Positions 1-56,485 of a stretch of DNA of 56,485 nt are shown here, in pieces. Each line of letters opens with the position of its first letter. Position 1 is the stretch's first letter. The notes beneath the pieces were generated by a model, which saw only the letters and a program-made list of their open reading frames with translations, was not told the DNA's origin and made no database searches. This DNA is from an uncultured Rhodobiaceae bacterium (GTDB lineage Bacteria; Pseudomonadota; Alphaproteobacteria; Parvibaculales; Parvibaculaceae): positions 1-56,485 of the forward strand of contig CAJXOU010000011.1 in the NCBI GenBank assembly GCA_913057645.1, read 5' to 3'. The position numbers and the translations under genes were made by a program.

Positions 1-20
1 AAACACCGTAGATTGATAGC

Positions 21-90
21 GCATGGCTTGGGCTCTCCGAGCTTCATTCAACCGCGTTCGTCGCAAAACACAGTTGAATCCAAGCCATGC
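21..90. other. Nested inverted repeat (possible structured RNA or repeat element)
   Basis: Seen directly: an 11-bp arm at 21-31 is perfectly complementary to 80-90, and inside it a 7-bp arm at 46-52 pairs with 73-79, so the two helices can stack. The bulge at 32-45 can form its own 4-bp hairpin (32-35 with 39-42). The whole 70 bases would fold as a long hairpin with a side stem and a 20-nt loop. No T-tract follows on either strand, so it is not a classical terminator. It lies beyond the terminator of the carboxylase operon. It could be a dispersed palindromic repeat, a small RNA, or part of a gene beyond the left edge. Confidence 0.5.
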
Positions 91-158
91 AACCCGTCCA
101 CCCATTCCTTAACCGGACAGCAGTGGGTCAAGCCCGGGCATGACATTTCAAGTGGATG

Positions 159-192
159 AAAAAAGGCTGCTCTCCGTTGCCGAAGAGCAGCC
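159..192 (-). terminator. Rho-independent terminator of the carboxylase operon
   Basis: On the minus strand a perfect 9-bp GC-rich stem (184-192 with 165-173) with a 10-nt loop is followed at once by six T residues (159-164). It starts about 45 nt beyond the stop codon of the last operon gene, in the right orientation to end it. Confidence 0.88.
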
Positions 193-235
193 AAGTCATC
201 CGGGAGTGGAGGGAAATGTCTCCCGAGGAGGATAT

Positions 236-1006
236 TCAGGCTGCCTGACCGCTCAGTTGCCTGAGCCTCGCGAGCACGGTTTCAGGAACCATGTCCGCCG
301 GCACATCCGTGAATGCCGGACTATCCGATACCGGCGCCGCGGATGCCCCCTTCCAAATGGCGGCAGGGAGAACGAGACCGCTGCCGCCCTCCCCTTCGCA
401 GAAGACAGCGTCGAAACCGGAAGCCTCGGCGGCGGCGGCCGATGCCTCGCCCGTCAGGACGAGGACGGAGGCGGCTTCGTAGTGGCGGGCGACATTGGTG
501 AGCGGATCGAAGAACTCGAGCGCGCGGGGGTTGCTCTCGGCGAAACGGAAGGCGGAGAGCTCCGGGCGGTAGAGCGCGCGGAGAAGATCGGCAAGCGAGA
601 GCGAGAGATCGTCCAGGGCGTCTTCGTCCACTTCATCGGCTTCGACGCAGAGCGCGGCGAGCGCGCCGGGACCGGGAAGCGACAGCGCGAGCGCACGGGA
701 GCCGAGCGCGCCCGCGGCGGTTTCGAGCCCGCGCTTGAGGTGAGCGCGGAAGCGCGTGTCCGCCATGAGCCGCTCCATGCCGTCCGCCCCGAGGGAGCCG
801 AGAGCGACGCCCTCCATCTCCCCCCAGGCGAGGATCGCGGGCAGGACGGGAACCTCGACGAGATCGAGCGAGAGAAGCTGTGCGAGGTCGCGCAGGAAGA
901 AGCCGAGATCGTCCGGCGTCTTCCACGGTTCCTCGCCGCCCCGCAGGACGCCGGTGCCGAAGGCATAGCCGTCGATCCAGAGCGCGGGCAGCGATGGCGC
1001 AGCCAT
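236..1006 (-). CDS. Small last-gene protein of an Apc-type carboxylase operon (possible epsilon-like subunit)
   Basis: This 256-residue acidic, Ala/Leu-rich protein has no signal peptide, membrane segment or catalytic motif that I recognise. Its start lies 3 nt after the stop of the HyuB-like gene, so translation is probably coupled, and it is the last gene before a strong terminator. In the acetophenone carboxylase of Aromatoleum aromaticum the operon also ends with a small fifth gene (Apc5, about 34 kDa from memory). This one is shorter (about 27 kDa) but is in the same position. The role as an accessory or epsilon-like subunit is inferred from position and size only. It could instead be an assembly factor. 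Confidence 0.75.
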   Translation of the reverse strand: MAAPSLPALWIDGYAFGTGVLRGGEEPWKTPDDLGFFLRDLAQLLSLDLVEVPVLPAILAWGEMEGVALGSLGADGMERLMADTRFRAHLKRGLETAAGALGSRALALSLPGPGALAALCVEADEVDEDALDDLSLSLADLLRALYRPELSAFRFAESNPRALEFFDPLTNVARHYEAASVLVLTGEASAAAAEASGFDAVFCEGEGGSGLVLPAAIWKGASAAPVSDSPAFTDVPADMVPETVLARLRQLSGQAA

Positions 1007-1009
1007 GTC

Positions 1010-3259
1010 CTAGCCCTGCTGCTTGCGGCAGGCGGCAAGCTCGGCTTCGAGCCTGTCGATCTTCACCTGAAGCGGGTGCGCCATGACGACGGGCGGGTTG
1101 ATCTGCGCGGCCGGCTGGAGCGTGTCCGGCGAGCCGGTGTGGACCATGCTCCTGTCGTCCCAGGACCCATAGTACGGCACCTTGCCGTTCGGCTTGTCCT
1201 TCACCCACTCCTTGCAGAAAGCGTCGAAGGGCTTGCTCTTCGCGATGCGTTCGCGGCGCATGATCTCGCGCGCTTCCTCGGTCGCCTGTTCGTCGACATG
1301 AAGCGTTTCGTTGTCGTAGACGACGCGGTAGACGCGCCAGGCGACATCATGCGTGATGAGGTCTTCGTCGAGATCGCGGATCACGTCCTCCGGCTTGCGG
1401 TCGAGCGGATCGCCGAAACCGCCGCCGGTGCCCTGCGAGATCATGTAGAGCTCGCCGCGGCTCGCCAGCGTGTAGCCCAGCGTCATGGGATGGGTCGAGT
1501 ATTTCGCGTCCTTGAACGGACGGTCGTTCATCAGCTCCTCGATCGAGTAGCGGAAGGAGCCCGGATCCGTTTTCAGGATTTCGAAGACGTCGACGCCCGA
1601 GACCCGCGCGAGCGGATAGGTCGGGCAACCATAGCCGCCGAAGAGGCCTGGAATGTTCGGGAACTTGGCACCCATCGCCGTCAGCATGAAACCGAAGGCG
1701 GGGCTGTCGCGCATGGCCAGCACCATCTGGTAGCCCATGCCGCCGCGCTGGCGGCCGAAGCCCTGATTGTCCCGCATCATCTTCTTGGAGACGATCTGGA
1801 TGAAGGGCATTTCCTCTTCGATGAATTCCTGCTCGCCGATGTCCGACATGGTGGCAAAGATCGGCGAACAGCCGTGCTCGCCGTCACGATCCGCGAGCGC
1901 GCCGCCGCCCATGCCGTTGATATCGGCGCAGACGTTACCGACCATCTCGCCGTGCTGCGTGAGCCCGCCGAAGAGGAAGGTGTTGATCATGTTGAACCAG
2001 GGCGCGAGCACCCGCGTGTATTTGTTCGGATTGGAATAGAGGAACTTCATGGCGCAGACCTGACCCGCGCTCCATGCCGTGAACACGGTCATCATCGATT
2101 GTGCGTTCGGCGTTCCGAAAGAAGGCTTGAGCACCGAGGGCGTGTCGAAGACGAACTTCATCGGCGCGAGCACGCCCTGATTTCGGGGAATGTCGGGCCA
2201 GATGAAAGTAAGGAAGAGCTGCGCAAGCATGCCTTTCACCGTGATGTCGAGGCTGTTGTTCGACCGGTTGGTGAATTCGGGGCTCGAGCCACGATAGTCA
2301 AAGGTGAGCTCGTCGCCCTTCTTGGTGAGTTCGAGGTTGATCTTGATCTGCACGTTCTCGCGGAGCGTGCCGTCGGTCCACCAGGCATGACGCGTGGTGC
2401 CGTCCGGCCATTCGAGAAGGCGACGGCGCACTTCGGCGTCCGTGTCCTCGAGGTTCATGCGCAACGCGGCGACGACGGCTTCCACGCCATATTCGGCGAT
2501 CGCCTCGTGAATACGCGTCTCGATGCGGCGGCAGACATACATCTTCACCTTCATGTCCGCATATTGCAGCTTCGGCTCGCGCACGGAGTTCTGCAGAAAG
2601 GTGACGAGGTCGCGGCGGAGCTTGTAGTTCTCGGCAACCTTGAAGGGCGACATCTTGAGCCCCTCGTCCCAGATCTGTTCGGCAAGCGAAGGCATGCCGC
2701 CGGGCTCGATGGCGCCGTTCTCACCTTCGTGAACCGTGGCGCCCGCCCAGGCGATAATGCGGCCTTCGTGGAAGACGGGCATCATCATGGACTGGTCGGT
2801 GTTGTGCGCCTGACCGTAGCGGGCATCGTTGACGATGAAGACATCGCCCTCGTTGATGCCGACGGTGGGGTCTCCCGACCAGTACTTGTTGACGAACTTG
2901 ATGGGATATTGAACGAGGTTGCAGAAGATGACGACGCCGCCGGAGCTGGCGAGCGAGAGGTCGCCTGACGCCGTGTAGACAGCGGAGACGCAGTCGCCCC
3001 ACTTCGCGCCGGGCGCGGCGCCCATGTTCTCCAGCATCTCGTAGGATTCGTTCACGCCGGCGAGAATGCGTTCGCGGACGATCTCGAGGCGAACAGGATC
3101 GCCTTCCTTGCCGATGCACTGGTCTTCATAGGCCGTGCGCGGCTCGAGACCGTGATTGTTCATGATCTCCGGATCGGGCGCGAGATAGAGGCTCGTTTCC
3201 TTCAGGAAGTCCTGCACGGCGGAGGACGGTGCGCCGCCGATGTCCATGTCGTCACCCAT
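1010..3259 (-). CDS. hyuB: HyuB-family (hydantoinase B / acetone carboxylase alpha-like) carboxylase subunit
   Basis: A 749-residue protein of the hydantoinase B/oxoprolinase family, which forms the carboxylating core of acetone and acetophenone carboxylases. Family features include the MGYQ-containing stretch near residues 500-510 and the Gly-rich TGGGFGDPLDR segment late in the protein, typical of HyuB C-termini. The last 25 residues form a short amphipathic, coiled-coil-like tail. I chose the ATG at 3259 because GGAGG lies 7 nt upstream; a longer reading frame starts at 3322 but has no ribosome site. Its size fits the delta-like subunit of the five-subunit Apc type. It is separated from the upstream HyuA-like gene by 289 bp of palindromic repeats. 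Confidence 0.93.
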   Translation of the reverse strand: MGDDMDIGGAPSSAVQDFLKETSLYLAPDPEIMNNHGLEPRTAYEDQCIGKEGDPVRLEIVRERILAGVNESYEMLENMGAAPGAKWGDCVSAVYTASGDLSLASSGGVVIFCNLVQYPIKFVNKYWSGDPTVGINEGDVFIVNDARYGQAHNTDQSMMMPVFHEGRIIAWAGATVHEGENGAIEPGGMPSLAEQIWDEGLKMSPFKVAENYKLRRDLVTFLQNSVREPKLQYADMKVKMYVCRRIETRIHEAIAEYGVEAVVAALRMNLEDTDAEVRRRLLEWPDGTTRHAWWTDGTLRENVQIKINLELTKKGDELTFDYRGSSPEFTNRSNNSLDITVKGMLAQLFLTFIWPDIPRNQGVLAPMKFVFDTPSVLKPSFGTPNAQSMMTVFTAWSAGQVCAMKFLYSNPNKYTRVLAPWFNMINTFLFGGLTQHGEMVGNVCADINGMGGGALADRDGEHGCSPIFATMSDIGEQEFIEEEMPFIQIVSKKMMRDNQGFGRQRGGMGYQMVLAMRDSPAFGFMLTAMGAKFPNIPGLFGGYGCPTYPLARVSGVDVFEILKTDPGSFRYSIEELMNDRPFKDAKYSTHPMTLGYTLASRGELYMISQGTGGGFGDPLDRKPEDVIRDLDEDLITHDVAWRVYRVVYDNETLHVDEQATEEAREIMRRERIAKSKPFDAFCKEWVKDKPNGKVPYYGSWDDRSMVHTGSPDTLQPAAQINPPVVMAHPLQVKIDRLEAELAACRKQQG

Positions 3260-3316
3260 AGTGTTTCCTCCGAAGCGTTTTTGCGGTTTGCGGCAGGTGA
3301 TTTGCCGATGCGAGCA

Positions 3317-3371
3317 TCCCACCCTCCCCCTGTGGGAGGGTCAAACCGCTGCAAGCGGTTTGGGGAGGGGT
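3317..3371. repeat. Dispersed palindromic element, copy 1 (forward)
   Basis: Seen directly: a CCCTCCC/GGGAGGG hairpin is followed by a second hairpin (AAACCGCT/AGCGGTTT) and closed by GGGGAGGGG, which can also pair with the first C-rich arm. A very similar unit lies at 6198. Such elements are spread between genes in many alphaproteobacteria. In one frame they translate into a Pro/Leu/Trp/Gly-rich peptide that is often miscalled as a protein. Confidence 0.85.
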
Positions 3372-3421
3372 CGCGGCAGAAGTCTCGAATACATTCGTCA
3401 GCGCGTTCGCCGTGGTGTCGC

Positions 3422-3514
3422 GGAGTCCCCCTCCCCGAACCGCCTTTGGCGGTTCGACCCTCCTCACTCCTTGGTGGCTTGTCCACCAAGGCGGACAAGC
3501 TGGGAGGGTGGGTT
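3422..3514. repeat. Dispersed palindromic element, copy 2 (inverted)
   Basis: This is the reverse-complement orientation of the unit at 3317-3371, with C-rich arm, a GAACCGCC/GGCGGTTC hairpin and a GGGAGGGTGGG end. An extra internal hairpin (CTTGGTGG/CCACCAAG, roughly 3470-3490) makes it longer than the others. Together with copy 1 it forms a head-to-head pair that fills the gap between the HyuA- and HyuB-like genes (3260-3548). Nothing else was seen in that gap. Confidence 0.8.
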
Positions 3515-3548
3515 GCGGTGTCCGATACAGGCGACAGGTCTGCATCCC

Positions 3549-5684
3549 CTACTCCGCCTTCATGAAGAGGCCCGCGCCGTAGCGGCCGATGCGGAGCTTC
3601 CAGCCGGGCTCGACCAGATAGGTCGTGGATGGCGAGATGACGACAGCGGGAGCTTCGACGACGGCGCCGAAATCGAGATCGGCGAGTTCGTAGAAGCCGG
3701 TGGCGAGCGGCGCGTCGTGGCCGACGAAATGGCAATCGCGCGTTTCCTTTGCCGCCGGCGCCGCGGTGAGTTCCTTCTCGTCCGGCAGGACGCCCTGGAA
3801 CTTGAGCGTCGACATGCTGGAATAGGTCGCGACGCGGATGGTGTTCACGCGGATGCCGGCTTCCGGCGCCTGGCTGCCTTCGCCGTAGCGGCGGCCATAG
3901 TCGGCGGAGAATTCCTTCATGACTTCGAGCAGGTCCTCGGCGGAGTTCAGCCGGTTCTTCGAGACGACGACGGCCGTCTGAGCGAGCTGGTTGCCGTAGC
4001 GCATGTCGAGTTCGAGGCGATGCTGGATCGATTCTTCCGCCACACCCTGGCGGAGGAGATCGTCCTTGCCCTTCTGTTCCAGCTCCTCGACCAGCGCGTT
4101 GAAGCGCGGGAAGTCGTCGAAGAGCGCACGGGTGTTCGAATCATAGAGCGAGAGATAGAGCGAGCGTTCGTGGAAATGGAGCTGGTCCATGTTGCCCGCG
4201 CCGATGGCCGAGAAGATGGAGGTGAAGGGCGGAACCATGACGCGGGAGACACCGAGCATGTTGGCGATGCCGCAGGCATGGAGCGCGCCGTTGCCGCCAT
4301 AGGCGAGCAGCGTGAAGTGACGCGGCTCGTAGCCCCGGACGCGCAGTTCCTGCGCGATGCCGTTCGCCATGTCGTTGTCGACCTTGTCGCGGATCAGCTT
4401 CGCGGCGCCGACGGCCTCCACGTTCATGATCTCGCCGATCTCCTTTTCGAGCGCACGGGTGGCGCGGCGCTCATTGAGCGGGATCGAACCGCCTGCGTAG
4501 CGGTCGGCAATCAAGTAGCCGAGAGCGAGGTCGGCGTCGGTCACGGTCGGGTTGCGGCCGCCACGGTTGTAGCAGGCGGGGCCGGGGTCGGACCCTGCGC
4601 TTTCCGGGCCGACAGCGACGGCGCGGCGGAGACGGTCGTAGCGGGCGATGGAGCCGCCGCCCGCGCCGAGCGTGACGAGATGGACCATCGGGATGTTGAC
4701 GAGCCAGCGCTCGATCACCGGGTTGAAGTCGTAGAACTTCACCCCGCCCTTCACGACGAGGCCGATGTCGAAGGAGGTGCCGCCCATGTCGGTGCAGACG
4801 ACATTGCCGAGATCGGTCTGGGCGGCGAGATGTTCGGACGCATTGATGCCGGCGACGGGACCGGAATGGATCGTCTGGAGCGCGTCGGTCGAATTCAACT
4901 GCGCCATGCCGCCCGAATTGTGAATGACGAGCATGGGCTTGCGGTAGCCATTGTCGCGGAGGTTCAGTTCCAGCGAGGACAGGCCGTGATACATGGCGTT
5001 GTGCAGGAAGGCGTCGATGATCGCCGACGAGGTGCGGGCATATTCGCCCTTGCGGCCGCCCACCTTGTGGGACAGCACGATGGGCGCGGAGCCGAGAAGA
5101 TGCTCGGGGAATTCGTCGCGGATGATTTCCTCGACGAGCAATTCATGCTCGGGCTGCACGACCGCATTCACCAGCGAGACGACGAAGGCCTGGACGCCAT
5201 TGTCGACGAGCTTGCGGACGCAATCGCGCACGTCTTCCGGGTCGACGGCCATGACGATCTCACCCGTCTCGGCGACGCGCTCGCGAATGCCGACGATCAT
5301 CTGAACGGGCACGAGCGGCGCGGGGCGCTGCGCCATCGGCAGGTCGCGGCGGAGACGGTCCGGCAGGCCCTCGCCATAGCCGCGGCCGCGGCTCAGCGGC
5401 ACCATCGCCTCGAAGCCGGCGGTGACGATGAGGCCGACGCGGGGGCCGCGGCGCTCGATCAGCGCGTTGGTGCCGAGCGTGGTCGCGTAGCGGACGCTGT
5501 CCACCTCGCGCATGACTTCTTCCAGCGAGAGGCCGAGCTGCTCGTAGGCGATCTTCAGGGAGGCGTTGAAGCCGAGCGCGAGGTTCTGGTGCGTCGTCAG
5601 CGCCTTCGCCTCGACATAGACGTCGTCCCAGACAAGCGAGCAATCCGTGAAGGTTCCGCCGATGTCGACCGATACGCGACGCAT
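3549..5684 (-). CDS. hyuA: HyuA-family ATP-hydrolysing carboxylase subunit (larger paralogue, Apc gamma-like)
   Basis: A 711-residue hydantoinase A / N-methylhydantoinase A protein with an actin-like ATPase fold. The first phosphate motif (DIGGTFTD) is at residues 7-14, the second (DMGGTSFD) near 300 and the Gly-rich GAGGGS loop near 341. In ketone carboxylases of this family the subunit couples ATP hydrolysis to activation of the ketone enol and bicarbonate. The start at 5684 places the ATPase motif right at the N-terminus and has GAGGA upstream; the open frame continues to 6167 but that part overlaps another gene in a different frame. It is longer than the second HyuA-like protein of the operon (627 residues), as in the Apc type. 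Confidence 0.93.
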   Translation of the reverse strand: MRRVSVDIGGTFTDCSLVWDDVYVEAKALTTHQNLALGFNASLKIAYEQLGLSLEEVMREVDSVRYATTLGTNALIERRGPRVGLIVTAGFEAMVPLSRGRGYGEGLPDRLRRDLPMAQRPAPLVPVQMIVGIRERVAETGEIVMAVDPEDVRDCVRKLVDNGVQAFVVSLVNAVVQPEHELLVEEIIRDEFPEHLLGSAPIVLSHKVGGRKGEYARTSSAIIDAFLHNAMYHGLSSLELNLRDNGYRKPMLVIHNSGGMAQLNSTDALQTIHSGPVAGINASEHLAAQTDLGNVVCTDMGGTSFDIGLVVKGGVKFYDFNPVIERWLVNIPMVHLVTLGAGGGSIARYDRLRRAVAVGPESAGSDPGPACYNRGGRNPTVTDADLALGYLIADRYAGGSIPLNERRATRALEKEIGEIMNVEAVGAAKLIRDKVDNDMANGIAQELRVRGYEPRHFTLLAYGGNGALHACGIANMLGVSRVMVPPFTSIFSAIGAGNMDQLHFHERSLYLSLYDSNTRALFDDFPRFNALVEELEQKGKDDLLRQGVAEESIQHRLELDMRYGNQLAQTAVVVSKNRLNSAEDLLEVMKEFSADYGRRYGEGSQAPEAGIRVNTIRVATYSSMSTLKFQGVLPDEKELTAAPAAKETRDCHFVGHDAPLATGFYELADLDFGAVVEAPAVVISPSTTYLVEPGWKLRIGRYGAGLFMKAE

Positions 5685-5710
5685 GTGTTTCGTTCCTCGT
5701 TGGGTTTCGT

Positions 5711-6106
5711 TCAGTGCGAATGAGGGGGCGCGACGAAGTCGGGGCCGAGCACAGGCGCCGAGAGCGGTTCGCGCTTCGCCCATTGCGCCTTCAGGGCATC
5801 GATGTCGAGATCGATGTCGTGCGCGGGCGGATGCCCCGGCGGGAGATATTCGACTTCCGCGAGATGGCCGCAGTTCGGGCAGCAATATTCGAGGATGCGG
5901 CACCAGTCGGCATCGGGCGCGAAGGTGAAGTCGTATTTCTCCGCGTCGAGGATCGGCGCGTGAATTTCGGAGGGGTCGCGGTCGCGCACGAGGAGACCCT
6001 TCTTGTAGTTGTCGCGGGCATTGCCGATGTCGTGGCCGCAGGAGCCGCATTCCCAGCGCTCGCTGTCGAGGTCGATGGTGAGCATCGACGTGATGAAGAC
6101 TTTCAT
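5711..6106 (-). CDS. Small Cys-rich carboxylase subunit (acetone carboxylase gamma / Apc beta-like)
   Basis: 131 residues (about 15 kDa), acidic, with two Cys pairs: C20-x-x-C23 followed by H25, and C75/C76 to C79 followed by H81. These could hold a metal in a zinc-ribbon-like fold. The C-terminus is His-rich. Size, position between two HyuA-like genes and the CxxC pattern fit the small metal-binding subunit of acetone/acetophenone carboxylases. An excellent ribosome site (GGAGGAAAG) precedes the ATG, and the next gene begins 26 nt after its stop. The function is inferred from family context; the metal-binding residues are seen. Confidence 0.85.
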   Translation of the reverse strand: MKVFITSMLTIDLDSERWECGSCGHDIGNARDNYKKGLLVRDRDPSEIHAPILDAEKYDFTFAPDADWCRILEYCCPNCGHLAEVEYLPPGHPPAHDIDLDIDALKAQWAKREPLSAPVLGPDFVAPPHSH

Positions 6107-6197
6107 ACTTTCCTCCGGTTCTTCTCCAATCGCGATTGCGCGCGATCCACGGTTGCCGGCACTGCATCAGAGCCCGATTCAGAAGCCTCTCCGTTCA

Positions 6198-6254
6198 GCC
6201 CACCCTCCCCCTGTGGGAGGGTCGAAATTTGCGAAGCGAATTTCGGGGAGGGGT
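6198..6254. repeat. Dispersed palindromic element, copy 3 (forward)
   Basis: It has the same design as 3317-3371: CCCACCCTCCCCCTGTGGGA start, a central hairpin with a different sequence (GAAATTTGC/GCGAATTTC) and a GGGGAGGGG end. The outer arms are conserved between copies while the central stem sequence differs, with pairing kept in both copies. Confidence 0.85.
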
Positions 6255-6290
6255 AAGCCGGGGAAACGGGGGACGCGTCATTTGCCGAAA

Positions 6291-6352
6291 GCGGAGTCCC
6301 CCTCCCCAAACCGTCTTCGACGGTTTGACCCTCCCACAGGGGGAGGGTGGTC
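6291..6352. repeat. Dispersed palindromic element, copy 4 (inverted)
   Basis: This is the inverted mate of copy 3: CCCCCTCCCC, a hairpin AAACCGTC/GACGGTTT, then a GACCCTCCCACAGGGGGAGGG end. The pair fills most of the 313-bp gap 6107-6419 between two carboxylase genes. The only other content there is a 20-codon open stretch discussed in the findings. Confidence 0.85.
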
Positions 6353-6419
6353 CAGACGGCAAGCGTCTCGCCCTCTTTCAAACCCGACATCATGGACAGC
6401 GTGTTCGTCATCCTCACGC

Positions 6420-8303
6420 CTATCTCCTGAGCAGCAGGTCGCCATTGCCGCTGACGGCGAAGCGCCAGCCATCGCGGACATGCGTGGTGAAGAAGGCTTC
6501 CTCGACGAGGCAGGGACCGGCGCCCCAGTCACCCGGCGCGAGGTCTTCCAGGCGGAAGAGCGGCAGATCGGAGGTTCCCTTGCGGATGCCGGCGGGCTTC
6601 GCCTCGCGCTTCTCCTCACAGGCCGGGTCGCCGAGCGCAATCTTGTCGATCGGCTTCGTCACGCGCAGTTCGAGCCAGCTTTCGGTGTTGGCGCCGTCGT
6701 GGCGGCCATTGAGCTTCGCGCGCGTGTAGCCCGCGCCATTCTTCGTCAGCACCGCATAGTCGAGACGGCATTCGGCGAGATCGAAGCCCTCGGCGAGCAT
6801 GCCACGGCGCGCCTGTTCGGCGAGATCGGTCTTCGCCGCATCGACGGCATCCTCGCGGCCGGGGACGAGCTCGGCCATGTAGCTGTGCTCGATGTCGGAA
6901 AAGGCGATGCCGTAGGCGGAGAAGACGGCGGCGAATTTCGGGATGAGGACGGTCCTGAGGCCGGCCTTCTCGGCGACGCCGCAGGCGGACATGGGGCCCG
7001 CGCCGCCGAAGGCGAGCAGCGTCGCGTCCGGATTGCCTTTCGCCCAGGCGCCGATCTCGTCGGCGATCTTTGCGTGATAGGCGTCGGCCATCGCTTCAGC
7101 CGCTTCGGCGAGCGAGAGGCCGAGGGGCGTACCGACTTCGGCCATGATGGCGCGTTCGGCGCGCTCGCGGTCGAGCGGCATGCGGCCGCCGAAATAGGAG
7201 GACGGGTCGAGAACGCCGAGGGCGAGGAAGGCATCCGTCATGGTCGCCTTCGTACCGCCGCGCGCGAAGCAGGCGGGGCCGGGTGCGGCGCCGACGCTTT
7301 CGGGACCGACGAGGATCTTTCCGCTTTCGGCGCGGATGATCGAGCCGCCGCCCGCGCCGATGCTGTCGATGGCGGCGAGCGGGATCGACACCGGCGCGCC
7401 CTCGATGTGGCCGGATTGCGCAACGGCGACGGCGGAATCGTTGAACATGGCGATGTCGGTCGTGGTGCCGCCGATGTCGATGGAGCAGGCGGCGGGAATG
7501 CCGTAATGCTTCAGGAGAACCTCGCCGCCGACGACGCCGCCCTGGGGACCCGAGGAATAGGTCTTGATCGCGACCGTCTTCGCGACGCGGGTCGAGTTGC
7601 CGTCGTTGCGGAAGATGAGGAGCGGCTTGCGGGCGCGGTGTTCGCGCAGGCGGTTCTCGGCGTTGTAGAGGAAGGTTTCCATGGCGGGATGGAGGAAGGC
7701 GTTGACGACCGACGTCCAGACGCGCTGGTCGAGCGTGCCGATGCGCGTCAGCTCCGTCGAGAAGAGAAGCGGCACGGCGCCGAGCAGGTGGCGCGGGAAG
7801 GCGCGGTAGAGGACGCGCTTGGCGGATTTTTCGGACGCTGCCGCCTCCGCGCCGGAGAAGGCGATGACGATGCGGGCGGCGCCTGCCGAGACGAGCTTCG
7901 AGACGGCGGTGACGAGTTCGGCCGTGTTTTCCGTCGCGGCGGCGGGCGAGACGACGCGGACGCGATCGCCGACAAAGGCCTCGAAGAGCGCGGGGGCGGC
8001 GTTCATCGCTCCGGTCGCGACGGCGTCGTCATCCGTCAGCAGGCCGATGCGCGGCCCCTTGCGCTGCACGATGGCGTTGGTGCCCTGCGTGGTCGAATAG
8101 CGGATGTAGTCGATGGAGCCGACGAGCTTCGGCAGGTCGATCTCGCCATCGAGCTTTTCGGAAAGCGCTTCGAGGCACTTCACGAAGCATTCGGTCAGAT
8201 CGTGCGGTGTCGTCAGCGTCTTCGCGTGAACGGTCGAAGCGCCGTCGGTCGCGCAGACGTCGGTCAGCGTGCCGCCATTATCGATGCTTACAAGAAGCCC
8301 CAC
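6420..8303 (-). CDS. hyuA: HyuA-family ATP-hydrolysing carboxylase subunit (smaller paralogue, Apc alpha-like)
   Basis: A 627-residue hydantoinase A-family protein with an N-terminal DNGGTLTD phosphate motif at residues 8-15 (Asn replaces the usual Ile), a second DIGGTTTD motif near 275 and a GAGGGS loop near 315. It starts with GTG; GGGGAGGA lies 8 nt upstream and the ATPase motif then falls at the usual distance from the N-terminus. It is the first structural gene after the regulator. Having two different HyuA-like subunits in one operon separates the acetophenone-carboxylase type from the three-gene acetone carboxylases (one HyuA, one HyuB, one gamma). About 65 kDa predicted, close to the alpha subunit size I recall for Apc. 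Confidence 0.92.
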   Translation of the reverse strand: MGLLVSIDNGGTLTDVCATDGASTVHAKTLTTPHDLTECFVKCLEALSEKLDGEIDLPKLVGSIDYIRYSTTQGTNAIVQRKGPRIGLLTDDDAVATGAMNAAPALFEAFVGDRVRVVSPAAATENTAELVTAVSKLVSAGAARIVIAFSGAEAAASEKSAKRVLYRAFPRHLLGAVPLLFSTELTRIGTLDQRVWTSVVNAFLHPAMETFLYNAENRLREHRARKPLLIFRNDGNSTRVAKTVAIKTYSSGPQGGVVGGEVLLKHYGIPAACSIDIGGTTTDIAMFNDSAVAVAQSGHIEGAPVSIPLAAIDSIGAGGGSIIRAESGKILVGPESVGAAPGPACFARGGTKATMTDAFLALGVLDPSSYFGGRMPLDRERAERAIMAEVGTPLGLSLAEAAEAMADAYHAKIADEIGAWAKGNPDATLLAFGGAGPMSACGVAEKAGLRTVLIPKFAAVFSAYGIAFSDIEHSYMAELVPGREDAVDAAKTDLAEQARRGMLAEGFDLAECRLDYAVLTKNGAGYTRAKLNGRHDGANTESWLELRVTKPIDKIALGDPACEEKREAKPAGIRKGTSDLPLFRLEDLAPGDWGAGPCLVEEAFFTTHVRDGWRFAVSGNGDLLLRR

Positions 8304-8461
8304 CGCAAGTTCCTCCCCGATGTCTTTTCGGCGGGCGCCGAAACGAAGCGACCCGACCCTTTATGAGGAGAAAATTAGCGGTGGCCGACCCCCCGAACCC
8401 CACCCGAAAGGATGGAAATGAGAGGGAGAGAATTGCGGAGTAGAGGATGTTGAAAACAGCG

Positions 8462-8550
8462 CGTCATGACCCGCTTCATGCGGGTCATCCACGTCGCGCT
8501 GCGGAAACAGAAGGAAGACGTGGATGGCCCGGACAAGCCGGGCCATGACG
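8462..8550. repeat. Alphaproteobacterial palindromic repeat (type translating as MARLVRAIHV)
   Basis: Two 34-bp arms, 8462-8495 and 8517-8550, are imperfect reverse complements of each other. Each arm contains its own small palindrome (GACCCGC..GCGGGTC and GGCCCGG..CCGGGCC). Read on the minus strand it starts with a MARLVRAIHV-like peptide, the usual miscalled product of this well-known intergenic element. It lies in the 278-bp gap 8304-8581 between the regulator and the first carboxylase gene. The rest of the gap shows only a C-rich stretch near 8383-8410 that may be a decayed repeat. Confidence 0.85.
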
Positions 8551-8581
8551 AACTTCGGGAGCAAGCCAAGACAGCAAACCG

Positions 8582-11341
8582 TTACTCGATAAGACCGAAA
8601 TGGCGGGCGACGGAGACGGCCTGCATGCGGTTGCTGATCTGCAGTTTCTCGAAGATGTTCCTGAGGTGCCACTTCACCGTGTTGGTCGACAAGGAGAGCC
8701 GGTCGGCGAGCGCCTTGTTGGAAAAACCGTTGGAGACGAGACGCAGAATCTCGCGTTCACGGTCCGTCAGATCCTCGAGCAGCGGCGCGCCCGCATCCTC
8801 GTCGGCATAGTCCTCATCGTGCTGCGCCAGCGGCGGCGCGAACTCGCCTGCTTCCGACAGGAGTTTGTCGAGATAGGCGGAAACGCGGTCCTTCTGCGGC
8901 AGGTCGGGGAACTTCGGCAGGGCCTGACGCGCCTCGTGCAGCAGACGGACGGCCTGCGGGCCTTCGTCGAGAACGAGGCGGATGAACTGGTCCGGCGCGC
9001 CGACCTGGAGCGCCTCGATCAGCGCACGGCGGGCGGAATTCACCTGGCCCTCGACATTGAGCGAGATGGCAAGGAGCAGGTTGAGCTTCATGAAGCGGCG
9101 GAGACGGCGCTGCGCGCGCGCCTTGCGGGCGGCGGGCTGGATCAGCGCGCGGGCATCGGCGTGACGGCCGGCGAGAATCAACAGGCGCGCCTCGGTGACG
9201 GTATGCGCTTCGGTTTCGCCCGCATGAAAAACGAGATCGTCTTCATTGTCGGGCTCGGCATGGGCGAGGCTCGCGAAGCGGGTGCGGGCCTTTTCGAGAT
9301 CGCCGGCAAGCGTCGCCTGGCGGACGAGTTCGGCCTTCGCATAGGTGACGAGGCGGCGCAGATTGTAGCGGTGGCCGAGATACATCATGCGGTCGAGGAC
9401 TTCCTCGGCCTCACGCTCCTCGCCGCGCAGATTGGCGATGCGCGCCATGGTCAGGAAGGCAAGCGCGAGCGGTTCGACGATCGCCTGCTGTTCGAGGAGC
9501 AGAAGATGATCGTGGAGCAGCGTTTCGGCCTCCACGATGCAGTTCTTCTCGTAGAGCGTTTCGGCGAGGCAGGCGGCGATCACCGAACCGGCGGTGACGC
9601 TCGCGGTCGCGCATTCCTCGTTGTGGACATAGGCCTGTTTCAGGCTCTTCAACGCTTCCTCGTTGTAGCCCTGCGCCGCGAGGACGTTGGCGTGAATCCA
9701 CTCGCAATAGGACAGGCCGAAGGGATTGTGCGCGCGGTCATGAAGCGCGCGGGCCTGCAGCGTGACGTCGCGCGCCTCCTCGAAGCGGCTGTTCAGATAG
9801 AGCCAGTATCCGCGCGCGTTGAGCGCGACGGCATATTCGAAGCCCTTGCCCGGCGTGAGATGGTCGAGGGCGAGCTGCGCGTTGCGGCCGATCTCGACGA
9901 CCTGATCCTGTGCGGCCGTGGTGAAGATGCGGGTGTAGTAGTGGACGCCCCAGGCTTCCTGCGACGCCCCTTCCCTTTCGAGCGCGGCCTGGCGGAGCGC
10001 GAGGATGCGGTTTGCCTTGGCGAACTCGCGGCGGAAGCCGTAGGCGACGATGGCGGCGTTGAGGATGTCTTCGTATTCCTGGATGATCTCCGGCGGGAGG
10101 CGATCCGCGTAGCGCACGATGAGATCGAGGCGCTCTTCGCCGACGAGCCGCTCGATACCGGCATTCAGCAGCGCCGCCGCTTCCTTCTCGTGGCCGGCAT
10201 CGAGATAATGCGTGATCGCTTCCTCGCGAAAGTCATGCTCCGCGTACCACTCGGCAATCCGCTTGTGACGGGCAAGGACTTCCGTTTCCGACATTTCGCG
10301 GCGGAGCCGCGTCAGCAGGACCTGCCGGAAAACGGTGTGAAAACGGAACCAGCGCCGCTCCATGTCGACCGGCGTGAGGAAGAGGCCGAGATGTTCGATC
10401 TCGTCGAGGCAATGGGCGCCGTCGGGCCGGCCTGAGACATGCTCCAGCAGTTCGGGACAGATGCGCTCGGGCATGCAGGCTTCGAGCAATACGCGCTGGA
10501 AATCGGCGGACAGATTCTCGAAGACGTCGGTGGCGAGGAAGTCGATCAGGTCCGGCGTGACGCCCGAGGCGGGAAGCGCGCGCGCCCGGCCGGTGCGGCC
10601 GCGCATCGAGAGGCGGATGCATTGAAGGGCGGCGGGCCAGCCATCGGTCGCGGTCTGATAGCGGTCCACTTCGGAATCGGAGATGTCGCGAAACTCGCGG
10701 AAGAATTCCGAGGTCTCGTTGGCGCGAAAGCGCAAGCCCTCGACGTTGACGACGACGGCCTGTTCGCGCAACTGAAGCCGCGGAAGATTGATCGCCGGGA
10801 TCACGCGCGTGCCGATGCAGAGCTGGGCGCCGGAGGGCAGCACACGGACCAGCTGCGCGATCACGGCTTCCATGCCGGGATGCGCCGCCTGTTCGAAATT
10901 GTCGATGACGATGACGATGTCCTGCTGCACGGCGCGAACGCAGCGCAGGAAATCCTGGATCGACGCGGACGAGGTTTCGGACAGGGTGACGACCGGCTCG
11001 CCGTCGGGGATCGCTCCCGTGATCGCCTCGCAGAGAAGGCGGAGGAAAGGGGACGGGTCGGAATAATGCGCTTCGAGATGAAGCCAGGCGATGCTGGCGC
11101 CCTGCCCCTCCCGCCAGGCGCAGTATTGCCGCAACAGCGTCGTCTTGCCGAAGCCGGCGGGCGCCTGCGCGACGATGAGGCGGACGCCGGTGTGATTTTT
11201 CAGACGATCGATCTGGTGCTTGCGCAGCACGATGTTGTTGGACGCGGGCGACCGGGACAGCGCCTTCGCGAAAGAGGGCGCAGCCACCTTCCTCCCGCGC
11301 GGCTTGTCCCGCGATACCTCAGGTTCCGCTGCTCCTCCCAT
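8582..11341 (-). CDS. MalT-like large ATP-binding LuxR (LAL) transcriptional regulator
   Basis: A 919-residue regulator. A STAND-type NTPase domain has Walker A (APAGFGKTT) at residues 60-68 and Walker B (IVIVIDNF) near 147. A long alpha-helical TPR-like sensor region runs from about 380 to 830, and a LuxR helix-turn-helix occupies the last 65 residues (LTDREREIL..NTVKWHLRNIFEKL). Such proteins activate transcription when ATP and an inducer are bound. I chose the ATG at 11341, which has GGAGGAGGG 4 nt upstream, over an upstream start at 11374. It lies between the MDR gene and the carboxylase genes in the same direction, so it is the likely activator of the carboxylase operon (inference). Confidence 0.93.
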   Translation of the reverse strand: MGGAAEPEVSRDKPRGRKVAAPSFAKALSRSPASNNIVLRKHQIDRLKNHTGVRLIVAQAPAGFGKTTLLRQYCAWREGQGASIAWLHLEAHYSDPSPFLRLLCEAITGAIPDGEPVVTLSETSSASIQDFLRCVRAVQQDIVIVIDNFEQAAHPGMEAVIAQLVRVLPSGAQLCIGTRVIPAINLPRLQLREQAVVVNVEGLRFRANETSEFFREFRDISDSEVDRYQTATDGWPAALQCIRLSMRGRTGRARALPASGVTPDLIDFLATDVFENLSADFQRVLLEACMPERICPELLEHVSGRPDGAHCLDEIEHLGLFLTPVDMERRWFRFHTVFRQVLLTRLRREMSETEVLARHKRIAEWYAEHDFREEAITHYLDAGHEKEAAALLNAGIERLVGEERLDLIVRYADRLPPEIIQEYEDILNAAIVAYGFRREFAKANRILALRQAALEREGASQEAWGVHYYTRIFTTAAQDQVVEIGRNAQLALDHLTPGKGFEYAVALNARGYWLYLNSRFEEARDVTLQARALHDRAHNPFGLSYCEWIHANVLAAQGYNEEALKSLKQAYVHNEECATASVTAGSVIAACLAETLYEKNCIVEAETLLHDHLLLLEQQAIVEPLALAFLTMARIANLRGEEREAEEVLDRMMYLGHRYNLRRLVTYAKAELVRQATLAGDLEKARTRFASLAHAEPDNEDDLVFHAGETEAHTVTEARLLILAGRHADARALIQPAARKARAQRRLRRFMKLNLLLAISLNVEGQVNSARRALIEALQVGAPDQFIRLVLDEGPQAVRLLHEARQALPKFPDLPQKDRVSAYLDKLLSEAGEFAPPLAQHDEDYADEDAGAPLLEDLTDREREILRLVSNGFSNKALADRLSLSTNTVKWHLRNIFEKLQISNRMQAVSVARHFGLIE

Positions 11342-11410
11342 CGATCCCTCCTCCAAGGGTGGTGGGCGCCACACAGGCGCCCGCGCGATCGGGATGCGCT
11401 TTTTCGCGCG

Positions 11411-12493
11411 TTATTTTCCGATACGCACCATCAGTTTGCCGTTATTGCCGCCGGTGTAGAGCAGGCGGAGTGCATCGACCGCGTTTTCAAGTCCGTCTTC
11501 GATATGCAGGCGGTATTTGAGATCGCCCGCGCGCATCCACTCGACGAGCTTGGCGTGGTATTCCGGGAAGTGCGCCGCGTAGTCGAGAATGACGAAGCCC
11601 TGAATGGTGAGGCGCTTCATGATGACATTGCGGAACATGTAGGGGCCGGGCACGGGGCCCGACGAATTGTAGGTCGAGATGAGGCCGCAGATGACGACGC
11701 GGCCGCCTTCGTTCATCAGGGTGAGGCCGGCGTCGAGCTGCTCGCCGCCGACATTCTCGAACTGCACGTCGATGCCGTTCGGCGCTTCGCGCTTCAGGGC
11801 TTCCAGCAGGTCTTCCTTGCGGTAGTTGATGGCGGCATCGAAGCCGAGCTCGTCGGTCAGCCATCTGCACTTGTCGTCCGATCCGGCGACGCCGACGACG
11901 CGGCAGCCCTGCAGCTTCGCGATCTGGCCGACCAGCGCACCGACGGCACCGGCGGCGGCCGTGACGACGACCGTGTCGCCGGGCTTCGGCTTGCCGATCT
12001 CGAGAACGCCGACATAGGCCGTCGGGCCGGCGACCGCGAGGATGCCGAAAGCATCCGCGAGCGGCACGCCTTCGGGCCTCGGAAACGGCGCATAGCCTTC
12101 GCCGTCGGTCACGATCCAGTCCGACCAGGTGCCGAGGCCGGTGACGAGGGAGCCTTGCGGGAAGGCGGGGTTCCGCGATTCCGCGACCTCGCCGAGGATG
12201 AAACCCAGCATGCGCGAGCCGGTCGGCAGCGGGTCCATGTAGGTGTCCCAGTCGCTCATCCAGACGCGGTTGGTGGCGTCGAGCGACATGTAGAGGGTGC
12301 GAATGAGGATTTCGCCCTCCTGGAGGGCCGGGATGGGCTCCTCCCTGAGGATGAGCGTGTCGTCCTCGATGACATCCTTCGGGCGCTTGTTGAAATACCA
12401 GTGACGGGCTTTCGCTTCCACCCGAGCCTCCCCCCTTGCGGCCGGTTCCGTGGAATTTTCTCCACGAATCCAGTTACTTATCGTTTTCAGCAC
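11411..12493 (-). CDS. NADP-dependent MDR-family oxidoreductase (CurA/PTGR-like)
   Basis: 360 residues of the zinc-independent medium-chain dehydrogenase/reductase family. The nucleotide-binding loop AAAGAVGALVGQIAK lies near 170-185, and there are no zinc-binding Cys clusters. It resembles prostaglandin/leukotriene and alkenal double-bond reductases and E. coli CurA. The start is GTG with GGGGAGGAAAGC just upstream. It is the first gene of the minus-strand run leading through the LAL regulator to the ketone carboxylase, so it may act on an unsaturated ketone or beta-oxo intermediate. The substrate cannot be read from the sequence. Confidence 0.9.
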   Translation of the reverse strand: MLKTISNWIRGENSTEPAARGEARVEAKARHWYFNKRPKDVIEDDTLILREEPIPALQEGEILIRTLYMSLDATNRVWMSDWDTYMDPLPTGSRMLGFILGEVAESRNPAFPQGSLVTGLGTWSDWIVTDGEGYAPFPRPEGVPLADAFGILAVAGPTAYVGVLEIGKPKPGDTVVVTAAAGAVGALVGQIAKLQGCRVVGVAGSDDKCRWLTDELGFDAAINYRKEDLLEALKREAPNGIDVQFENVGGEQLDAGLTLMNEGGRVVICGLISTYNSSGPVPGPYMFRNVIMKRLTIQGFVILDYAAHFPEYHAKLVEWMRAGDLKYRLHIEDGLENAVDALRLLYTGGNNGKLMVRIGK

Positions 12494-12552
12494 GCTTTCC
12501 TCCCCAGGTAGCGTTTTCAGGCGGGCATGCTGAAGCAGATATTCCCACCCAT

Positions 12553-12572
12553 ACCCACCCTAAAGGGTGGGT
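12553..12572. repeat. Perfect hairpin between TonB-like and MDR genes
   Basis: An 8-bp perfect stem (ACCCACCC / GGGTGGGT) has a 4-nt loop, with a further GGGTGGG copy close by (12543-12550 region). No T-tract follows on the minus strand. It is the main feature of the gap 12494-12620 and is more likely a dispersed palindromic element than a strong terminator. Confidence 0.55.
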
Positions 12573-12620
12573 CGGTGAGAATGACATACTTCGAGGCCGG
12601 AAGGGTGAACGAAGGCGGGG

Positions 12621-13460
12621 TCAGTTCAGCCGCGGGGAAATTCTCAAGGTGAGCTGAAGGGGCGCGCGGGCAACGGAAATGCCCGCCGGGAAGGGAGCAA
12701 AAGGTACGCTGCGCTGGATCGCCGCAAGGGCCGCCCGGTCCAGGACCGGGTCACCCGTCGATTGCAGAACGCGCAACTGCTCCAGCCTGCCCGTCCGGTG
12801 AACGAGAAGGACAACGACGAGTATGCCTTCACGGCCGCGTGCTTCCTCCGGATAGACGACATTCGAGACAATCCGGCGGCCCATGGCGTTCAGGTAAGCG
12901 TCGCCGCCGCTCGCCTTGGCGAGTTGCTGTTCGGCGCTCGAGGCGCCCTGATTGCCCGCATTGAGGTCGTAGCCCTCCTCAACGGTTCGGGCCCAGCCCG
13001 GCAGGTCTTCCTTCTCAGCCTTCTGCTCCTTCTCGGCGGGCTTTTCCTCCGGCTGCTTCTCGACTTCCACGGGCTCTTCCTCCGTCGGCTCCTCGCCATC
13101 GCCAGGGGCGGACGGATCGTCGGTCGCGCCGGAACGGGTGAAGGTTCGCTCCTGAGCCGCTTCTTCCTGTGGCTGCGGCTCGGGTTCGGGCTGGGGCGGC
13201 TGTTGGGGCTCCGGCTTCGGCTCCTGCACGAGTTCGACGGAAATGGAGGGCGGCTCCTGGCGGGAGGGCGCGTCCGGGGCGAGGAGGAGGAAGGAAGCGA
13301 TCACCAGAATGTTAAAAAGGAGCGCCAGCGCGAGCGCGATGGCGAGTTCGCTTTTCCATGTCTTCGGGCGGGCGGGCGGCGGCGGCGCGACATGAAGCTT
13401 GGCACACGGGGCACCGTCGCGGGGTGCCCCCTGGCCATTACTCACCGTCGCAGAAACCAT
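12621..13460 (-). CDS. tonB: TonB-family energy-transducing protein
   Basis: 279 residues with the TonB layout. A short cytoplasmic N-terminus is followed by one membrane segment at about 38-61, then a Pro/Glu/Gln/Lys-rich periplasmic spacer at about 66-155, then a C-terminal TonB domain (YPEEARGREG..VHRTG..STGDPVLDRAALAAI..PFAPFP) at about 200-279. TonB passes proton-motive force from ExbB/ExbD to outer-membrane receptors. No exbB, exbD or receptor gene is in the window, so it may serve a distant system. It follows the agmatine operon in the same direction after 98 bp. I see no terminator between them, and a link to that operon is unproven. Confidence 0.88.
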   Translation of the reverse strand: MVSATVSNGQGAPRDGAPCAKLHVAPPPPARPKTWKSELAIALALALLFNILVIASFLLLAPDAPSRQEPPSISVELVQEPKPEPQQPPQPEPEPQPQEEAAQERTFTRSGATDDPSAPGDGEEPTEEEPVEVEKQPEEKPAEKEQKAEKEDLPGWARTVEEGYDLNAGNQGASSAEQQLAKASGGDAYLNAMGRRIVSNVVYPEEARGREGILVVVLLVHRTGRLEQLRVLQSTGDPVLDRAALAAIQRSVPFAPFPAGISVARAPLQLTLRISPRLN

Positions 13461-13558
13461 TTCAGCCGAAATTCCTCACATCCGCGCCACAGCGGACGCA
13501 GGGCGAAGCTTATCAGGAGCCATGCCTCGATGGCAGGGGCGGCCGCGGAAACAGCGGC

Positions 13559-14470
13559 TCAGGGGTCAATTCGCGTGCCCGACCGGCCCGACAGAATATC
13601 CGCCGCCTGCCCGAGCGCGCCGATGAAGGCGGGATTGCCGGTCGCCAGCGCGAAGTCGCGCGCCGCCTGGATCTTGGGGCCCATCGACCCCGCGGCAAAG
13701 GCGGCGGGATCGAGGGTCCGGGCGGAGAGGACATCGATGCGGGCCTGCGCGGGCGTGCCCCAGGCCTCGTAGACGCCGTCCACATCCGTCAGGATCAGCA
13801 AGCGGCCGGCGTCGAGATCCTGCGCCAGAAGACAGGCCGCGAGATCCTTGTCGATGACGGCTTCGACACCTTCCGGTGCGCCTCCCGGACCGGCGCGGAC
13901 GGGAATGCCGCCGCCGCCCGCGCAAACGACAAGACACCCGCTTTCGACGAGGCGGCGGATGGCGGCGAGCTGCACGATCCGGCGCGGCGCGGGCGAGGCG
14001 ACGACGCGGCGCCAGGCCTTTCCGTCCGGGCCTTCCGCTGCGACGGCCCAGCCGCGTTCGGCGGCGAGCGCGCGCGCCGTGCTTTCGTCATAGACAGGCC
14101 CGATCGGTTTCGACGGCTTTGCGAATGCGGGATCCGCGGGATCGACCAGCGTCTGCGTGAGGACGGTGACGATCTCGCGATCCGGCAGCGCGCGGCGCAT
14201 CGCTTCCTCGATCACATATCCGATCATGCCCTGGGATTCAGCGCCCAGCACATCGAGCGGATAAGGCGGCGCGCCCTTGTAGGCTTCGGCTTCGAGCGCG
14301 AGGAGGCCGACCTGGGGGCCGTTGCCGTGCACGAGCACGACCTCGTGTTCGCGCGAGAGAGCGGCGAGCATGTCCGCGGCCTCGCCCATGTTGCGGCGCT
14401 GCTCGCCGATGCCGAGCGTATCGCCGCGTTTCAGAAGGGCGTTTCCACCGATGGCGACGACGAGACGCAT
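13559..14470 (-). CDS. arcC: Carbamate kinase (agmatine deiminase pathway)
   Basis: 303 residues of the amino-acid-kinase fold. The N-terminus has VAIGGNALL, then HGNGPQVG near residue 50, a CAGGGGIPV segment near 180 and KDLAACLLA near 205; these are typical carbamate kinase motifs. It makes ATP and carbamate from carbamoyl phosphate and ADP. It starts 3 nt after the stop of the agmatine deiminase gene and is the last gene of the four-gene agmatine operon, where it would recover one ATP per agmatine. The same position is seen for AguC in Gram-positive agmatine operons. Confidence 0.95.
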   Translation of the reverse strand: MRLVVAIGGNALLKRGDTLGIGEQRRNMGEAADMLAALSREHEVVLVHGNGPQVGLLALEAEAYKGAPPYPLDVLGAESQGMIGYVIEEAMRRALPDREIVTVLTQTLVDPADPAFAKPSKPIGPVYDESTARALAAERGWAVAAEGPDGKAWRRVVASPAPRRIVQLAAIRRLVESGCLVVCAGGGGIPVRAGPGGAPEGVEAVIDKDLAACLLAQDLDAGRLLILTDVDGVYEAWGTPAQARIDVLSARTLDPAAFAAGSMGPKIQAARDFALATGNPAFIGALGQAADILSGRSGTRIDP

Positions 14471-14473
14471 GGC

Positions 14474-15577
14474 TCAGGCACCCCGCGCCGCGGGCTGCTG
14501 CTGGGTGATGCAGTGGATGTTGCCGCCGCCGAGAAGGATTTCGCGGGCGGGAACGGGGACAACCGTGCGGCGGGGAAAGAGCCCGGCGATCCTTTCGATG
14601 GCCTCACCATCTCGCGGATCGCCGAAGACGGGCACGGCGACCACGCCGTTGGCGATGTAGAAATTGACGTAGGAGGCGGCGAGGCGTGCACCGGCGAGGC
14701 GCGGCTGCGTGCCCTCGACCGCATCGACGCCGCGACTCTCTTCCTCCGTGAGATAGAGCGGTCCCGGCTGGTGCAGCTTGTGAATTTCGAAGTGCCGTCC
14801 GCGCGCGTCCGTCGCGGCGGAAAGGCGCTCGAAGGCATCGCGGGAAATGTCGTATTGCGGGTCGGACTTGTCGTCGGTCCAGGTGAGCGCGACGACGCCG
14901 GGGCGCACGAAGCAGCAAAGGTTGTCGATGTGACCGCTGGTTTCGTCGTCGACGACGCCGAGGCCCAGCCAGACGGTTTTCTCGATGGAGAGATAATCAC
15001 CGAGAACCTGCTCGATCCCGGCGCGGGAGAGGCCGGGGTTCCGGTTCGGGTTGAGAAGGCATTCCTCGGTCGTCAGCAGCGTGCCTTCGCCATCGACATG
15101 GATGGAGCCGCCCTCGAGCACGATGGGCGCGCGGTAACGCTCCACGCGCTCGATCTCCGCCACCTTGGAGGCGACGAGATCGTCCTGGTCCCACGGGAAA
15201 TAGAGGCCGCCATCGAGACCGCCCCAGGCGTTGAAGATCCAGTCGACGGCGCGGACATCGCCCCGCCCGTTCACGACGAAGGTGGGGCCGCAGTCGCGCA
15301 TCCATGAATCATTGTTCGACAGTTCGACAACGCGGATGGAGGGCGGGAGCATCGCACGCGCATTGGCGAACTGGCGCGGCGATGCGCCGACGGTAACCGG
15401 TTCGCCGCGCGCAATTGCTTCCGCGACGGCGACGAAGGCCTGCTGGGCGGGCTTGGCGCCGAGACGCCAGTTGTCCGGCCGCTCGGGCCAGAGCATCCAT
15501 GTTCCGGCATGAGGCTCGAATTCGCCCGGCATGCGGAAGCCATCCGTCCGCGGTGTCGTGGCAAGCGTCCGCACCAT
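14474..15577 (-). CDS. aguA: Agmatine deiminase
   Basis: 367 residues of the guanidino-modifying (PPAD) family. It carries the family motifs [23 protein letters not shown] near the N-terminus (read in parts), [13 protein letters not shown] near 90, [14 protein letters not shown] near 155 and GHIDNLCCF near 220. The catalytic Cys356 lies in [13 protein letters not shown]. The enzyme converts agmatine to N-carbamoylputrescine and ammonia in the cytoplasm. GAGGG precedes the ATG by 6 nt. It sits between the transporter and carbamate kinase genes, as in the agmatine operons of lactic acid bacteria. Confidence 0.96.
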
Positions 15578-15589
15578 TGAAGACCCTCA

Positions 15590-15622
15590 AGAAGAAAGAG
15601 GCGGCGACGCCAACGCGCCGCC
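15590..15622 (-). terminator. Possible terminator between transporter and agmatine deiminase genes
   Basis: On the minus strand a 7-bp stem (GGCGGCG/CGCCGCC type, 15616-15622 with 15600-15606) is followed by a T-rich tract with C interruptions (15590-15599). It lies just beyond the transporter stop and before the agmatine deiminase start. It could lower expression of the downstream genes rather than stop transcription. Confidence 0.45.
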
Positions 15623-15636
15623 GCCGACCGTCATTT

Positions 15637-17037
15637 TCAACCGGCACGCTTCCGTTCGGCCCAACGGACAAGGCCTTCCCCGACGATGAGCGTGACCACG
15701 ACGCCGGCAACAACCGAGGCGGCATAGATCATGTCGAACTCGCCCGGTGTATAGATGAAGAAGACCACCGCCTGCAGGATGAAGAGCATGCAGATAACGG
15801 CAAGGACAACCGCCCCGCCCTTCCCGCCGGGCACGCGGTAGGGACGCGGCGTCGAGGGATCGCTGTTTCTGAGCTTCAGGAAGGCCGCGAACATCGCAAG
15901 GTAGGGCAGCAGAAAGACGATGGAAGAGAAGGCGAAGAGCGTCCAGAAAAGATCTTCCGCATCCGCCGCGAGGAAGCCGTAGATGACGATGACGACGGTC
16001 GTCACGACACCTGTGACGATGGCGGCGCTGGCGGGCGTCTTGTGGACGGCGTGAAGGCGCGAGAACATCGGCGGCAGATTGCCGTCGAGTGCCGCTTCCG
16101 CCGCCGACCGGTTCGCGCCCATCGTCCATGTGACCATGTTGGCGAGGAAGGAATAAAGCGCCATCAGGCCCAGCGCGATAACGAGCGCGCCGCCCGTGCC
16201 GCCCTCACCGAGCAGAACGCGGAGTGTATCGACGATGCCGCTGACGAGGTCGATCTCGTCGAGGGGGAGCGCGATCAGGATGCCGATGGTGGCGAAGAGA
16301 TAGAAGGCGGCGATTAGAATGCCGGATACGGCAATCGTGACAGGCACGTCACGCGCCGGATTCTTCATTTCCGCGCTTGCACCGGACATGAGCTCGAAGC
16401 CCATGAAGTTGTAGACGATGACCGGCAGGAAGGCGAGCGAGGCACCCCAGCTCGGCGTCATGCTGGAAAGGGTGAGTTCGTTCGCGACACCGTGATTTGC
16501 CGCGTAGACGAACCCGCCGATGCCGATTACGAGCATGATCGCGACCTTGAAGATCGCGCCGAGATTCGGCACCCATTTACCGATGTCGAGACGGACGACA
16601 TTGATCCAGACGGTCAGCCATGTCAGTGCGACGGCAATCGCGATCTGCGTCCAGAGGCCGAGATCGGGCATGAAGAGCGCGGCGAAGATGCCGGCGAAAA
16701 GAATGAAGACCGAGGGCTGCCAGAGTGCAACGTTGATCCACCATAGCCAGGCGGTTCGGCCGCCCCAGCGCGCACCGAAGGCCCGGCGCACCCAGGCATA
16801 GATGCCGCCCTGGTCGGGATAGGCGCTGCCGAGTTCGGCCGTGATCAGCCCATAGGGAATGAAGAAGAACACCATGGTGAATATCCACCAGAAGACGGAT
16901 TGCGGGCCAATGGCCGCGGACGCCGCAAGCTGGTCGATGACGAGAATGGCGCAAACGGTGAACAGGGTGAGATCGAGGCCACGCAGGACCTTCTTGTAGC
17001 CGCGCTGTTGCGGCGCGCCGGCGGTGGTATCGGACAT
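15637..17037 (-). CDS. APC-superfamily transporter, probable agmatine/putrescine antiporter
   Basis: 466 residues with about 12 hydrophobic segments. It shows features of the amino acid-polyamine-organocation superfamily, such as the YPDQGGIYAWVRRAFG segment near residues 75-90. The ATG at 17037 has AAGGGGG upstream; a TTG six codons earlier is the alternative. It lies between the putrescine carbamoyltransferase and agmatine deiminase genes, the exact place of AguD in Gram-positive agmatine operons. There the antiporter brings in agmatine and exports putrescine. The antiporter role is inferred from context; the family and topology are seen. Confidence 0.9.
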   Translation of the reverse strand: MSDTTAGAPQQRGYKKVLRGLDLTLFTVCAILVIDQLAASAAIGPQSVFWWIFTMVFFFIPYGLITAELGSAYPDQGGIYAWVRRAFGARWGGRTAWLWWINVALWQPSVFILFAGIFAALFMPDLGLWTQIAIAVALTWLTVWINVVRLDIGKWVPNLGAIFKVAIMLVIGIGGFVYAANHGVANELTLSSMTPSWGASLAFLPVIVYNFMGFELMSGASAEMKNPARDVPVTIAVSGILIAAFYLFATIGILIALPLDEIDLVSGIVDTLRVLLGEGGTGGALVIALGLMALYSFLANMVTWTMGANRSAAEAALDGNLPPMFSRLHAVHKTPASAAIVTGVVTTVVIVIYGFLAADAEDLFWTLFAFSSIVFLLPYLAMFAAFLKLRNSDPSTPRPYRVPGGKGGAVVLAVICMLFILQAVVFFIYTPGEFDMIYAASVVAGVVVTLIVGEGLVRWAERKRAG

Positions 17038-17101
17038 CGTCTTTTCCCCCTTCAAGGGTTGTTCGCATGGAGCACGACCGAGTCCCCACCCACCACCACG
17101 G

Positions 17102-18103
17102 TCAGCCGAGGAATGCCTCGACGAGGCCGCGATGATGCGCGATCAGGGTCTCGGACGCACGCTTGAGACGCGGGTACACGAACCAGACAAGCAATGCTTT
17201 TTCGGTATGGAGCCTGTTTTCCGACTGATCGTAGATGATGGATTGAGGTCCATCCATGACTTCGTCGGTCGCCTCGACGCCGCGCGAGGCGGGCAGGCAA
17301 TGCATGAAACGGGCTGTAGCGGGCGCTTTCGCGAGAAGGTCCGAGTTCACCTGGAATTTCGGCATGAAGGCGGCGCGGCGCTCGGGAATCTCGTCTTCCT
17401 GACCGATCCACCACCAGAGATCCGTGTAGATGAAGTCGGCATCGGAGACGGCGGCGACAGGATCGTCAGTGAAGGTGAGCGTCGCACCGGACTGCGCGCA
17501 GGCTTCCTTCACCATGGCGCGATGTTCGGCGGAGACCTGATATTTCTCCGGCGCGGCCTGCGTGAAGGAAATACCGAGGCGGGCGCAGATGAACATCAGC
17601 GAGACGCAGACATTGGTCGCATCGCCGACGAAAGTGAGTTTGAGATCGGTGAGTGCTTTGCCTTTCGGCGCGTGTTCCGTCATCGTGAAAACGTCGCAGA
17701 GAACCTGCGTCGGGTGGTTGAAATCCGTGAGACCGTTGATGACCGGAACGGTCGCGTATTTTGCGAGGTCGAGCACCGTCTGATGCTTCAGGGTGCGCGC
17801 CTCGATGACATCCACCATGCGGGAGACGACGCGGGCCGTATCCGCGATCGACTCGCGCGCGCCGAGATGGATTTCGCCGGGACGCAGATAGAGCGCGTGG
17901 CCACCGAGCTTCGTCATGGCGACCTCGAAGGAGACGCGGGTGCGCGTCGAGGGCTCCTCGAAGATCATGCCGAGAGATGCGCCCTGCAGAAGCCGCGGAC
18001 AGGCGCCTTCCTTGTCGGCCCGTTTCAGAAGGGCCGTCAGTTCCATGATCTTCTGCAGCTCGCCGCTCGAAAAATCCAGGATGTGAACGAAATGACGCAG
18101 CAT
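17102..18103 (-). CDS. ptcA: Putrescine carbamoyltransferase
   Basis: 333 residues of the aspartate/ornithine carbamoyltransferase family. The carbamoyl-phosphate motif STRTR is at 52-56. The YLRPGEIHLG and NHPTQ segments follow, then GDATNVCVS near 160 and the MHCLPASRG motif near 270. The wording around these (EEPSTRTRVSFE, PVINGLTDFNHPTQ, FVGDATNVC) is closer to enterococcal putrescine carbamoyltransferase than to ornithine carbamoyltransferases as I remember them. It would split N-carbamoylputrescine with phosphate to putrescine and carbamoyl phosphate. It is the first gene of the agmatine operon. A true ornithine enzyme is less likely given the neighbours. The name aguB is used for this gene in Gram-positives but for the amidase in Pseudomonas, so I use ptcA. 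Confidence 0.9.
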   Translation of the reverse strand: MLRHFVHILDFSSGELQKIMELTALLKRADKEGACPRLLQGASLGMIFEEPSTRTRVSFEVAMTKLGGHALYLRPGEIHLGARESIADTARVVSRMVDVIEARTLKHQTVLDLAKYATVPVINGLTDFNHPTQVLCDVFTMTEHAPKGKALTDLKLTFVGDATNVCVSLMFICARLGISFTQAAPEKYQVSAEHRAMVKEACAQSGATLTFTDDPVAAVSDADFIYTDLWWWIGQEDEIPERRAAFMPKFQVNSDLLAKAPATARFMHCLPASRGVEATDEVMDGPQSIIYDQSENRLHTEKALLVWFVYPRLKRASETLIAHHRGLVEAFLG

Positions 18104-18351
18104 AAGATAAAGCCCCCAAGCCGGAGCCGGAAATGGACCAGGCAGGAGAATTAAAGCTTCCGCGATACGGCGAGTCCATTGGCATGAGCGGCGGCAAATT
18201 GAAGCAAGGCAGTAAGGGCGGCGTCTCCGCTTCACCAGAGAGCGGATTTGCGACAGTATGGTTGGCGCATCAAGATCGGTGCCTGGACCATGTTGCAGTG
18301 CGATCCATATGCGCTTGCTGAACCTTGTCTCCTTATTGAAGAGTTTATGAC
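18104..18351. promoter_or_regulatory. Divergent promoter region of the agmatine genes
   Basis: 248 bp separate the divergent putrescine carbamoyltransferase operon and the amidase gene, so promoters for both must lie here. I found no convincing palindromic operator, -35/-10 pair or hairpin. No regulator gene is adjacent. Confidence 0.5.
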
Positions 18352-19224
18352 ATGACGCAGATGACGGTGGCCGCGACGCAGATGGCTTGCGGCTGGGACA
18401 GGGACGAGAACATCGCGCGCGCCGAGAAGCTCGTTCATGCGGCGGCGGAGCGCGGCGCAGGCGTGATCCTGCTGCAGGAACTCTTCGAGACACCCTATTT
18501 CTGCAAGGATACCGAGCCGGACCTGCTGCACCTCGCCGGCCCTGCGACCGACAATCCCGCCGTGCAGCATTTTCGCTCCCTCTCAGCAAAGTACGAGATC
18601 GTGCTCCCGATCTCGATCTATGAGCGGGCGAACAACGCGCAATACAACTCGCTTGTCGTGATCGATGGCGGCGAGATACTCGGCATCTACCGCAAGTCGC
18701 ATATTCCGGACGGACCGGGCTATCGGGAGAAGTATTATTTCAATCCGGGCGACACCGGCTTCCACGTCTGGAACACGCGCCGCGGGCGCGTCGGCGCCGC
18801 GATCTGCTGGGACCAGTGGTTTCCGGAGACGGCGCGCATATTGACGCTTAAGGGTGCCGACGTCGTTCTCTACCCGACCGCCATCGGGTCCGAGCCGCAT
18901 GACGAGACGATTCATTCCCGAGACCACTGGCAAAGGACGATGCAGGGTCACTCGGCGGCGAACCTGATCCCTGTCGTTGCGTCGAACCGGATCGGGCGCG
19001 AGGAGGGATCGAGCTGCGCCATCACCTTTTACGGATCGTCCTTCGTCACCGACGCAACCGGCGCGAAGGTCGCCGAGGCAAGCGAACACGAAGAAGAAGT
19101 GATCCTTGCAAGTTTCGACGTCGAGCAGAACAGGCGGCAGCGCGTGGCCTGGGGCGTGTTCCGCGACCGGCGGCCGGAACTCTACGGGGACATCCTCACG
19201 CTCGACGGATCGCAGCGGCGCTGA
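18352..19224 (+). CDS. aguB: N-carbamoylputrescine amidase
   Basis: 290 residues of the nitrilase superfamily with the Glu-Lys-Cys triad visible: E43 in LLQELFETPYF, K115 in YRKSHIPDGPGY and C152 in AAICWDQWFPE. The segments around these are those of N-carbamoylputrescine amidohydrolases (AguB/CPA). It hydrolyses N-carbamoylputrescine to putrescine, CO2 and ammonia. It is divergent from the operon that can do the same step by phosphorolysis. The ribosome site is weak (GAAGAG about 8 nt before ATG). Its stop is only 3 nt from the stop of the convergent gene. Confidence 0.95.
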   Translation: MTQMTVAATQMACGWDRDENIARAEKLVHAAAERGAGVILLQELFETPYFCKDTEPDLLHLAGPATDNPAVQHFRSLSAKYEIVLPISIYERANNAQYNSLVVIDGGEILGIYRKSHIPDGPGYREKYYFNPGDTGFHVWNTRRGRVGAAICWDQWFPETARILTLKGADVVLYPTAIGSEPHDETIHSRDHWQRTMQGHSAANLIPVVASNRIGREEGSSCAITFYGSSFVTDATGAKVAEASEHEEEVILASFDVEQNRRQRVAWGVFRDRRPELYGDILTLDGSQRR

Positions 19225-19227
19225 GCA

Positions 19228-19917
19228 CTACCCGATCCCGATGTCGGCGACGATGGGCAGATGGTCCGATGCGTCGCGCGCATCCAGGTCGCTCCAGCTG
19301 CGGAGGATGCGGGCAGGTGCGCCGCAGTAGATGCGGTCGAGGCGGAGAAGCGGCCAGCCGGACGGAAAGGTCCGCTCCATCGTGCGCGCAGGCAACACAC
19401 CCTTGAGACGGCGGCGGACCCAGCCAAAGGAAAACCAGTCGTTGAAATCGCCCATGACGACGCAGGCCCCCCCGCCTTTGCGTGCGAGAGCGGCGAGCGT
19501 CGCCGACTGCGCGCGCCGTTCCCAGATGCTGAGGCCGAGATGCGCGGTCACGAGACGGAGCGGCCCTTGCGGCGTTTCCACTTCCGTGGAGATGGCGCAG
19601 CGCGGCTCGCGGGCACCGAAGGAGAGGTCGTGCACGCAGGTGCGGTTCATGGGGAAACGGCTGATGACGACATGGCCATAATGGCCGTCGGGCGCGGAGA
19701 TGGTTCGCGCTTCGGCAGCGTGTTCACCGAGCGCCTCGCTGAGGAAACGCAGGGGAGCGCTCTCGGCGGAGCGGCCGCGCGAATCGACTTCCTGCAGGGC
19801 GACGATGTCCGGATCATGGCGGGCGACCAGATCGACGACGCGCGCGAGGTCGTAGCGGCGATCCGGGCCGACGCCGCCGTGAATGTTCCAGCTCAGAAGG
19901 CGCAGCGACGACGGCAT
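19228..19917 (-). CDS. Endonuclease/exonuclease/phosphatase (EEP) family phosphodiesterase
   Basis: 229 residues with EEP-family motifs in order: LSWNIHGG near residue 10, DIVALQEVDSRG near 40, VTAHLGL near 130, VMGDFNDW near 160 and a C-terminal SDHLPIVAD. These are the Asn, Glu, His, Asp-x-Asn and Asp-His catalytic and metal residues of this fold. The start is set by a TGATG overlap with the stop of the phospholipase D-like gene, so the two are translationally coupled. The substrate is unknown; membrane phospholipid headgroups or nucleic acid are possible. Confidence 0.92.
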   Translation of the reverse strand: MPSSLRLLSWNIHGGVGPDRRYDLARVVDLVARHDPDIVALQEVDSRGRSAESAPLRFLSEALGEHAAEARTISAPDGHYGHVVISRFPMNRTCVHDLSFGAREPRCAISTEVETPQGPLRLVTAHLGLSIWERRAQSATLAALARKGGGACVVMGDFNDWFSFGWVRRRLKGVLPARTMERTFPSGWPLLRLDRIYCGAPARILRSWSDLDARDASDHLPIVADIGIG

Positions 19918-22079
19918 CAGTCCGACTTTCGCCACCTTGCGATCAGCTTCTGAAGCGCGAACGCAAAACCGATCCAGAGCACGAGCGCGCCGAGGACGAT
20001 GGCGAGATCGCTCAGAGAGGGATCTTCGAGCATGGCGAAAACCCGGTCGCCCATGACCGAGAGCAGCACAATGCCCGGTGCAAGACCCAGCAATGTGCCG
20101 AACGTATAGTCGATGACGGGAAGGCGGAAGGCGCCCGCAACGAGGTTCACCAGCATGAAGGGGGCGACGGGGACGAGGCGGATGGTGGCAACGGCGAGAA
20201 CGCCGCGCTCGCCGATACCACGGCTGATGCGGTTGATCCGCGGGCCGATGAGATTGCGCAGGAAGCGCGCGCCGAGACCGCGCCCCGCGCCGTAAGTCGC
20301 AAGCGCGCTCGACATGGAGCCGAGCCCCGCATAGAGGAGGCCCGGCCAGAGGCCGAAGGTGCCGGCTGTGACCAGAATGAGCACGGTGACGGGGAAGGCA
20401 AAGAAGCCGGCGATCACATAGAGCGCGACGATGGCGAGGACCGCGAAGGGATTGTCCGCCATGCCGCCGAAGGTTTCACGCAACTTGTCGGGCTGGGCAT
20501 ATTCGGAAAGCGGCGTGTAGCGCCAGAGAAGACCGAGCGCGACGACGAAGAGAAGCAGAGCCGCCGCCTTGACGATGGTGGAGAAGCGGCCGCGACTTTC
20601 CTCGCCTCCCAGATCGACGATATCGGCGAAGTGCTCGCCGGACGCGATGGGGCGGCCGGGGTCGGCGATGGATTCGATGGCGGTGAACGCTTCGCCCGGC
20701 GGTTCTTCGCCGTCGGCCACGGGACGGAGGCCGCGATCCTTCACCCTGGCGCGATCCATCGCGGCGAAGATCGAACCGGTTTCATGCAAGGCGCCGGCGA
20801 TCTCGCCCGAATCGACGCCGCAATGTTCACCGAGCAGACGGCCAAGGGCATCGAGCACACCAGCACGAGAGGCATCGTCCGAGGCCTCGATGACGAGGTC
20901 GCATTCGGTGTCGGTACCCATGGAGCGGTTGCAGAGATTGGCGGAGCCGACGCGCAGCAGCGCATCGTCGACGATCATGACCTTGGAATGGACCATCACA
21001 TCGACTTCCTGGCCTTCCTTGCCGACGGTGGGATAAACGAGGCGGACACGATCCGCGACATCCGCCTGGCGGATGATCTCCATGAAGCGGATGCGTCCCG
21101 CGAGCATGGTCTGCTGCTCAAGCCAGGCTTCATGCGTCTTCGGCGCGACAAGCAGCACCTCGAGATCCGGGTTTTCGCCGAGACGCCCGGCCAGCGCGCT
21201 GGCGACTTCCGTACAGGTGAGAAACTGGTTCTCGATGTAGATCCAGCGTTGGGCGGCGGCGATCATGTCGGGGAAGAGCGTCTCGATCTCGCGCACAGCG
21301 GGGCTGCCATTGACGGCGGGCTCGGTGCGCGCGATGCCGATGGCGGCGGCGGCAAAATGCGGGTCGACACCTGCCGGCCAGGGGTCGCCACCGGCGGGCG
21401 CGGGAGTCAGTTCCTCGCAGGCGGCGCGGTGCCAGCGCGTCCGTGCCAGTTCGCCGAGCGCCGCGGCAGCGGCGCCATCCACCATCATCTGAACGTCGTG
21501 AAACGGCTTGTAGGGCGCGTCCCCCGGATCGACGCGGAGATCGTTTGCCGGATCGTGCGCCGGCGTATCCCAGCGACGGACCGTAATGTCGAGGCCGCCG
21601 CTGAAGGCGAGACAGTCGTCGATGACCACGATTTTCTGGTGATGGGAAGCGCCGAGGGGAATTTCATCGTCGAGGCAGAGATCGATGTTGCGCGGCGTGT
21701 TCCAGCGGAGCGGCACGGCGGGCAGCAACTCGCGCTCCATCGCGTAGATGACCGAATAGTCCCAGAGGAGGAGCTTTATCTCGAGGTCCGGGTTCTCCCG
21801 CGCGAGAGCGGCAATGAATTCGCCGAAGGTTTCGGGAAGGTCATCATCCACCTTGCCGGAGGGACCGACAAGGCGCGTGCGGCTGTCGATGTCCCAGCCG
21901 ACGATCAGGATCGAATGGCGGGCATTCTTCATCGCCGTGCGCAAGGTCTCGAAATAATGCGCAGCATCGACGAGGAGGCGGGCACGCGCCGCCTCCTCGA
22001 CACGCCAGACATTGCGCGACGGTCTCAAAACTCCCGTCTTTTCCGACTCTTCCGCGCGGGAAAAGTCCTGAACCGACAT
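19917..22079 (-). CDS. Phospholipase D-like / VTT (SNARE-associated, DedA-type) membrane fusion protein
   Basis: A 720-residue two-part protein. The first 450 residues hold two PLD-type phosphodiesterase domains with HKD motifs HHQKIVVIDD near 146 and HSKVMIVDD near 360; the second is followed by GSANLCNRSMGTDTE. A linker of about 90 residues leads to a membrane segment near 502-520. A VTT/SNARE-associated domain (about 555-690, with a GLGSMSSALATYGAGR segment) and a last hydrophobic helix follow. It probably acts on phospholipids such as cardiolipin or phosphatidylglycerol at the inner membrane. The ribosome site ACAGGA is 8 nt from the ATG. The coupled EEP-family gene suggests a two-step lipid-headgroup reaction. 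Confidence 0.92.
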   Translation of the reverse strand: MSVQDFSRAEESEKTGVLRPSRNVWRVEEAARARLLVDAAHYFETLRTAMKNARHSILIVGWDIDSRTRLVGPSGKVDDDLPETFGEFIAALARENPDLEIKLLLWDYSVIYAMERELLPAVPLRWNTPRNIDLCLDDEIPLGASHHQKIVVIDDCLAFSGGLDITVRRWDTPAHDPANDLRVDPGDAPYKPFHDVQMMVDGAAAAALGELARTRWHRAACEELTPAPAGGDPWPAGVDPHFAAAAIGIARTEPAVNGSPAVREIETLFPDMIAAAQRWIYIENQFLTCTEVASALAGRLGENPDLEVLLVAPKTHEAWLEQQTMLAGRIRFMEIIRQADVADRVRLVYPTVGKEGQEVDVMVHSKVMIVDDALLRVGSANLCNRSMGTDTECDLVIEASDDASRAGVLDALGRLLGEHCGVDSGEIAGALHETGSIFAAMDRARVKDRGLRPVADGEEPPGEAFTAIESIADPGRPIASGEHFADIVDLGGEESRGRFSTIVKAAALLLFVVALGLLWRYTPLSEYAQPDKLRETFGGMADNPFAVLAIVALYVIAGFFAFPVTVLILVTAGTFGLWPGLLYAGLGSMSSALATYGAGRGLGARFLRNLIGPRINRISRGIGERGVLAVATIRLVPVAPFMLVNLVAGAFRLPVIDYTFGTLLGLAPGIVLLSVMGDRVFAMLEDPSLSDLAIVLGALVLWIGFAFALQKLIARWRKSD

Positions 22080-22167
22080 GCGATCTTCCTGTTCCGGTTA
22101 AAGCTCTCGCAGTGCACAACGCTTCAACCGGCAGAAAGTCTCACCTTTTTGCCGAAAATTTGGCGAC

Positions 22168-22575
22168 TCAGAGCTTGAGGCCGGTCGGTCCTTCGAAGGA
22201 AGCGAGGTCGAAATAATCGCTGAAACGATAGATTTTGCCGTTTTTCAGCTCGAAAACGCCGTTGACCGGAAGATCGAGGCTTCTGCCGTCGTGAAGGCGG
22301 AAATGGTCGACCCTCTCAGCAAAGACGAGATTCGGTTCGGCGGCGATACGCACGATCTCAAGTTCGGCGTAGGAAAAGACCGAGAGGAAATCCTCGAAGA
22401 TCTTGCGGATGCCGTCGATGCCCTTGATCGGGGCGACGGGGATGTTGTGATAGACCGCATCGTCGGTGAAGCACTCCATGATGCCAGGCACGTCGCGCTT
22501 CTGCCAGGCGCCGAGAAAGTCGGCCACCACCTGCTTGGATGCTTCGGCCGTCATGGTTCCGGTTGTCGTGTTCAT
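22168..22575 (-). CDS. Limonene-1,2-epoxide hydrolase / SnoaL-like family protein
   Basis: 135 residues of the NTF2-like fold. The pattern of residues ERVDHFRL..DLPVNGVFELKNGKIYRFSDYFD carries Arg and two Asp at places like those of the limonene-epoxide hydrolase catalytic set (Asp-Arg-Asp). A strong ribosome site (GGGAGGAAAG) precedes the ATG. It is the last gene of a four-gene catabolic operon, 24 nt after the SDR gene. It may open an epoxide made by the FAD monooxygenase of the operon. A SnoaL-like isomerase or cyclase role is the alternative. Confidence 0.85.
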   Translation of the reverse strand: MNTTTGTMTAEASKQVVADFLGAWQKRDVPGIMECFTDDAVYHNIPVAPIKGIDGIRKIFEDFLSVFSYAELEIVRIAAEPNLVFAERVDHFRLHDGRSLDLPVNGVFELKNGKIYRFSDYFDLASFEGPTGLKL

Positions 22576-22599
22576 TTCTTTCCTCCCTTGATCGTTCGA

Positions 22600-23361
22600 T
22601 TACTGAGATACGTAGCCGCCATCGACCGCGAGCGCGTGGCCGGTGACGAAGCTCGCGGCGGGTGAGGCAAGCCAGATGGCCGCTTCCGCCGCCTCCGAGG
22701 GCGCGCCGAGGCGTCCCATCGGTTTCAGCGCGAGCAGACTTTCGCGGAAATTCGGCGCGCCATCCGCCAGACGGTCGACCATCGAGGTCTCGATCATGCC
22801 GGGGCAAAGTGCGTTGACGCGGATGCCGGACTTGGCGGCGTCGATCGCGACCGACTTCACGAGACCCACGACGCCATGCTTGCTGGCGACATAGGCCGCG
22901 AGCCCGCCCGCGCCGACGAGACCCGCGACGGAGGCCGTCGCCACGATGGCACCCTCGCCCGCCGCCATCATGCCGGGTAGAACGGCGGAGATGGTGCGCC
23001 ATACCCCGACGATATTTGTGTCGATAACGCGGGTGAAATCGTCCTCCGTCACATCCCAGGGCGCGGCGAGCTTGCCTTCGACGCCGGCATTTGCGAAGGC
23101 GACCGTGGGAACCGCACCCAGTTCCGATTTTGCACGGGCGACGAGCGCATCCATGTCCTGTTTCCTGCGAACATCCGTGCGGAGAAAGAAGGCTTTCGTT
23201 CCCTTCTTGCGCAAGGCTTCCGCGACGGCCTCGCCTGCTTCGGTAATATCGCCCAATGCGAGCGACGCACCTTCGCGTGCCGCGATTTCTGCCATTGCAC
23301 GGCCGATGCCGGCTGAAGCGCCGGTGATGACCGCGACCTTACCTTCCAGAGCGCCCGGCAT
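22600..23361 (-). CDS. Short-chain dehydrogenase/reductase (SDR)
   Basis: 253 residues of the classical SDR family. The cofactor loop TGASAGIG is at residues 13-20 and the NAG motif (FANAG) near 90. The catalytic Ser is in ATASVAG, and the Tyr-x-x-x-Lys is in AAYVASKHG near 155-160. An acidic residue (GDIT, about 38) at the end of strand beta-2 suggests NAD rather than NADP. The start overlaps the stop of the amidohydrolase gene (TGATG), so translation is coupled. It likely oxidises an alcohol or diol intermediate of this operon's pathway. Confidence 0.94.
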   Translation of the reverse strand: MPGALEGKVAVITGASAGIGRAMAEIAAREGASLALGDITEAGEAVAEALRKKGTKAFFLRTDVRRKQDMDALVARAKSELGAVPTVAFANAGVEGKLAAPWDVTEDDFTRVIDTNIVGVWRTISAVLPGMMAAGEGAIVATASVAGLVGAGGLAAYVASKHGVVGLVKSVAIDAAKSGIRVNALCPGMIETSMVDRLADGAPNFRESLLALKPMGRLGAPSEAAEAAIWLASPAASFVTGHALAVDGGYVSQ

Positions 23362-24854
23362 CAGCCCTGCCCTCCGGCTTCGGCGATGAAGCCGTAGAAG
23401 TTGTTGGAAGGTGTGGCACCGCCAGCGATGTATTCAGCCTTCACTTTCGAGAGCGCATCCGTCTTCCAGGCGGCGTCGGGTCGTGCGAGGTCTTCGAGGC
23501 CATAGACCTGCGTGGCATTGCCGGCGAAGATCGCGCTCTTGACCGCACCATCGGCGGCGCCGAGTTCGGCGAAGCCGTGAGCCTTGCGCATGTCTTCGGG
23601 GATTTCGATGCGGCGCATGGCTTCAATCTGCCATTGTGGCGAGCCGTACCAGACGCTGTCCGTTCCCCAGATGATGTGGTCCTCGCCCATGCCACGGATG
23701 AGCACGCCCATGAGCGCAGCGGCGAGACGCGGATGCGTGATGGCGCAACTACCGAAGGTCGTGCCGAGTTCGGCATAGACGTTGGAGACGCCGTATTGCT
23801 CCGGAATGTCCGCGAGGTCGCTTACCCAGTCGATGCGGCCTTCCCTTTCGAACTGCGCCAGCAGCGGATCGGGCGAGGTGAGCAGCGGACGAAAGCCCGA
23901 GTGGTAGATGATGAAGTTCAGCTCCGGCCAGTCGCGCGCGGCGGGACCGACATCGTCCACCATGGCGTGACGCCAATGGGTGATGACGTTTTCGTAGTCT
24001 TCCGGCAGCAGGCCCTTGTGAATGCAGACATTGCGGATGCCCGCTTTCACCATGCGCTCGTAAGCCGGGTACATGAGCTTCTCGTCGTCGAGACGCCAGG
24101 GATATTGCGAATTGTCGAACGGATCGCCCAGTGTGTAGCCCTTCCAGCTGTCGGGCTTCAGCACTTCGATGGCACGATCGATCTCTTCGAGCCAGCCGGG
24201 TTGGCCGGGCGCGATGACCGTATGCGAAAGCATGCGGCGCGAGCCTGACGCCTTGTTGACGAAATTGCGTGCGTCAGCAAGCCCGTCATTGTTCATGATG
24301 ACATTCGGACCGTGATCCGCAGGGGCGGCGCTGATGAGACCTATCTTCGTGTCGCTGTCGAAGTAGACCTCCTTCATGAAGTTATCAAACTTGAAACTGT
24401 CGAATGTGATTTCGCCGAGATCTGCGTTCCATTTCCTGGCGTAGTTGCCGAGATGAAGGATGCCGTCCCAGGCATAATCGTCGCGCACGAAATGAAGCTG
24501 CATGTCGACGATGTACTGGTCCGCAAAGCGGGATGCGCGCTCGGCGGCAGCGGCGGGATCCGTCGTTTCGGCATGGGCAACGGAAAAGACGTCGCCGCCG
24601 AATACCCTGTTCATGACGAGAAAGGATGTGGCGAGACCCGCTGTGGAGCGCAGGAAGGAACGGCGGTCAAGACCGAGCTTGCCGCCCTGTTCGTCCGCCG
24701 CGGCGAGGATGCCGCTTTCGACGCGCGCCTGATCAGGCGTTTGCTGCAACGGCATGTACTCGCCGTTGGAGACCATGCGCGTCGGCATGGGAATGCCGGA
24801 CGTCTTCTTGTCGGCTGCAGATACCCGTTTTCTCTGCTTGTCCGTGAGCCACAT
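23361..24854 (-). CDS. Tat-exported metal-dependent amidohydrolase (amidohydrolase_2 family)
   Basis: 497 residues with an unusually long leader. A twin-arginine motif (DRRSFLRS) at about 63-70 precedes a hydrophobic stretch, so the Tat signal is preceded by some 60 extra residues. If a later Met (residue 23, 27 or 34) is the real start, the leader is shorter. The TIM-barrel amidohydrolase domain keeps a metal His in IIYHSGFRP and the late catalytic Asp in IIWGTDSVW. The first metal motif reads DMQLHF, so one His of the usual HxH is Gln. That change resembles the LigW-type decarboxylases, where the first ligand is Glu. The substrate is unknown; hydrolysis or decarboxylation in the periplasm is likely. 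Confidence 0.88.
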   Translation of the reverse strand: MWLTDKQRKRVSAADKKTSGIPMPTRMVSNGEYMPLQQTPDQARVESGILAAADEQGGKLGLDRRSFLRSTAGLATSFLVMNRVFGGDVFSVAHAETTDPAAAAERASRFADQYIVDMQLHFVRDDYAWDGILHLGNYARKWNADLGEITFDSFKFDNFMKEVYFDSDTKIGLISAAPADHGPNVIMNNDGLADARNFVNKASGSRRMLSHTVIAPGQPGWLEEIDRAIEVLKPDSWKGYTLGDPFDNSQYPWRLDDEKLMYPAYERMVKAGIRNVCIHKGLLPEDYENVITHWRHAMVDDVGPAARDWPELNFIIYHSGFRPLLTSPDPLLAQFEREGRIDWVSDLADIPEQYGVSNVYAELGTTFGSCAITHPRLAAALMGVLIRGMGEDHIIWGTDSVWYGSPQWQIEAMRRIEIPEDMRKAHGFAELGAADGAVKSAIFAGNATQVYGLEDLARPDAAWKTDALSKVKAEYIAGGATPSNNFYGFIAEAGGQG

Positions 24855-24893
24855 ATTTCCCTCCCTCTTCTATTGTTGTTCAGTTCATTTCGA

Positions 24894-26243
24894 TCAGTGC
24901 GCCCGGGCGAAAAGCCCGTGCGCCAGCACACGCGCGGCGAGCGGCGGCGCCAGGAGCGATGCAGGCGGGCGCAGAAGATGCATTACCTCCAGAAAGCTGT
25001 GGGCGGCGCGGCGATCGCTCCACGAGAGTTCGTGGACCTGTTCGAGGTACCAGTTGGCGAACTTGGTCCAGAGCGGCGGATGCGCGGCGACCGTCGGGTC
25101 CCGGTATTCCTCCGTTGTCGAGATGAGCCAGCACTGGTCCGCGAATTTCGCGTATTCACGCTGAAAGACCGGACCGAAGCCCTTGAGGCTCAGCTTTCCG
25201 CTCTTCCGCCGCCGCGCAACGCAGGTGTCGAGAATGCGTGCGGCGGTGGCTCCCTGTGTCATGCCCTGCGCATAGATCGGATTGAAGGAGCAGGCGGCAT
25301 CGCCGATAACGACGAGACCATCCGGCATGGTGGCGAGCCGTTCGTAGTGACGGCGGAGATTGCCCGGGAAACGATGAAGCCCGGCGGGTGTCAGCGGCTC
25401 GGCGTCGCGGATCGCCTCGTAGATGTCCGGCACGGGGAGCCCGCGCGCAAAGTCGAGGAAGCCTTCGTCGTCGGCCGGCGGATGGTCGCCACGCGAGCCG
25501 ACCAGCGTGACGAGCCAGCGATCGCCCTCGACGGGGATGATGACGCCGAGGCGGGAGTCCGGATAGCGGGGATGCACGATGAGCGAAAGCCAGTCGCGCT
25601 TGCCCGGCGGAATGCGATAGGCACGCGTTGCATAACCGACATCGACGGGAAGCTCCGAAACCTCGACCTCGCCGAAGCCGAGCGCGGCGAGGCGCTGCGG
25701 CGTCTTCGAGTTGCGGCCGGAGGCATCGACAACGAGATCGGCCGTTACCTCCTCGCCCGTCTTCAGGCGCACGCCGCAGACGGCGCCATCCGAGACGAGA
25801 TACGTGTCGATCTCTGCCTTGTCGCGGACGATAGCGTTCGGAAGGTTTTCGACGCGGCGGCGAAGGGTCCATTCAAGGAAGCCCTTGCTCTGGCAGTACA
25901 TGGTGATGCCGCTGTCGAAACGCGCCTTCCAACCGCCCGCATAGAACCAGCGCGTGTCCGCCGCCATGTCGACACGGCGGCCGCCCGCAGCCACCAGTTC
26001 GTCGGTGACGCCCGGAAAATATTCGCTGATGACTTCCTCGCCGCAGCGAAGCAGCAGGTGGACGTGACGCGATTGCGGCACGCCCTTGCGCCATTCCGGC
26101 TCCGCGGGAAGCGTGTCCCGCTCCAGCACCGTCACTTGCGCGAAGTGGCGGGACAATGCCGCTGCCGCAATCAAACCTGTCGTGCTTGCCCCGATCACGA
26201 TCGCGCGCATGGGCGCGACGGCGGATCCGTTTCCGTTCGCCAA
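24894..26243 (-). CDS. FAD-dependent monooxygenase/oxidoreductase (PHBH-fold)
   Basis: 449 residues. The N-terminal dinucleotide motif is VIGASTTGLIAAAALS (residues about 15-30), with LERD at the end of strand 2. The FAD motif GDAACSFNPIYAQGMTQGA lies near residue 330. A central segment resembles p-hydroxybenzoate hydroxylase and geranylgeranyl-reductase relatives. It is the first gene of a four-gene same-strand run with amidohydrolase, SDR and LEH-like genes, 39 nt upstream of the amidohydrolase. It probably performs the first oxygenation or epoxidation step of a catabolic pathway. The substrate is not deducible. Confidence 0.88.
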   Translation of the reverse strand: MANGNGSAVAPMRAIVIGASTTGLIAAAALSRHFAQVTVLERDTLPAEPEWRKGVPQSRHVHLLLRCGEEVISEYFPGVTDELVAAGGRRVDMAADTRWFYAGGWKARFDSGITMYCQSKGFLEWTLRRRVENLPNAIVRDKAEIDTYLVSDGAVCGVRLKTGEEVTADLVVDASGRNSKTPQRLAALGFGEVEVSELPVDVGYATRAYRIPPGKRDWLSLIVHPRYPDSRLGVIIPVEGDRWLVTLVGSRGDHPPADDEGFLDFARGLPVPDIYEAIRDAEPLTPAGLHRFPGNLRRHYERLATMPDGLVVIGDAACSFNPIYAQGMTQGATAARILDTCVARRRKSGKLSLKGFGPVFQREYAKFADQCWLISTTEEYRDPTVAAHPPLWTKFANWYLEQVHELSWSDRRAAHSFLEVMHLLRPPASLLAPPLAARVLAHGLFARAH

Positions 26244-26356
26244 TTTCCTGCCTCCTGTTTTCGTGGGGAGAAGGATCGGCGAAGGACGCGCGGAGCGACA
26301 CTACACGGATGGGGAAACGGGGGCCCTCTTTCGGGGAAAATCCGCAGAAATCCGGA

Positions 26357-26998
26357 CTATTCGATCAGTTGCTGACGGAGCGCGATGGCAACCGCGTGAG
26401 CGCGATCCGACGCGTCGAGCTTGCCGTAGAGGCTCTTCAGATGAGCCTTCACCGTGTCTTCGGTGACCGAGAGCGTGTAGGCGATGACCTTGTTGCTCTG
26501 ACCCTCGGCGAGACATTCGAGAACCTGCAGCTCGCGCGAGGTGAGCGTTGCCTTCTGCCCGGCGGAGCGGGCGTCCTGCGCAAGGCGCCGGAGCAGCGGT
26601 TTCGTGATCTCGGCCTGGAGATATCCCGCGCCCGCATGAACCGCACGGACGGCGCGAAGGAGATCTTCCTTGGAGGCGCTCTTCAGCACATAGCCGCTCG
26701 CCCCGGCATTGGTCGTTTCCCAGACATAGGCCGGGTTGTCGTACATGGTGAAGATGATGATGCCGGTGCGTGGCGCGCTCTTCATGATTTCGCCAATGGC
26801 GGCAAGACCGCCCATACCGGGCATTTTCAGATCGAGCACCACGACATCGGGCCTGAGGCGTTCGATCTCGCCGATGCCCGCGCGCGCATCGCCGCTCTGG
26901 CCGACAACGGCGATATCTTCTTCCGCTTCCAGCATTTCGACCACCGCCTGCCGCAGCACGTGATGGTCATCGATCAGATAGGTGGAGATTTTTTTCAC
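26357..26998 (-). CDS. NarL/FixJ-family response regulator
   Basis: 213 residues. The receiver domain has the acidic pair DD at about 10-11, the phosphorylated D56 in VVLDLKMPG and the conserved Lys in YVLKSAS near 105. The C-terminal LuxR-type helix-turn-helix (TSRELQVLECLAEGQSNK, then TEDTVKAHLKSLYGKL) lies at about 148-205. It starts with GTG preceded by GGGGGAGG and overlaps the end of the histidine kinase gene by 32 nt, so the two are a cognate pair. It is the last gene of the sulfatase operon. Confidence 0.95.
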   Translation of the reverse strand: MKKISTYLIDDHHVLRQAVVEMLEAEEDIAVVGQSGDARAGIGEIERLRPDVVVLDLKMPGMGGLAAIGEIMKSAPRTGIIIFTMYDNPAYVWETTNAGASGYVLKSASKEDLLRAVRAVHAGAGYLQAEITKPLLRRLAQDARSAGQKATLTSRELQVLECLAEGQSNKVIAYTLSVTEDTVKAHLKSLYGKLDASDRAHAVAIALRQQLIE

Positions 26999-28205
26999 GA
27001 CCCGCCTCCCCCGGCACCGTGACAACAAGCGCCGTACCCTGCGCCGGTGCGCTCGATACTGCAAGCGTTCCGCCGAGCGCCTCTGCGCGCTCGCGCATGG
27101 TGAGAAGACCGAAATGGCCAGGACGGGCAAGCGCCGGATCGAAGCCGCAACCGTTGTCCTCGATGCTAAGACGCGCACCGCCGCCCGGCTCCGGCGTCAA
27201 CGCGATCGAAACCTGCGAGGCCTTTGCGTGCTTGCGGATATTGAGCAGCGCTTCCTGCAGGATGCGAAACAGCATCGCGTCCGTCAAGGAACGCCAGTGG
27301 CGCAGCTCCGGCGCAATATCGAGCGAGATCGTGAACGGTGCGCTCTCTCGCTGTGCGGCGACATATTCCTCCATTGCGACGGCGATGCCGAGATCGTCGA
27401 GCACGGTCGGATGCAGCTCGTTCATCAGAGCGCGGATGTCACGAGACATCCCGTCGACGGTGTCGCTGAGCGCGCGATCCTGCGCCCGGTCTGCGCCCTG
27501 ACGGAGCGCGAAGAGATGACCGCTCATGCGGTCGTGAAGATCGCCCGCCATGAGGCGCCGTTCCTCTTCCTGCGTGCGGATCAGGCGACGGAGAAGCGAG
27601 CGGGCACGATCCCGCGCGAAGCTCAATGCACGGGCCCGGTCGAGCGCGAGGTCGAGGTTTTCCTGCGCCCAGCGCGCGAGCAGAACACCGAGCGCTGCTG
27701 AAAAGGCGAGATAGAAGATGCCTATGGCAAGTGCCGATAGCCCCGGCGACTCGACCGGCGCTACGAGATAGAGGAAGACGGCAAGAAATATCGTGAGGAC
27801 GAGAAGACCCAGCGTCTCGTGCCAGCCGAAGCGGAAGGCGGCGGCAAGAAGCGTGAAATAGTAGAAGGGAAAGAAAGGAGACGAGAGACCACCGGTAACG
27901 ATGCACATGAGCGTGACCAGAACGGGGTCGCCGACGGTCGTCATGCGGGCGCTCGAGAGGATCGACCCAGCGCCTGCGATGCGCCAATGCGCGAAGGCGG
28001 TGTAGGCAAGACCGCCGGCAAAGATGAGCCAGGGCCAGGAGATATCCGCCGCCAATCCGCGCGAGAGAATGAAGGCCCAGCCGATCATGCCGAGCCAGCG
28101 TAGCCACACGATCTCCCTCTCGGCCTTTCGCAAATGGCCGAGGACGGCACGTTCCAGCGTTGTGTCGGCGGCTGGCTTATCGCCGGATGCAATGTCGGCG
28201 CTCAT
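26967..28205 (-). CDS. NarX-type membrane sensor histidine kinase
   Basis: 412 residues. The N-terminal half has five or six hydrophobic segments (about 30-185) without a large periplasmic domain. A HisKA_3 dimerisation domain with phospho-acceptor H224 in GDLHDRMSG follows, then a HATPase domain with N-box NIRKHAKAS and a DNGCGF G-box near 360. I chose the ATG at 28205 although its ribosome site is weak; the open frame continues upstream to 28322 but would overlap the formylglycine enzyme gene. The gene follows that gene by 40 nt, so it may sense a sulfatase product or a membrane condition linked to it. Confidence 0.92.
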   Translation of the reverse strand: MSADIASGDKPAADTTLERAVLGHLRKAEREIVWLRWLGMIGWAFILSRGLAADISWPWLIFAGGLAYTAFAHWRIAGAGSILSSARMTTVGDPVLVTLMCIVTGGLSSPFFPFYYFTLLAAAFRFGWHETLGLLVLTIFLAVFLYLVAPVESPGLSALAIGIFYLAFSAALGVLLARWAQENLDLALDRARALSFARDRARSLLRRLIRTQEEERRLMAGDLHDRMSGHLFALRQGADRAQDRALSDTVDGMSRDIRALMNELHPTVLDDLGIAVAMEEYVAAQRESAPFTISLDIAPELRHWRSLTDAMLFRILQEALLNIRKHAKASQVSIALTPEPGGGARLSIEDNGCGFDPALARPGHFGLLTMRERAEALGGTLAVSSAPAQGTALVVTVPGEAGREKNLHLSDR

Positions 28206-28245
28206 GGGCGCTAGTGAGCCGCGAACCGGACGGGACGTCAAGCCA

Positions 28246-29214
28246 TCAGGAAGAGGGGGAAAGAACCGTGCGGAAACCGAGATGCGTGGTGGCAAGGTCG
28301 GCTTCCTGCGGCTGACGGGCACCCGGCCTGTAGCGCAGGCAGTAGGAGGGCGCGCAGAGCCACGAACCGCCCTTGATGACGCGGGAGCCGGGCGCGCCTT
28401 CGTATTCGTCCGATGTCCATTCCCAGAGATTGCCGATCAGATCGTAAAGGCCGAGTGCATTTGGCTCGAAGCAGCCGACGGGCGCTATGCCGACGAAACC
28501 GTCTTCGGCCTGATTGACGACCGGAAAGAGACCCTGCCACGTGTTCGCTTCGCCCGGTTGTGTACGGTCCTGCGGGACTTCGGGCTTGCGCTCGCGCGCC
28601 GCCCATTCCCATTGCGCTTCTGTCGGAAGCGACCTTCCCTTCCATTCTGCGTAAGCGAGGGCATCCTCATGGGCGATGGCGGTGACCGGAAAGTTCTCCT
28701 TGCCGTCGATAGATGTATCGGGGCCGCCGGGATGACGCCAGTTGGCACCCGGAATGTATTGCCACCATTGCGAGATATCGCCGGTACCGCGCACGTCGTT
28801 CGGCATGACGAAGACGACGGCCCCGGGCTTGCGCATGTCGAGCGGCAGGTTCGGATGGCGCTCGATGTCGACCGGGCGCTCGGCGACGGTGACATATCCA
28901 GTGTCGGCGACGAAGGCGGCGAATTCAGCGTTCGTCACCTCCGTGCGATCCATCCAGAAGCCTTCCACCTCAACGTCGTGCAGCAAGGTTTCTTCGGGAT
29001 AGAACGTGCCGCCCATGGTGAAGCGACCGCCCTCGACCCAGACCATGCCGGGATACGGAGCGGACGGATCTCCCGCCGCCAGATCGCAGTGACGGCGGTC
29101 GGCTTCGGCGAGGCGTGCGGTATCGCGACCAGTGCGCGACCACAGGCTCGCCGCCGTTGCGGCAACGGCGGCAAGCCCTATCGCTACAATCAGAACAAAC
29201 CAGCGCCTGCTCAT
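28246..29214 (-). CDS. Formylglycine-generating enzyme (sulfatase maturase), membrane-exported form
   Basis: 322 residues. An N-terminal signal or anchor (residues about 5-25) is followed by an FGE-sulfatase domain: MVWVEGGRFTMGG near 57, EVTNAEFAAFV near 93, LPTEAQWEWAAR near 198 and GNLWEWTSD near 265. The two copper-binding, catalytic cysteines C287 and C292 are present in GGSWLCAPSYCLRYRPGAR, which marks a true aerobic FGE rather than a paralogue. It oxidises the sulfatase active-site Cys to formylglycine with O2. It lies 18 nt after the sulfatase gene and is its likely partner. The N-terminal segment suggests it acts outside the cytoplasm. Confidence 0.94.
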   Translation of the reverse strand: MSRRWFVLIVAIGLAAVAATAASLWSRTGRDTARLAEADRRHCDLAAGDPSAPYPGMVWVEGGRFTMGGTFYPEETLLHDVEVEGFWMDRTEVTNAEFAAFVADTGYVTVAERPVDIERHPNLPLDMRKPGAVVFVMPNDVRGTGDISQWWQYIPGANWRHPGGPDTSIDGKENFPVTAIAHEDALAYAEWKGRSLPTEAQWEWAARERKPEVPQDRTQPGEANTWQGLFPVVNQAEDGFVGIAPVGCFEPNALGLYDLIGNLWEWTSDEYEGAPGSRVIKGGSWLCAPSYCLRYRPGARQPQEADLATTHLGFRTVLSPSS

Positions 29215-29232
29215 CGCGTTTCCATCAGATCG

Positions 29233-30879
29233 TCAGTTCGCCCAGTAGACATACTCATCCTCGGGCCCGCGCGGCGCGCCGCCGAGCGGGCGATCAATCA
29301 TCATCGGCGCCTCGACAAGGGATGGCCATATCGGCGGCGCCTGTTCGCCGTCGATCTCCTCCAGAACGGCCATCATTTCGCCGAGCTTTTCAGGATTCTT
29401 CTCGGCGAGATTCTTCTGCTCGGTCGGATCCTGCGCGAGGTGGAAGAGCCAGGCCTTCTCGGGACGCTCCGCGACCTGAAGCTTCCATCCGCCCTTGATG
29501 AGCGTTCTGTAGTGACCGGAGCGGAAGAAGAGCGGACGGTCGACGACGCCGGCTCCATCGACATACCGCATCAGGTCGATGCCGTCATAGACGCGGTCCT
29601 GCGGCAACGCGGCGCCCGCAGCGGCAGCGGCCGTCGCGAAGATGTCGACATGGGCGGCTATACGCTCGCTCCGCGTTCCGGCTTCGATGCGGGACGGCCA
29701 CTGCATGAAGAAAGGCACATGGATGCCGCCTTCGAAGAAGGTCGCCTTCCAGCCTCGATAGGGTTCGTTGATGTCCGGCAGGCCGACATAGTTGGCACCG
29801 CCATTATCGCTGGTGAAGATCACGATGGTGTTTTCATCGAGGCCCTGCGCCTTCAACTCATCGAGCACCTTGCCAACACCACGGTCGAGCGCGACGATCA
29901 TCGCGGCGTAGGTGCGCAGGGTGTGGTCCTCGATATGCGATAGTGCGTCATAGTCGGACTTCAGCGCCTGAAGCGGTGTGTGAACCGCGTTGTAGGAAAG
30001 ATACATGAAGAAGGGACGGTTCCGGTTTGCCTGGATCGCCTCCACGGCTTCATTCGTCAGATAGTCCGTCATGTATTCAGAGGGCTCGAAGCGGTCGCCG
30101 CCATTGAACTGGACGGCGAAAGGCAGATTGGCCCAGAGAAACTTGTCAATGGGGTCGAAGTCCTGGACGGAGTTCACGACGTTCGGGTCATTCTTCGGCA
30201 GGAAGAGCGAGGCGCCGGGCATGAAGCCGAGGGCTTCGTCGAAGCCGCGCGTTTCGGGGCGCGTTGTATCGGTGCCGCCGAGATGCCATTTGCCGAGCAT
30301 CAGCGTCTGGTAGCCCTGCTCCTTCAGCATCTTCGAGATATAGATTTCGTCAAGCGGCACACTCATCTCGTCGACGGGCGGCGCATCCTTCTCGCGTTCC
30401 TCGAAATAGACCGCGCCATTGTCCGCGAAGGTCGCGATGGTTTCCGCGAACTGGGGCGGCGCCGGCGTGAACTCGAAGCCGAAACGGGTCGCATACCGCC
30501 CCGTCATGATGGCGGCGCGCGAGGGCGCGCAGGTCGCATTGCCGGAGTAGCCATTCACGAAGGTAACGCCGTTCTTCGCGATGGAGTCGATGTTCGGAGT
30601 AGGAACGCCCGCAATCCCTCCGCCGCCGAAGGAGAGATCGTTGAAGCCGAGATCGTCGGCGAGGATCACCACGATGTTCGGCGCGCGCTCGGCAACCGGC
30701 ACGGCAGGTTCTTCAGGCCCCTGCTCCCATGTCACTTCGCGGTTCGGCTGAACGGGATCGCGCAGTTCCTGAAGAATACCGGGGAGGTAATACCAGTAGC
30801 GGCTGAACAGGATCGTGCCTACGGCGACCACGACAACAAGCCCGGCAATGACCACCAGGCCGCGTTTCCCGATCTTCAT
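29233..30879 (-). CDS. Membrane-anchored arylsulfatase
   Basis: 548 residues. One N-terminal membrane segment (about 7-27) is followed by a sulfatase domain starting NIVVILADDLGFNDL near 69. The formylglycine site C117-A-P-S-R lies in CAPSRAAIMTGRYATRFG, with a Cys-type signature and therefore FGE-dependent. Further on are LGKWHLGG near 195 and TSDNGG near 360, which supply metal and sulfate ligands. It hydrolyses sulfate esters in the periplasm. GGGGAGGAAGAGG precedes the ATG. It is the first gene of the sulfatase-FGE-kinase-regulator run. The substrate is unknown. Confidence 0.94.
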   Translation of the reverse strand: MKIGKRGLVVIAGLVVVVAVGTILFSRYWYYLPGILQELRDPVQPNREVTWEQGPEEPAVPVAERAPNIVVILADDLGFNDLSFGGGGIAGVPTPNIDSIAKNGVTFVNGYSGNATCAPSRAAIMTGRYATRFGFEFTPAPPQFAETIATFADNGAVYFEEREKDAPPVDEMSVPLDEIYISKMLKEQGYQTLMLGKWHLGGTDTTRPETRGFDEALGFMPGASLFLPKNDPNVVNSVQDFDPIDKFLWANLPFAVQFNGGDRFEPSEYMTDYLTNEAVEAIQANRNRPFFMYLSYNAVHTPLQALKSDYDALSHIEDHTLRTYAAMIVALDRGVGKVLDELKAQGLDENTIVIFTSDNGGANYVGLPDINEPYRGWKATFFEGGIHVPFFMQWPSRIEAGTRSERIAAHVDIFATAAAAAGAALPQDRVYDGIDLMRYVDGAGVVDRPLFFRSGHYRTLIKGGWKLQVAERPEKAWLFHLAQDPTEQKNLAEKNPEKLGEMMAVLEEIDGEQAPPIWPSLVEAPMMIDRPLGGAPRGPEDEYVYWAN

Positions 30880-30898
30880 CCCTCTTCCTCCCCAAAGT

Positions 30899-30919
30899 TT
30901 TTAATGTATCTCATTAAAA
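30899..30919. promoter_or_regulatory. AT-rich palindrome before the sulfatase operon (candidate operator)
   Basis: Perfect 8-bp arms TTTTAATG / CATTAAAA separated by 5 nt, 20 nt upstream of the sulfatase start codon and next to its ribosome site. The surrounding DNA is GC-rich, so this AT-rich symmetrical site stands out. It could bind the operon's NarL-type regulator or another repressor. An RNA hairpin in the leader is the alternative. Confidence 0.5.
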
Positions 30920-30986
30920 TAGAAGAGGTGCAGGAGCCGCACAAGGTGAAACACCCGGAATTCCGTCAGGCGAAACTGTGCAGGTT

Positions 30987-31877
30987 TCAGACCGCCGGCC
31001 GGGCCTCACCGCTTCCGCGGCGCGTGCTCCGGAAACGGCGCTCTGCCGAAGGATCGCTATTCACGAAAGGGCGGCGGGCCGGTGCCTCATCCAGAAAGCC
31101 ACGAATGAGCGGAAGCACTTCCTTCGCCCGGGAGACAAGGAAGAGGTGCCCGCCGGGCACGATTTCGAGACGCGCGCCGGGGATCAGGGAGGCCAGGAAC
31201 CGTCCGTTGACATGCGGCACGATCTGATCGTTCTCGCCTGCGAGGATCAGTGTCTGCGGCTTCAGGAAAGGCAGGAAGGGAACGCTCGTCCAGCCCATGC
31301 CGGCGAGCAACTGGTAGAAATACCCCCGGAAGCTCGGCGCGCGGAGGCGCTTCGCATGTCCATCCGCGCCATCCGCCTCGTCGCCATAGAGCATCTCGAA
31401 ATGCTCCAGCATGTAGGCGGGGTTCATATAGCGCTTCGGATGCGCGAGCTTCGCGAGGGCGGCAGGTTTGCCGGGCACCATGAAGAAGCCGGCCGATGTT
31501 GCCGCGAGGATGAGGCGGTGAACGCGGGAACCGAACTGGAAGGCGAATTGCTGCGCCATCGCCCCGCCCCAGGAAACACCCATGACATCGACTTCGCCGT
31601 AGCCGAGTTCGTCGAGAATACCCGCCGCCATGCGGGCGAACTGCCAGGGACGATAGGGAAAGGCGGCAGATGGCGAGCCGCCGACGCCGGGCGCATCGAA
31701 AGCGATCACGTCACGATCCGTGAATTCCTCCGCTAACGGCGCAATCAACTCGATATTGGCGCCGATGCCATTGAAGAAAAGCAACGGGCGATGAGGCCCC
31801 TTGCCTTCCCAAACCGCGGTTCGAAGTATGTTCGATCCCACCCTAATGTCGCGGTATCGGGGTTTTCCACTATTCAT
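30987..31877 (-). CDS. phaZ: Medium-chain-length PHA depolymerase (alpha/beta hydrolase)
   Basis: 296 residues of the alpha/beta-hydrolase fold. LLFFNGIGANIELI near 32 forms the oxyanion region. The nucleophile S102 is in GVSWGGAMAQQFA, an Asp lies near 218 in LAGENDQIVP, and a His near 243 in GGHLFLV. The text around these is very close to Pseudomonas PhaZ as I recall it (NGIGANLEL, GVSWGGALAQQFA, ATSAG..MVPGKP). It degrades intracellular polyhydroxyalkanoate granules. The C-terminal 30 residues are Arg-rich and extend beyond the usual 283 residues. It lies 36 nt after phaC, as in the Pseudomonas phaC1-phaZ arrangement. Confidence 0.93.
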   Translation of the reverse strand: MNSGKPRYRDIRVGSNILRTAVWEGKGPHRPLLFFNGIGANIELIAPLAEEFTDRDVIAFDAPGVGGSPSAAFPYRPWQFARMAAGILDELGYGEVDVMGVSWGGAMAQQFAFQFGSRVHRLILAATSAGFFMVPGKPAALAKLAHPKRYMNPAYMLEHFEMLYGDEADGADGHAKRLRAPSFRGYFYQLLAGMGWTSVPFLPFLKPQTLILAGENDQIVPHVNGRFLASLIPGARLEIVPGGHLFLVSRAKEVLPLIRGFLDEAPARRPFVNSDPSAERRFRSTRRGSGEARPAV

Positions 31878-31913
31878 TCAGAGCACCGGCCTTTCGACTC
31901 ACACACGTTTGCC

Positions 31914-33608
31914 TCAGCCTAATACATAGGTGCCCGGAGCGGCATCCATAGGCTTGTATTTGCGTGAACCGAGCTTTTTCGGCGCGGGCTGCGTCTCGCC
32001 GGAGCGCTGATCCAGCCATTTTGCCCAGCGTTCCCACCAGGATCCATGAACTTCCGAAGCCCCGGCTGCCCACTCGTCCGCCGTGGCCGGGAGGCTGTCA
32101 TTGGCGAAATATTTCGCCTTCGGATTGCCGGGCGGGTTCAGAATCGCCTGGATATGGCCGCTGTTCGAGAGGACGAATTCGCGCTTGCCACCGAGCATTT
32201 GCGTCGTCCGGTAGCAGGCCTTCCACGGCGTGATGTGATCCGTCACACCGCCGACGATGAAGGCGTCAATGTCCACCTTGCCGAGATCAATCGGTTCTCC
32301 GAGAATCATCTCCTTGCCGGGGTTGGCGAAGGGCTGCGTCTCGTAGAGCGAAAGATAGTCGGAATGCAGCGCAGCCGTCAGGTTGGTCGAATCGTTGTTC
32401 CAGTAGAGTACATCGAAGGCAGGTGGCTTCTGTCCGTGCAGATAATTGTTCACAACGTAGTTCCAGACGAGATCATTCGGTCTCAACCACGCAAAGACAC
32501 GTGAGAGGTCCGATCCCGCAAGTACGCCTTTCTTGGCCGATCGTTTTCGTGCCATCTCGATGCCGCGTTTCGTGACCAGCACGCCGACATCGCTGTCTTC
32601 CATGCGCGGGTCAAGGACGCAGACCCAGAAGGTGACGGAGTTGACCCGCTTGTCGCCTTTGGCGGCGAGGTAGCTCAGGAGCGTTGCCGTGGTGATGCCG
32701 CCCGAGCAGCCGCCGGAGATGTTCACCTTTTCCGAGCCGGTGATGGAGGTCACCACGCCGATCACCTCGACCAGCGCGGAGACGTAGTCCGCAAGCCCCC
32801 AGTCACGATGTTCCGGCCCCGGATTGCGCCAGCTCACGACGAAGACCTGGAAGCCCTGATCGACCAGATAACGCGACATGCTCTTTTCGGGCGTGAGGTC
32901 GAGCACGTAATATTTGTTGATCTGCGGCGGCACGAAGAGCAGCGGCATCGCGCGCACATTGCCGGTCTTCGGCGTGTACTGAAGAAGCTCCAGCATCTCC
33001 GTGCGATAGACGACGGCACCTTCGGTCGTCGCGAGATTTTCGCCGACCTTGAAGGGCGTCTTGTCGACTTGCGAGGGCATGCCGTGATTGTTGCGGAGAT
33101 CGTCGAGCGCATGGCGCAAGCCCTGCACCAGCGACGCGCCGCCGGTGTCGAGGGCGAGCTTCACGGCGGAGGGGTTACCGACGAAGGTGTTCGTGGGCGC
33201 GACCGCATCGATCATGATATCGGCGACGAGCATGGCGCGTCCGTGTTCGACGGGGTCGAGGTCCAGCGACTTGATGAAGTCGTGCATCTCGCCGCGAAAA
33301 GCGAGCCAGCCTTGCATCAGTCGGCGATAAACCGGGCTCTTCTGCCAGGCCGGATCGACAAAGCGGCGATCTTTCGGCTCGGGAGCGAACCTGGCCTCGC
33401 CGCCAACGATGTCCACGACGCTGCGACCGAACGATCCGATATGCTGCATGAAGGTGAATGGCTGACGCGCCGCTCCGCCGAGAATGGAGCCGATCGCGGA
33501 GAGTACGTCCTCACGGCTGATACCGACGATGGGACTCAGCACATTCGGCGTTTCCGCCGCTTCCTCGCCAATGCCCGCGCCGAATTCGTCCTTTTGCCGT
33601 CTCGCCAT
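31914..33608 (-). CDS. phaC: Class II poly(3-hydroxyalkanoate) synthase
   Basis: 564 residues. The PhaC box contains the catalytic C301 (GGCSGGI), with D457 in TDHITPW and H485 in SNSGHIQAILNPPGNPKA completing the triad. The length and segments such as RRFVDPAWQKSP, APTNTF, EGAVVYR, VPPQINKYY and the C-terminal PGTYV are those of class II (medium-chain-length) synthases of Pseudomonas. It polymerises (R)-3-hydroxyacyl-CoA on granules. The ATG at 33608 has GGGGAGG 4 nt upstream; the frame is open to 33815 but without a ribosome site. The adjacent phaZ completes a synthesis/degradation pair. Confidence 0.95.
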   Translation of the reverse strand: MARRQKDEFGAGIGEEAAETPNVLSPIVGISREDVLSAIGSILGGAARQPFTFMQHIGSFGRSVVDIVGGEARFAPEPKDRRFVDPAWQKSPVYRRLMQGWLAFRGEMHDFIKSLDLDPVEHGRAMLVADIMIDAVAPTNTFVGNPSAVKLALDTGGASLVQGLRHALDDLRNNHGMPSQVDKTPFKVGENLATTEGAVVYRTEMLELLQYTPKTGNVRAMPLLFVPPQINKYYVLDLTPEKSMSRYLVDQGFQVFVVSWRNPGPEHRDWGLADYVSALVEVIGVVTSITGSEKVNISGGCSGGITTATLLSYLAAKGDKRVNSVTFWVCVLDPRMEDSDVGVLVTKRGIEMARKRSAKKGVLAGSDLSRVFAWLRPNDLVWNYVVNNYLHGQKPPAFDVLYWNNDSTNLTAALHSDYLSLYETQPFANPGKEMILGEPIDLGKVDIDAFIVGGVTDHITPWKACYRTTQMLGGKREFVLSNSGHIQAILNPPGNPKAKYFANDSLPATADEWAAGASEVHGSWWERWAKWLDQRSGETQPAPKKLGSRKYKPMDAAPGTYVLG

Positions 33609-33870
33609 GAAACCTCCCCTTCTCTCAATATGCGTCCCTCTGCCCTGTTTCCTGCTCTGGCAAGCCTTCCCTCCCCGGAAGGCGCCACCCGGATTGCTGT
33701 TTGACAGCCAAGGCGGAGAGATATGATGCTCCGGGGCGCCGCTGGTCACAAGAGAAGCTTGAAAACTCCTGCATTTCGACTTGGGGATCCGCCAATAAAT
33801 TCCGTGTTTCAACATGGATTTCCGGCATACTTAACCCTCACATCGAGAACAGCCTGCTTTCCAGGGTCAA

Positions 33871-34926
33871 TTGAAGACGCTCTACATCCATATCGGGCCT
33901 CACAAGACGGGTACGACTTCTCTGCAGCATGTCTTGTATGAGGAAAGAGAGCACCTGCTGGCAGTGGGCGTTCTGTTTCCGCAAGAAGGTCTGGGTAGTT
34001 GGCGTTCGCAGCACCGGCTTGCCTTCTCCCTAAAGGGCATCGCCGACCACAAGACCGGAGACATACCGGACCGCGAGGAAGAATTCGGCTCCGTTCTTCG
34101 GGAGATCGCAGCATCGCCTGCCGACAAGATCATTATCTCCGCGGAAGGCTTCTTTGCGATACGCAGCGAAGCAATCCACTATCTCCGGGACATCTTTGTC
34201 AACTTCGATGTCCGGATCGTCTTCTACGCACGAAGGCAAGACGAGACGTTCCTGTCCACCTATACGCAGCAGGCGAAGAATCCCAGATCGGCGCTCGTGA
34301 AACCCATTTACGCGTATCTTGATGCGCCAGAAAGCCTGAGCCCCGATCTAGACATATATGGCTGCGCTTCAAAATGGGCGGCCGTTTTCGGAAAGGAACG
34401 ACTTGTTCCGCGTCTATATGCCGAGGCCAGTGACATACCGAGCGACTTCATGAACTGCGTTGGGGAAGGGCGGCTAGCCGAGTTAGTGCACACAGCAAAG
34501 CCGCGACGGCTGAACGTCAGCCAGACACTGGAAGCGCTGGAGTATCTTCGCGCCTTCAAGGAAATGGAGCCAGATACAAGCCGTCACGCGGCGGCGCAGC
34601 AAGCACTGTTCCGCCATTTTGCGGCGACCGGATGTCCGGCTTCGAGCCTGCTCTCGACACAGGACAAACGAAACGTTCTTAACCACTATCGCACAAGGAA
34701 CGAACATTTTTTCGCGGAGTATTTCGAAACGGACAACCTGTTCGATCCCGACAAGCTGCTACGCGGCGAGGCGATAGAACGCACCCAGGTCGATACGTCT
34801 GACGCCGTAAACCTCGTGGAAAAATTGCTGGCGGCGAAGTCGTCCTCACCGCCCACCAGTCAGTTGCGCCAGTCCCTGGCCGGGCGGTTGCGCGACACCT
34901 TCTTCAATGTGATCAATCGCGGCTAG
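33871..34926 (+). CDS. P-loop sulfotransferase-like protein
   Basis: 351 residues. The N-terminus reads YIHIGPHKTGTTSLQ (about 4-18), a PAPS-binding-type P-loop of bacterial sulfotransferase-like proteins. A second nucleotide-binding feature may be RIVFYARRQDETFLSTY near 115-130. It starts with TTG and has no good ribosome site (GGG about 6 nt upstream). Base composition is visibly lower in GC than its neighbours and it stands alone on its strand, which suggests transfer. Its TAG stop overlaps the stop of the convergent DUF1330 gene at a shared CTAG. The acceptor may be a surface carbohydrate or lipid. Confidence 0.8.
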   Translation: MKTLYIHIGPHKTGTTSLQHVLYEEREHLLAVGVLFPQEGLGSWRSQHRLAFSLKGIADHKTGDIPDREEEFGSVLREIAASPADKIIISAEGFFAIRSEAIHYLRDIFVNFDVRIVFYARRQDETFLSTYTQQAKNPRSALVKPIYAYLDAPESLSPDLDIYGCASKWAAVFGKERLVPRLYAEASDIPSDFMNCVGEGRLAELVHTAKPRRLNVSQTLEALEYLRAFKEMEPDTSRHAAAQQALFRHFAATGCPASSLLSTQDKRNVLNHYRTRNEHFFAEYFETDNLFDPDKLLRGEAIERTQVDTSDAVNLVEKLLAAKSSSPPTSQLRQSLAGRLRDTFFNVINRG

Positions 34927-35348
34927 GCACCTTTCGCCTGACGGGTACCGATGTTCAGCTGACCGGCAAGACCGGCTTCGCGGTGTTCCTCGATGGCGTG
35001 GTATTCCGGCGACATGACCATTTCGAGAAAGGCCGCTCGCGAGGGGTATTCGACAAGCGCCACCTGATCCCACAATTCATCGACCTCACCGAGCATCAGG
35101 CCATCGACCGACCCGGCGAATATCATTCGTCCGCCGAGCTTCGCGACGATCTTCGAGACCTCGGCGCCGTAGCGCAGATAGGCTTCGAGGCCGCTCAAAT
35201 GCGCGTCGCGACCATCCGGATAGGCAGCGTGCTCGCGGAACTTCAGGAGGTTGACCATGACGACCGGGCCGTCCTTGTCCGTACCGGCATTGGCGAAAAA
35301 GCTCTTCAGTTGCTCGTCGCTCGGGCGCACCGCATTCTCGACTTTCAT
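34923..35348 (-). CDS. DUF1330 family protein
   Basis: 141 residues of the DUF1330 dimeric alpha/beta-barrel family. GPVVMVNLLKFRE near 27-39 and the pattern VALVEYPSRAAFLEMVMSPEY near 90-110 are typical. These small proteins often sit beside oxidoreductases, but their reaction is not established. The last bases overlap the sulfotransferase stop on the other strand. It is divergent from the DUF2855/GST operon, with which it shares a 211-bp upstream region. Confidence 0.88.
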   Translation of the reverse strand: MKVENAVRPSDEQLKSFFANAGTDKDGPVVMVNLLKFREHAAYPDGRDAHLSGLEAYLRYGAEVSKIVAKLGGRMIFAGSVDGLMLGEVDELWDQVALVEYPSRAAFLEMVMSPEYHAIEEHREAGLAGQLNIGTRQAKGA

Positions 35349-35492
35349 ATCAGCCTTTTCCGTCGTCCCGCCGTCGGTTTGACGACAGGATGGACTTTCT
35401 TATATTGACACTTATTATGCCAGTTTATTTACGAGAATACCTGAAGGTCAAGGCCGGGCAGCTTTTTCGGAAACCCGGTCCAACCGCAAACA

Positions 35493-35511
35493 TTCGTTTC
35501 ACAAAAACGAA
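35493..35511. promoter_or_regulatory. Palindrome upstream of the DUF2855 operon (candidate TetR operator)
   Basis: Perfect 7-bp arms TTCGTTT / AAACGAA with a 5-nt spacer, about 50 nt before the DUF2855 start codon, inside the divergent region 35349-35559. A TetR-family gene lies just downstream of the same operon. A TTGACA hexamer at 35405-35410 in the same region could be a -35 box, but no good -10 follows at 17 nt. Confidence 0.45.
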
Positions 35512-35559
35512 CGGCGAGACGTGAAATACTCGGCCGCATCGTCATCGGAGGAGAAATTC

Positions 35560-36633
35560 ATGAGCACGCAGATCCGGGAATTCATCGTCAACCGCGCGAA
35601 CTACGCCGACAGCAAGTGGATTGCCCGCGAGGCCGAGGTCGAGGATGGCCAGGTTCTTGCGGAGATCGAGAAATTCGCCTTCACCGCCAACAACATCACC
35701 TATGCGGTGGCGGGCGACATGCTGAACTACTGGGCCTTCTTTCCGGCAGACGAGGGCTGGGGAAAGATTCCCGTCTGGGGTTTCGCGAAGATCGTGAAAT
35801 CCAAGTGCCCGGACATAAGGGAAGGCGAGCGCATCTATGGCTACCTTCCGATGGCGACGTCGTTCGTCATGCAGCCGGAAAAAGTGACGGGCGGCAGCTT
35901 TCTCGACCTCTACAAACAGCGGCGCGAGCTTCACCCCGTCTACAACAGTTATTCGCGGGTGAGCGCAGAGCGCCCGCATGACGATCTCGAACCGATCCTT
36001 CGCCCGCTCTACACGACCTCCTTCCTGATTGACGACTGGCTGGCCGACAATGACTTCTTCGGCGCGAAGCAGGCGGTGCTTATCAGTGCCTCCTCGAAGA
36101 CGGGGCTCGGCCTCGCCTACGGGCTGCACCAGCGCCGTCCAGAAGGACCGGAAGTGATCGGCCTCACGTCGGCAGGCAACAAGAAATTTGTGGAAGGGCT
36201 CGGATACTACGACAAGACCGTCGTCTATGGCGATGTTGCAGCGCTGGACGCAAGCCTCCCCACACTCGCGGTCGATTTCGCGGGCGATGGCGACGTGATC
36301 GCGGCGGTCCATCGGCACTTCGGCGACAAACTTGTCGAAAGCACGACCGTCGGCCTGTCGCACAAGGACGCGCCGCGGCCGCCTTCGAATCTCCCCGGAG
36401 CAAAGCCAAGTTTCTTCTTTGCGCCCGACCAGATGAAGAAGCGGTCCGACGAATGGGGACGGGACGGCTTCGACAAGAAGCTTGGCGAAAGCTGGAACGA
36501 ATTCGCCAAGGCGTCAGCGCGATGGATCAAGGTGGAGCACGGCAAGGGCGAGGACGCAATCGCGCGCGTTTATTCGGACATGCTGGCGGGCAAGATCAAT
36601 CCGGCCGAGGGTCACATCCTCTCGCTCAAATAA
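35560..36633 (+). CDS. DUF2855 family protein (MDR-like fold)
   Basis: 357 residues. The order of motifs resembles a degenerate medium-chain dehydrogenase: an N-terminal GroES-like part (FTANNITYAVAGDML near 45), VWGFAKIV near 75, and a nucleotide-binding-like segment VLISASSKTGLGLAYGL near 175-191. In that segment the usual Gly-x-Gly pattern is replaced by SASSKTG. Known bacterial DUF2855 proteins have no assigned reaction. GGAGGAG precedes the ATG; an upstream GTG at 35521 is less likely. It is followed by a GST-like gene after 40 nt. Confidence 0.88.
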   Translation: MSTQIREFIVNRANYADSKWIAREAEVEDGQVLAEIEKFAFTANNITYAVAGDMLNYWAFFPADEGWGKIPVWGFAKIVKSKCPDIREGERIYGYLPMATSFVMQPEKVTGGSFLDLYKQRRELHPVYNSYSRVSAERPHDDLEPILRPLYTTSFLIDDWLADNDFFGAKQAVLISASSKTGLGLAYGLHQRRPEGPEVIGLTSAGNKKFVEGLGYYDKTVVYGDVAALDASLPTLAVDFAGDGDVIAAVHRHFGDKLVESTTVGLSHKDAPRPPSNLPGAKPSFFFAPDQMKKRSDEWGRDGFDKKLGESWNEFAKASARWIKVEHGKGEDAIARVYSDMLAGKINPAEGHILSLK

Positions 36634-36673
36634 AATGCAACACCGACAGAAAATTTCGCGGAGGAAAGAAGAC

Positions 36674-37705
36674 ATGACGCTTGAAACACCGCTGCTTCTG
36701 AGCGGCGCACCTGGCTCGCCCTATACACGCAAGATGCTCGCCGTGCTGCGCTACCGGCATATTCCCTATCGCTTCTTGTTGTCGGGACACAATGTGCCGA
36801 AAGGACTTCCGGCGCCGAAGGTCGCGCTCTTGCCGACCTTCTACTTGAAGGAGAATGGCGGGGAGTATCAGGCGGCCGTCGACTCGACACCGCTGATCCG
36901 ACGCTTCGAGGAAACCTTCAAGGGGCGCGCCGTCGTGCCCTCCGATCCCGTAATCGAGTTCATCGACTACCTGCTCGAAGATTATGCGGATGAATGGCTT
37001 ACAAAGGCAATGTTCCACTATCGCTGGCACTACAAGCCCGACATCGAGCGGGCGGCGGCGATCCTGCCGCGCTGGCGCGGTATTTCCTCGCCGGAAGAGG
37101 ACATGCTGAAGATGGGCAAGATTTTTGCCGAACGGCAAATATCGCGGCTCTATGTCGTCGGTTCGAACGACACAACGGCACCGGTGATCGAGGCGAGCTA
37201 TCTGCGTTATCTTGAAGCAATGAAGAAGGTGCTTGAGGTACAACCGTTCCTGATGGGCAATCGTCCCGGCGGCAGCGACTTCGGCGCTTACGGCCAGCTG
37301 ACGCAGCTCACTCATTTCGACCCGACACCGATGGAGGAAACCTTCCGCCATGCGCCGCGCGTCTTCGCCTGGGTCGACCTAGTGGAAGATCTGTCGGGCC
37401 TGGAGCCCACTGAAGACGATTGGATGAAGCGCGGGACGATCCCCGAGAGCATACGCAACCTGCTTGCCGAAGTCGGCCGGGTCTATGTGCCGGCGCTCCT
37501 TGCCAATGCGAACGCGCTAATGGTGGGAGCCGAAAAGGTCGAGACGGAAATCGACGGGAAGCCCTGGGTGCAACAGCCCTTCCCCTATCAGGGCAAGTGC
37601 CTGCAATGGCTGACGGATAAGCGCGCCGCACTGACAGCGGCCGACAGGAAAGCCGTGGATGACGTGCTCGACGGAACGGGCTGCGAAAAGTTGTTCGCTG
37701 CCTAA
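36674..37705 (+). CDS. Glutathione S-transferase-like protein
   Basis: 343 residues, longer than ordinary GSTs (about 210). The N-terminal thioredoxin-like part (APGSPYTRKMLAVLRYRHIPYRF, given here as the region of residues 11-33) has the S/T-x-x-x-K pattern of a GST N-domain, and DSTPLIRRFEE near 70-80 gives the glutathione-binding Ser. The helical C-domain is extended by about 100 residues. Its ribosome site GGAGGAAAG is 5 nt before ATG. It is in an operon with the DUF2855 gene and probably under the TetR-type gene that ends 3 nt away on the other strand. The role could be detoxification or a reductive step. Confidence 0.85.
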   Translation: MTLETPLLLSGAPGSPYTRKMLAVLRYRHIPYRFLLSGHNVPKGLPAPKVALLPTFYLKENGGEYQAAVDSTPLIRRFEETFKGRAVVPSDPVIEFIDYLLEDYADEWLTKAMFHYRWHYKPDIERAAAILPRWRGISSPEEDMLKMGKIFAERQISRLYVVGSNDTTAPVIEASYLRYLEAMKKVLEVQPFLMGNRPGGSDFGAYGQLTQLTHFDPTPMEETFRHAPRVFAWVDLVEDLSGLEPTEDDWMKRGTIPESIRNLLAEVGRVYVPALLANANALMVGAEKVETEIDGKPWVQQPFPYQGKCLQWLTDKRAALTAADRKAVDDVLDGTGCEKLFAA

Positions 37706-37708
37706 AGG

Positions 37709-38314
37709 TCAGCCCTTGTCACGCCGATGAGCGGCAAGGAGCGCCGAGGTCACGGCCTCGACGACACGTTTTCCCTGAGCGACGGAAAGTTTCTGGTCGA
37801 TGCGCAGGCGGCGCCAGAAGTCGAAACTCAGCGTTGCGTCCAGCGCTTCAATGAGCGTGCGGTCCTTGCGGATGCCTGCGGGCAGCGCGGATCGCATGAT
37901 TTCGCGGAACTCGGTGTTCATGCGATTGCGATCCGCTGCGAGGAAGGCAGAGCGGTAGGCGTTCGCGTCCGCTGCCATGCGGAACGGCATGATACGTTCG
38001 AAGAGCTTCGTCCGGCGATCGATCATCTCCGCGATGATCTCGTCCACCGTGCCTGAAGGCGGCGGGAGGAGAAGCATCGGGCGCACTTCAGCTAGGATCA
38101 ATTCACTGATCTCGCGATAAAGGCCCTCCATATCGTCGAAATGGCGGAAGACGCTGCGCAAACCGACCTCCGCGCGTGCGGCCACTTCTTCCGCGCGCGG
38201 CGACACCGAACCTTCTCGAACGAGATCGCGCATGGCCTCGACGATACGCTTGCGGCTGGCGGCGCTGCGCAGACGGCGGCCATCCTGTTTTTGCCTGGGT
38301 TGGGGTGCGGTCAT
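37709..38314 (-). CDS. TetR-family transcriptional regulator
   Basis: 201 residues. The N-terminal DNA-binding domain has the TetR helix-turn-helix at about 20-66 (RIVEAMRDLVREG..SPRAEEVAARAEVGLRSVFRHFDDMEGLY in pieces), and the C-terminal ligand domain is helical. The start at 38314 is the first ATG that keeps a normal TetR length; a longer open frame runs to 38929 across the neighbouring gene. It is convergent with the DUF2855/GST operon and may repress it through the palindrome at 35493. Confidence 0.9.
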   Translation of the reverse strand: MTAPQPRQKQDGRRLRSAASRKRIVEAMRDLVREGSVSPRAEEVAARAEVGLRSVFRHFDDMEGLYREISELILAEVRPMLLLPPPSGTVDEIIAEMIDRRTKLFERIMPFRMAADANAYRSAFLAADRNRMNTEFREIMRSALPAGIRKDRTLIEALDATLSFDFWRRLRIDQKLSVAQGKRVVEAVTSALLAAHRRDKG

Positions 38315-38411
38315 GTCGGGAAACTCATGGAAGAAATTGGCCTCATCCCTATCATTCCAAAGCGGAACGGCAAAAGCTACCCGCGAATGACCGCACGGAA
38401 TAGAATTGGCA

Positions 38412-40013
38412 CTAATCGTGCTCATTCTCCAGGGCCCGCCTGATCCGGCGAAGGATGACGCGACGCGCCTTATCGTCGGCGGCCTGGTCGAGCTCCTCCT
38501 CCAAATCCAGCCAGAGTCGGGAGAGATCGTTGTGCCAGTCTTGATGACCGACGAATTCCGGCTGCAACCGCCGCGGCGCAGGCCGCTCGCGCGTGGCGGG
38601 CGACTCCGCCAGAAGATCGAAAACCGCATCGAGCTCGGGAGCAAAGATACGCTCGCCGTCGAGCCCCCTATCCGCGAGGCGCTCGTCAAGGCCGGCAATT
38701 CCCTCCTTCTCACCATGGACAAGGATGATGCCGCGCGATACGGGCCCCCGCTCTTCCACCCAACTGGCAAGCCCGGGGCCATCCGCATGCCCTGAATAGA
38801 TATCAAGCGTTCGGATGCTGGCGTTGACCTTGACCTCCTCTCCCTGGATGCGAACCGCTCGAACACCATTCTGAAGGATGCGTCCGAGCGTGCCTTCAGC
38901 CTGGTAGCCGACCATGAGAACAGTGGCATTGTTGCGCCACAGGTGGTTCTTCAGGTGATGGCGAATACGGCCGGCGTCACACATGCCGCTGGCGGCGACG
39001 ATGATGTGACTGCCTTCGATCCGCTCGATCATCATGCTTTCCTGAACCGACTCAGTTGTGCGCAGAAGCGGCGAACGCATGGCGTGGCGGAAGGCATCGC
39101 CGTCCTCCAACTCGCGCGCGTGATCGACGAACACTTCCGTCGCCCTAATGGCCAGCGGCGAATCCAGAAAGATCGGCACCTGCGGAATGCGCCGCTCATG
39201 CGCGAGCGCCAGAAGATCGGACAAAAGTTCCTGGGTGCGTTCGACAGCAAAGGAAGGAACGATCAACACGCCCTTTCCCTTCAACGCCTCATTCGCCTCG
39301 GCAGCGAGGAGATCACGGCGGGACGCAAGCGTCATGGCCGGCCGCTCGCGCGCGCCATAGGTCGCTTCGCAAATGAGGTAGTCGAGGTTGCGAGGTGAAT
39401 CGGGCGTGGGATGGAAACTCGTTACCTCGGGGCCTATATCCCCGGAAAAGAGAAGACGCATCGTGCGCGGCGACTCGATCCCGGTCATCAATTCGATTTC
39501 AATCGAAGAGGAACCGAGAATGTGGCCTGCATTCCAGAAGCGAGCACGAACGCCCTCGGCAGGCTCTATCCATTCATCATAGGCGATAGGACTGAATGTC
39601 CGCAGCGCCGCCTCGGCATCTTCAAGCGTGTAGATTGGCGTCACTTCCGGGCGGCCCCGTCGCGCATTGCGCTTGTTGAGCTGATCAACCTCCGTTTCCT
39701 GTATGTGTGCGGAATCGGGCAGCATGCATGTCAGCAGGTCGATCGTGCCGTGCGTTGCATAGATGGGGCCGGCGAACCCTTTCTTCACGAGTTTCGGAAT
39801 CAGGCCGGAGTGGTCGATATGAGCGTGGGTCAGCAGAACAAAGTCGATGTCGTCCGGTTTGAAGGGAAAATCCCCGTAGTTGAGGGCCTTGAGGGTCTTG
39901 GAACCCTGAAACATACCGCAATCGATCAGGAAGCGTGTCCGTCCCGACTGCAGCAGATAGCATGAGCCGGTGACAGTTTGCGCGGCGCCGTGAACACTGA
40001 GAGAAATCGACAT
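38412..40013 (-). CDS. Metallo-beta-lactamase / beta-CASP family ribonuclease
   Basis: 533 residues. The MBL core has the metal motif HAHIDH at about 61-66, a second His in WNAGHILGSSSIEIE near 165 and the Asp in LLFSGDIG near 190. A beta-CASP insert follows (IVPSFAVERTQELL near 250). Late motifs are ASGMCDAGRIRHHL near 345 and SGHADGPGL near 408. These mark the CPSF/YSH1-like RNA-processing group with exo- or endonuclease activity. It is the last gene of the run with phosphorylase and PRPP synthetase, 5 nt after the latter. Confidence 0.93.
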   Translation of the reverse strand: MSISLSVHGAAQTVTGSCYLLQSGRTRFLIDCGMFQGSKTLKALNYGDFPFKPDDIDFVLLTHAHIDHSGLIPKLVKKGFAGPIYATHGTIDLLTCMLPDSAHIQETEVDQLNKRNARRGRPEVTPIYTLEDAEAALRTFSPIAYDEWIEPAEGVRARFWNAGHILGSSSIEIELMTGIESPRTMRLLFSGDIGPEVTSFHPTPDSPRNLDYLICEATYGARERPAMTLASRRDLLAAEANEALKGKGVLIVPSFAVERTQELLSDLLALAHERRIPQVPIFLDSPLAIRATEVFVDHARELEDGDAFRHAMRSPLLRTTESVQESMMIERIEGSHIIVAASGMCDAGRIRHHLKNHLWRNNATVLMVGYQAEGTLGRILQNGVRAVRIQGEEVKVNASIRTLDIYSGHADGPGLASWVEERGPVSRGIILVHGEKEGIAGLDERLADRGLDGERIFAPELDAVFDLLAESPATRERPAPRRLQPEFVGHQDWHNDLSRLWLDLEEELDQAADDKARRVILRRIRRALENEHD

Positions 40014-40018
40014 GGAAG

Positions 40019-40915
40019 CTACTCTTTCAATTCGTCGCGCAGGGCTCCGGCGAGAAGGTCCGCAAGAGAAATCGCGTTCGTCGGATGAGGAACGGAGGTC
40101 GTGGACCAGACGGCACTGGCGCCTGCCAACAGCATCCTGCGGTGCACCTCTTCGTCGAACAAGGCATGCGTGACTACCACATGGATTGAAGCAGCGCCCC
40201 TTTCTCTCATTGCCGCCAGGGCGGAGAGCATCGTTCCCCCGCTCGACACGATATCGTCGGCGATGAGAACGCGCTTACCCGCCATCGCCGGATCGGTGGG
40301 AAACGAAATCTCGACGTCCCGATCCCCGCGCCGTATCTTTCGCGCGGTGACGGAGCGTGCACCGAGCGCTGCAGCGAGGCGGCCGACCCATTGCGCGGAC
40401 TCCTCATCCGGCCCGGCAACGACAGTATCCGTTCCGAAGCCCTGCTCTGCCGCGAAACGCGCAATGGCTTCCTCAGCGAGAAGATTTGCGGCTTCGATCT
40501 CCGGGAAAGCTTCGGCGATCGACGAAACGCGGTGCAGATGCGCATCGACCGTCAGTATCCTTTCGAAGAGAGAAGAGAGGAAGCGCGCGATGGCCTGCTG
40601 GCTGACCGCCTCTCCCTCATGGAAAGCCTTGTCCTGCCGCATATAGCAGAGGTAGGGCGCAATCAGAACAAGACGGCGCGTACCACCGCGACGGAACGCA
40701 TCCGCCGCAAGCATGAGTTCGGTCAACTTCCCGTTCGGCCTGTCGAGCGGACAATAGACGAAGGCCGTGCCGGCTGCGGAAGGTATGCGGATGCGGCTCT
40801 CGCCGTCCGGAAAAGTGTGGGATTCAATCCGTTCGTGCTTCAAGGCCAATGTGGCAGCAAGCTCGGCGGCAGATGCCCGCCCGTGCGCAAAGGAGTAGAC
40901 CGCGGCAGACATCAT
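40019..40915 (-). CDS. prs: Ribose-phosphate pyrophosphokinase (PRPP synthetase) homologue
   Basis: 298 residues. The N-terminus is divergent from housekeeping Prs, but [10 protein letters not shown] near 36, the catalytic-flap region [20 protein letters not shown] near 86 (in pieces) and the PRPP loop [14 protein letters not shown] near 218 are present. It makes PRPP from ribose 5-phosphate and ATP. It overlaps the phosphorylase gene by 4 nt (ATGA). The divergence and the neighbours suggest a dedicated salvage enzyme rather than the housekeeping copy; a changed substrate, such as ribose 1,5-bisphosphate, cannot be excluded. Confidence 0.9.
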
Positions 40916-42429
40916 TGAAGTGCTTTCGCCGGGATGCCGGTGCTTGCGAGTGCGAAGCCGTTGGATTGACCGGCTTCCTCGACGGCAAAGTCGAAGTGGG
41001 ATTCTCCTGCCGAATAGATGCGATAGAGCGGTTCACCCGTCTCCACCCTGTCACCGATCCGTTTGAAGATGTCGATACCCGCGCCGCGGTCAAGCGGCGC
41101 GCCGGCGAGGCGCGCAAGCTGAGCGATCCGCAAGCAATCGACCGAGGCGACGACGCCGTCGGCATGCGCGAGGACGTCCGCATGAAGCGGGCCCGGCGCA
41201 GGCGCAGAGGGCCCGCGCCCCTGCGTCTCGATGATCTTCTGCATGGAGGTCATGGCCGCGCCGCTCTCCAGCAACTGCCGGGCGCGCTCATACCCCGCCC
41301 CGCCGCGAACGGCCGGATCGCACTCGATCACCCGGGCGGCAAGCAGCAGGGACTTTTCGCGAAGGTCTGCGGGTGCCGAAATGTCGTTCGCGAGCACTGC
41401 CATGACATCTCGGGCTTCCAGCACTGGCCCGATTCCGCGGCCTACAGGCTGCGCGCCATCGGTGACAACGATCTCGAGATGGATATTCATGCGGTCCGCC
41501 ACGAATTCAAAGAGCTTGCGCAGGCGCATCGCCTCCATGGCATCGCGCACCTTTGCCGTCGGCCCGAGCGGCAAATCGATCACCAAATGCGTCGAACCCG
41601 CCGATTTCTTCTTCGACATGATGGAAGCGACCATCTGCTCGCGCGTGTCGAGGTTCAGCGGACGTTCGACACCGATCAGAATATCGTCGGCAGGTGAGAG
41701 ATTCACATGCCCGCCCCAGACGAGGCAGGCATTGCATTCCCTGACGACCTCCTTCATTTCTTCGATCGTGAGGTCGACGCGGGCGAGAACTTCCATCGTG
41801 TCTGCCGTGCCGGCAGGCGAGGTGATGGCGCGTGACGAGGTCTTCGGCATGATGAGGCCGTGTGCCGCGACTATCGGCACCACGATCATCGAAGTCCGGT
41901 TGCCCGGAATACCGCCGATACAATGCTTGTCGACTACGACAGGTGCGTCCCATCTCAGCGTCGTCCCCGCCGCGGCCATCGCAAAGGTGAGATGGAGAAG
42001 TTCGTCGGTCGACAGAAAACCTGCGCATGCGACCAGAAACGCCGCAATCTCCATATCGGAATAGCGGTAGCCGACGATATCCTGAACGATCGACTCGATC
42101 TGATGGCGGTTCAGCGTTTCGCCGCCAATCTTGGTGCGAACATAGTCGAGACTTTGCGGGCTCCGGGCGGGGGAGATGAAGACAGTATCGCCCTCCGCGA
42201 GACCCATGCGGCGAAAGGCCGGTTCCGTCAGGCCAATCTCGTCCGGTCCCACCACCGAGAGGTCGCGGCAGATGTCGAGGCTCGCAATGATGGAGCGGCC
42301 GTCATGCTGAACCTCCAAACGTTTGAACGCCTGGAAGGCCTCGGGCCGCAGAGCCGAACAGTTGGAAGCGAGAACAGCGACGTTCTCCCGCAGGGTATCA
42401 AGCGGAATACGGCGTATCTTCAGCCTCAT
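40912..42429 (-). CDS. deoA: AMP/thymidine phosphorylase family protein (archaeal-type, long form)
   Basis: 505 residues, the length of archaeal AMP phosphorylases, with the extra N-terminal domain (about 1-85) that bacterial thymidine phosphorylases (about 440) lack. The phosphate/nucleoside motif reads [15 protein letters not shown] near 165 (bacterial enzymes have KHSTGGVGD), followed by [20 protein letters not shown] near 195. Both match AMP phosphorylase better. It would release the base from NMPs as ribose 1,5-bisphosphate, or from nucleosides. It is coupled by overlap to the PRPP synthetase gene. No R15P isomerase or RuBisCO gene lies in the window. Confidence 0.9.
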
Positions 42430-42442
42430 TTCACATCCATTC

Positions 42443-44320
42443 TCACGCTTGGAAGATCGTCTCGCCGCGCTTGACTGTCTCGGTGATCGTAAGATCGCGC
42501 AGCGCCGACGCCTTCATTGTCTCGGGATCCTCTTCGGCAATGACGAGATCGGCGAACTTGCCCGGCTCTATAGAGCCCTTGATGTCGTCCTCGAAGTGCT
42601 GATACGCGGCGTCTATGGTGATGCCACGCAGCGCATCCAGAGCGCTCACGCGCTGGTCTTCGCCCAGCACCTTGCCGCTGCGCGTTTCGCGGTTCACCGC
42701 AGACCAGAGGAGCATGCGGCAATCCGAGGGCACGACGGGCGAGTCGTTGTGGAGCGTGTAGCGCATGCCGCGTGCGATCGTCGAGCGAACAGGGCTGATG
42801 CGCGAGGCCCGCTCCGGCCCCAGCACGGAATCCCGGTGCCAGTCGCCCCAGTAGAACGTGTGCGTGACGAAGAAGGAGGGCATGACGCCGAGGCGCTGCA
42901 TGAGATCGAGTTGATCCTCCCGCAGCGTCTGCGCATGAATCACCGTCGAGCGCCGGTCCGAGAGCCCGTGCTTCTCTGTTGCCTTTTCGATGGCCGCAAT
43001 GAACTGGTCGGCTGCCGCATCGCCATTGCAATGCGCATATACCTGCCAGCCGCGCGAGAAGGCATCGTCCACCATTGCCGCCGCGCTTTCGTCGTCGACG
43101 ATGCGGTAGCCGCGATAATCGGGCTCGAAGCCGGGCGGTACGACTTCATAGGGTTTCGTCAGCCAGGCCGTCTTCGCCTGCGGCGAGCCGTCGAGCATGA
43201 GCTTGATGCCGCTGACCTTGAAGCCGTTGTAGTCGCGCTTCATCTCGACATCGCCTTTGGCGAGGTCGTCGATATGCGTAAAGAAGGGATAAGCGACGAC
43301 GTCGATCTTCAGACGGTCGCGCGCGGCGGCCAGCGACAGAAGATCGTAGTCGGGACGGCGGGTGGCACCGTCCTGCGCGGTGGTGATACCCCAGGCGGCA
43401 TAGCGGTCCTGAACGGCGTCCAGGAGGTCGAGCAGTTCATCGAGCGAGGCCTGCGGCAGGCGGGGCATGACCAGCGAGAGAGCGCCTTCCTCAAGTATGC
43501 CGTTCGGCTCGCGGGTGCCCGGCCAGCGGCGGATGACGCCGCCCTGCGGGTCCGGCGTGTCCGCGCCAATGCCTAGCAACGACAAGGCATAAGAGTTCAC
43601 GACCGCGACATGCAGTGAGGCGTGATAGACGAGGATCGGCTGCTCCGTCGAGACTTCGTCGAGATCCGCGCAAGTGACGGCGCGTTTTTCCGCCAGCAGA
43701 GAGTCGTCATACATCGCGCCAAGCAGCCAGCCGCCGCGTCCGCCACCCGTCTTCTCGCGATATTTCACGAGTTCGGTCTTGATGTCGGCGATGCTGCGGA
43801 CCGGGCCCGCCGGCTCCGGCGCGAGGTTCTGAAAACCCATGAGAAGGGCCGTCATGGCGATGTGACCGTGGCAGTCGACAAACCCCGGCAGCATGGTCCG
43901 GCCCTTGAGATCGACGATCTTCGCATCCCGTCCGGCACGGGCCGCGACGTCGGCCTCGCTGCCTGCCGCGAGGATGCGCCCACCCGAGACGGCGACGGCG
44001 TCGGCAAGCGGCATGGCCGCGTTCATGGTGCGGATGGTGCCGCCGCGATAGACGGTGGTTTCAGCCGCAGCAGCGGCGCGCGAGCGGCGCGTCTCCCCGG
44101 CCATGAGCGCAGGCGCGGCGAAGGCGAGCGCCGAGGCTCCGAGTCCTTCGGCTCCCGCCCTGTTTCCGACAAGAACCGCCAGACCCGCTGCCGTGAGAGC
44201 CGCCCCGGCGCCGAAGAAGCCGCGCCGGCTCAGGCCTTGCGGGCGCGGACGATAGGCGTCCCAGACATAGGGAGAGCAGCAGGGGCAACCGCTTCTGTGC
44301 GTTTCCGGACGATGCGCCAT
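42443..44320 (-). CDS. Tat-exported amidohydrolase (amidohydrolase_3 / YtcJ-like)
   Basis: 625 residues. A Cys-rich leader (CPCCSPY at about 12-18) precedes a twin-arginine signal ([17 protein letters not shown]) at about 31-47. The amidohydrolase domain has the early metal motif [11 protein letters not shown] near 140 and the late HNDSPV segment near 525. YtcJ-type enzymes act on amides or cyclic esters. The ATG at 44320 has AGAAGGA upstream; the frame is open much further upstream but overlaps the crotonase gene. It follows the crotonase gene by 14 nt and precedes the phosphorylase by 13 nt. Confidence 0.9.
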
Positions 44321-44334
44321 CTGTCGTGTCCTTC

Positions 44335-45141
44335 TCAGCGGCCGGTGAATTTCGGCGGACGTTTCTCGAGAAAGGCCGCCACCGCCTCGCGATGATCCTC
44401 GCTCGTGGAAGCAAGCGCGAATTGGTCTGCGTCCATGAAAGTGGAGACGGCATTGAGCGCCGTCGCGGCATGCGTGATGCCGCGCTTCGCCATGCGGATG
44501 GAGACAGGCGGCAGCGCGGCCACCTTGTCCGCCCAGCGGCGGGCGACCGCGAGTGCCGCGCCGTCGTCGCAGAGTTCGTCCACGAGGCCCCATTGCTCTG
44601 CCTTCGCCGCCTCGACCTTCTCGCCGAAAATGGTGAGCTGCTTCGCGCGGGAGGGGCCGATCAGGTTCACGAGACGGGGCTGGGTGTGCCAGCTCATGTT
44701 CATGCCAAGCGGAATCTCAGGCAGGCGGAAATGCGCGCCACGCCCGGCAATGCGGAAATCGCAGGCGGCGGCGAGCGCCACTCCGCCGCCGATGCAGAAG
44801 CCTTCGATGGCGGCAATGGTTACCTGATCGAGCGCTTCCCATGCATCGCACATGTCGGGACCGGCGCGAAGCATCTCCCGTTTTTCGAGGAGCGAGGCGG
44901 AGGCGCGCTCCGCCATGGCGGGGTCGGCGAGGTCCGCGCCGCCGGTGAAGGCCTGACCGCCCGTCAGCACGATGGCGCTGGTCGTCACATCGTCCCGGAG
45001 CGCACGTGCCGCCGCGCCGAGATCGCGCAGAAGCTGAACGGAGAGCGCGTTGACGCGATTGCCGCGATCGAAGCGGAGGACGGCGACGCGCCCCTCGCGC
45101 TCGATGGTGATGAATTCGCCGATCTTTTCGCTGCCGGACAT
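44335..45141 (-). CDS. Enoyl-CoA hydratase/isomerase (crotonase) family protein
   Basis: 268 residues. The oxyanion-hole segments AFTGGADLAD near 70 and IEGFCIGGGVALAAACDFRIA near 110-130 (in pieces) are typical. The first catalytic Glu is kept (RLPEIPLG near 148). The usual GGTQRL is changed to a TQPRL context, and the position of the second Glu appears to be Gln (AKQLTIFG). A plain hydratase role is therefore doubtful; isomerase, hydrolase or decarboxylase activity is possible. GGGGTAGGGG precedes the ATG at 45141. It heads a five-gene minus-strand run. Confidence 0.9.
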   Translation of the reverse strand: MSGSEKIGEFITIEREGRVAVLRFDRGNRVNALSVQLLRDLGAAARALRDDVTTSAIVLTGGQAFTGGADLADPAMAERASASLLEKREMLRAGPDMCDAWEALDQVTIAAIEGFCIGGGVALAAACDFRIAGRGAHFRLPEIPLGMNMSWHTQPRLVNLIGPSRAKQLTIFGEKVEAAKAEQWGLVDELCDDGAALAVARRWADKVAALPPVSIRMAKRGITHAATALNAVSTFMDADQFALASTSEDHREAVAAFLEKRPPKFTGR

Positions 45142-45240
45142 GCCCCTACCCCGCTGACATCGCAATCTCTGCGGACCGCTTTATGAGAGGAATGATGGCG
45201 TCTTGGCGCGGAATTTCCCAGCGCTTTCATGCCGCAGGCA

Positions 45241-45273
45241 AAGGAAAGGGCGGCATGGAGACCATGCCGCCCT
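45241..45273 (-). terminator. Rho-independent terminator of the Gln-rich protein gene
   Basis: A perfect 11-bp stem (45263-45273 with 45249-45259) and 3-nt loop on the minus strand are followed by TTTCCTTT. It lies 20 nt beyond the stop of the Gln/Arg-rich gene, and it also insulates the crotonase operon from it. Confidence 0.88.
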
Positions 45274-45292
45274 CAAGGTCAGGCAGCGCAAC

Positions 45293-46636
45293 TCAACTAT
45301 TGACCGTCTTCCATGCACCGTCGGGCTGGCGGCAGGCGGTGCCATAGGCCTGTTCGGCGCGGCCGCCGATGGTGACGACGGTCTGATATTCACGGCAATA
45401 CTGGCCGGGATAAGGCTCGTAGGTGCGCATCGGCGTCACCTCGTAGCCATAACCGTTGGATGGATCCTCCCAATAGACCGGCTGGTTCGAGGGAACGTAT
45501 TCGAGCACATCGCCGACGCAGGCCTGATTGCTCGAATCGATCGCATGGCCGAGCACGCCGCCAAGCACTGCGCCGATCAACGCTCCGCCCAAGACCGGTC
45601 CCACCCCCCTGCCCTGATCCGCACCGATGACGCCGCCAAGCACCGCGCCGATCACGGCGCCGACCGCATCGCTGTTGCAGGCGGAACGGCGATAGCCGTA
45701 GCCATAACCATCGTCGTAGCGGTAGACGGAGTCGTATCCGGCATAGGGTCCGCTGTAGTAGTAGTCGTTGTAGCCGACAATATGCTCGACATAGACGGGC
45801 TGCGGGATCGTCACGATGTGGTGGACATTGCGATAAACCACCACGGGACCGCGCCCACGCGGGCGGTGGCTGCCGTGATAGCCGTACCACGGGCGGTCGT
45901 TGTAGACGGGTTTGTAAGGCCTGCGGTAGTCGGCATGATTGTGGCTTCCGCGACGGCCATCCCGTTGATTGTAGCGATCGTTGTCATGCCGGTAGCCGTC
46001 GTGGCGGTTGTAACCACCACGCCTGTCGTCACCGCCACGATAATTTTGCCGGGCAAGCGACGCCTGCCGAATCTCGCGCTGCCGGACGGCCTGTTGCTGC
46101 TGTTGCCTCCGGCGATCAAGCTGAGCCTGCTGCTGACGCTGGCGTTCATGAAGCGCCTGCTGTTGCTGCCGCTGGCGGGCATTCTGTTGCGCTTGATGCT
46201 GTTCGCGCTGGCGCTGCTGCCAGTTCTGCTGCTGGCGCTGGCGATCCTGCTGTGCGGTTTTCTGGCGCTGACGCTCGCGAAGCGCCTGCTGCTGCCGTTC
46301 TTGCTGATGACGATGCAACCTCTGCTGGGCCTGCTGCTGTTCGTACTGACGCTGCTGCACGTTCTGCTGCTGACGTTCGCGAAGCGCCTGCTGCTGCCGC
46401 TGGGGAGCTTGTCTTTGCTGAACCGATTGCTGCCGACGCGTCTGCTCAGCCTGGTGGCGCGGGTCGGGCCGTTGCCGTTCCTGTCTCTGCGTCGATTCTT
46501 GCCGGTTTCCGCGATCGCCCGCGGCCCCGCGATTGTTCTGTTCGTACCATGGCGCGGCTGCAACCGGCGCCGCCAGCCCGCCGCAAAAGGCCAGCATGAC
46601 GGCCAGCCCCACCCATCTCGTTCCGCGCCGCACCAT
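45293..46636 (-). CDS. Secreted Gln/Arg-rich protein with glycine-zipper (17-kDa antigen-like) domain
   Basis: 447 residues. A signal peptide (about 1-28, cut near AAPVAAA) is followed by a low-complexity stretch (about 45-190) built of degenerate repeats rich in Gln and Arg (QALRERQ, QQARQ, NVQQRQ types). Then comes a His/Tyr/Arg/Gly-rich part (about 195-310). A glycine-zipper 2TM domain with Gly/Ala/Val segments (AVGAVIGAVLGGVIG and a second copy) lies at about 320-365, and the C-terminal domain (about 375-447) has several Cys. It is probably envelope-located. The charged repeat may be a disordered spacer or may bind an anionic polymer. No known function. Confidence 0.88.
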   Translation of the reverse strand: MVRRGTRWVGLAVMLAFCGGLAAPVAAAPWYEQNNRGAAGDRGNRQESTQRQERQRPDPRHQAEQTRRQQSVQQRQAPQRQQQALRERQQQNVQQRQYEQQQAQQRLHRHQQERQQQALRERQRQKTAQQDRQRQQQNWQQRQREQHQAQQNARQRQQQQALHERQRQQQAQLDRRRQQQQQAVRQREIRQASLARQNYRGGDDRRGGYNRHDGYRHDNDRYNQRDGRRGSHNHADYRRPYKPVYNDRPWYGYHGSHRPRGRGPVVVYRNVHHIVTIPQPVYVEHIVGYNDYYYSGPYAGYDSVYRYDDGYGYGYRRSACNSDAVGAVIGAVLGGVIGADQGRGVGPVLGGALIGAVLGGVLGHAIDSSNQACVGDVLEYVPSNQPVYWEDPSNGYGYEVTPMRTYEPYPGQYCREYQTVVTIGGRAEQAYGTACRQPDGAWKTVNS

Positions 46637-46747
46637 CGGGTGCCTCCCAGTTCGGACGTACCCCGTCCACGACCAGCCTCACACTCCAAACCTGAACGGC
46701 GGGTGAACCATTTGTTAATCTGTGAGGCAGGAATAAGGCAGAGGCTT

Positions 46748-46764
46748 GGTTGAAATCGTCAACC
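46748..46764. promoter_or_regulatory. Short palindrome upstream of glutamate dehydrogenase
   Basis: Perfect 6-bp arms GGTTGA / TCAACC with a 5-nt spacer, about 30-50 nt before the gdhA start. It could be a regulator site, but palindromes of this size also arise by chance. Confidence 0.3.
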
Positions 46765-46792
46765 GTTTCGCTTCAAATCGCGCGCTTCGGCA

Positions 46793-48055
46793 ATGGATTC
46801 AGAAAGACACGGCATGACCCCCGGAGCTTCGACCCGATCGGCCTACGAGACATTTCTCAACGCGTCCTGCGATCGCCTCGGCTACGGCCCATCGATCATC
46901 TCACTGCTGTCGCTCGCGGCCATGGAAATCAAGGTCGAAATTCCAATCGTCCGGGACAATGGCGAACTTGCCATCTTCAGCGGCTACCGCGTTCAGCACC
47001 AGAATGTGCGCGGTCCCTGCAAGGGCGGTCTACGATATCACCCGGAAGTCGATCTCGAGGAAGTACGTGGCCTCGCCTCTCTGATGACGATGAAAACGGC
47101 ATTGGTCGACATTCCTCTTGGCGGCGGCAAGGGCGGCATCAACTGCGATCCGCGCAAGCTGTCCGTTCGCGAACTGGAGACTCTGACCCGGAAGTTCGTG
47201 AAACGCATTCACCGCGAGATCGGGCCGAACAGCGACATCATGGCGCCGGACGTCGGCACGGACGCACGCGTCATGGGCTGGATCCACAGCGAGTATTCGG
47301 CAATCTATGGACACTCTCCTGCCGCCGTGACCGGCAAACCGCTTGCACTCGGCGGCTCGGCCGGCCGCGACAAGGCAACGGGATACGGCATAGGGATCGT
47401 GGTGAAGGAATATGCCGAACGCCGTGGCATCGAACTGAAGAATGCCACTGCGGCGATACAGGGGTTCGGCAATGTCGGCGTGCATGCGGCACGCGCCTTT
47501 ACCGAGCTCGGGATGAAGGTCATTGCCATTTCGGACTCCCGCAGCGCCGTCTTCCGCAAAGGAGGCGTCGATATCGACGCCCTGATCCGCCACAAGCAAG
47601 AGCGCGGCCTGCTGTCCGATACGGAAGATCACGAAGCCATGGACCCGGCCCGCCTGCTCGAAACGGAATGCGACTTCCTGGTGCCCGCCGCGCTTGGAGA
47701 CGCCATCACGGTGGAAAACGCCGCCCGGATCGCTGCACGAACCATCGTCGAAGGAGCGAACGGCCCCGTGACCAGCGAGGCCGACCGCTTGCTGAGGGAA
47801 CGGGGCGTTCCGATTCTGCCGGACATTCTCGCCAATGCGGGCGGCGTCATCGTCAGCTACTTCGAGTGGGCGCAAAATCTGCAGCGCGAAATCTGGCCGC
47901 TGGAACGGGTCGACCGGGAGCTAGAGCGGATACTGGGAAAGGCCGCACGCGATGTTCTGGACCGGGCGGCTGCGGAAAAGCTCGACATGCGCTCGGCAGC
48001 GTTCGATATCGCGGCGAGCCGTGTGAAGGAAGCCCTGGATGCAACCGGTTTCTGA
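46793..48055 (+). CDS. gdhA: Glutamate dehydrogenase (NAD(P)-dependent, hexameric type)
   Basis: 420 residues, normal for the hexameric enzyme. The substrate site has KGGLRYHPEV near 80-90 and the Lys of LGGGKGGI near 109-116. MAPDVGT lies near 150, and the dinucleotide fold has GFGNVG near 223. It converts glutamate to 2-oxoglutarate and ammonia reversibly. A second in-frame ATG at 46814, seven codons later, has a slightly better ribosome site (AGAAAG), so the true start is uncertain. NAD use is likely from the overall type, but I cannot tell from the sequence alone. Confidence 0.95.
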   Translation: MDSERHGMTPGASTRSAYETFLNASCDRLGYGPSIISLLSLAAMEIKVEIPIVRDNGELAIFSGYRVQHQNVRGPCKGGLRYHPEVDLEEVRGLASLMTMKTALVDIPLGGGKGGINCDPRKLSVRELETLTRKFVKRIHREIGPNSDIMAPDVGTDARVMGWIHSEYSAIYGHSPAAVTGKPLALGGSAGRDKATGYGIGIVVKEYAERRGIELKNATAAIQGFGNVGVHAARAFTELGMKVIAISDSRSAVFRKGGVDIDALIRHKQERGLLSDTEDHEAMDPARLLETECDFLVPAALGDAITVENAARIAARTIVEGANGPVTSEADRLLRERGVPILPDILANAGGVIVSYFEWAQNLQREIWPLERVDRELERILGKAARDVLDRAAAEKLDMRSAAFDIAASRVKEALDATGF

Positions 48056-48162
48056 ATGCCTGCAACGCATGACGGAAAACCGATAAGGTTCATGTAAGGG
48101 TCGGCATGATAGGCTAGCGTCGAATCGTCCCGCCTTTCTCAGTTCAGGACCGACCGCCGAAC

Positions 48163-48969
48163 ATGATCGAGCAGAGTTTCCTGCAGGCTCTTATTCTGGG
48201 AATCGTCGAAGGGGTTTCCGAATTCCTGCCGATCTCCTCGACCGGTCATCTGATCGTCGTGGGAGACCTGATCGGCTTTTCCGGGATGCCGGGCAAGGTC
48301 TTCGAAGTCGTGATCCAGCTCGGCGCAATTCTCGCAATCTGCGTCCTGTATCGCCAGCGGCTCACGAGAGTGGCGCTGGACGCTAGACACGATCCCGCAG
48401 CCCGCAATTTCATCGCCGCCATTCTCGTCGCGATCGTTCCAGCGGGTCTCGTCGGTGTGCTCTATCACGACTTCATCATCACCGTGCTGTTCTCGCCCTA
48501 CGTCGTCTGCACGACGCTGATCCTGGGCGGCATCGCCATCATCGTGATCGAGCGGCTCAACCTCGAGACGAATATCACCTCGATCGAGACTCTCTCTCTC
48601 AGGACGGCTCTCAAGATCGGGCTCTTTCAGTGCCTTGCGCTCGTACCCGGCGTTTCGCGCTCAGGAGCGACGATACTGGGAGCGCTTCTCGTGGGGGTCG
48701 AACGGAAGACGGCGGCGGAATTCTCGTTCTTTCTCGCAATTCCGGTGATGCTGGGTGCTTCGACGATCAATCTATGGGAGTCGTGGGAGCTCATAGATGC
48801 GTCTCATGCCTATATCATCGCCGTCGGCTTTGCCGCCGCCTTCGTCTCGGCGCTGTTCGTGGTGCAATGGCTGCTGAACTTTGTCAGCAACCACGGTTAC
48901 ACCGTCTTCGGCTGGTACCGGATTGCATTCGGCAGCCTGATGCTCGCCTATTTCCTGCTGAGCAACTGA
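48163..48969 (+). CDS. uppP: Undecaprenyl-diphosphatase
   Basis: 268 residues with seven or eight membrane helices and the two BacA/UppP motifs: GIVEGVSEFLPISSTGHLI at 13-31 (the E-E and S-S-T-G-H cluster) and PGVSRSGATI near 165-175. It removes one phosphate from undecaprenyl diphosphate so the lipid carrier of cell-wall synthesis can be re-used. It confers bacitracin tolerance when abundant. It ends 9 nt before the stop of the convergent desaturase gene. Confidence 0.96.
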   Translation: MIEQSFLQALILGIVEGVSEFLPISSTGHLIVVGDLIGFSGMPGKVFEVVIQLGAILAICVLYRQRLTRVALDARHDPAARNFIAAILVAIVPAGLVGVLYHDFIITVLFSPYVVCTTLILGGIAIIVIERLNLETNITSIETLSLRTALKIGLFQCLALVPGVSRSGATILGALLVGVERKTAAEFSFFLAIPVMLGASTINLWESWELIDASHAYIIAVGFAAAFVSALFVVQWLLNFVSNHGYTVFGWYRIAFGSLMLAYFLLSN

Positions 48970-48978
48970 ACGCCACGC

Positions 48979-50247
48979 CTATTCCGCAGGTGCGTCTCCG
49001 CCAGCGCGGCGGCGGGGCACAGCTCTCTCGCGTTCCGGCGCAGGCACCGGACGGGAGACGGGGCGTGGGGCGAGACGCGGTCCGGAAGCGGGCCGCAACA
49101 GCGGCGCCGAGCGTTCCCCTTCCCGGTTTCTGCCGTGGCTGTCGAGAAGAATGGGCTCGGCCGTCGGCCTGCCGCGGAAATCGGTCCACTGCTTGTTCTC
49201 GTAGTCGAAAAGTTTGCAGTTGCGATAGACGTTCCGGTATTCGCGAATGCCGAAACGGTAGCGGACGACATCGTCTCCGTAGGCTTCGATGAGCTTGGCT
49301 TGCGCTTCCGTCAGCTTGTAGCCGGGAACGGAAGGCAAGGCATGGTGGGCGTGATGGAGCATCACCCACTTGAAGAGCGGCAAAAAGTCGAAGGGCAGAT
49401 CGACATGCGCCGTTCCGCGAATGTTTCCGCCATAGAAGCTCCATTCGGAAGGCTCATCGAACCATGGCACCTTCGGATGGTTGTGCTGCAGGAAGATCGA
49501 AAGCGCCATCAGGTAATTCCAGACGGCGAAAGGAATGAACCAGCCGAGCAGCATCGTGAGCCAGAGCGAGCGCTCCGGCGCCATCCATGAGCCGAGAACG
49601 CCGATCAAGGCGACCAGGCCGCCGCCCACGAAAATCACGAAGAGAGAATCCGGGAGATGCTTCTTCCATTCGGCGCGCATCTGCTTCGTCACCGGCAGGA
49701 CAAGTTTGGGAATCCAGAACTCGAACCAGTAATAGATCAGCGGACCGAAAAGGCTGCGGTAGGTGCGCTCCAGCAAACGCCGCGGAAGAGAGGCGTTGTC
49801 GTATTCCTCCTTCGACATCGGCGCCCAGACGTAGTCGTAGCCCTTGAGGTTCGTATATCGATGATGCGTACGGTTGTGGACAACGTCCCACTGACTGCGG
49901 GAGTGCAGGCAGGGCAGGAAGACCAACCGCGTGATCCAGCGGTTCATCGTGCGGCCAGGGACAAAGGCGGAATGGCCGCTGTCATGTCCGATGAGGAAAA
50001 GGAGGCCGATGAGCGCGCCGTTGGCAATTCCGAAAGCCACGTTCACAGCAATCGGCAGAGGCGCTACCGCGCCGATCATCGTGACGAAGTAGAGCCCATA
50101 GTGAACGCTGAGCAAAAACAGTCCACGACCGAGCGACTTTTCCGTCACATCAGCCCGCTCTTCCGCCGTCAGCCAGTCCGAAGGCCGGCCGAGCTTCGAC
50201 TCCGCTCCGCCTTCGACGCCCGCTGCTTCAGCTGCCACTACCGCCAA
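48979..50247 (-). CDS. Membrane fatty acid desaturase
   Basis: 422 residues. The three di-iron His boxes are present: HDSGH near 88, HNRTHH near 124-129 and HAHHA near 300. Membrane segments lie between them. It inserts a double bond in fatty acyl chains. The spacing is that of the delta-12/omega-6-like bacterial desaturases, but position specificity cannot be read. The C-terminal 55 residues are Arg/Pro-rich and look disordered, an extension beyond the family core. The start appears to be TTG with GGAG about 10 nt upstream; an in-frame GTG three codons later is possible. Confidence 0.92.
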   Translation of the reverse strand: MAVVAAEAAGVEGGAESKLGRPSDWLTAEERADVTEKSLGRGLFLLSVHYGLYFVTMIGAVAPLPIAVNVAFGIANGALIGLLFLIGHDSGHSAFVPGRTMNRWITRLVFLPCLHSRSQWDVVHNRTHHRYTNLKGYDYVWAPMSKEEYDNASLPRRLLERTYRSLFGPLIYYWFEFWIPKLVLPVTKQMRAEWKKHLPDSLFVIFVGGGLVALIGVLGSWMAPERSLWLTMLLGWFIPFAVWNYLMALSIFLQHNHPKVPWFDEPSEWSFYGGNIRGTAHVDLPFDFLPLFKWVMLHHAHHALPSVPGYKLTEAQAKLIEAYGDDVVRYRFGIREYRNVYRNCKLFDYENKQWTDFRGRPTAEPILLDSHGRNREGERSAPLLRPASGPRLAPRPVSRPVPAPERERAVPRRRAGGDAPAE

Positions 50248-50485
50248 TTCAAATACTCCGGAACAACGATCCCCGTCCCATTTCGAGAAAGATTCTAGGT
50301 TAAGTGATCCTTAATTGTGAAGCGCAAGTTTTGCTTAACGGGCACCTAGTCCAGAGGTTTAAGGCGATCTTAGGGATCGGTGTGCAAAAACTGGCCAGAG
50401 AGCGTGTCTTCCGAGCCGCGCCAGGGCCGCGACATATTGCGGCAGGCAAGGCAAATTTTGGCAATGCAGGCGCGGGAACTGGATA
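50248..50485. promoter_or_regulatory. Divergent promoter region, desaturase / histidine kinase
   Basis: 238 bp between two divergent genes, clearly more AT-rich (about 50260-50350) than its surroundings, as expected for promoters. It contains a short 5-5-5 palindrome (CGATC/GATCG near 50368-50382). I saw no strong operator, hairpin or small gene. Confidence 0.4.
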
Positions 50486-51922
50486 TTGACCCCTGACGAC
50501 GGCGCACCATCCCCGGTAGATCGTACCGACTATTCGATGCACCGGTTCACGATGCGGTTCCGCGACCCGGAGGTCGAGGACCGTTTCGGCGAGAAGAACT
50601 ACGAGCGCCAGATTGGCATTACGCGCCTCTCGGTCGCCGGAGGTGCCCTGGTCTTTGCCCTTTTCGGAATCCTCGACCCTTACGTCATTCCGGAAGTGCT
50701 GCACGAGGCGTGGGCCTTGCGCTTCGGTCTTGTGTGCCCGGTCCTGTTCGGGCTTGTCGCCTTCTCCTACACGCGCTTCGTGAATCACAGGAACAGCGGC
50801 TTGCTGTCCTTTGTGATGCTGATTCCGGGATTCGCGGTCGTCACGATGACGGCGATCGCAGATGCGCCCGGCGCCTATCTCTACTACGCCGGGATCATCG
50901 TCGCCGTCGGTTACAGCAACTGCCTCTGGCGACTGAGCTATGTCTATTCTTCGATTGTTTCCGTGCTCGTGGTTATCGCCTATGCGTGGGTGGTTGTGTT
51001 CGTCAACCCGATGCCCTCGGATATCCTCGCGAGCAACCTGACTTTCCTGGCGTCGACAATCGGCATCAGCGTGTTCCTCAACTACGTGCAGGAAAGCCAG
51101 TTCCGCGCCAATTTCGTGGACAACGAAAAGCTGCGCACGGAACAACGGCGCTCGGAGCGCCTGCTCAGCCGGTCGGAAGCCGCCAACAGGGCGAAGAACG
51201 ACTTCCTGGCGATCATGAGCCACGAGCTGCGCACGCCGCTCAATGCGATCATCGGGTTTTCCGAGATCATTTCGAACCAGATGTTCGGTCCTGTCGGTCA
51301 GACGAAGTATGTGGACTACGCAACGGACATCCGCTCGAGCGGTGCGCATCTTCTGAGCATCATCAACGACATTCTCGATATATCGAAAGCCGAAGCCGGC
51401 AAGCTTCAGCTGGAAGAAGAGCCCATAGATCCGGTTGAGGCGCTAAACCGGACGATGCGCATGTTCCGTCAGCGCGCTTCGGAACTCGGCGTCGATCTGA
51501 CTTTCCGGGTTCGGGACGATATTCCGTGGCTTATCGCCGATCCGCGCCTCTTCAATCAGGTCGCGATCAACCTCACGTCGAACGCACTGAAGTTCACCCC
51601 GGAGGACGGCAATGTCTGGGTGGAACTGAGTTTCGACGCTGCCGGCGACATGGTGCTCAGCGTCAAGGACACGGGCATCGGCATAAAGACGTCCGACAAG
51701 GAACGCATCTTCGAACCTTTCGTACAGGTCGAAGACGCGATGTCGCGCACCCAGCAGGGCACTGGCCTCGGCCTGCCACTGGTGCGCAAGATCATGAGCC
51801 TCCACGGCGGTCGAATAGAGATCGAGAGCACGGTCGGCGAAGGCACGACCGCCTATGCCACTTTCCCGAAAAGCCGCTTCGTGGCGCCGGAGGCGAGCGA
51901 ACTCAGCTGGAAAGCGAGCTAG
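50486..51922 (+). CDS. Membrane sensor histidine kinase
   Basis: 478 residues. Five or six membrane helices (about 48-200) follow a cytoplasmic stretch FRDPEVEDRFGEKNYERQI that resembles the N-terminus of some adenylate-cyclase and diguanylate-cyclase sensor regions. A short coiled coil leads to HisKA with the phospho-acceptor His in FLAIMSHELRTPLNAIIGFSE near 240-250. The HATPase domain has DTGIGI near 395 and GTGLGLPLV near 425. The annotated start is TTG (GGGAAC upstream); ATG codons at residues 18 and 22 are alternatives. No response regulator lies beside it; it converges on a PilZ-methyltransferase gene 7 nt away. Confidence 0.93.
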   Translation: MTPDDGAPSPVDRTDYSMHRFTMRFRDPEVEDRFGEKNYERQIGITRLSVAGGALVFALFGILDPYVIPEVLHEAWALRFGLVCPVLFGLVAFSYTRFVNHRNSGLLSFVMLIPGFAVVTMTAIADAPGAYLYYAGIIVAVGYSNCLWRLSYVYSSIVSVLVVIAYAWVVVFVNPMPSDILASNLTFLASTIGISVFLNYVQESQFRANFVDNEKLRTEQRRSERLLSRSEAANRAKNDFLAIMSHELRTPLNAIIGFSEIISNQMFGPVGQTKYVDYATDIRSSGAHLLSIINDILDISKAEAGKLQLEEEPIDPVEALNRTMRMFRQRASELGVDLTFRVRDDIPWLIADPRLFNQVAINLTSNALKFTPEDGNVWVELSFDAAGDMVLSVKDTGIGIKTSDKERIFEPFVQVEDAMSRTQQGTGLGLPLVRKIMSLHGGRIEIESTVGEGTTAYATFPKSRFVAPEASELSWKAS

Positions 51923-51929
51923 GCGTGTC

Positions 51930-53393
51930 TCACGCCGGCTTGTCCACCACCATCAGATAAATGCACTTCGTCGAATCGACTTCGATGGTGACGTTCGCCA
52001 CATCGAGCCCTTCTATCAGCGCGCGCATATCCTCTTCCGTCCGGTAGATCAGACTCCAGTCGGTAACGAACTCGAGGGGCCATTCGCAGCTTTCACGGCC
52101 CTTCTTCACATTGGCCAGGATGAGTTTGCCGCCGGGCTTGACCTGCTCGTACAGATCCCGTGTCAGAGCCCGCGCTCGGCGTGCCGACAGATAGTCGTAG
52201 AGGCCGAGACTGTAGATAACGTCCTGCGGCGGCAGCGCGCGAAAGAGAGCACCCGCTTTCAGAAGCTGCGCGAAAGACGCCTGCAGGCACTGAACCTTCG
52301 CACGGCCACTGTGGCGAACAACCTCCGGATAGGCATGCTCGTAGGCGTGCGTCAGCGCGCGGTCGTCCTGGTCGATCAGCGTGAAATTCACCGGACGCGG
52401 CAATTTGCCGATCTTCAGGTAGTCGTAGACTTCGTAAGCCGAGCCGCATCCGAGATTGGCGATGTTGAGCGGCGTGTCACCCGGCTCTTCCGCCACACGC
52501 TCGGCAATGAGTTTCTGCGTCATGCGAAGCCGGGTCCCGACACAGGCGCCGGTCTCGATGCCAATGCGATGCAGCAGCTTCTCATAGGGAGTGTCGCCGA
52601 CCCGCTGCCACTCATAGACATAGTTCATGATCTGGTAGTCGCCCGGATAGCCGAGCGGCTTCTCATAGCAGCGCTTCATGACCGCACCGGGCATGAAGTC
52701 GGGCGTCAGAACCCTTTCCGCATAGCGTTTGTGACGCGCAAGGACAGCCGGTTCTTCCCAGACGGTCTCCAGGACATCGTTGCCCCGATACCAGAGCTCC
52801 TTCCATTGAGGAACCATGCGGTCCTCGCAGGCGATCAACGCTTCAAGCAGCAATTGTTCGCGTTCGGCACCGGTCGCCTTGAGGCGCTTCTCGTAGGATT
52901 CCAGAAGATCCTTGTAGGACCGGAACAAATTCACGATCTCGGTGCAGAGCTGGAGGAATTCCGGAAAAATCCCTTCGGACGACGCAAAGAGCGGGTCCGC
53001 AAGCGCCTGGCTCAGAACCAGATTGTCGTGCTCGCTGACAATGTTCGGAATGTCGAGATAGCCGGAAGTGAATTCCAGCCCAACGACCGTCTTGAGCCCC
53101 TGGGGCTCTATACGGCGCACCCGACCGGCACCCCCGAAAAGGCGCGCGTCACCGACACGAAACTCGAACGGCATTTCGGCGCCGATACGATCCTCCCAGC
53201 CATCCGCATGGGAACTTTGAATGGCGATGCCGGTCATGCTCAGGTTCTTCAGCGAAGCACGCTCGTTCTCGATGAACACCGCGGGAATTGTATCGCTGAA
53301 CAGTTGTTCGGGCCGGAATCTCTCCGCCCGGTAGAACATCCGTCGGCCTTCCGCGCCGGTCAGTTGCTCATAAGTTCTCACCACTGGCCCCAC
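51930..53393 (-). CDS. PilZ domain - SAM-dependent methyltransferase fusion protein
   Basis: 487 residues in two parts. The N-terminal 115 residues look like a PilZ domain: Arg-rich start (RMFYRAERFR) and NLSMTGIAI, matching the (D/N)-x-S-x-x-G half of the cyclic-di-GMP motif. A helical linker (about 125-300) follows. The methyltransferase domain has motif I NLGCGSAYEVYDYL near 316, LIDQDD near 345 and YSLGLYDYLSA near 395. It may methylate a small molecule, lipid or protein under c-di-GMP control. The R-x-x-x-R half is only approximate, so nucleotide binding is uncertain. Confidence 0.85.
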   Translation of the reverse strand: MGPVVRTYEQLTGAEGRRMFYRAERFRPEQLFSDTIPAVFIENERASLKNLSMTGIAIQSSHADGWEDRIGAEMPFEFRVGDARLFGGAGRVRRIEPQGLKTVVGLEFTSGYLDIPNIVSEHDNLVLSQALADPLFASSEGIFPEFLQLCTEIVNLFRSYKDLLESYEKRLKATGAEREQLLLEALIACEDRMVPQWKELWYRGNDVLETVWEEPAVLARHKRYAERVLTPDFMPGAVMKRCYEKPLGYPGDYQIMNYVYEWQRVGDTPYEKLLHRIGIETGACVGTRLRMTQKLIAERVAEEPGDTPLNIANLGCGSAYEVYDYLKIGKLPRPVNFTLIDQDDRALTHAYEHAYPEVVRHSGRAKVQCLQASFAQLLKAGALFRALPPQDVIYSLGLYDYLSARRARALTRDLYEQVKPGGKLILANVKKGRESCEWPLEFVTDWSLIYRTEEDMRALIEGLDVANVTIEVDSTKCIYLMVVDKPA

Positions 53394-53511
53394 CCTATTT
53401 ACTCAAACAAAACTCACCCGCAGTGCACAATATGGAATCACAGGGCTTCGCGCATTACAAACCCTAACAAATGATTAACGCCACTTTTTTAAGCGTTCCA
53501 CAACCGTGACT

Positions 53512-55809
53512 CTACGATGAACCGGAACGTTTTGCCCTTGCCCTGCTGTTCTCCAGAATGCGCATGACGGGCGGCAGCATCAGCCAGTCGATGAAGAGGT
53601 TGGACAGAATGACCAGTGCCGTCATCGCACCCAGCGAACGGTTAACCTCGAAGCCCGAGAAGGCGAGCGTTCCAAATCCGATCGTCAGCGACACCGTTAT
53701 CACGAGCATGGCGACGCCGACGGTCGCGAAGACATGGTTAATCGCCCCTTCAGGGTCGAGACCGCGCTCGCGCGCCTGCTGATACATCAGGAGAAAGTAG
53801 ATCGTGTCGTCGACGACAAGCCCGATCGTCATGGCCGTCACAACCGACGCGGCAAGCCCGATGTCCTGATAGAGAAGGCCCCAGAGCCCGAAGCCCACCA
53901 GAGACGGGAGCATATTGAGGAATATGCTGAGGGCGCCGAAGACCGCGCTCCGGAGCGCTATCCCGACCACAACCGCGATGACGAGGATCGAGATCAGCGT
54001 CGCCAGCATCATCGAGCGGACGTTTATACCCGAGAGATTTGCGAAGAGGACGTTGAGGCCGGTCCCCCGCGTTCTCATTTCCGGCGGTGCATTTTCAGAG
54101 AGCCAGGCGGCGGCGCTGTCATTGAATCCGCGAATTTCCGACGAGGACATGTGACGGAGAATGACCGTCACGCGGCTCGAGGAACGGCTCACGTCGATCT
54201 GGTCGTTGAGAGAAGCGCCGAACGGCAGGGACAACTCGTAGAGCAGAAAATATTGAGCGATGGTTTCGCGGCTGTCCGGCAAGCTTCCATCAACGTCACG
54301 TCCAGCATTCATGGCATCATGCACCCGACGCGTGATGTCCGATATGGCTGCGACACTGACGACGCCCGGCTGGCCGCGCAGCCAGGCCTCGAATTCGGCG
54401 AGCCGTCTCTGGTAGGCCGGTTCGAAGACGCCGCCGCTTTCGCCGGACTCGATATCGAACTCGACGATGTTGAGTCCGGTCAGCCGCTCTTCCGCGAAAT
54501 CGGAGTCCTGGCGATATTCGAAGCGCTGATCGAAGTAGCGGGCGAAATCGTCATCGAGACGTATGTTGCCGAGCCAGATGGCGCAGGAGACCACCACGAC
54601 GCTGCAGAGAAAGAAGAGCTGCTTGTAGTAGCGGTTCACGAAATGGCCCAGTAGAACCATGAACCGCTCGGAGCGCTGTACGGCGGGACGCAGAGGCATC
54701 AGCGAGAGAACGGCGGGCAGCCACGTGAAGGTGAACACATAGGCGATGCAGATGCCCAGGACGACGATGTTGCCTTGCTGACGAAGCGGCGGCGCATCGG
54801 CGAGATTCATTGCCAGGAAACCGACGATCGTGGTGGCGTTGGTCAATGTCACCGGCCACAGGTTCATCGACACCGCTTCGGCGATTGCCGCCTGCCTTGA
54901 AAGACCGCGACCGAGAGCGCCAAGCGCCGTTGTGACGATACGGACGGCGGCCGCCATGTTGACGGTCATGATGATAATCGGGCAGGCAACCGTCGCGGTA
55001 TTGATCTCGTAGCCATACCAACCCGCCACCCCCATCGCCGCCGCGCTCGACAGGCCCAGCAGGGAAAGAATGGCGAGGCTCGGTAGAACCGCGCGGACAA
55101 AGACAAACATGACGATCGCTGTGACAACGAGACTAATCGGGATCAGGTAGGTCACGTCGCTCATGGCCGCTTCGGAAAAAGTCGCCATGAGGATCACGTT
55201 GCCCGTCAACTTCACTTCGAGCCCGGGATGCTCCTTCTCGAATTCCGCGACAAGGGCACGGGACGCGCTCACAATTTCGCGCACCTCGGCAGAGGCTTCC
55301 GCCGGGAGGTTGAAGTTGACGACGACACCTGTGGCTCTGGCATCGCTCGCGAGCAGACGGTTTCGGATCAGCGGATCATCAAGCGCGAGGCGTTCGATTT
55401 CGCGAGCCTCGGATTCAGTGGTGTTGGCGGGCTCAGGCACGAGGTCAGCGACCGAAAAGGCGTCCTGATCGGCGACCACATGAGGAAAATTCGTCAGCGC
55501 ATCAACACGCGTTGAATGAGGAAGCGTCCAGGCGCGTTCCACGAGATCGCCAAGGGCTGCCAGCACGTCCGGTTCGGTGACCTTCCGGCCCCCCGCCCAG
55601 ACGACCATCAGCAGGTCATTGTTCTGCCCGTATTTCGACTCGAAATCGCGCAGCGTCGAAAGATCGCTGCCTTCCGGATTGAAGAAGACGCGTGTGTCGT
55701 AGGAGAGACGAAACTGGAATACGCCGAGAGCCGCCGTGCAGAAGACCGCCAGACACAGCAGGATCGTCGCGCGCGGCAGGCGCAAGGCCGGATTGTTCGA
55801 TTTCTGCAT
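53512..55809 (-). CDS. RND/MMPL-superfamily transporter
   Basis: 765 residues with the duplicated RND layout. One membrane helix near the N-terminus is followed by a large periplasmic domain (about 35-225), then five or six helices (about 230-400, with a GxxxD-like Asn/Asp-poor central part). A second helix-periplasm-helix block follows (periplasmic about 420-610, helices about 615-755, VVDDTIYFLLMYQQ near 690). It resembles the hopanoid/sterol or lipid exporters of the MMPL group. The ATG at 55809 is preferred; a TTG at 55908 would add 33 residues. No membrane-fusion partner gene is adjacent. The likely substrate is a lipid. Confidence 0.92.
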   Translation of the reverse strand: MQKSNNPALRLPRATILLCLAVFCTAALGVFQFRLSYDTRVFFNPEGSDLSTLRDFESKYGQNNDLLMVVWAGGRKVTEPDVLAALGDLVERAWTLPHSTRVDALTNFPHVVADQDAFSVADLVPEPANTTESEAREIERLALDDPLIRNRLLASDARATGVVVNFNLPAEASAEVREIVSASRALVAEFEKEHPGLEVKLTGNVILMATFSEAAMSDVTYLIPISLVVTAIVMFVFVRAVLPSLAILSLLGLSSAAAMGVAGWYGYEINTATVACPIIIMTVNMAAAVRIVTTALGALGRGLSRQAAIAEAVSMNLWPVTLTNATTIVGFLAMNLADAPPLRQQGNIVVLGICIAYVFTFTWLPAVLSLMPLRPAVQRSERFMVLLGHFVNRYYKQLFFLCSVVVVSCAIWLGNIRLDDDFARYFDQRFEYRQDSDFAEERLTGLNIVEFDIESGESGGVFEPAYQRRLAEFEAWLRGQPGVVSVAAISDITRRVHDAMNAGRDVDGSLPDSRETIAQYFLLYELSLPFGASLNDQIDVSRSSSRVTVILRHMSSSEIRGFNDSAAAWLSENAPPEMRTRGTGLNVLFANLSGINVRSMMLATLISILVIAVVVGIALRSAVFGALSIFLNMLPSLVGFGLWGLLYQDIGLAASVVTAMTIGLVVDDTIYFLLMYQQARERGLDPEGAINHVFATVGVAMLVITVSLTIGFGTLAFSGFEVNRSLGAMTALVILSNLFIDWLMLPPVMRILENSRARAKRSGSS

Positions 55810-56047
55810 GAGCCGCGCCGCCCCACCCCTCTTTGAACTTTCAGCGCGGCGGTAACTTGGGGCATTCCAGAGCGAAAGAAAAGCGGCGAGTTTACCCAAA
55901 GTTAACAAAGCGCGCCGGGCCGGAAACCATGATTTAACGCCGCGTATGCCATTAAGGAAGATGGCCGACGTCCATGCGGGGCGCGGCCGTCACTCAATAG
56001 GCGTTGCGGGCACTTGCCCGGAGCGACACCGGATTCCGGACCCGAAT
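55810..56047. promoter_or_regulatory. Divergent upstream region, RND transporter / partial hypothetical gene
   Basis: 238 bp between two divergent genes. It holds an AT-rich patch (about 55885-55945) suited to promoters, and an ATG at 55961 that is in frame with the next gene and could be its true start (AAGGAAG directly before it). No hairpin or repeat was seen. Confidence 0.35.
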
Positions 56048-56485
56048 ATGAGCAATACGACGCTCGTCAACCTGGCCACAGTCGGCAGCGATGAACTGCA
56101 GACGATGCCGGTCGCCGTATTCACGGCGGGGCTGGAACAGATGTCGGCGGACGCGATCGTGAGATTCCGCCGGATGCGGAAACTGAGCGACACGCACAAG
56201 GTTGCGCTTGAACGCTTTCTGAACGATCACCCCGAGAAGCGCGCCGGTCAGGAGGGCACGTCTTCCGCTGCACAGCCATCCGACAAGACAGGAAATCGAT
56301 CCAGGAAGAAATCCTCCGAAGCGACCCTCTGGATGGAAATGCTGCTCCGTGCAATCGCCTGGTGGGAGGGTATGGATACGGACGATGTTGCCCGGGCAAA
56401 GGGCATCAAACGTCGCCGGAAAAAGAAGAAAGCCGCCAGCCCACCGGCCGCTGCGGACCCCGCCCCCAAACCGGCCGCGGCACCC
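56048..56485 (+). CDS. Hypothetical Lys/Ala/Pro-rich protein, cut by the right edge
   Basis: An open frame of 146 codons with no stop before the window end. The first 55 residues are mixed and soluble; residues about 95-125 form a helix-like stretch with two Trp (AIAWWEGMD). From about 122 on the protein is strongly basic (RRRKKKKAA), then Ala/Pro-rich, like the tail of a nucleic-acid or membrane-surface binding protein. I recognise no family. An in-frame ATG 29 codons upstream (55961) is an alternative start. The gene is incomplete, so length and function are open. Confidence 0.65.
   Translation, partial: MSNTTLVNLATVGSDELQTMPVAVFTAGLEQMSADAIVRFRRMRKLSDTHKVALERFLNDHPEKRAGQEGTSSAAQPSDKTGNRSRKKSSEATLWMEMLLRAIAWWEGMDTDDVARAKGIKRRRKKKKAASPPAAADPAPKPAAAP

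Follow-up and report, generated by a model that had tools for sequence, protein, structure and literature searches.

The window, the whole stretch of 56,485 nucleotides analysed here, belongs to a Parvibaculum genome and carries genes for putrescine carbamoyltransferase (PTC), an APC permease, agmatine deiminase (AguA1) and carbamate kinase (ArcC), with a divergent gene for N-carbamoylputrescine amidase (AguB) beside them (Table 1). Here it is proposed that these genes probably form an agmatine deiminase system that is catabolic and belongs to a lineage outside the Bacilli, with N-carbamoylputrescine feeding two branches, one yielding ATP and one hydrolytic. The permease would take agmatine in and putrescine out; the imported agmatine would be deiminated to N-carbamoylputrescine, from which phosphorolysis by PTC would produce putrescine and carbamoyl phosphate, the latter being converted by ArcC to ATP, CO2 and ammonia. 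The opposite strand codes for AguB, which would hydrolyse N-carbamoylputrescine irreversibly and with no ATP, and this intermediate would be the point where energy recovery and hydrolysis diverge.

Table 1. Features of the agmatine locus, with positions in the window.
Feature	Position	Strand	Evidence
PTC (putrescine carbamoyltransferase), type I pocket	17102..18103	-	TIGR04384, motifs, AlphaFold model, fold match
APC permease, presumed agmatine/putrescine antiporter (AguD-like)	15637..17055	-	PF13520, homology, fold match
Agmatine deiminase AguA1	14474..15577	-	TIGR03380; closest solved structure 2jer; DCGPTF context
Carbamate kinase ArcC	13559..14470	-	NF009008; nearest solved 8crv; co-occurrence with PTC
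N-carbamoylputrescine amidase AguB (nitrilase superfamily)	18352..19224	+, divergent from operon	TIGR03381; QELFE, YRKSH, CWDQW
Divergent PTC/aguB intergenic region with weakly conserved candidate element	18104..18351		By-eye alignment
Permease-aguA1 gap with 11-pair G+C-rich hairpin (15600-15625)	15578..15636	-	Hairpin seen in sequence

The five open reading frames are intact from start to stop. The operon spans 13559-18103, with arcC starting 3 bp after aguA1, and its four genes make up one co-directional cluster, as in an agmatine deiminase system (ADS) operon. Their order is that of the E. faecalis operon record compared, and the same order is given for E. faecalis, Lc. lactis and S. mutans (PMC514541). 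An earlier note had described these four genes in the enterococcal order, with a rival N-carbamoylputrescine amidase divergent beside them, and both descriptions hold, all five genes being present, with PTC, AguA and AguB scoring above family-model cut-offs and carbamate kinase above a subfamily cut-off. The four genes are co-directional and in the same order in 34 of the 85 loci read, and the arrangement is therefore not due to chance. The gene set is not indivisible, since aguA1 is missing from the operon in two Parvibaculum genomes (G001, G022). At most Anaerolineae loci PTC and aguA are present and a local carbamate kinase gene is absent.

The PTC scored 526.9 bits against TIGR04384 (cut-off 500); the translation scored has four residues more than the one from the ATG at 18103, which was taken as the start. 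It contains FEEPSTRT, H79, R83, N164, TDLWWWIGQE, HCLPASRG and a C-terminal helix with VEAFL. The sequence rules proposed for PTCs are STRT plus HCLP, no lysine two residues before STRT, a 230-loop that differs from SMG, and a C-terminal signature (PMC3282769). The window enzyme has STRT at 52 and HCLP at 268, with Glu50 in place of a lysine; its DLWWWIG fits the 230-loop pattern (Y/W)(G/W)(V/L/I)X, the loop of the genome's own ArgF being VSMG, and VEAFL (328-332) fits the helical C-terminal extension of about 20 residues with (L/f/v/i)XX(F/Y/L/M/v)(L/i/m). In the AlphaFold model (pLDDT 93.6) the C-terminal helix covers 318-332; the best fold match is E. faecalis PTC 4a8p, and the top 20 matches are all E. 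faecalis PTC entries, above any ornithine transcarbamylase (OTC). The genome retains its own ArgF (FEKPSTRT, SMG loop) as well as a protein with an FFEASTRT motif, which we take to be PyrB-like, and the operon enzyme is therefore a further transcarbamylase.

The amine pocket differs from that of the E. faecalis PTC. The glutamine in Fx(Q)xSxRT has been described as a PTC trait, with Y233, E236 and H83 variable among PTCs (PMC4581275); it is present in the Bacilli sequences L101, L103, L105, L130 and L134, and is Glu in the window PTC and in all 72 tabulated PTCs with a TDLWWW loop, here called type I. The E. faecalis substrate-site residues Q50, Q79, H83 and Q164 correspond to Glu, H79, R83 and N164, and Y233 is lost. 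In a gapped alignment the window loop is one residue shorter than that of E. faecalis, placing Ile/Val at 233 and Glu at 236, and pocket differences are claimed only at 50, 79, 83 and 164 plus the loss of Y233. The combination of E50, R83, N164 and the TDLWWW loop is common to 72 of 72 type I enzymes, a constancy that is new here. Type I was seen in Proteobacteria, Anaerolineae, Marinimicrobia and others; a single Bacillota MAG (L100) and a single actinobacterial one (L087) also have it, and near variants occur elsewhere. The PTC-like enzymes of Vibrio and Photobacterium, a third type, likewise have a permease, AguA and carbamate kinase nearby, but differ in their pocket (FEQPSTRT/FEAGSTRT, K83, DSFYW loop) and gene order and form a separate PTC branch.

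The permease matches PF13520 (203.7 bits) and reached no cut-off among the NCBIfam equivalog models. The E. faecalis operon permease scored 282 bits (36%) against it, versus 29-90 bits against the other PF13520 protein of the genome, PotE, AdiC and GadC, and the best fold match is AdiC with agmatine (5j4n, TM 0.72/0.78); on this homology and fold, it is presumed to be an AguD-like agmatine/putrescine antiporter. AguA1 scored 590.1 bits against TIGR03380 (cut-off 381.8) and has the DCGPTF context, its closest solved structure being the agmatine deiminase 2jer, presumably from E. faecalis. ArcC passed the subfamily model NF009008 (424.9 bits vs 361) and narrowly missed the equivalog TIGR00746 (355.6 vs 358.25); it is nearer to 8crv (314.8 bits) than to 1b7b (174.1 bits), which we take to come from Pseudomonas aeruginosa and Enterococcus, respectively. 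AguB passed the equivalog cut-off of TIGR03381 (448 bits vs 410.25) and has the QELFE, YRKSH and CWDQW contexts, which we assume to be catalytic. Another contig of the same genome bears a second aguA-like gene (aguA2, G000:C27), and each route could therefore have a deiminase of its own. Searches for three families of arginine decarboxylase recognised none in the genome, which fits imported agmatine; this pairing of a second aguA with no recognised decarboxylase is new here.

Carbamate kinase was found in 24 of 26 PTC-bearing genomes and in none of 35 others, in tests that ignore shared descent; the two PTC-bearing genomes that lack it are 57% and 79% complete. Arginine deiminase was found in 0 of 61 genomes. 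These counts, also new here, support carbamate kinase tracking PTC, with no arginine deiminase found to give it another use.

In the divergent intergenic region, 15 aligned Parvibaculum sequences read by eye share a weakly conserved candidate element, TTGCgTCAmTTTGyCGCC. No sigma-70-type promoter matched there, which says little for an alphaproteobacterium, and scanning the window for Rfam families and tRNAs gave no matches. Strong hairpins occur in 8 of 12 Parvibaculaceae gaps inspected, including the permease-aguA1 gap of the window. No regulator gene adjoins the operon, whose neighbours are a tonB-like gene and aguB. A MalT/LuxR-type gene (8582-11374) lies 2.2 kb away and was set aside as a regulator because it occupies the same position in the operon-free relative G012.

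Among known systems, the nearest is the agmatine deiminase system of E. faecalis, Lactococcus lactis and Streptococcus mutans, with genes presumably named aguBDAC, which is like the window in gene set and order, PTC signature and C-terminal helix. Identities to the E. faecalis proteins are 47% for PTC, 34% for the permease, 55% for AguA and 42% for carbamate kinase; E. faecalis has an adjacent regulator gene and another amine pocket, whereas the window has the divergent aguB instead of an adjacent regulator. In Pseudomonas aeruginosa aguA and aguB form an operon (PMC514541), whereas here aguB diverges from the phosphorolytic operon; together with aguA2 on its separate contig, it would make the same hydrolytic route. 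Descriptions of the system mostly concern Gram-positive bacteria (e.g., PMC4581275). A Parvibaculum PTC has been in print since 2012, as Polo et al. (PMC3282769) include putative Parvibaculum lavamentivorans and Caulobacter sp. PTCs among their aligned sequences; these appear there in an alignment of C-terminal portions, and the part of that text consulted does not discuss the operon, the aguB pairing, the lineage or the pocket. Literature searches on Parvibaculum with agmatine or putrescine carbamoyltransferase found only this paper, those on Anaerolineae with agmatine deiminase and carbamate kinase found none, and those on putrescine carbamoyltransferase in Chloroflexi found only a sigma-54 paper.

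Within Parvibaculaceae, the operon appears to have been mostly inherited, with losses. That all Parvibaculaceae operons in the tree share one origin was rejected (two lineages; p-AU 2.8e-5), because P. sedimenti and G015 carry another lineage, grouping with Caulobacter, Hyphomonadaceae and Lysobacteraceae. In G012 (L110) tonB and aguB are adjacent, and in the closely related G001 (L197) the operon separates the two genes. This empty site is not simply a pre-insertion state: G012 nests inside PTC-bearing genomes, and segment loss or exchange is therefore likelier there. The aguB of G012 has 85.4% DNA identity to that of L029, with flanks at 92.8% and 94.4%, and G012 and G009 fall outside their species position in the AguB tree.

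The earlier note had called the operon Gram-positive-type and offered two explanations, transfer or an under-recognised proteobacterial version. Acquisition from Gram-positive bacteria is highly improbable, even with the shared enterococcal gene order, the type I pocket in the Bacillota and actinobacterial MAGs, and a PTC tree in which Enterococcus sp. 665A and Eggerthellaceae fall nearer type I than other Bacilli (support 89). The PTC is 66-73% identical to those of other Proteobacteria and Anaerolineae, versus 47-51% to Enterococcus, Listeria and lactobacilli, and third-position G+C of the operon codons resembles that of neighbouring genes. The phylogenies suggested earlier, run on PTC, the permease and the four proteins, assign the operon to a proteobacterial/Chloroflexi lineage that is separate from Bacilli, so that the Gram-positive grouping falls and the proteobacterial version is favoured. 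Forcing the Parvibaculaceae and three Bacilli operons into one clade lowered lnL by 86.5 and was rejected (p-AU 1.2e-4), the Bacilli of the concatenated trees being these three operons plus Enterococcus 665A. The permease tree is poorly resolved, with 11 of 22 inner branches open; as to donor direction between Chloroflexi and Proteobacteria, the operon tree has a weakly supported root (76), and the PTC, operon and permease trees all bring long branches together.

It is unlikely that the transcarbamylase acts on an amine other than putrescine and the operon degrades an agmatine relative. The altered pocket would allow it, N164 is also found in the genome's own OTC, and such variants have been called unproven, their being true PTCs posed as an open question (PMC4581275); however, AguA1 is a full-scoring agmatine deiminase, AguB, which would act on the same carbamoyl compound, is a frequent neighbour, and the operon enzyme lacks the OTC lysine and SMG loop. 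A stronger form, in which type I enzymes prefer another carbamoyl-amine through their different pocket, with AguA1 and the antiporter co-adapted, is likewise unlikely; if true, the operon would be a new carbamoyl-phosphate-yielding pathway, with aguB beside it as a branch-point switch. Instead of yielding ATP, PTC and ArcC could also feed carbamoyl phosphate to arginine and pyrimidine synthesis or work in the direction of N-carbamoylputrescine, as transcarbamylase reactions are reversible (PMC3282769) and ArgF and the PyrB-like protein are present; this is very improbable given the tight carbamate kinase co-occurrence and the operon permease, which fit catabolic flux. The chance that the catabolic operon stands as proposed and aguB is its neighbour by accident or hitchhiking, with no shared role, is appreciable, albeit the smaller one. 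Among the 85 loci the adjacency occurs in Parvibaculum only, it is absent in P. indicum (G019) and G014, and Tepidicaulis-type genomes and G028 carry the operon without aguB. Against this, 20 of the 22 Parvibaculum genomes that bear PTC have aguB next to the operon, an observation new here, with two unrelated operon lineages and three different sets of flanking genes; AguB is also found, without adjacency, in all 12 non-Parvibaculaceae Alphaproteobacteria with type I PTC that were tested, versus 5 of 24 genomes sampled from the class.

With the catabolic, two-branched system as the preferred reading, the two branches may be regulated in opposition and, as the earlier note put it, may let the cell choose between them. 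A separate lineage with a constant pocket in Parvibaculum, other Proteobacteria and Anaerolineae bears on whether variant PTCs are true PTCs (PMC4581275). The recurrent pairing with aguB, including relatives without one deiminase or the whole operon, offers a natural test of phosphorolysis versus hydrolysis of one intermediate.

The window is contig C11 of genome G000, a Parvibaculum genome, and the named records closest to its transcarbamylase are also Parvibaculum (top match 95% identical). The earlier note described an agmatine deiminase operon beside a rival N-carbamoylputrescine amidase (AguB), and this observation stands, with the five genes present and all product names in agreement with family models in profile searches. 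The transcarbamylase passed the putrescine carbamoyltransferase (PTC) model (526.9 bits, cut-off 500), scored on a translation running to 18115, four residues longer than from the preferred start. The carbamate kinase (ArcC) passed its subfamily model and narrowly missed the equivalog (355.6 vs. 358.25 bits), and the permease was over cut-off in the family-model searches for general Pfam families only, with no functional model. When compared with the E. faecalis operon permease, the window permease reaches 282 bits, GadC 90, AdiC and PotE 58 each, and the only other PF13520 protein of the window's genome 29. The top fold match of the window permease model is AdiC with agmatine, with GadC and others close behind.

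Coordinates of the operon and aguB in the window
Feature	Position	Strand	Arrangement	Model
Transcarbamylase (PTC)	17102-18103, ATG at 18103	-	first in transcription order	PTC family model
APC permease	15637-17055	-	second in transcription order	general Pfam families
Agmatine deiminase (AguA1)	14474-15577	-	third in transcription order	family model
Carbamate kinase (arcC)	13559-14470	-	fourth in transcription order	subfamily model
N-carbamoylputrescine amidase (aguB)	18352-19224	+	divergent from operon	family model

An 11-pair G+C-rich hairpin lies between the permease gene and aguA1 (15600-15625, minus strand). Eight of 12 Parvibaculaceae, among them the window, have strong hairpins here, some very different in sequence, and the four that lack one have a shorter gap; the hairpin is possibly a transcript-processing or attenuation element.

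According to Polo et al. (PMC3282769), a PTC has STRT and HCLP, no Lys two residues before STRT, a 230-loop replacing SMG and a C-terminal signature helix. The window protein has STRT, HCLP, a non-Lys residue two before STRT, a WWIG 230-loop and the signature helix, and by this published rule it is predicted from its sequence to be a PTC. Its AlphaFold model (34 aligned sequences, pLDDT 93.6) places the C-terminal helix at 318-332, and E. faecalis PTC accounts for all of its top 20 fold matches. The genome's own ornithine transcarbamylase, ArgF, has the lysine and SMG loop of that family. Gln two before STRT, a PTC trait according to PMC4581275, is missing throughout the aligned type I rows, window PTC included.

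The amine pocket of the window PTC differs from that of E. faecalis PTC, with Glu for Q50, His for Q79, Arg for H83 and Asn for Q164 in the alignment, and a 230-loop one residue shorter, in which the same gapped alignment gives Trp at Y230 and L232, Ile at Y233 and a retained E236. In the E. faecalis enzyme, as described in PMC3282769, Y233, Q79, H83 and E236 form a roof above bound putrescine, which ornithine disturbs. The pocket E50, R83, N164 and TDLWWW-x-G-Q-E is present in all 72 type I rows (24 Parvibaculaceae, 12 other Alphaproteobacteria, six from Gammaproteobacteria, one unclassified proteobacterium counted among these, 27 Chloroflexi, two Marinimicrobia and one Verrucomicrobia), which were gathered by the window protein or PTC model, hence biased to the window's type, and include closely related Parvibaculum rows; HNLP replaces HCLP in 7 of the 27 Chloroflexi rows. 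The full pocket also occurs in one of the four actinobacterial rows (L087) and one of the eight from Bacillota (L100), and a second actinobacterial row matches except for one Gly to Asp change. It is absent from two further alphaproteobacterial and five other Pseudomonadota rows, set apart as other types after the tree was seen. The table omitted L054, L074, L088 and L091, which are partial or lie at contig ends, and L126, a duplicate of L080. PTC-like proteins of Enterococcus sp. 665A and Eggerthellaceae (L096:8001-9005, L098:8001-9008, L099:8001-9005) form a putative further type, with S83, an SSVMWY loop and HYLPAQRG for HCLP, adjoined by APC permease and AguA genes.

The earlier note had called the operon Gram-positive-type, and this was not upheld. 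In a quick PTC tree (88 rows), the window belongs to a cluster of 35 mostly proteobacterial rows (SH-aLRT 91), close to another made up of 25 Chloroflexi rows (90) and apart from E. faecalis, Listeria and lactobacilli, with separating branches of 81-89. The four-protein tree (57 rows, 1480 columns) is in accord, with a split between halves of 76, and 97 in a 23-row set, where constraining the Parvibaculaceae and three Bacilli operons together was 86.5 log units worse (p-AU 1.2e-4). The supports in these trees are SH-aLRT values taken from short searches, and long branches meet. PTC is rare in even samples of Alphaproteobacteria (3/385 over cut-off, each from the window's own family; 4 at E<=1e-110) and Pseudomonadota (2/398; 6 at E<=1e-110); among the 61 relatives, 25 pass the cut-off, including 22 of 27 Parvibaculum. 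Third-position G+C is 0.77-0.82 in the operon genes, similar to their neighbours (0.76-0.84). Because of these trees, this distribution and this composition, the operon is read as an old, patchy, non-Bacilli lineage, mostly inherited inside Parvibaculaceae. A single clade for all Parvibaculaceae operons was rejected (p-AU 5.6e-5; 3.4e-10 in a 26-row set): the P. sedimenti and G015 operons cluster with Caulobacter, Hyphomonadaceae and Lysobacteraceae (support 100). Methyloligella sp. GL2 (L046) falls within the Parvibaculaceae operon clade of the four-protein tree.

Ten window proteins were searched across 85 loci (L021-L105), the scan of named genomes for PTC relatives having retained the best 80 of 125. 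The order PTC-APC-aguA-arcC on one strand is found in 34 of the 85, from Alpha- and Gammaproteobacteria, three Bacilli and one MAG each of Verrucomicrobia and Chloroflexi; contig ends truncate some of the loci. Other Chloroflexi have PTC-(APC)-aguA with no arcC match nearby; Anaerolineae loci such as L040, L044, L052 and L060 have a PTC-aguA pair, with the window permease and carbamate kinase unmatched locally. One Chloroflexi locus has tandem PTC-type genes (L061:8001-8993 and 9011-10015; 69% and 53% identical to the window PTC) preceding permease and aguA. Two relatives, G001 and G022 (L197, L029), retain PTC-APC-arcC without aguA1, and aguA2 and aguB are still in both genomes.

AguB is over cut-off in all 27 Parvibaculum genomes, including five without PTC (G003, G007, G009, G012, G018). 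By coordinates, aguB is divergent from PTC and at most about 300 bases away in 20 of 22 PTC-bearing Parvibaculum, the exceptions being G014 and G019. Aligned aguB-adjacent operons as one clade were rejected (p-AU 2.8e-5, 26-row set). Most of the window group is flanked by tonB and, where the locus extends so far, an endonuclease/phosphatase gene; the P. sedimenti locus has neither, and its AguB groups with Parvibaculum AguB in the AguB tree. The flanks in G004 (L090), compared by eye from starts of open frames, are the genes beside aguA2 in other genomes. Among the operon-free genomes, tonB adjoins aguB in three of five (G012, G018, G009); G012 nests among PTC-bearing relatives (ArgF+LysA tree, 22 genomes; G012 placed by ArgF only), and therefore the operon was probably lost or the segment exchanged there. 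A MalT-like/LuxR-type regulator by adh and tonB (8582-11374) is kept in several relatives, including the operon-free G012 (L110). The divergent PTC/aguB region (18104-18351) contains a weakly conserved TTGCgTCAmTTTGyCGCC-like element, a candidate operator, visible by eye in several of 15 aligned Parvibaculum regions.

More widely, 50 PTC-bearing loci from the best 80 of 125, with hand-labelled groups and genomes of unstated completeness, gave AguB in 21 at E<=1e-60 and in 17 over cut-off. With type I PTC, AguB was found in 15 of 17 Alphaproteobacteria (including Parvibaculum G019, G006 and G004, counted already, and two Tepidicaulis-type genomes, which had none at E<=1e-60), 5 of 5 other Proteobacteria (three below cut-off) and the single Verrucomicrobia (below cut-off). 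At E<=1e-60 there was none in the PTC-bearing Chloroflexi (0/21), Marinimicrobia (0/1) or actinobacterial MAG (0/1), nor in genomes with other PTC types (0/4; Shimia, Enterococcus 665A, two Eggerthellaceae). All 12 non-Parvibaculaceae Alphaproteobacteria with type I PTC have AguB (E<=1e-124), vs. 5 of 24 sampled genomes of the class (E<=1e-90; Fisher p 4.9e-6, shared descent ignored).

At E<=1e-30, 24 of the 61 relatives have carbamate kinase (over cut-off in 19), every one PTC-bearing if G057 (PTC model 484.9 bits) is counted so; the two genomes with PTC but no carbamate kinase match are 57% and 79% complete, and one Parvibaculum has a second copy (G021:C7:22834-23733). Profile searches found arginine deiminase in none of the 61, with Lactococcus lactis matched as control. 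Searches of the window's genome for the AdiA and pyruvoyl families of arginine decarboxylase found none, although one of another type may be present. Of the three PF02784 proteins there, one is LysA (over cut-off), and the other two, which may still act on arginine, are closest to solved lysine/ornithine decarboxylases. It also encodes a second agmatine deiminase-like protein (G000:C27:8835-9839), 43% identical to AguA1 and a little below the curated cut-off (360.9 vs. 381.8), whose closest solved structure is agmatine deiminase 1vkp, a plant protein. In three genomes (G006, G014, G019), PTC and AguB are both present and AguA1 is the sole agmatine deiminase found; therefore one deiminase would supply both branches there, barring another missed by the search.

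The PTC of Parvibaculum is already in print (PMC3282769), and therefore what is new is the operon lineage, the PTC pocket and the recurrent placement beside aguB, on which searches of open-licence PMC papers listed no title. The genes of an agmatine pathway are all present; as to substrates and flux, agmatine would be imported and deiminated to N-carbamoylputrescine, which could continue through PTC and ArcC to yield ATP or be hydrolyzed by AguB. The choice between ATP recovery and hydrolysis, proposed in the earlier note, is a plausible prediction for this cell.
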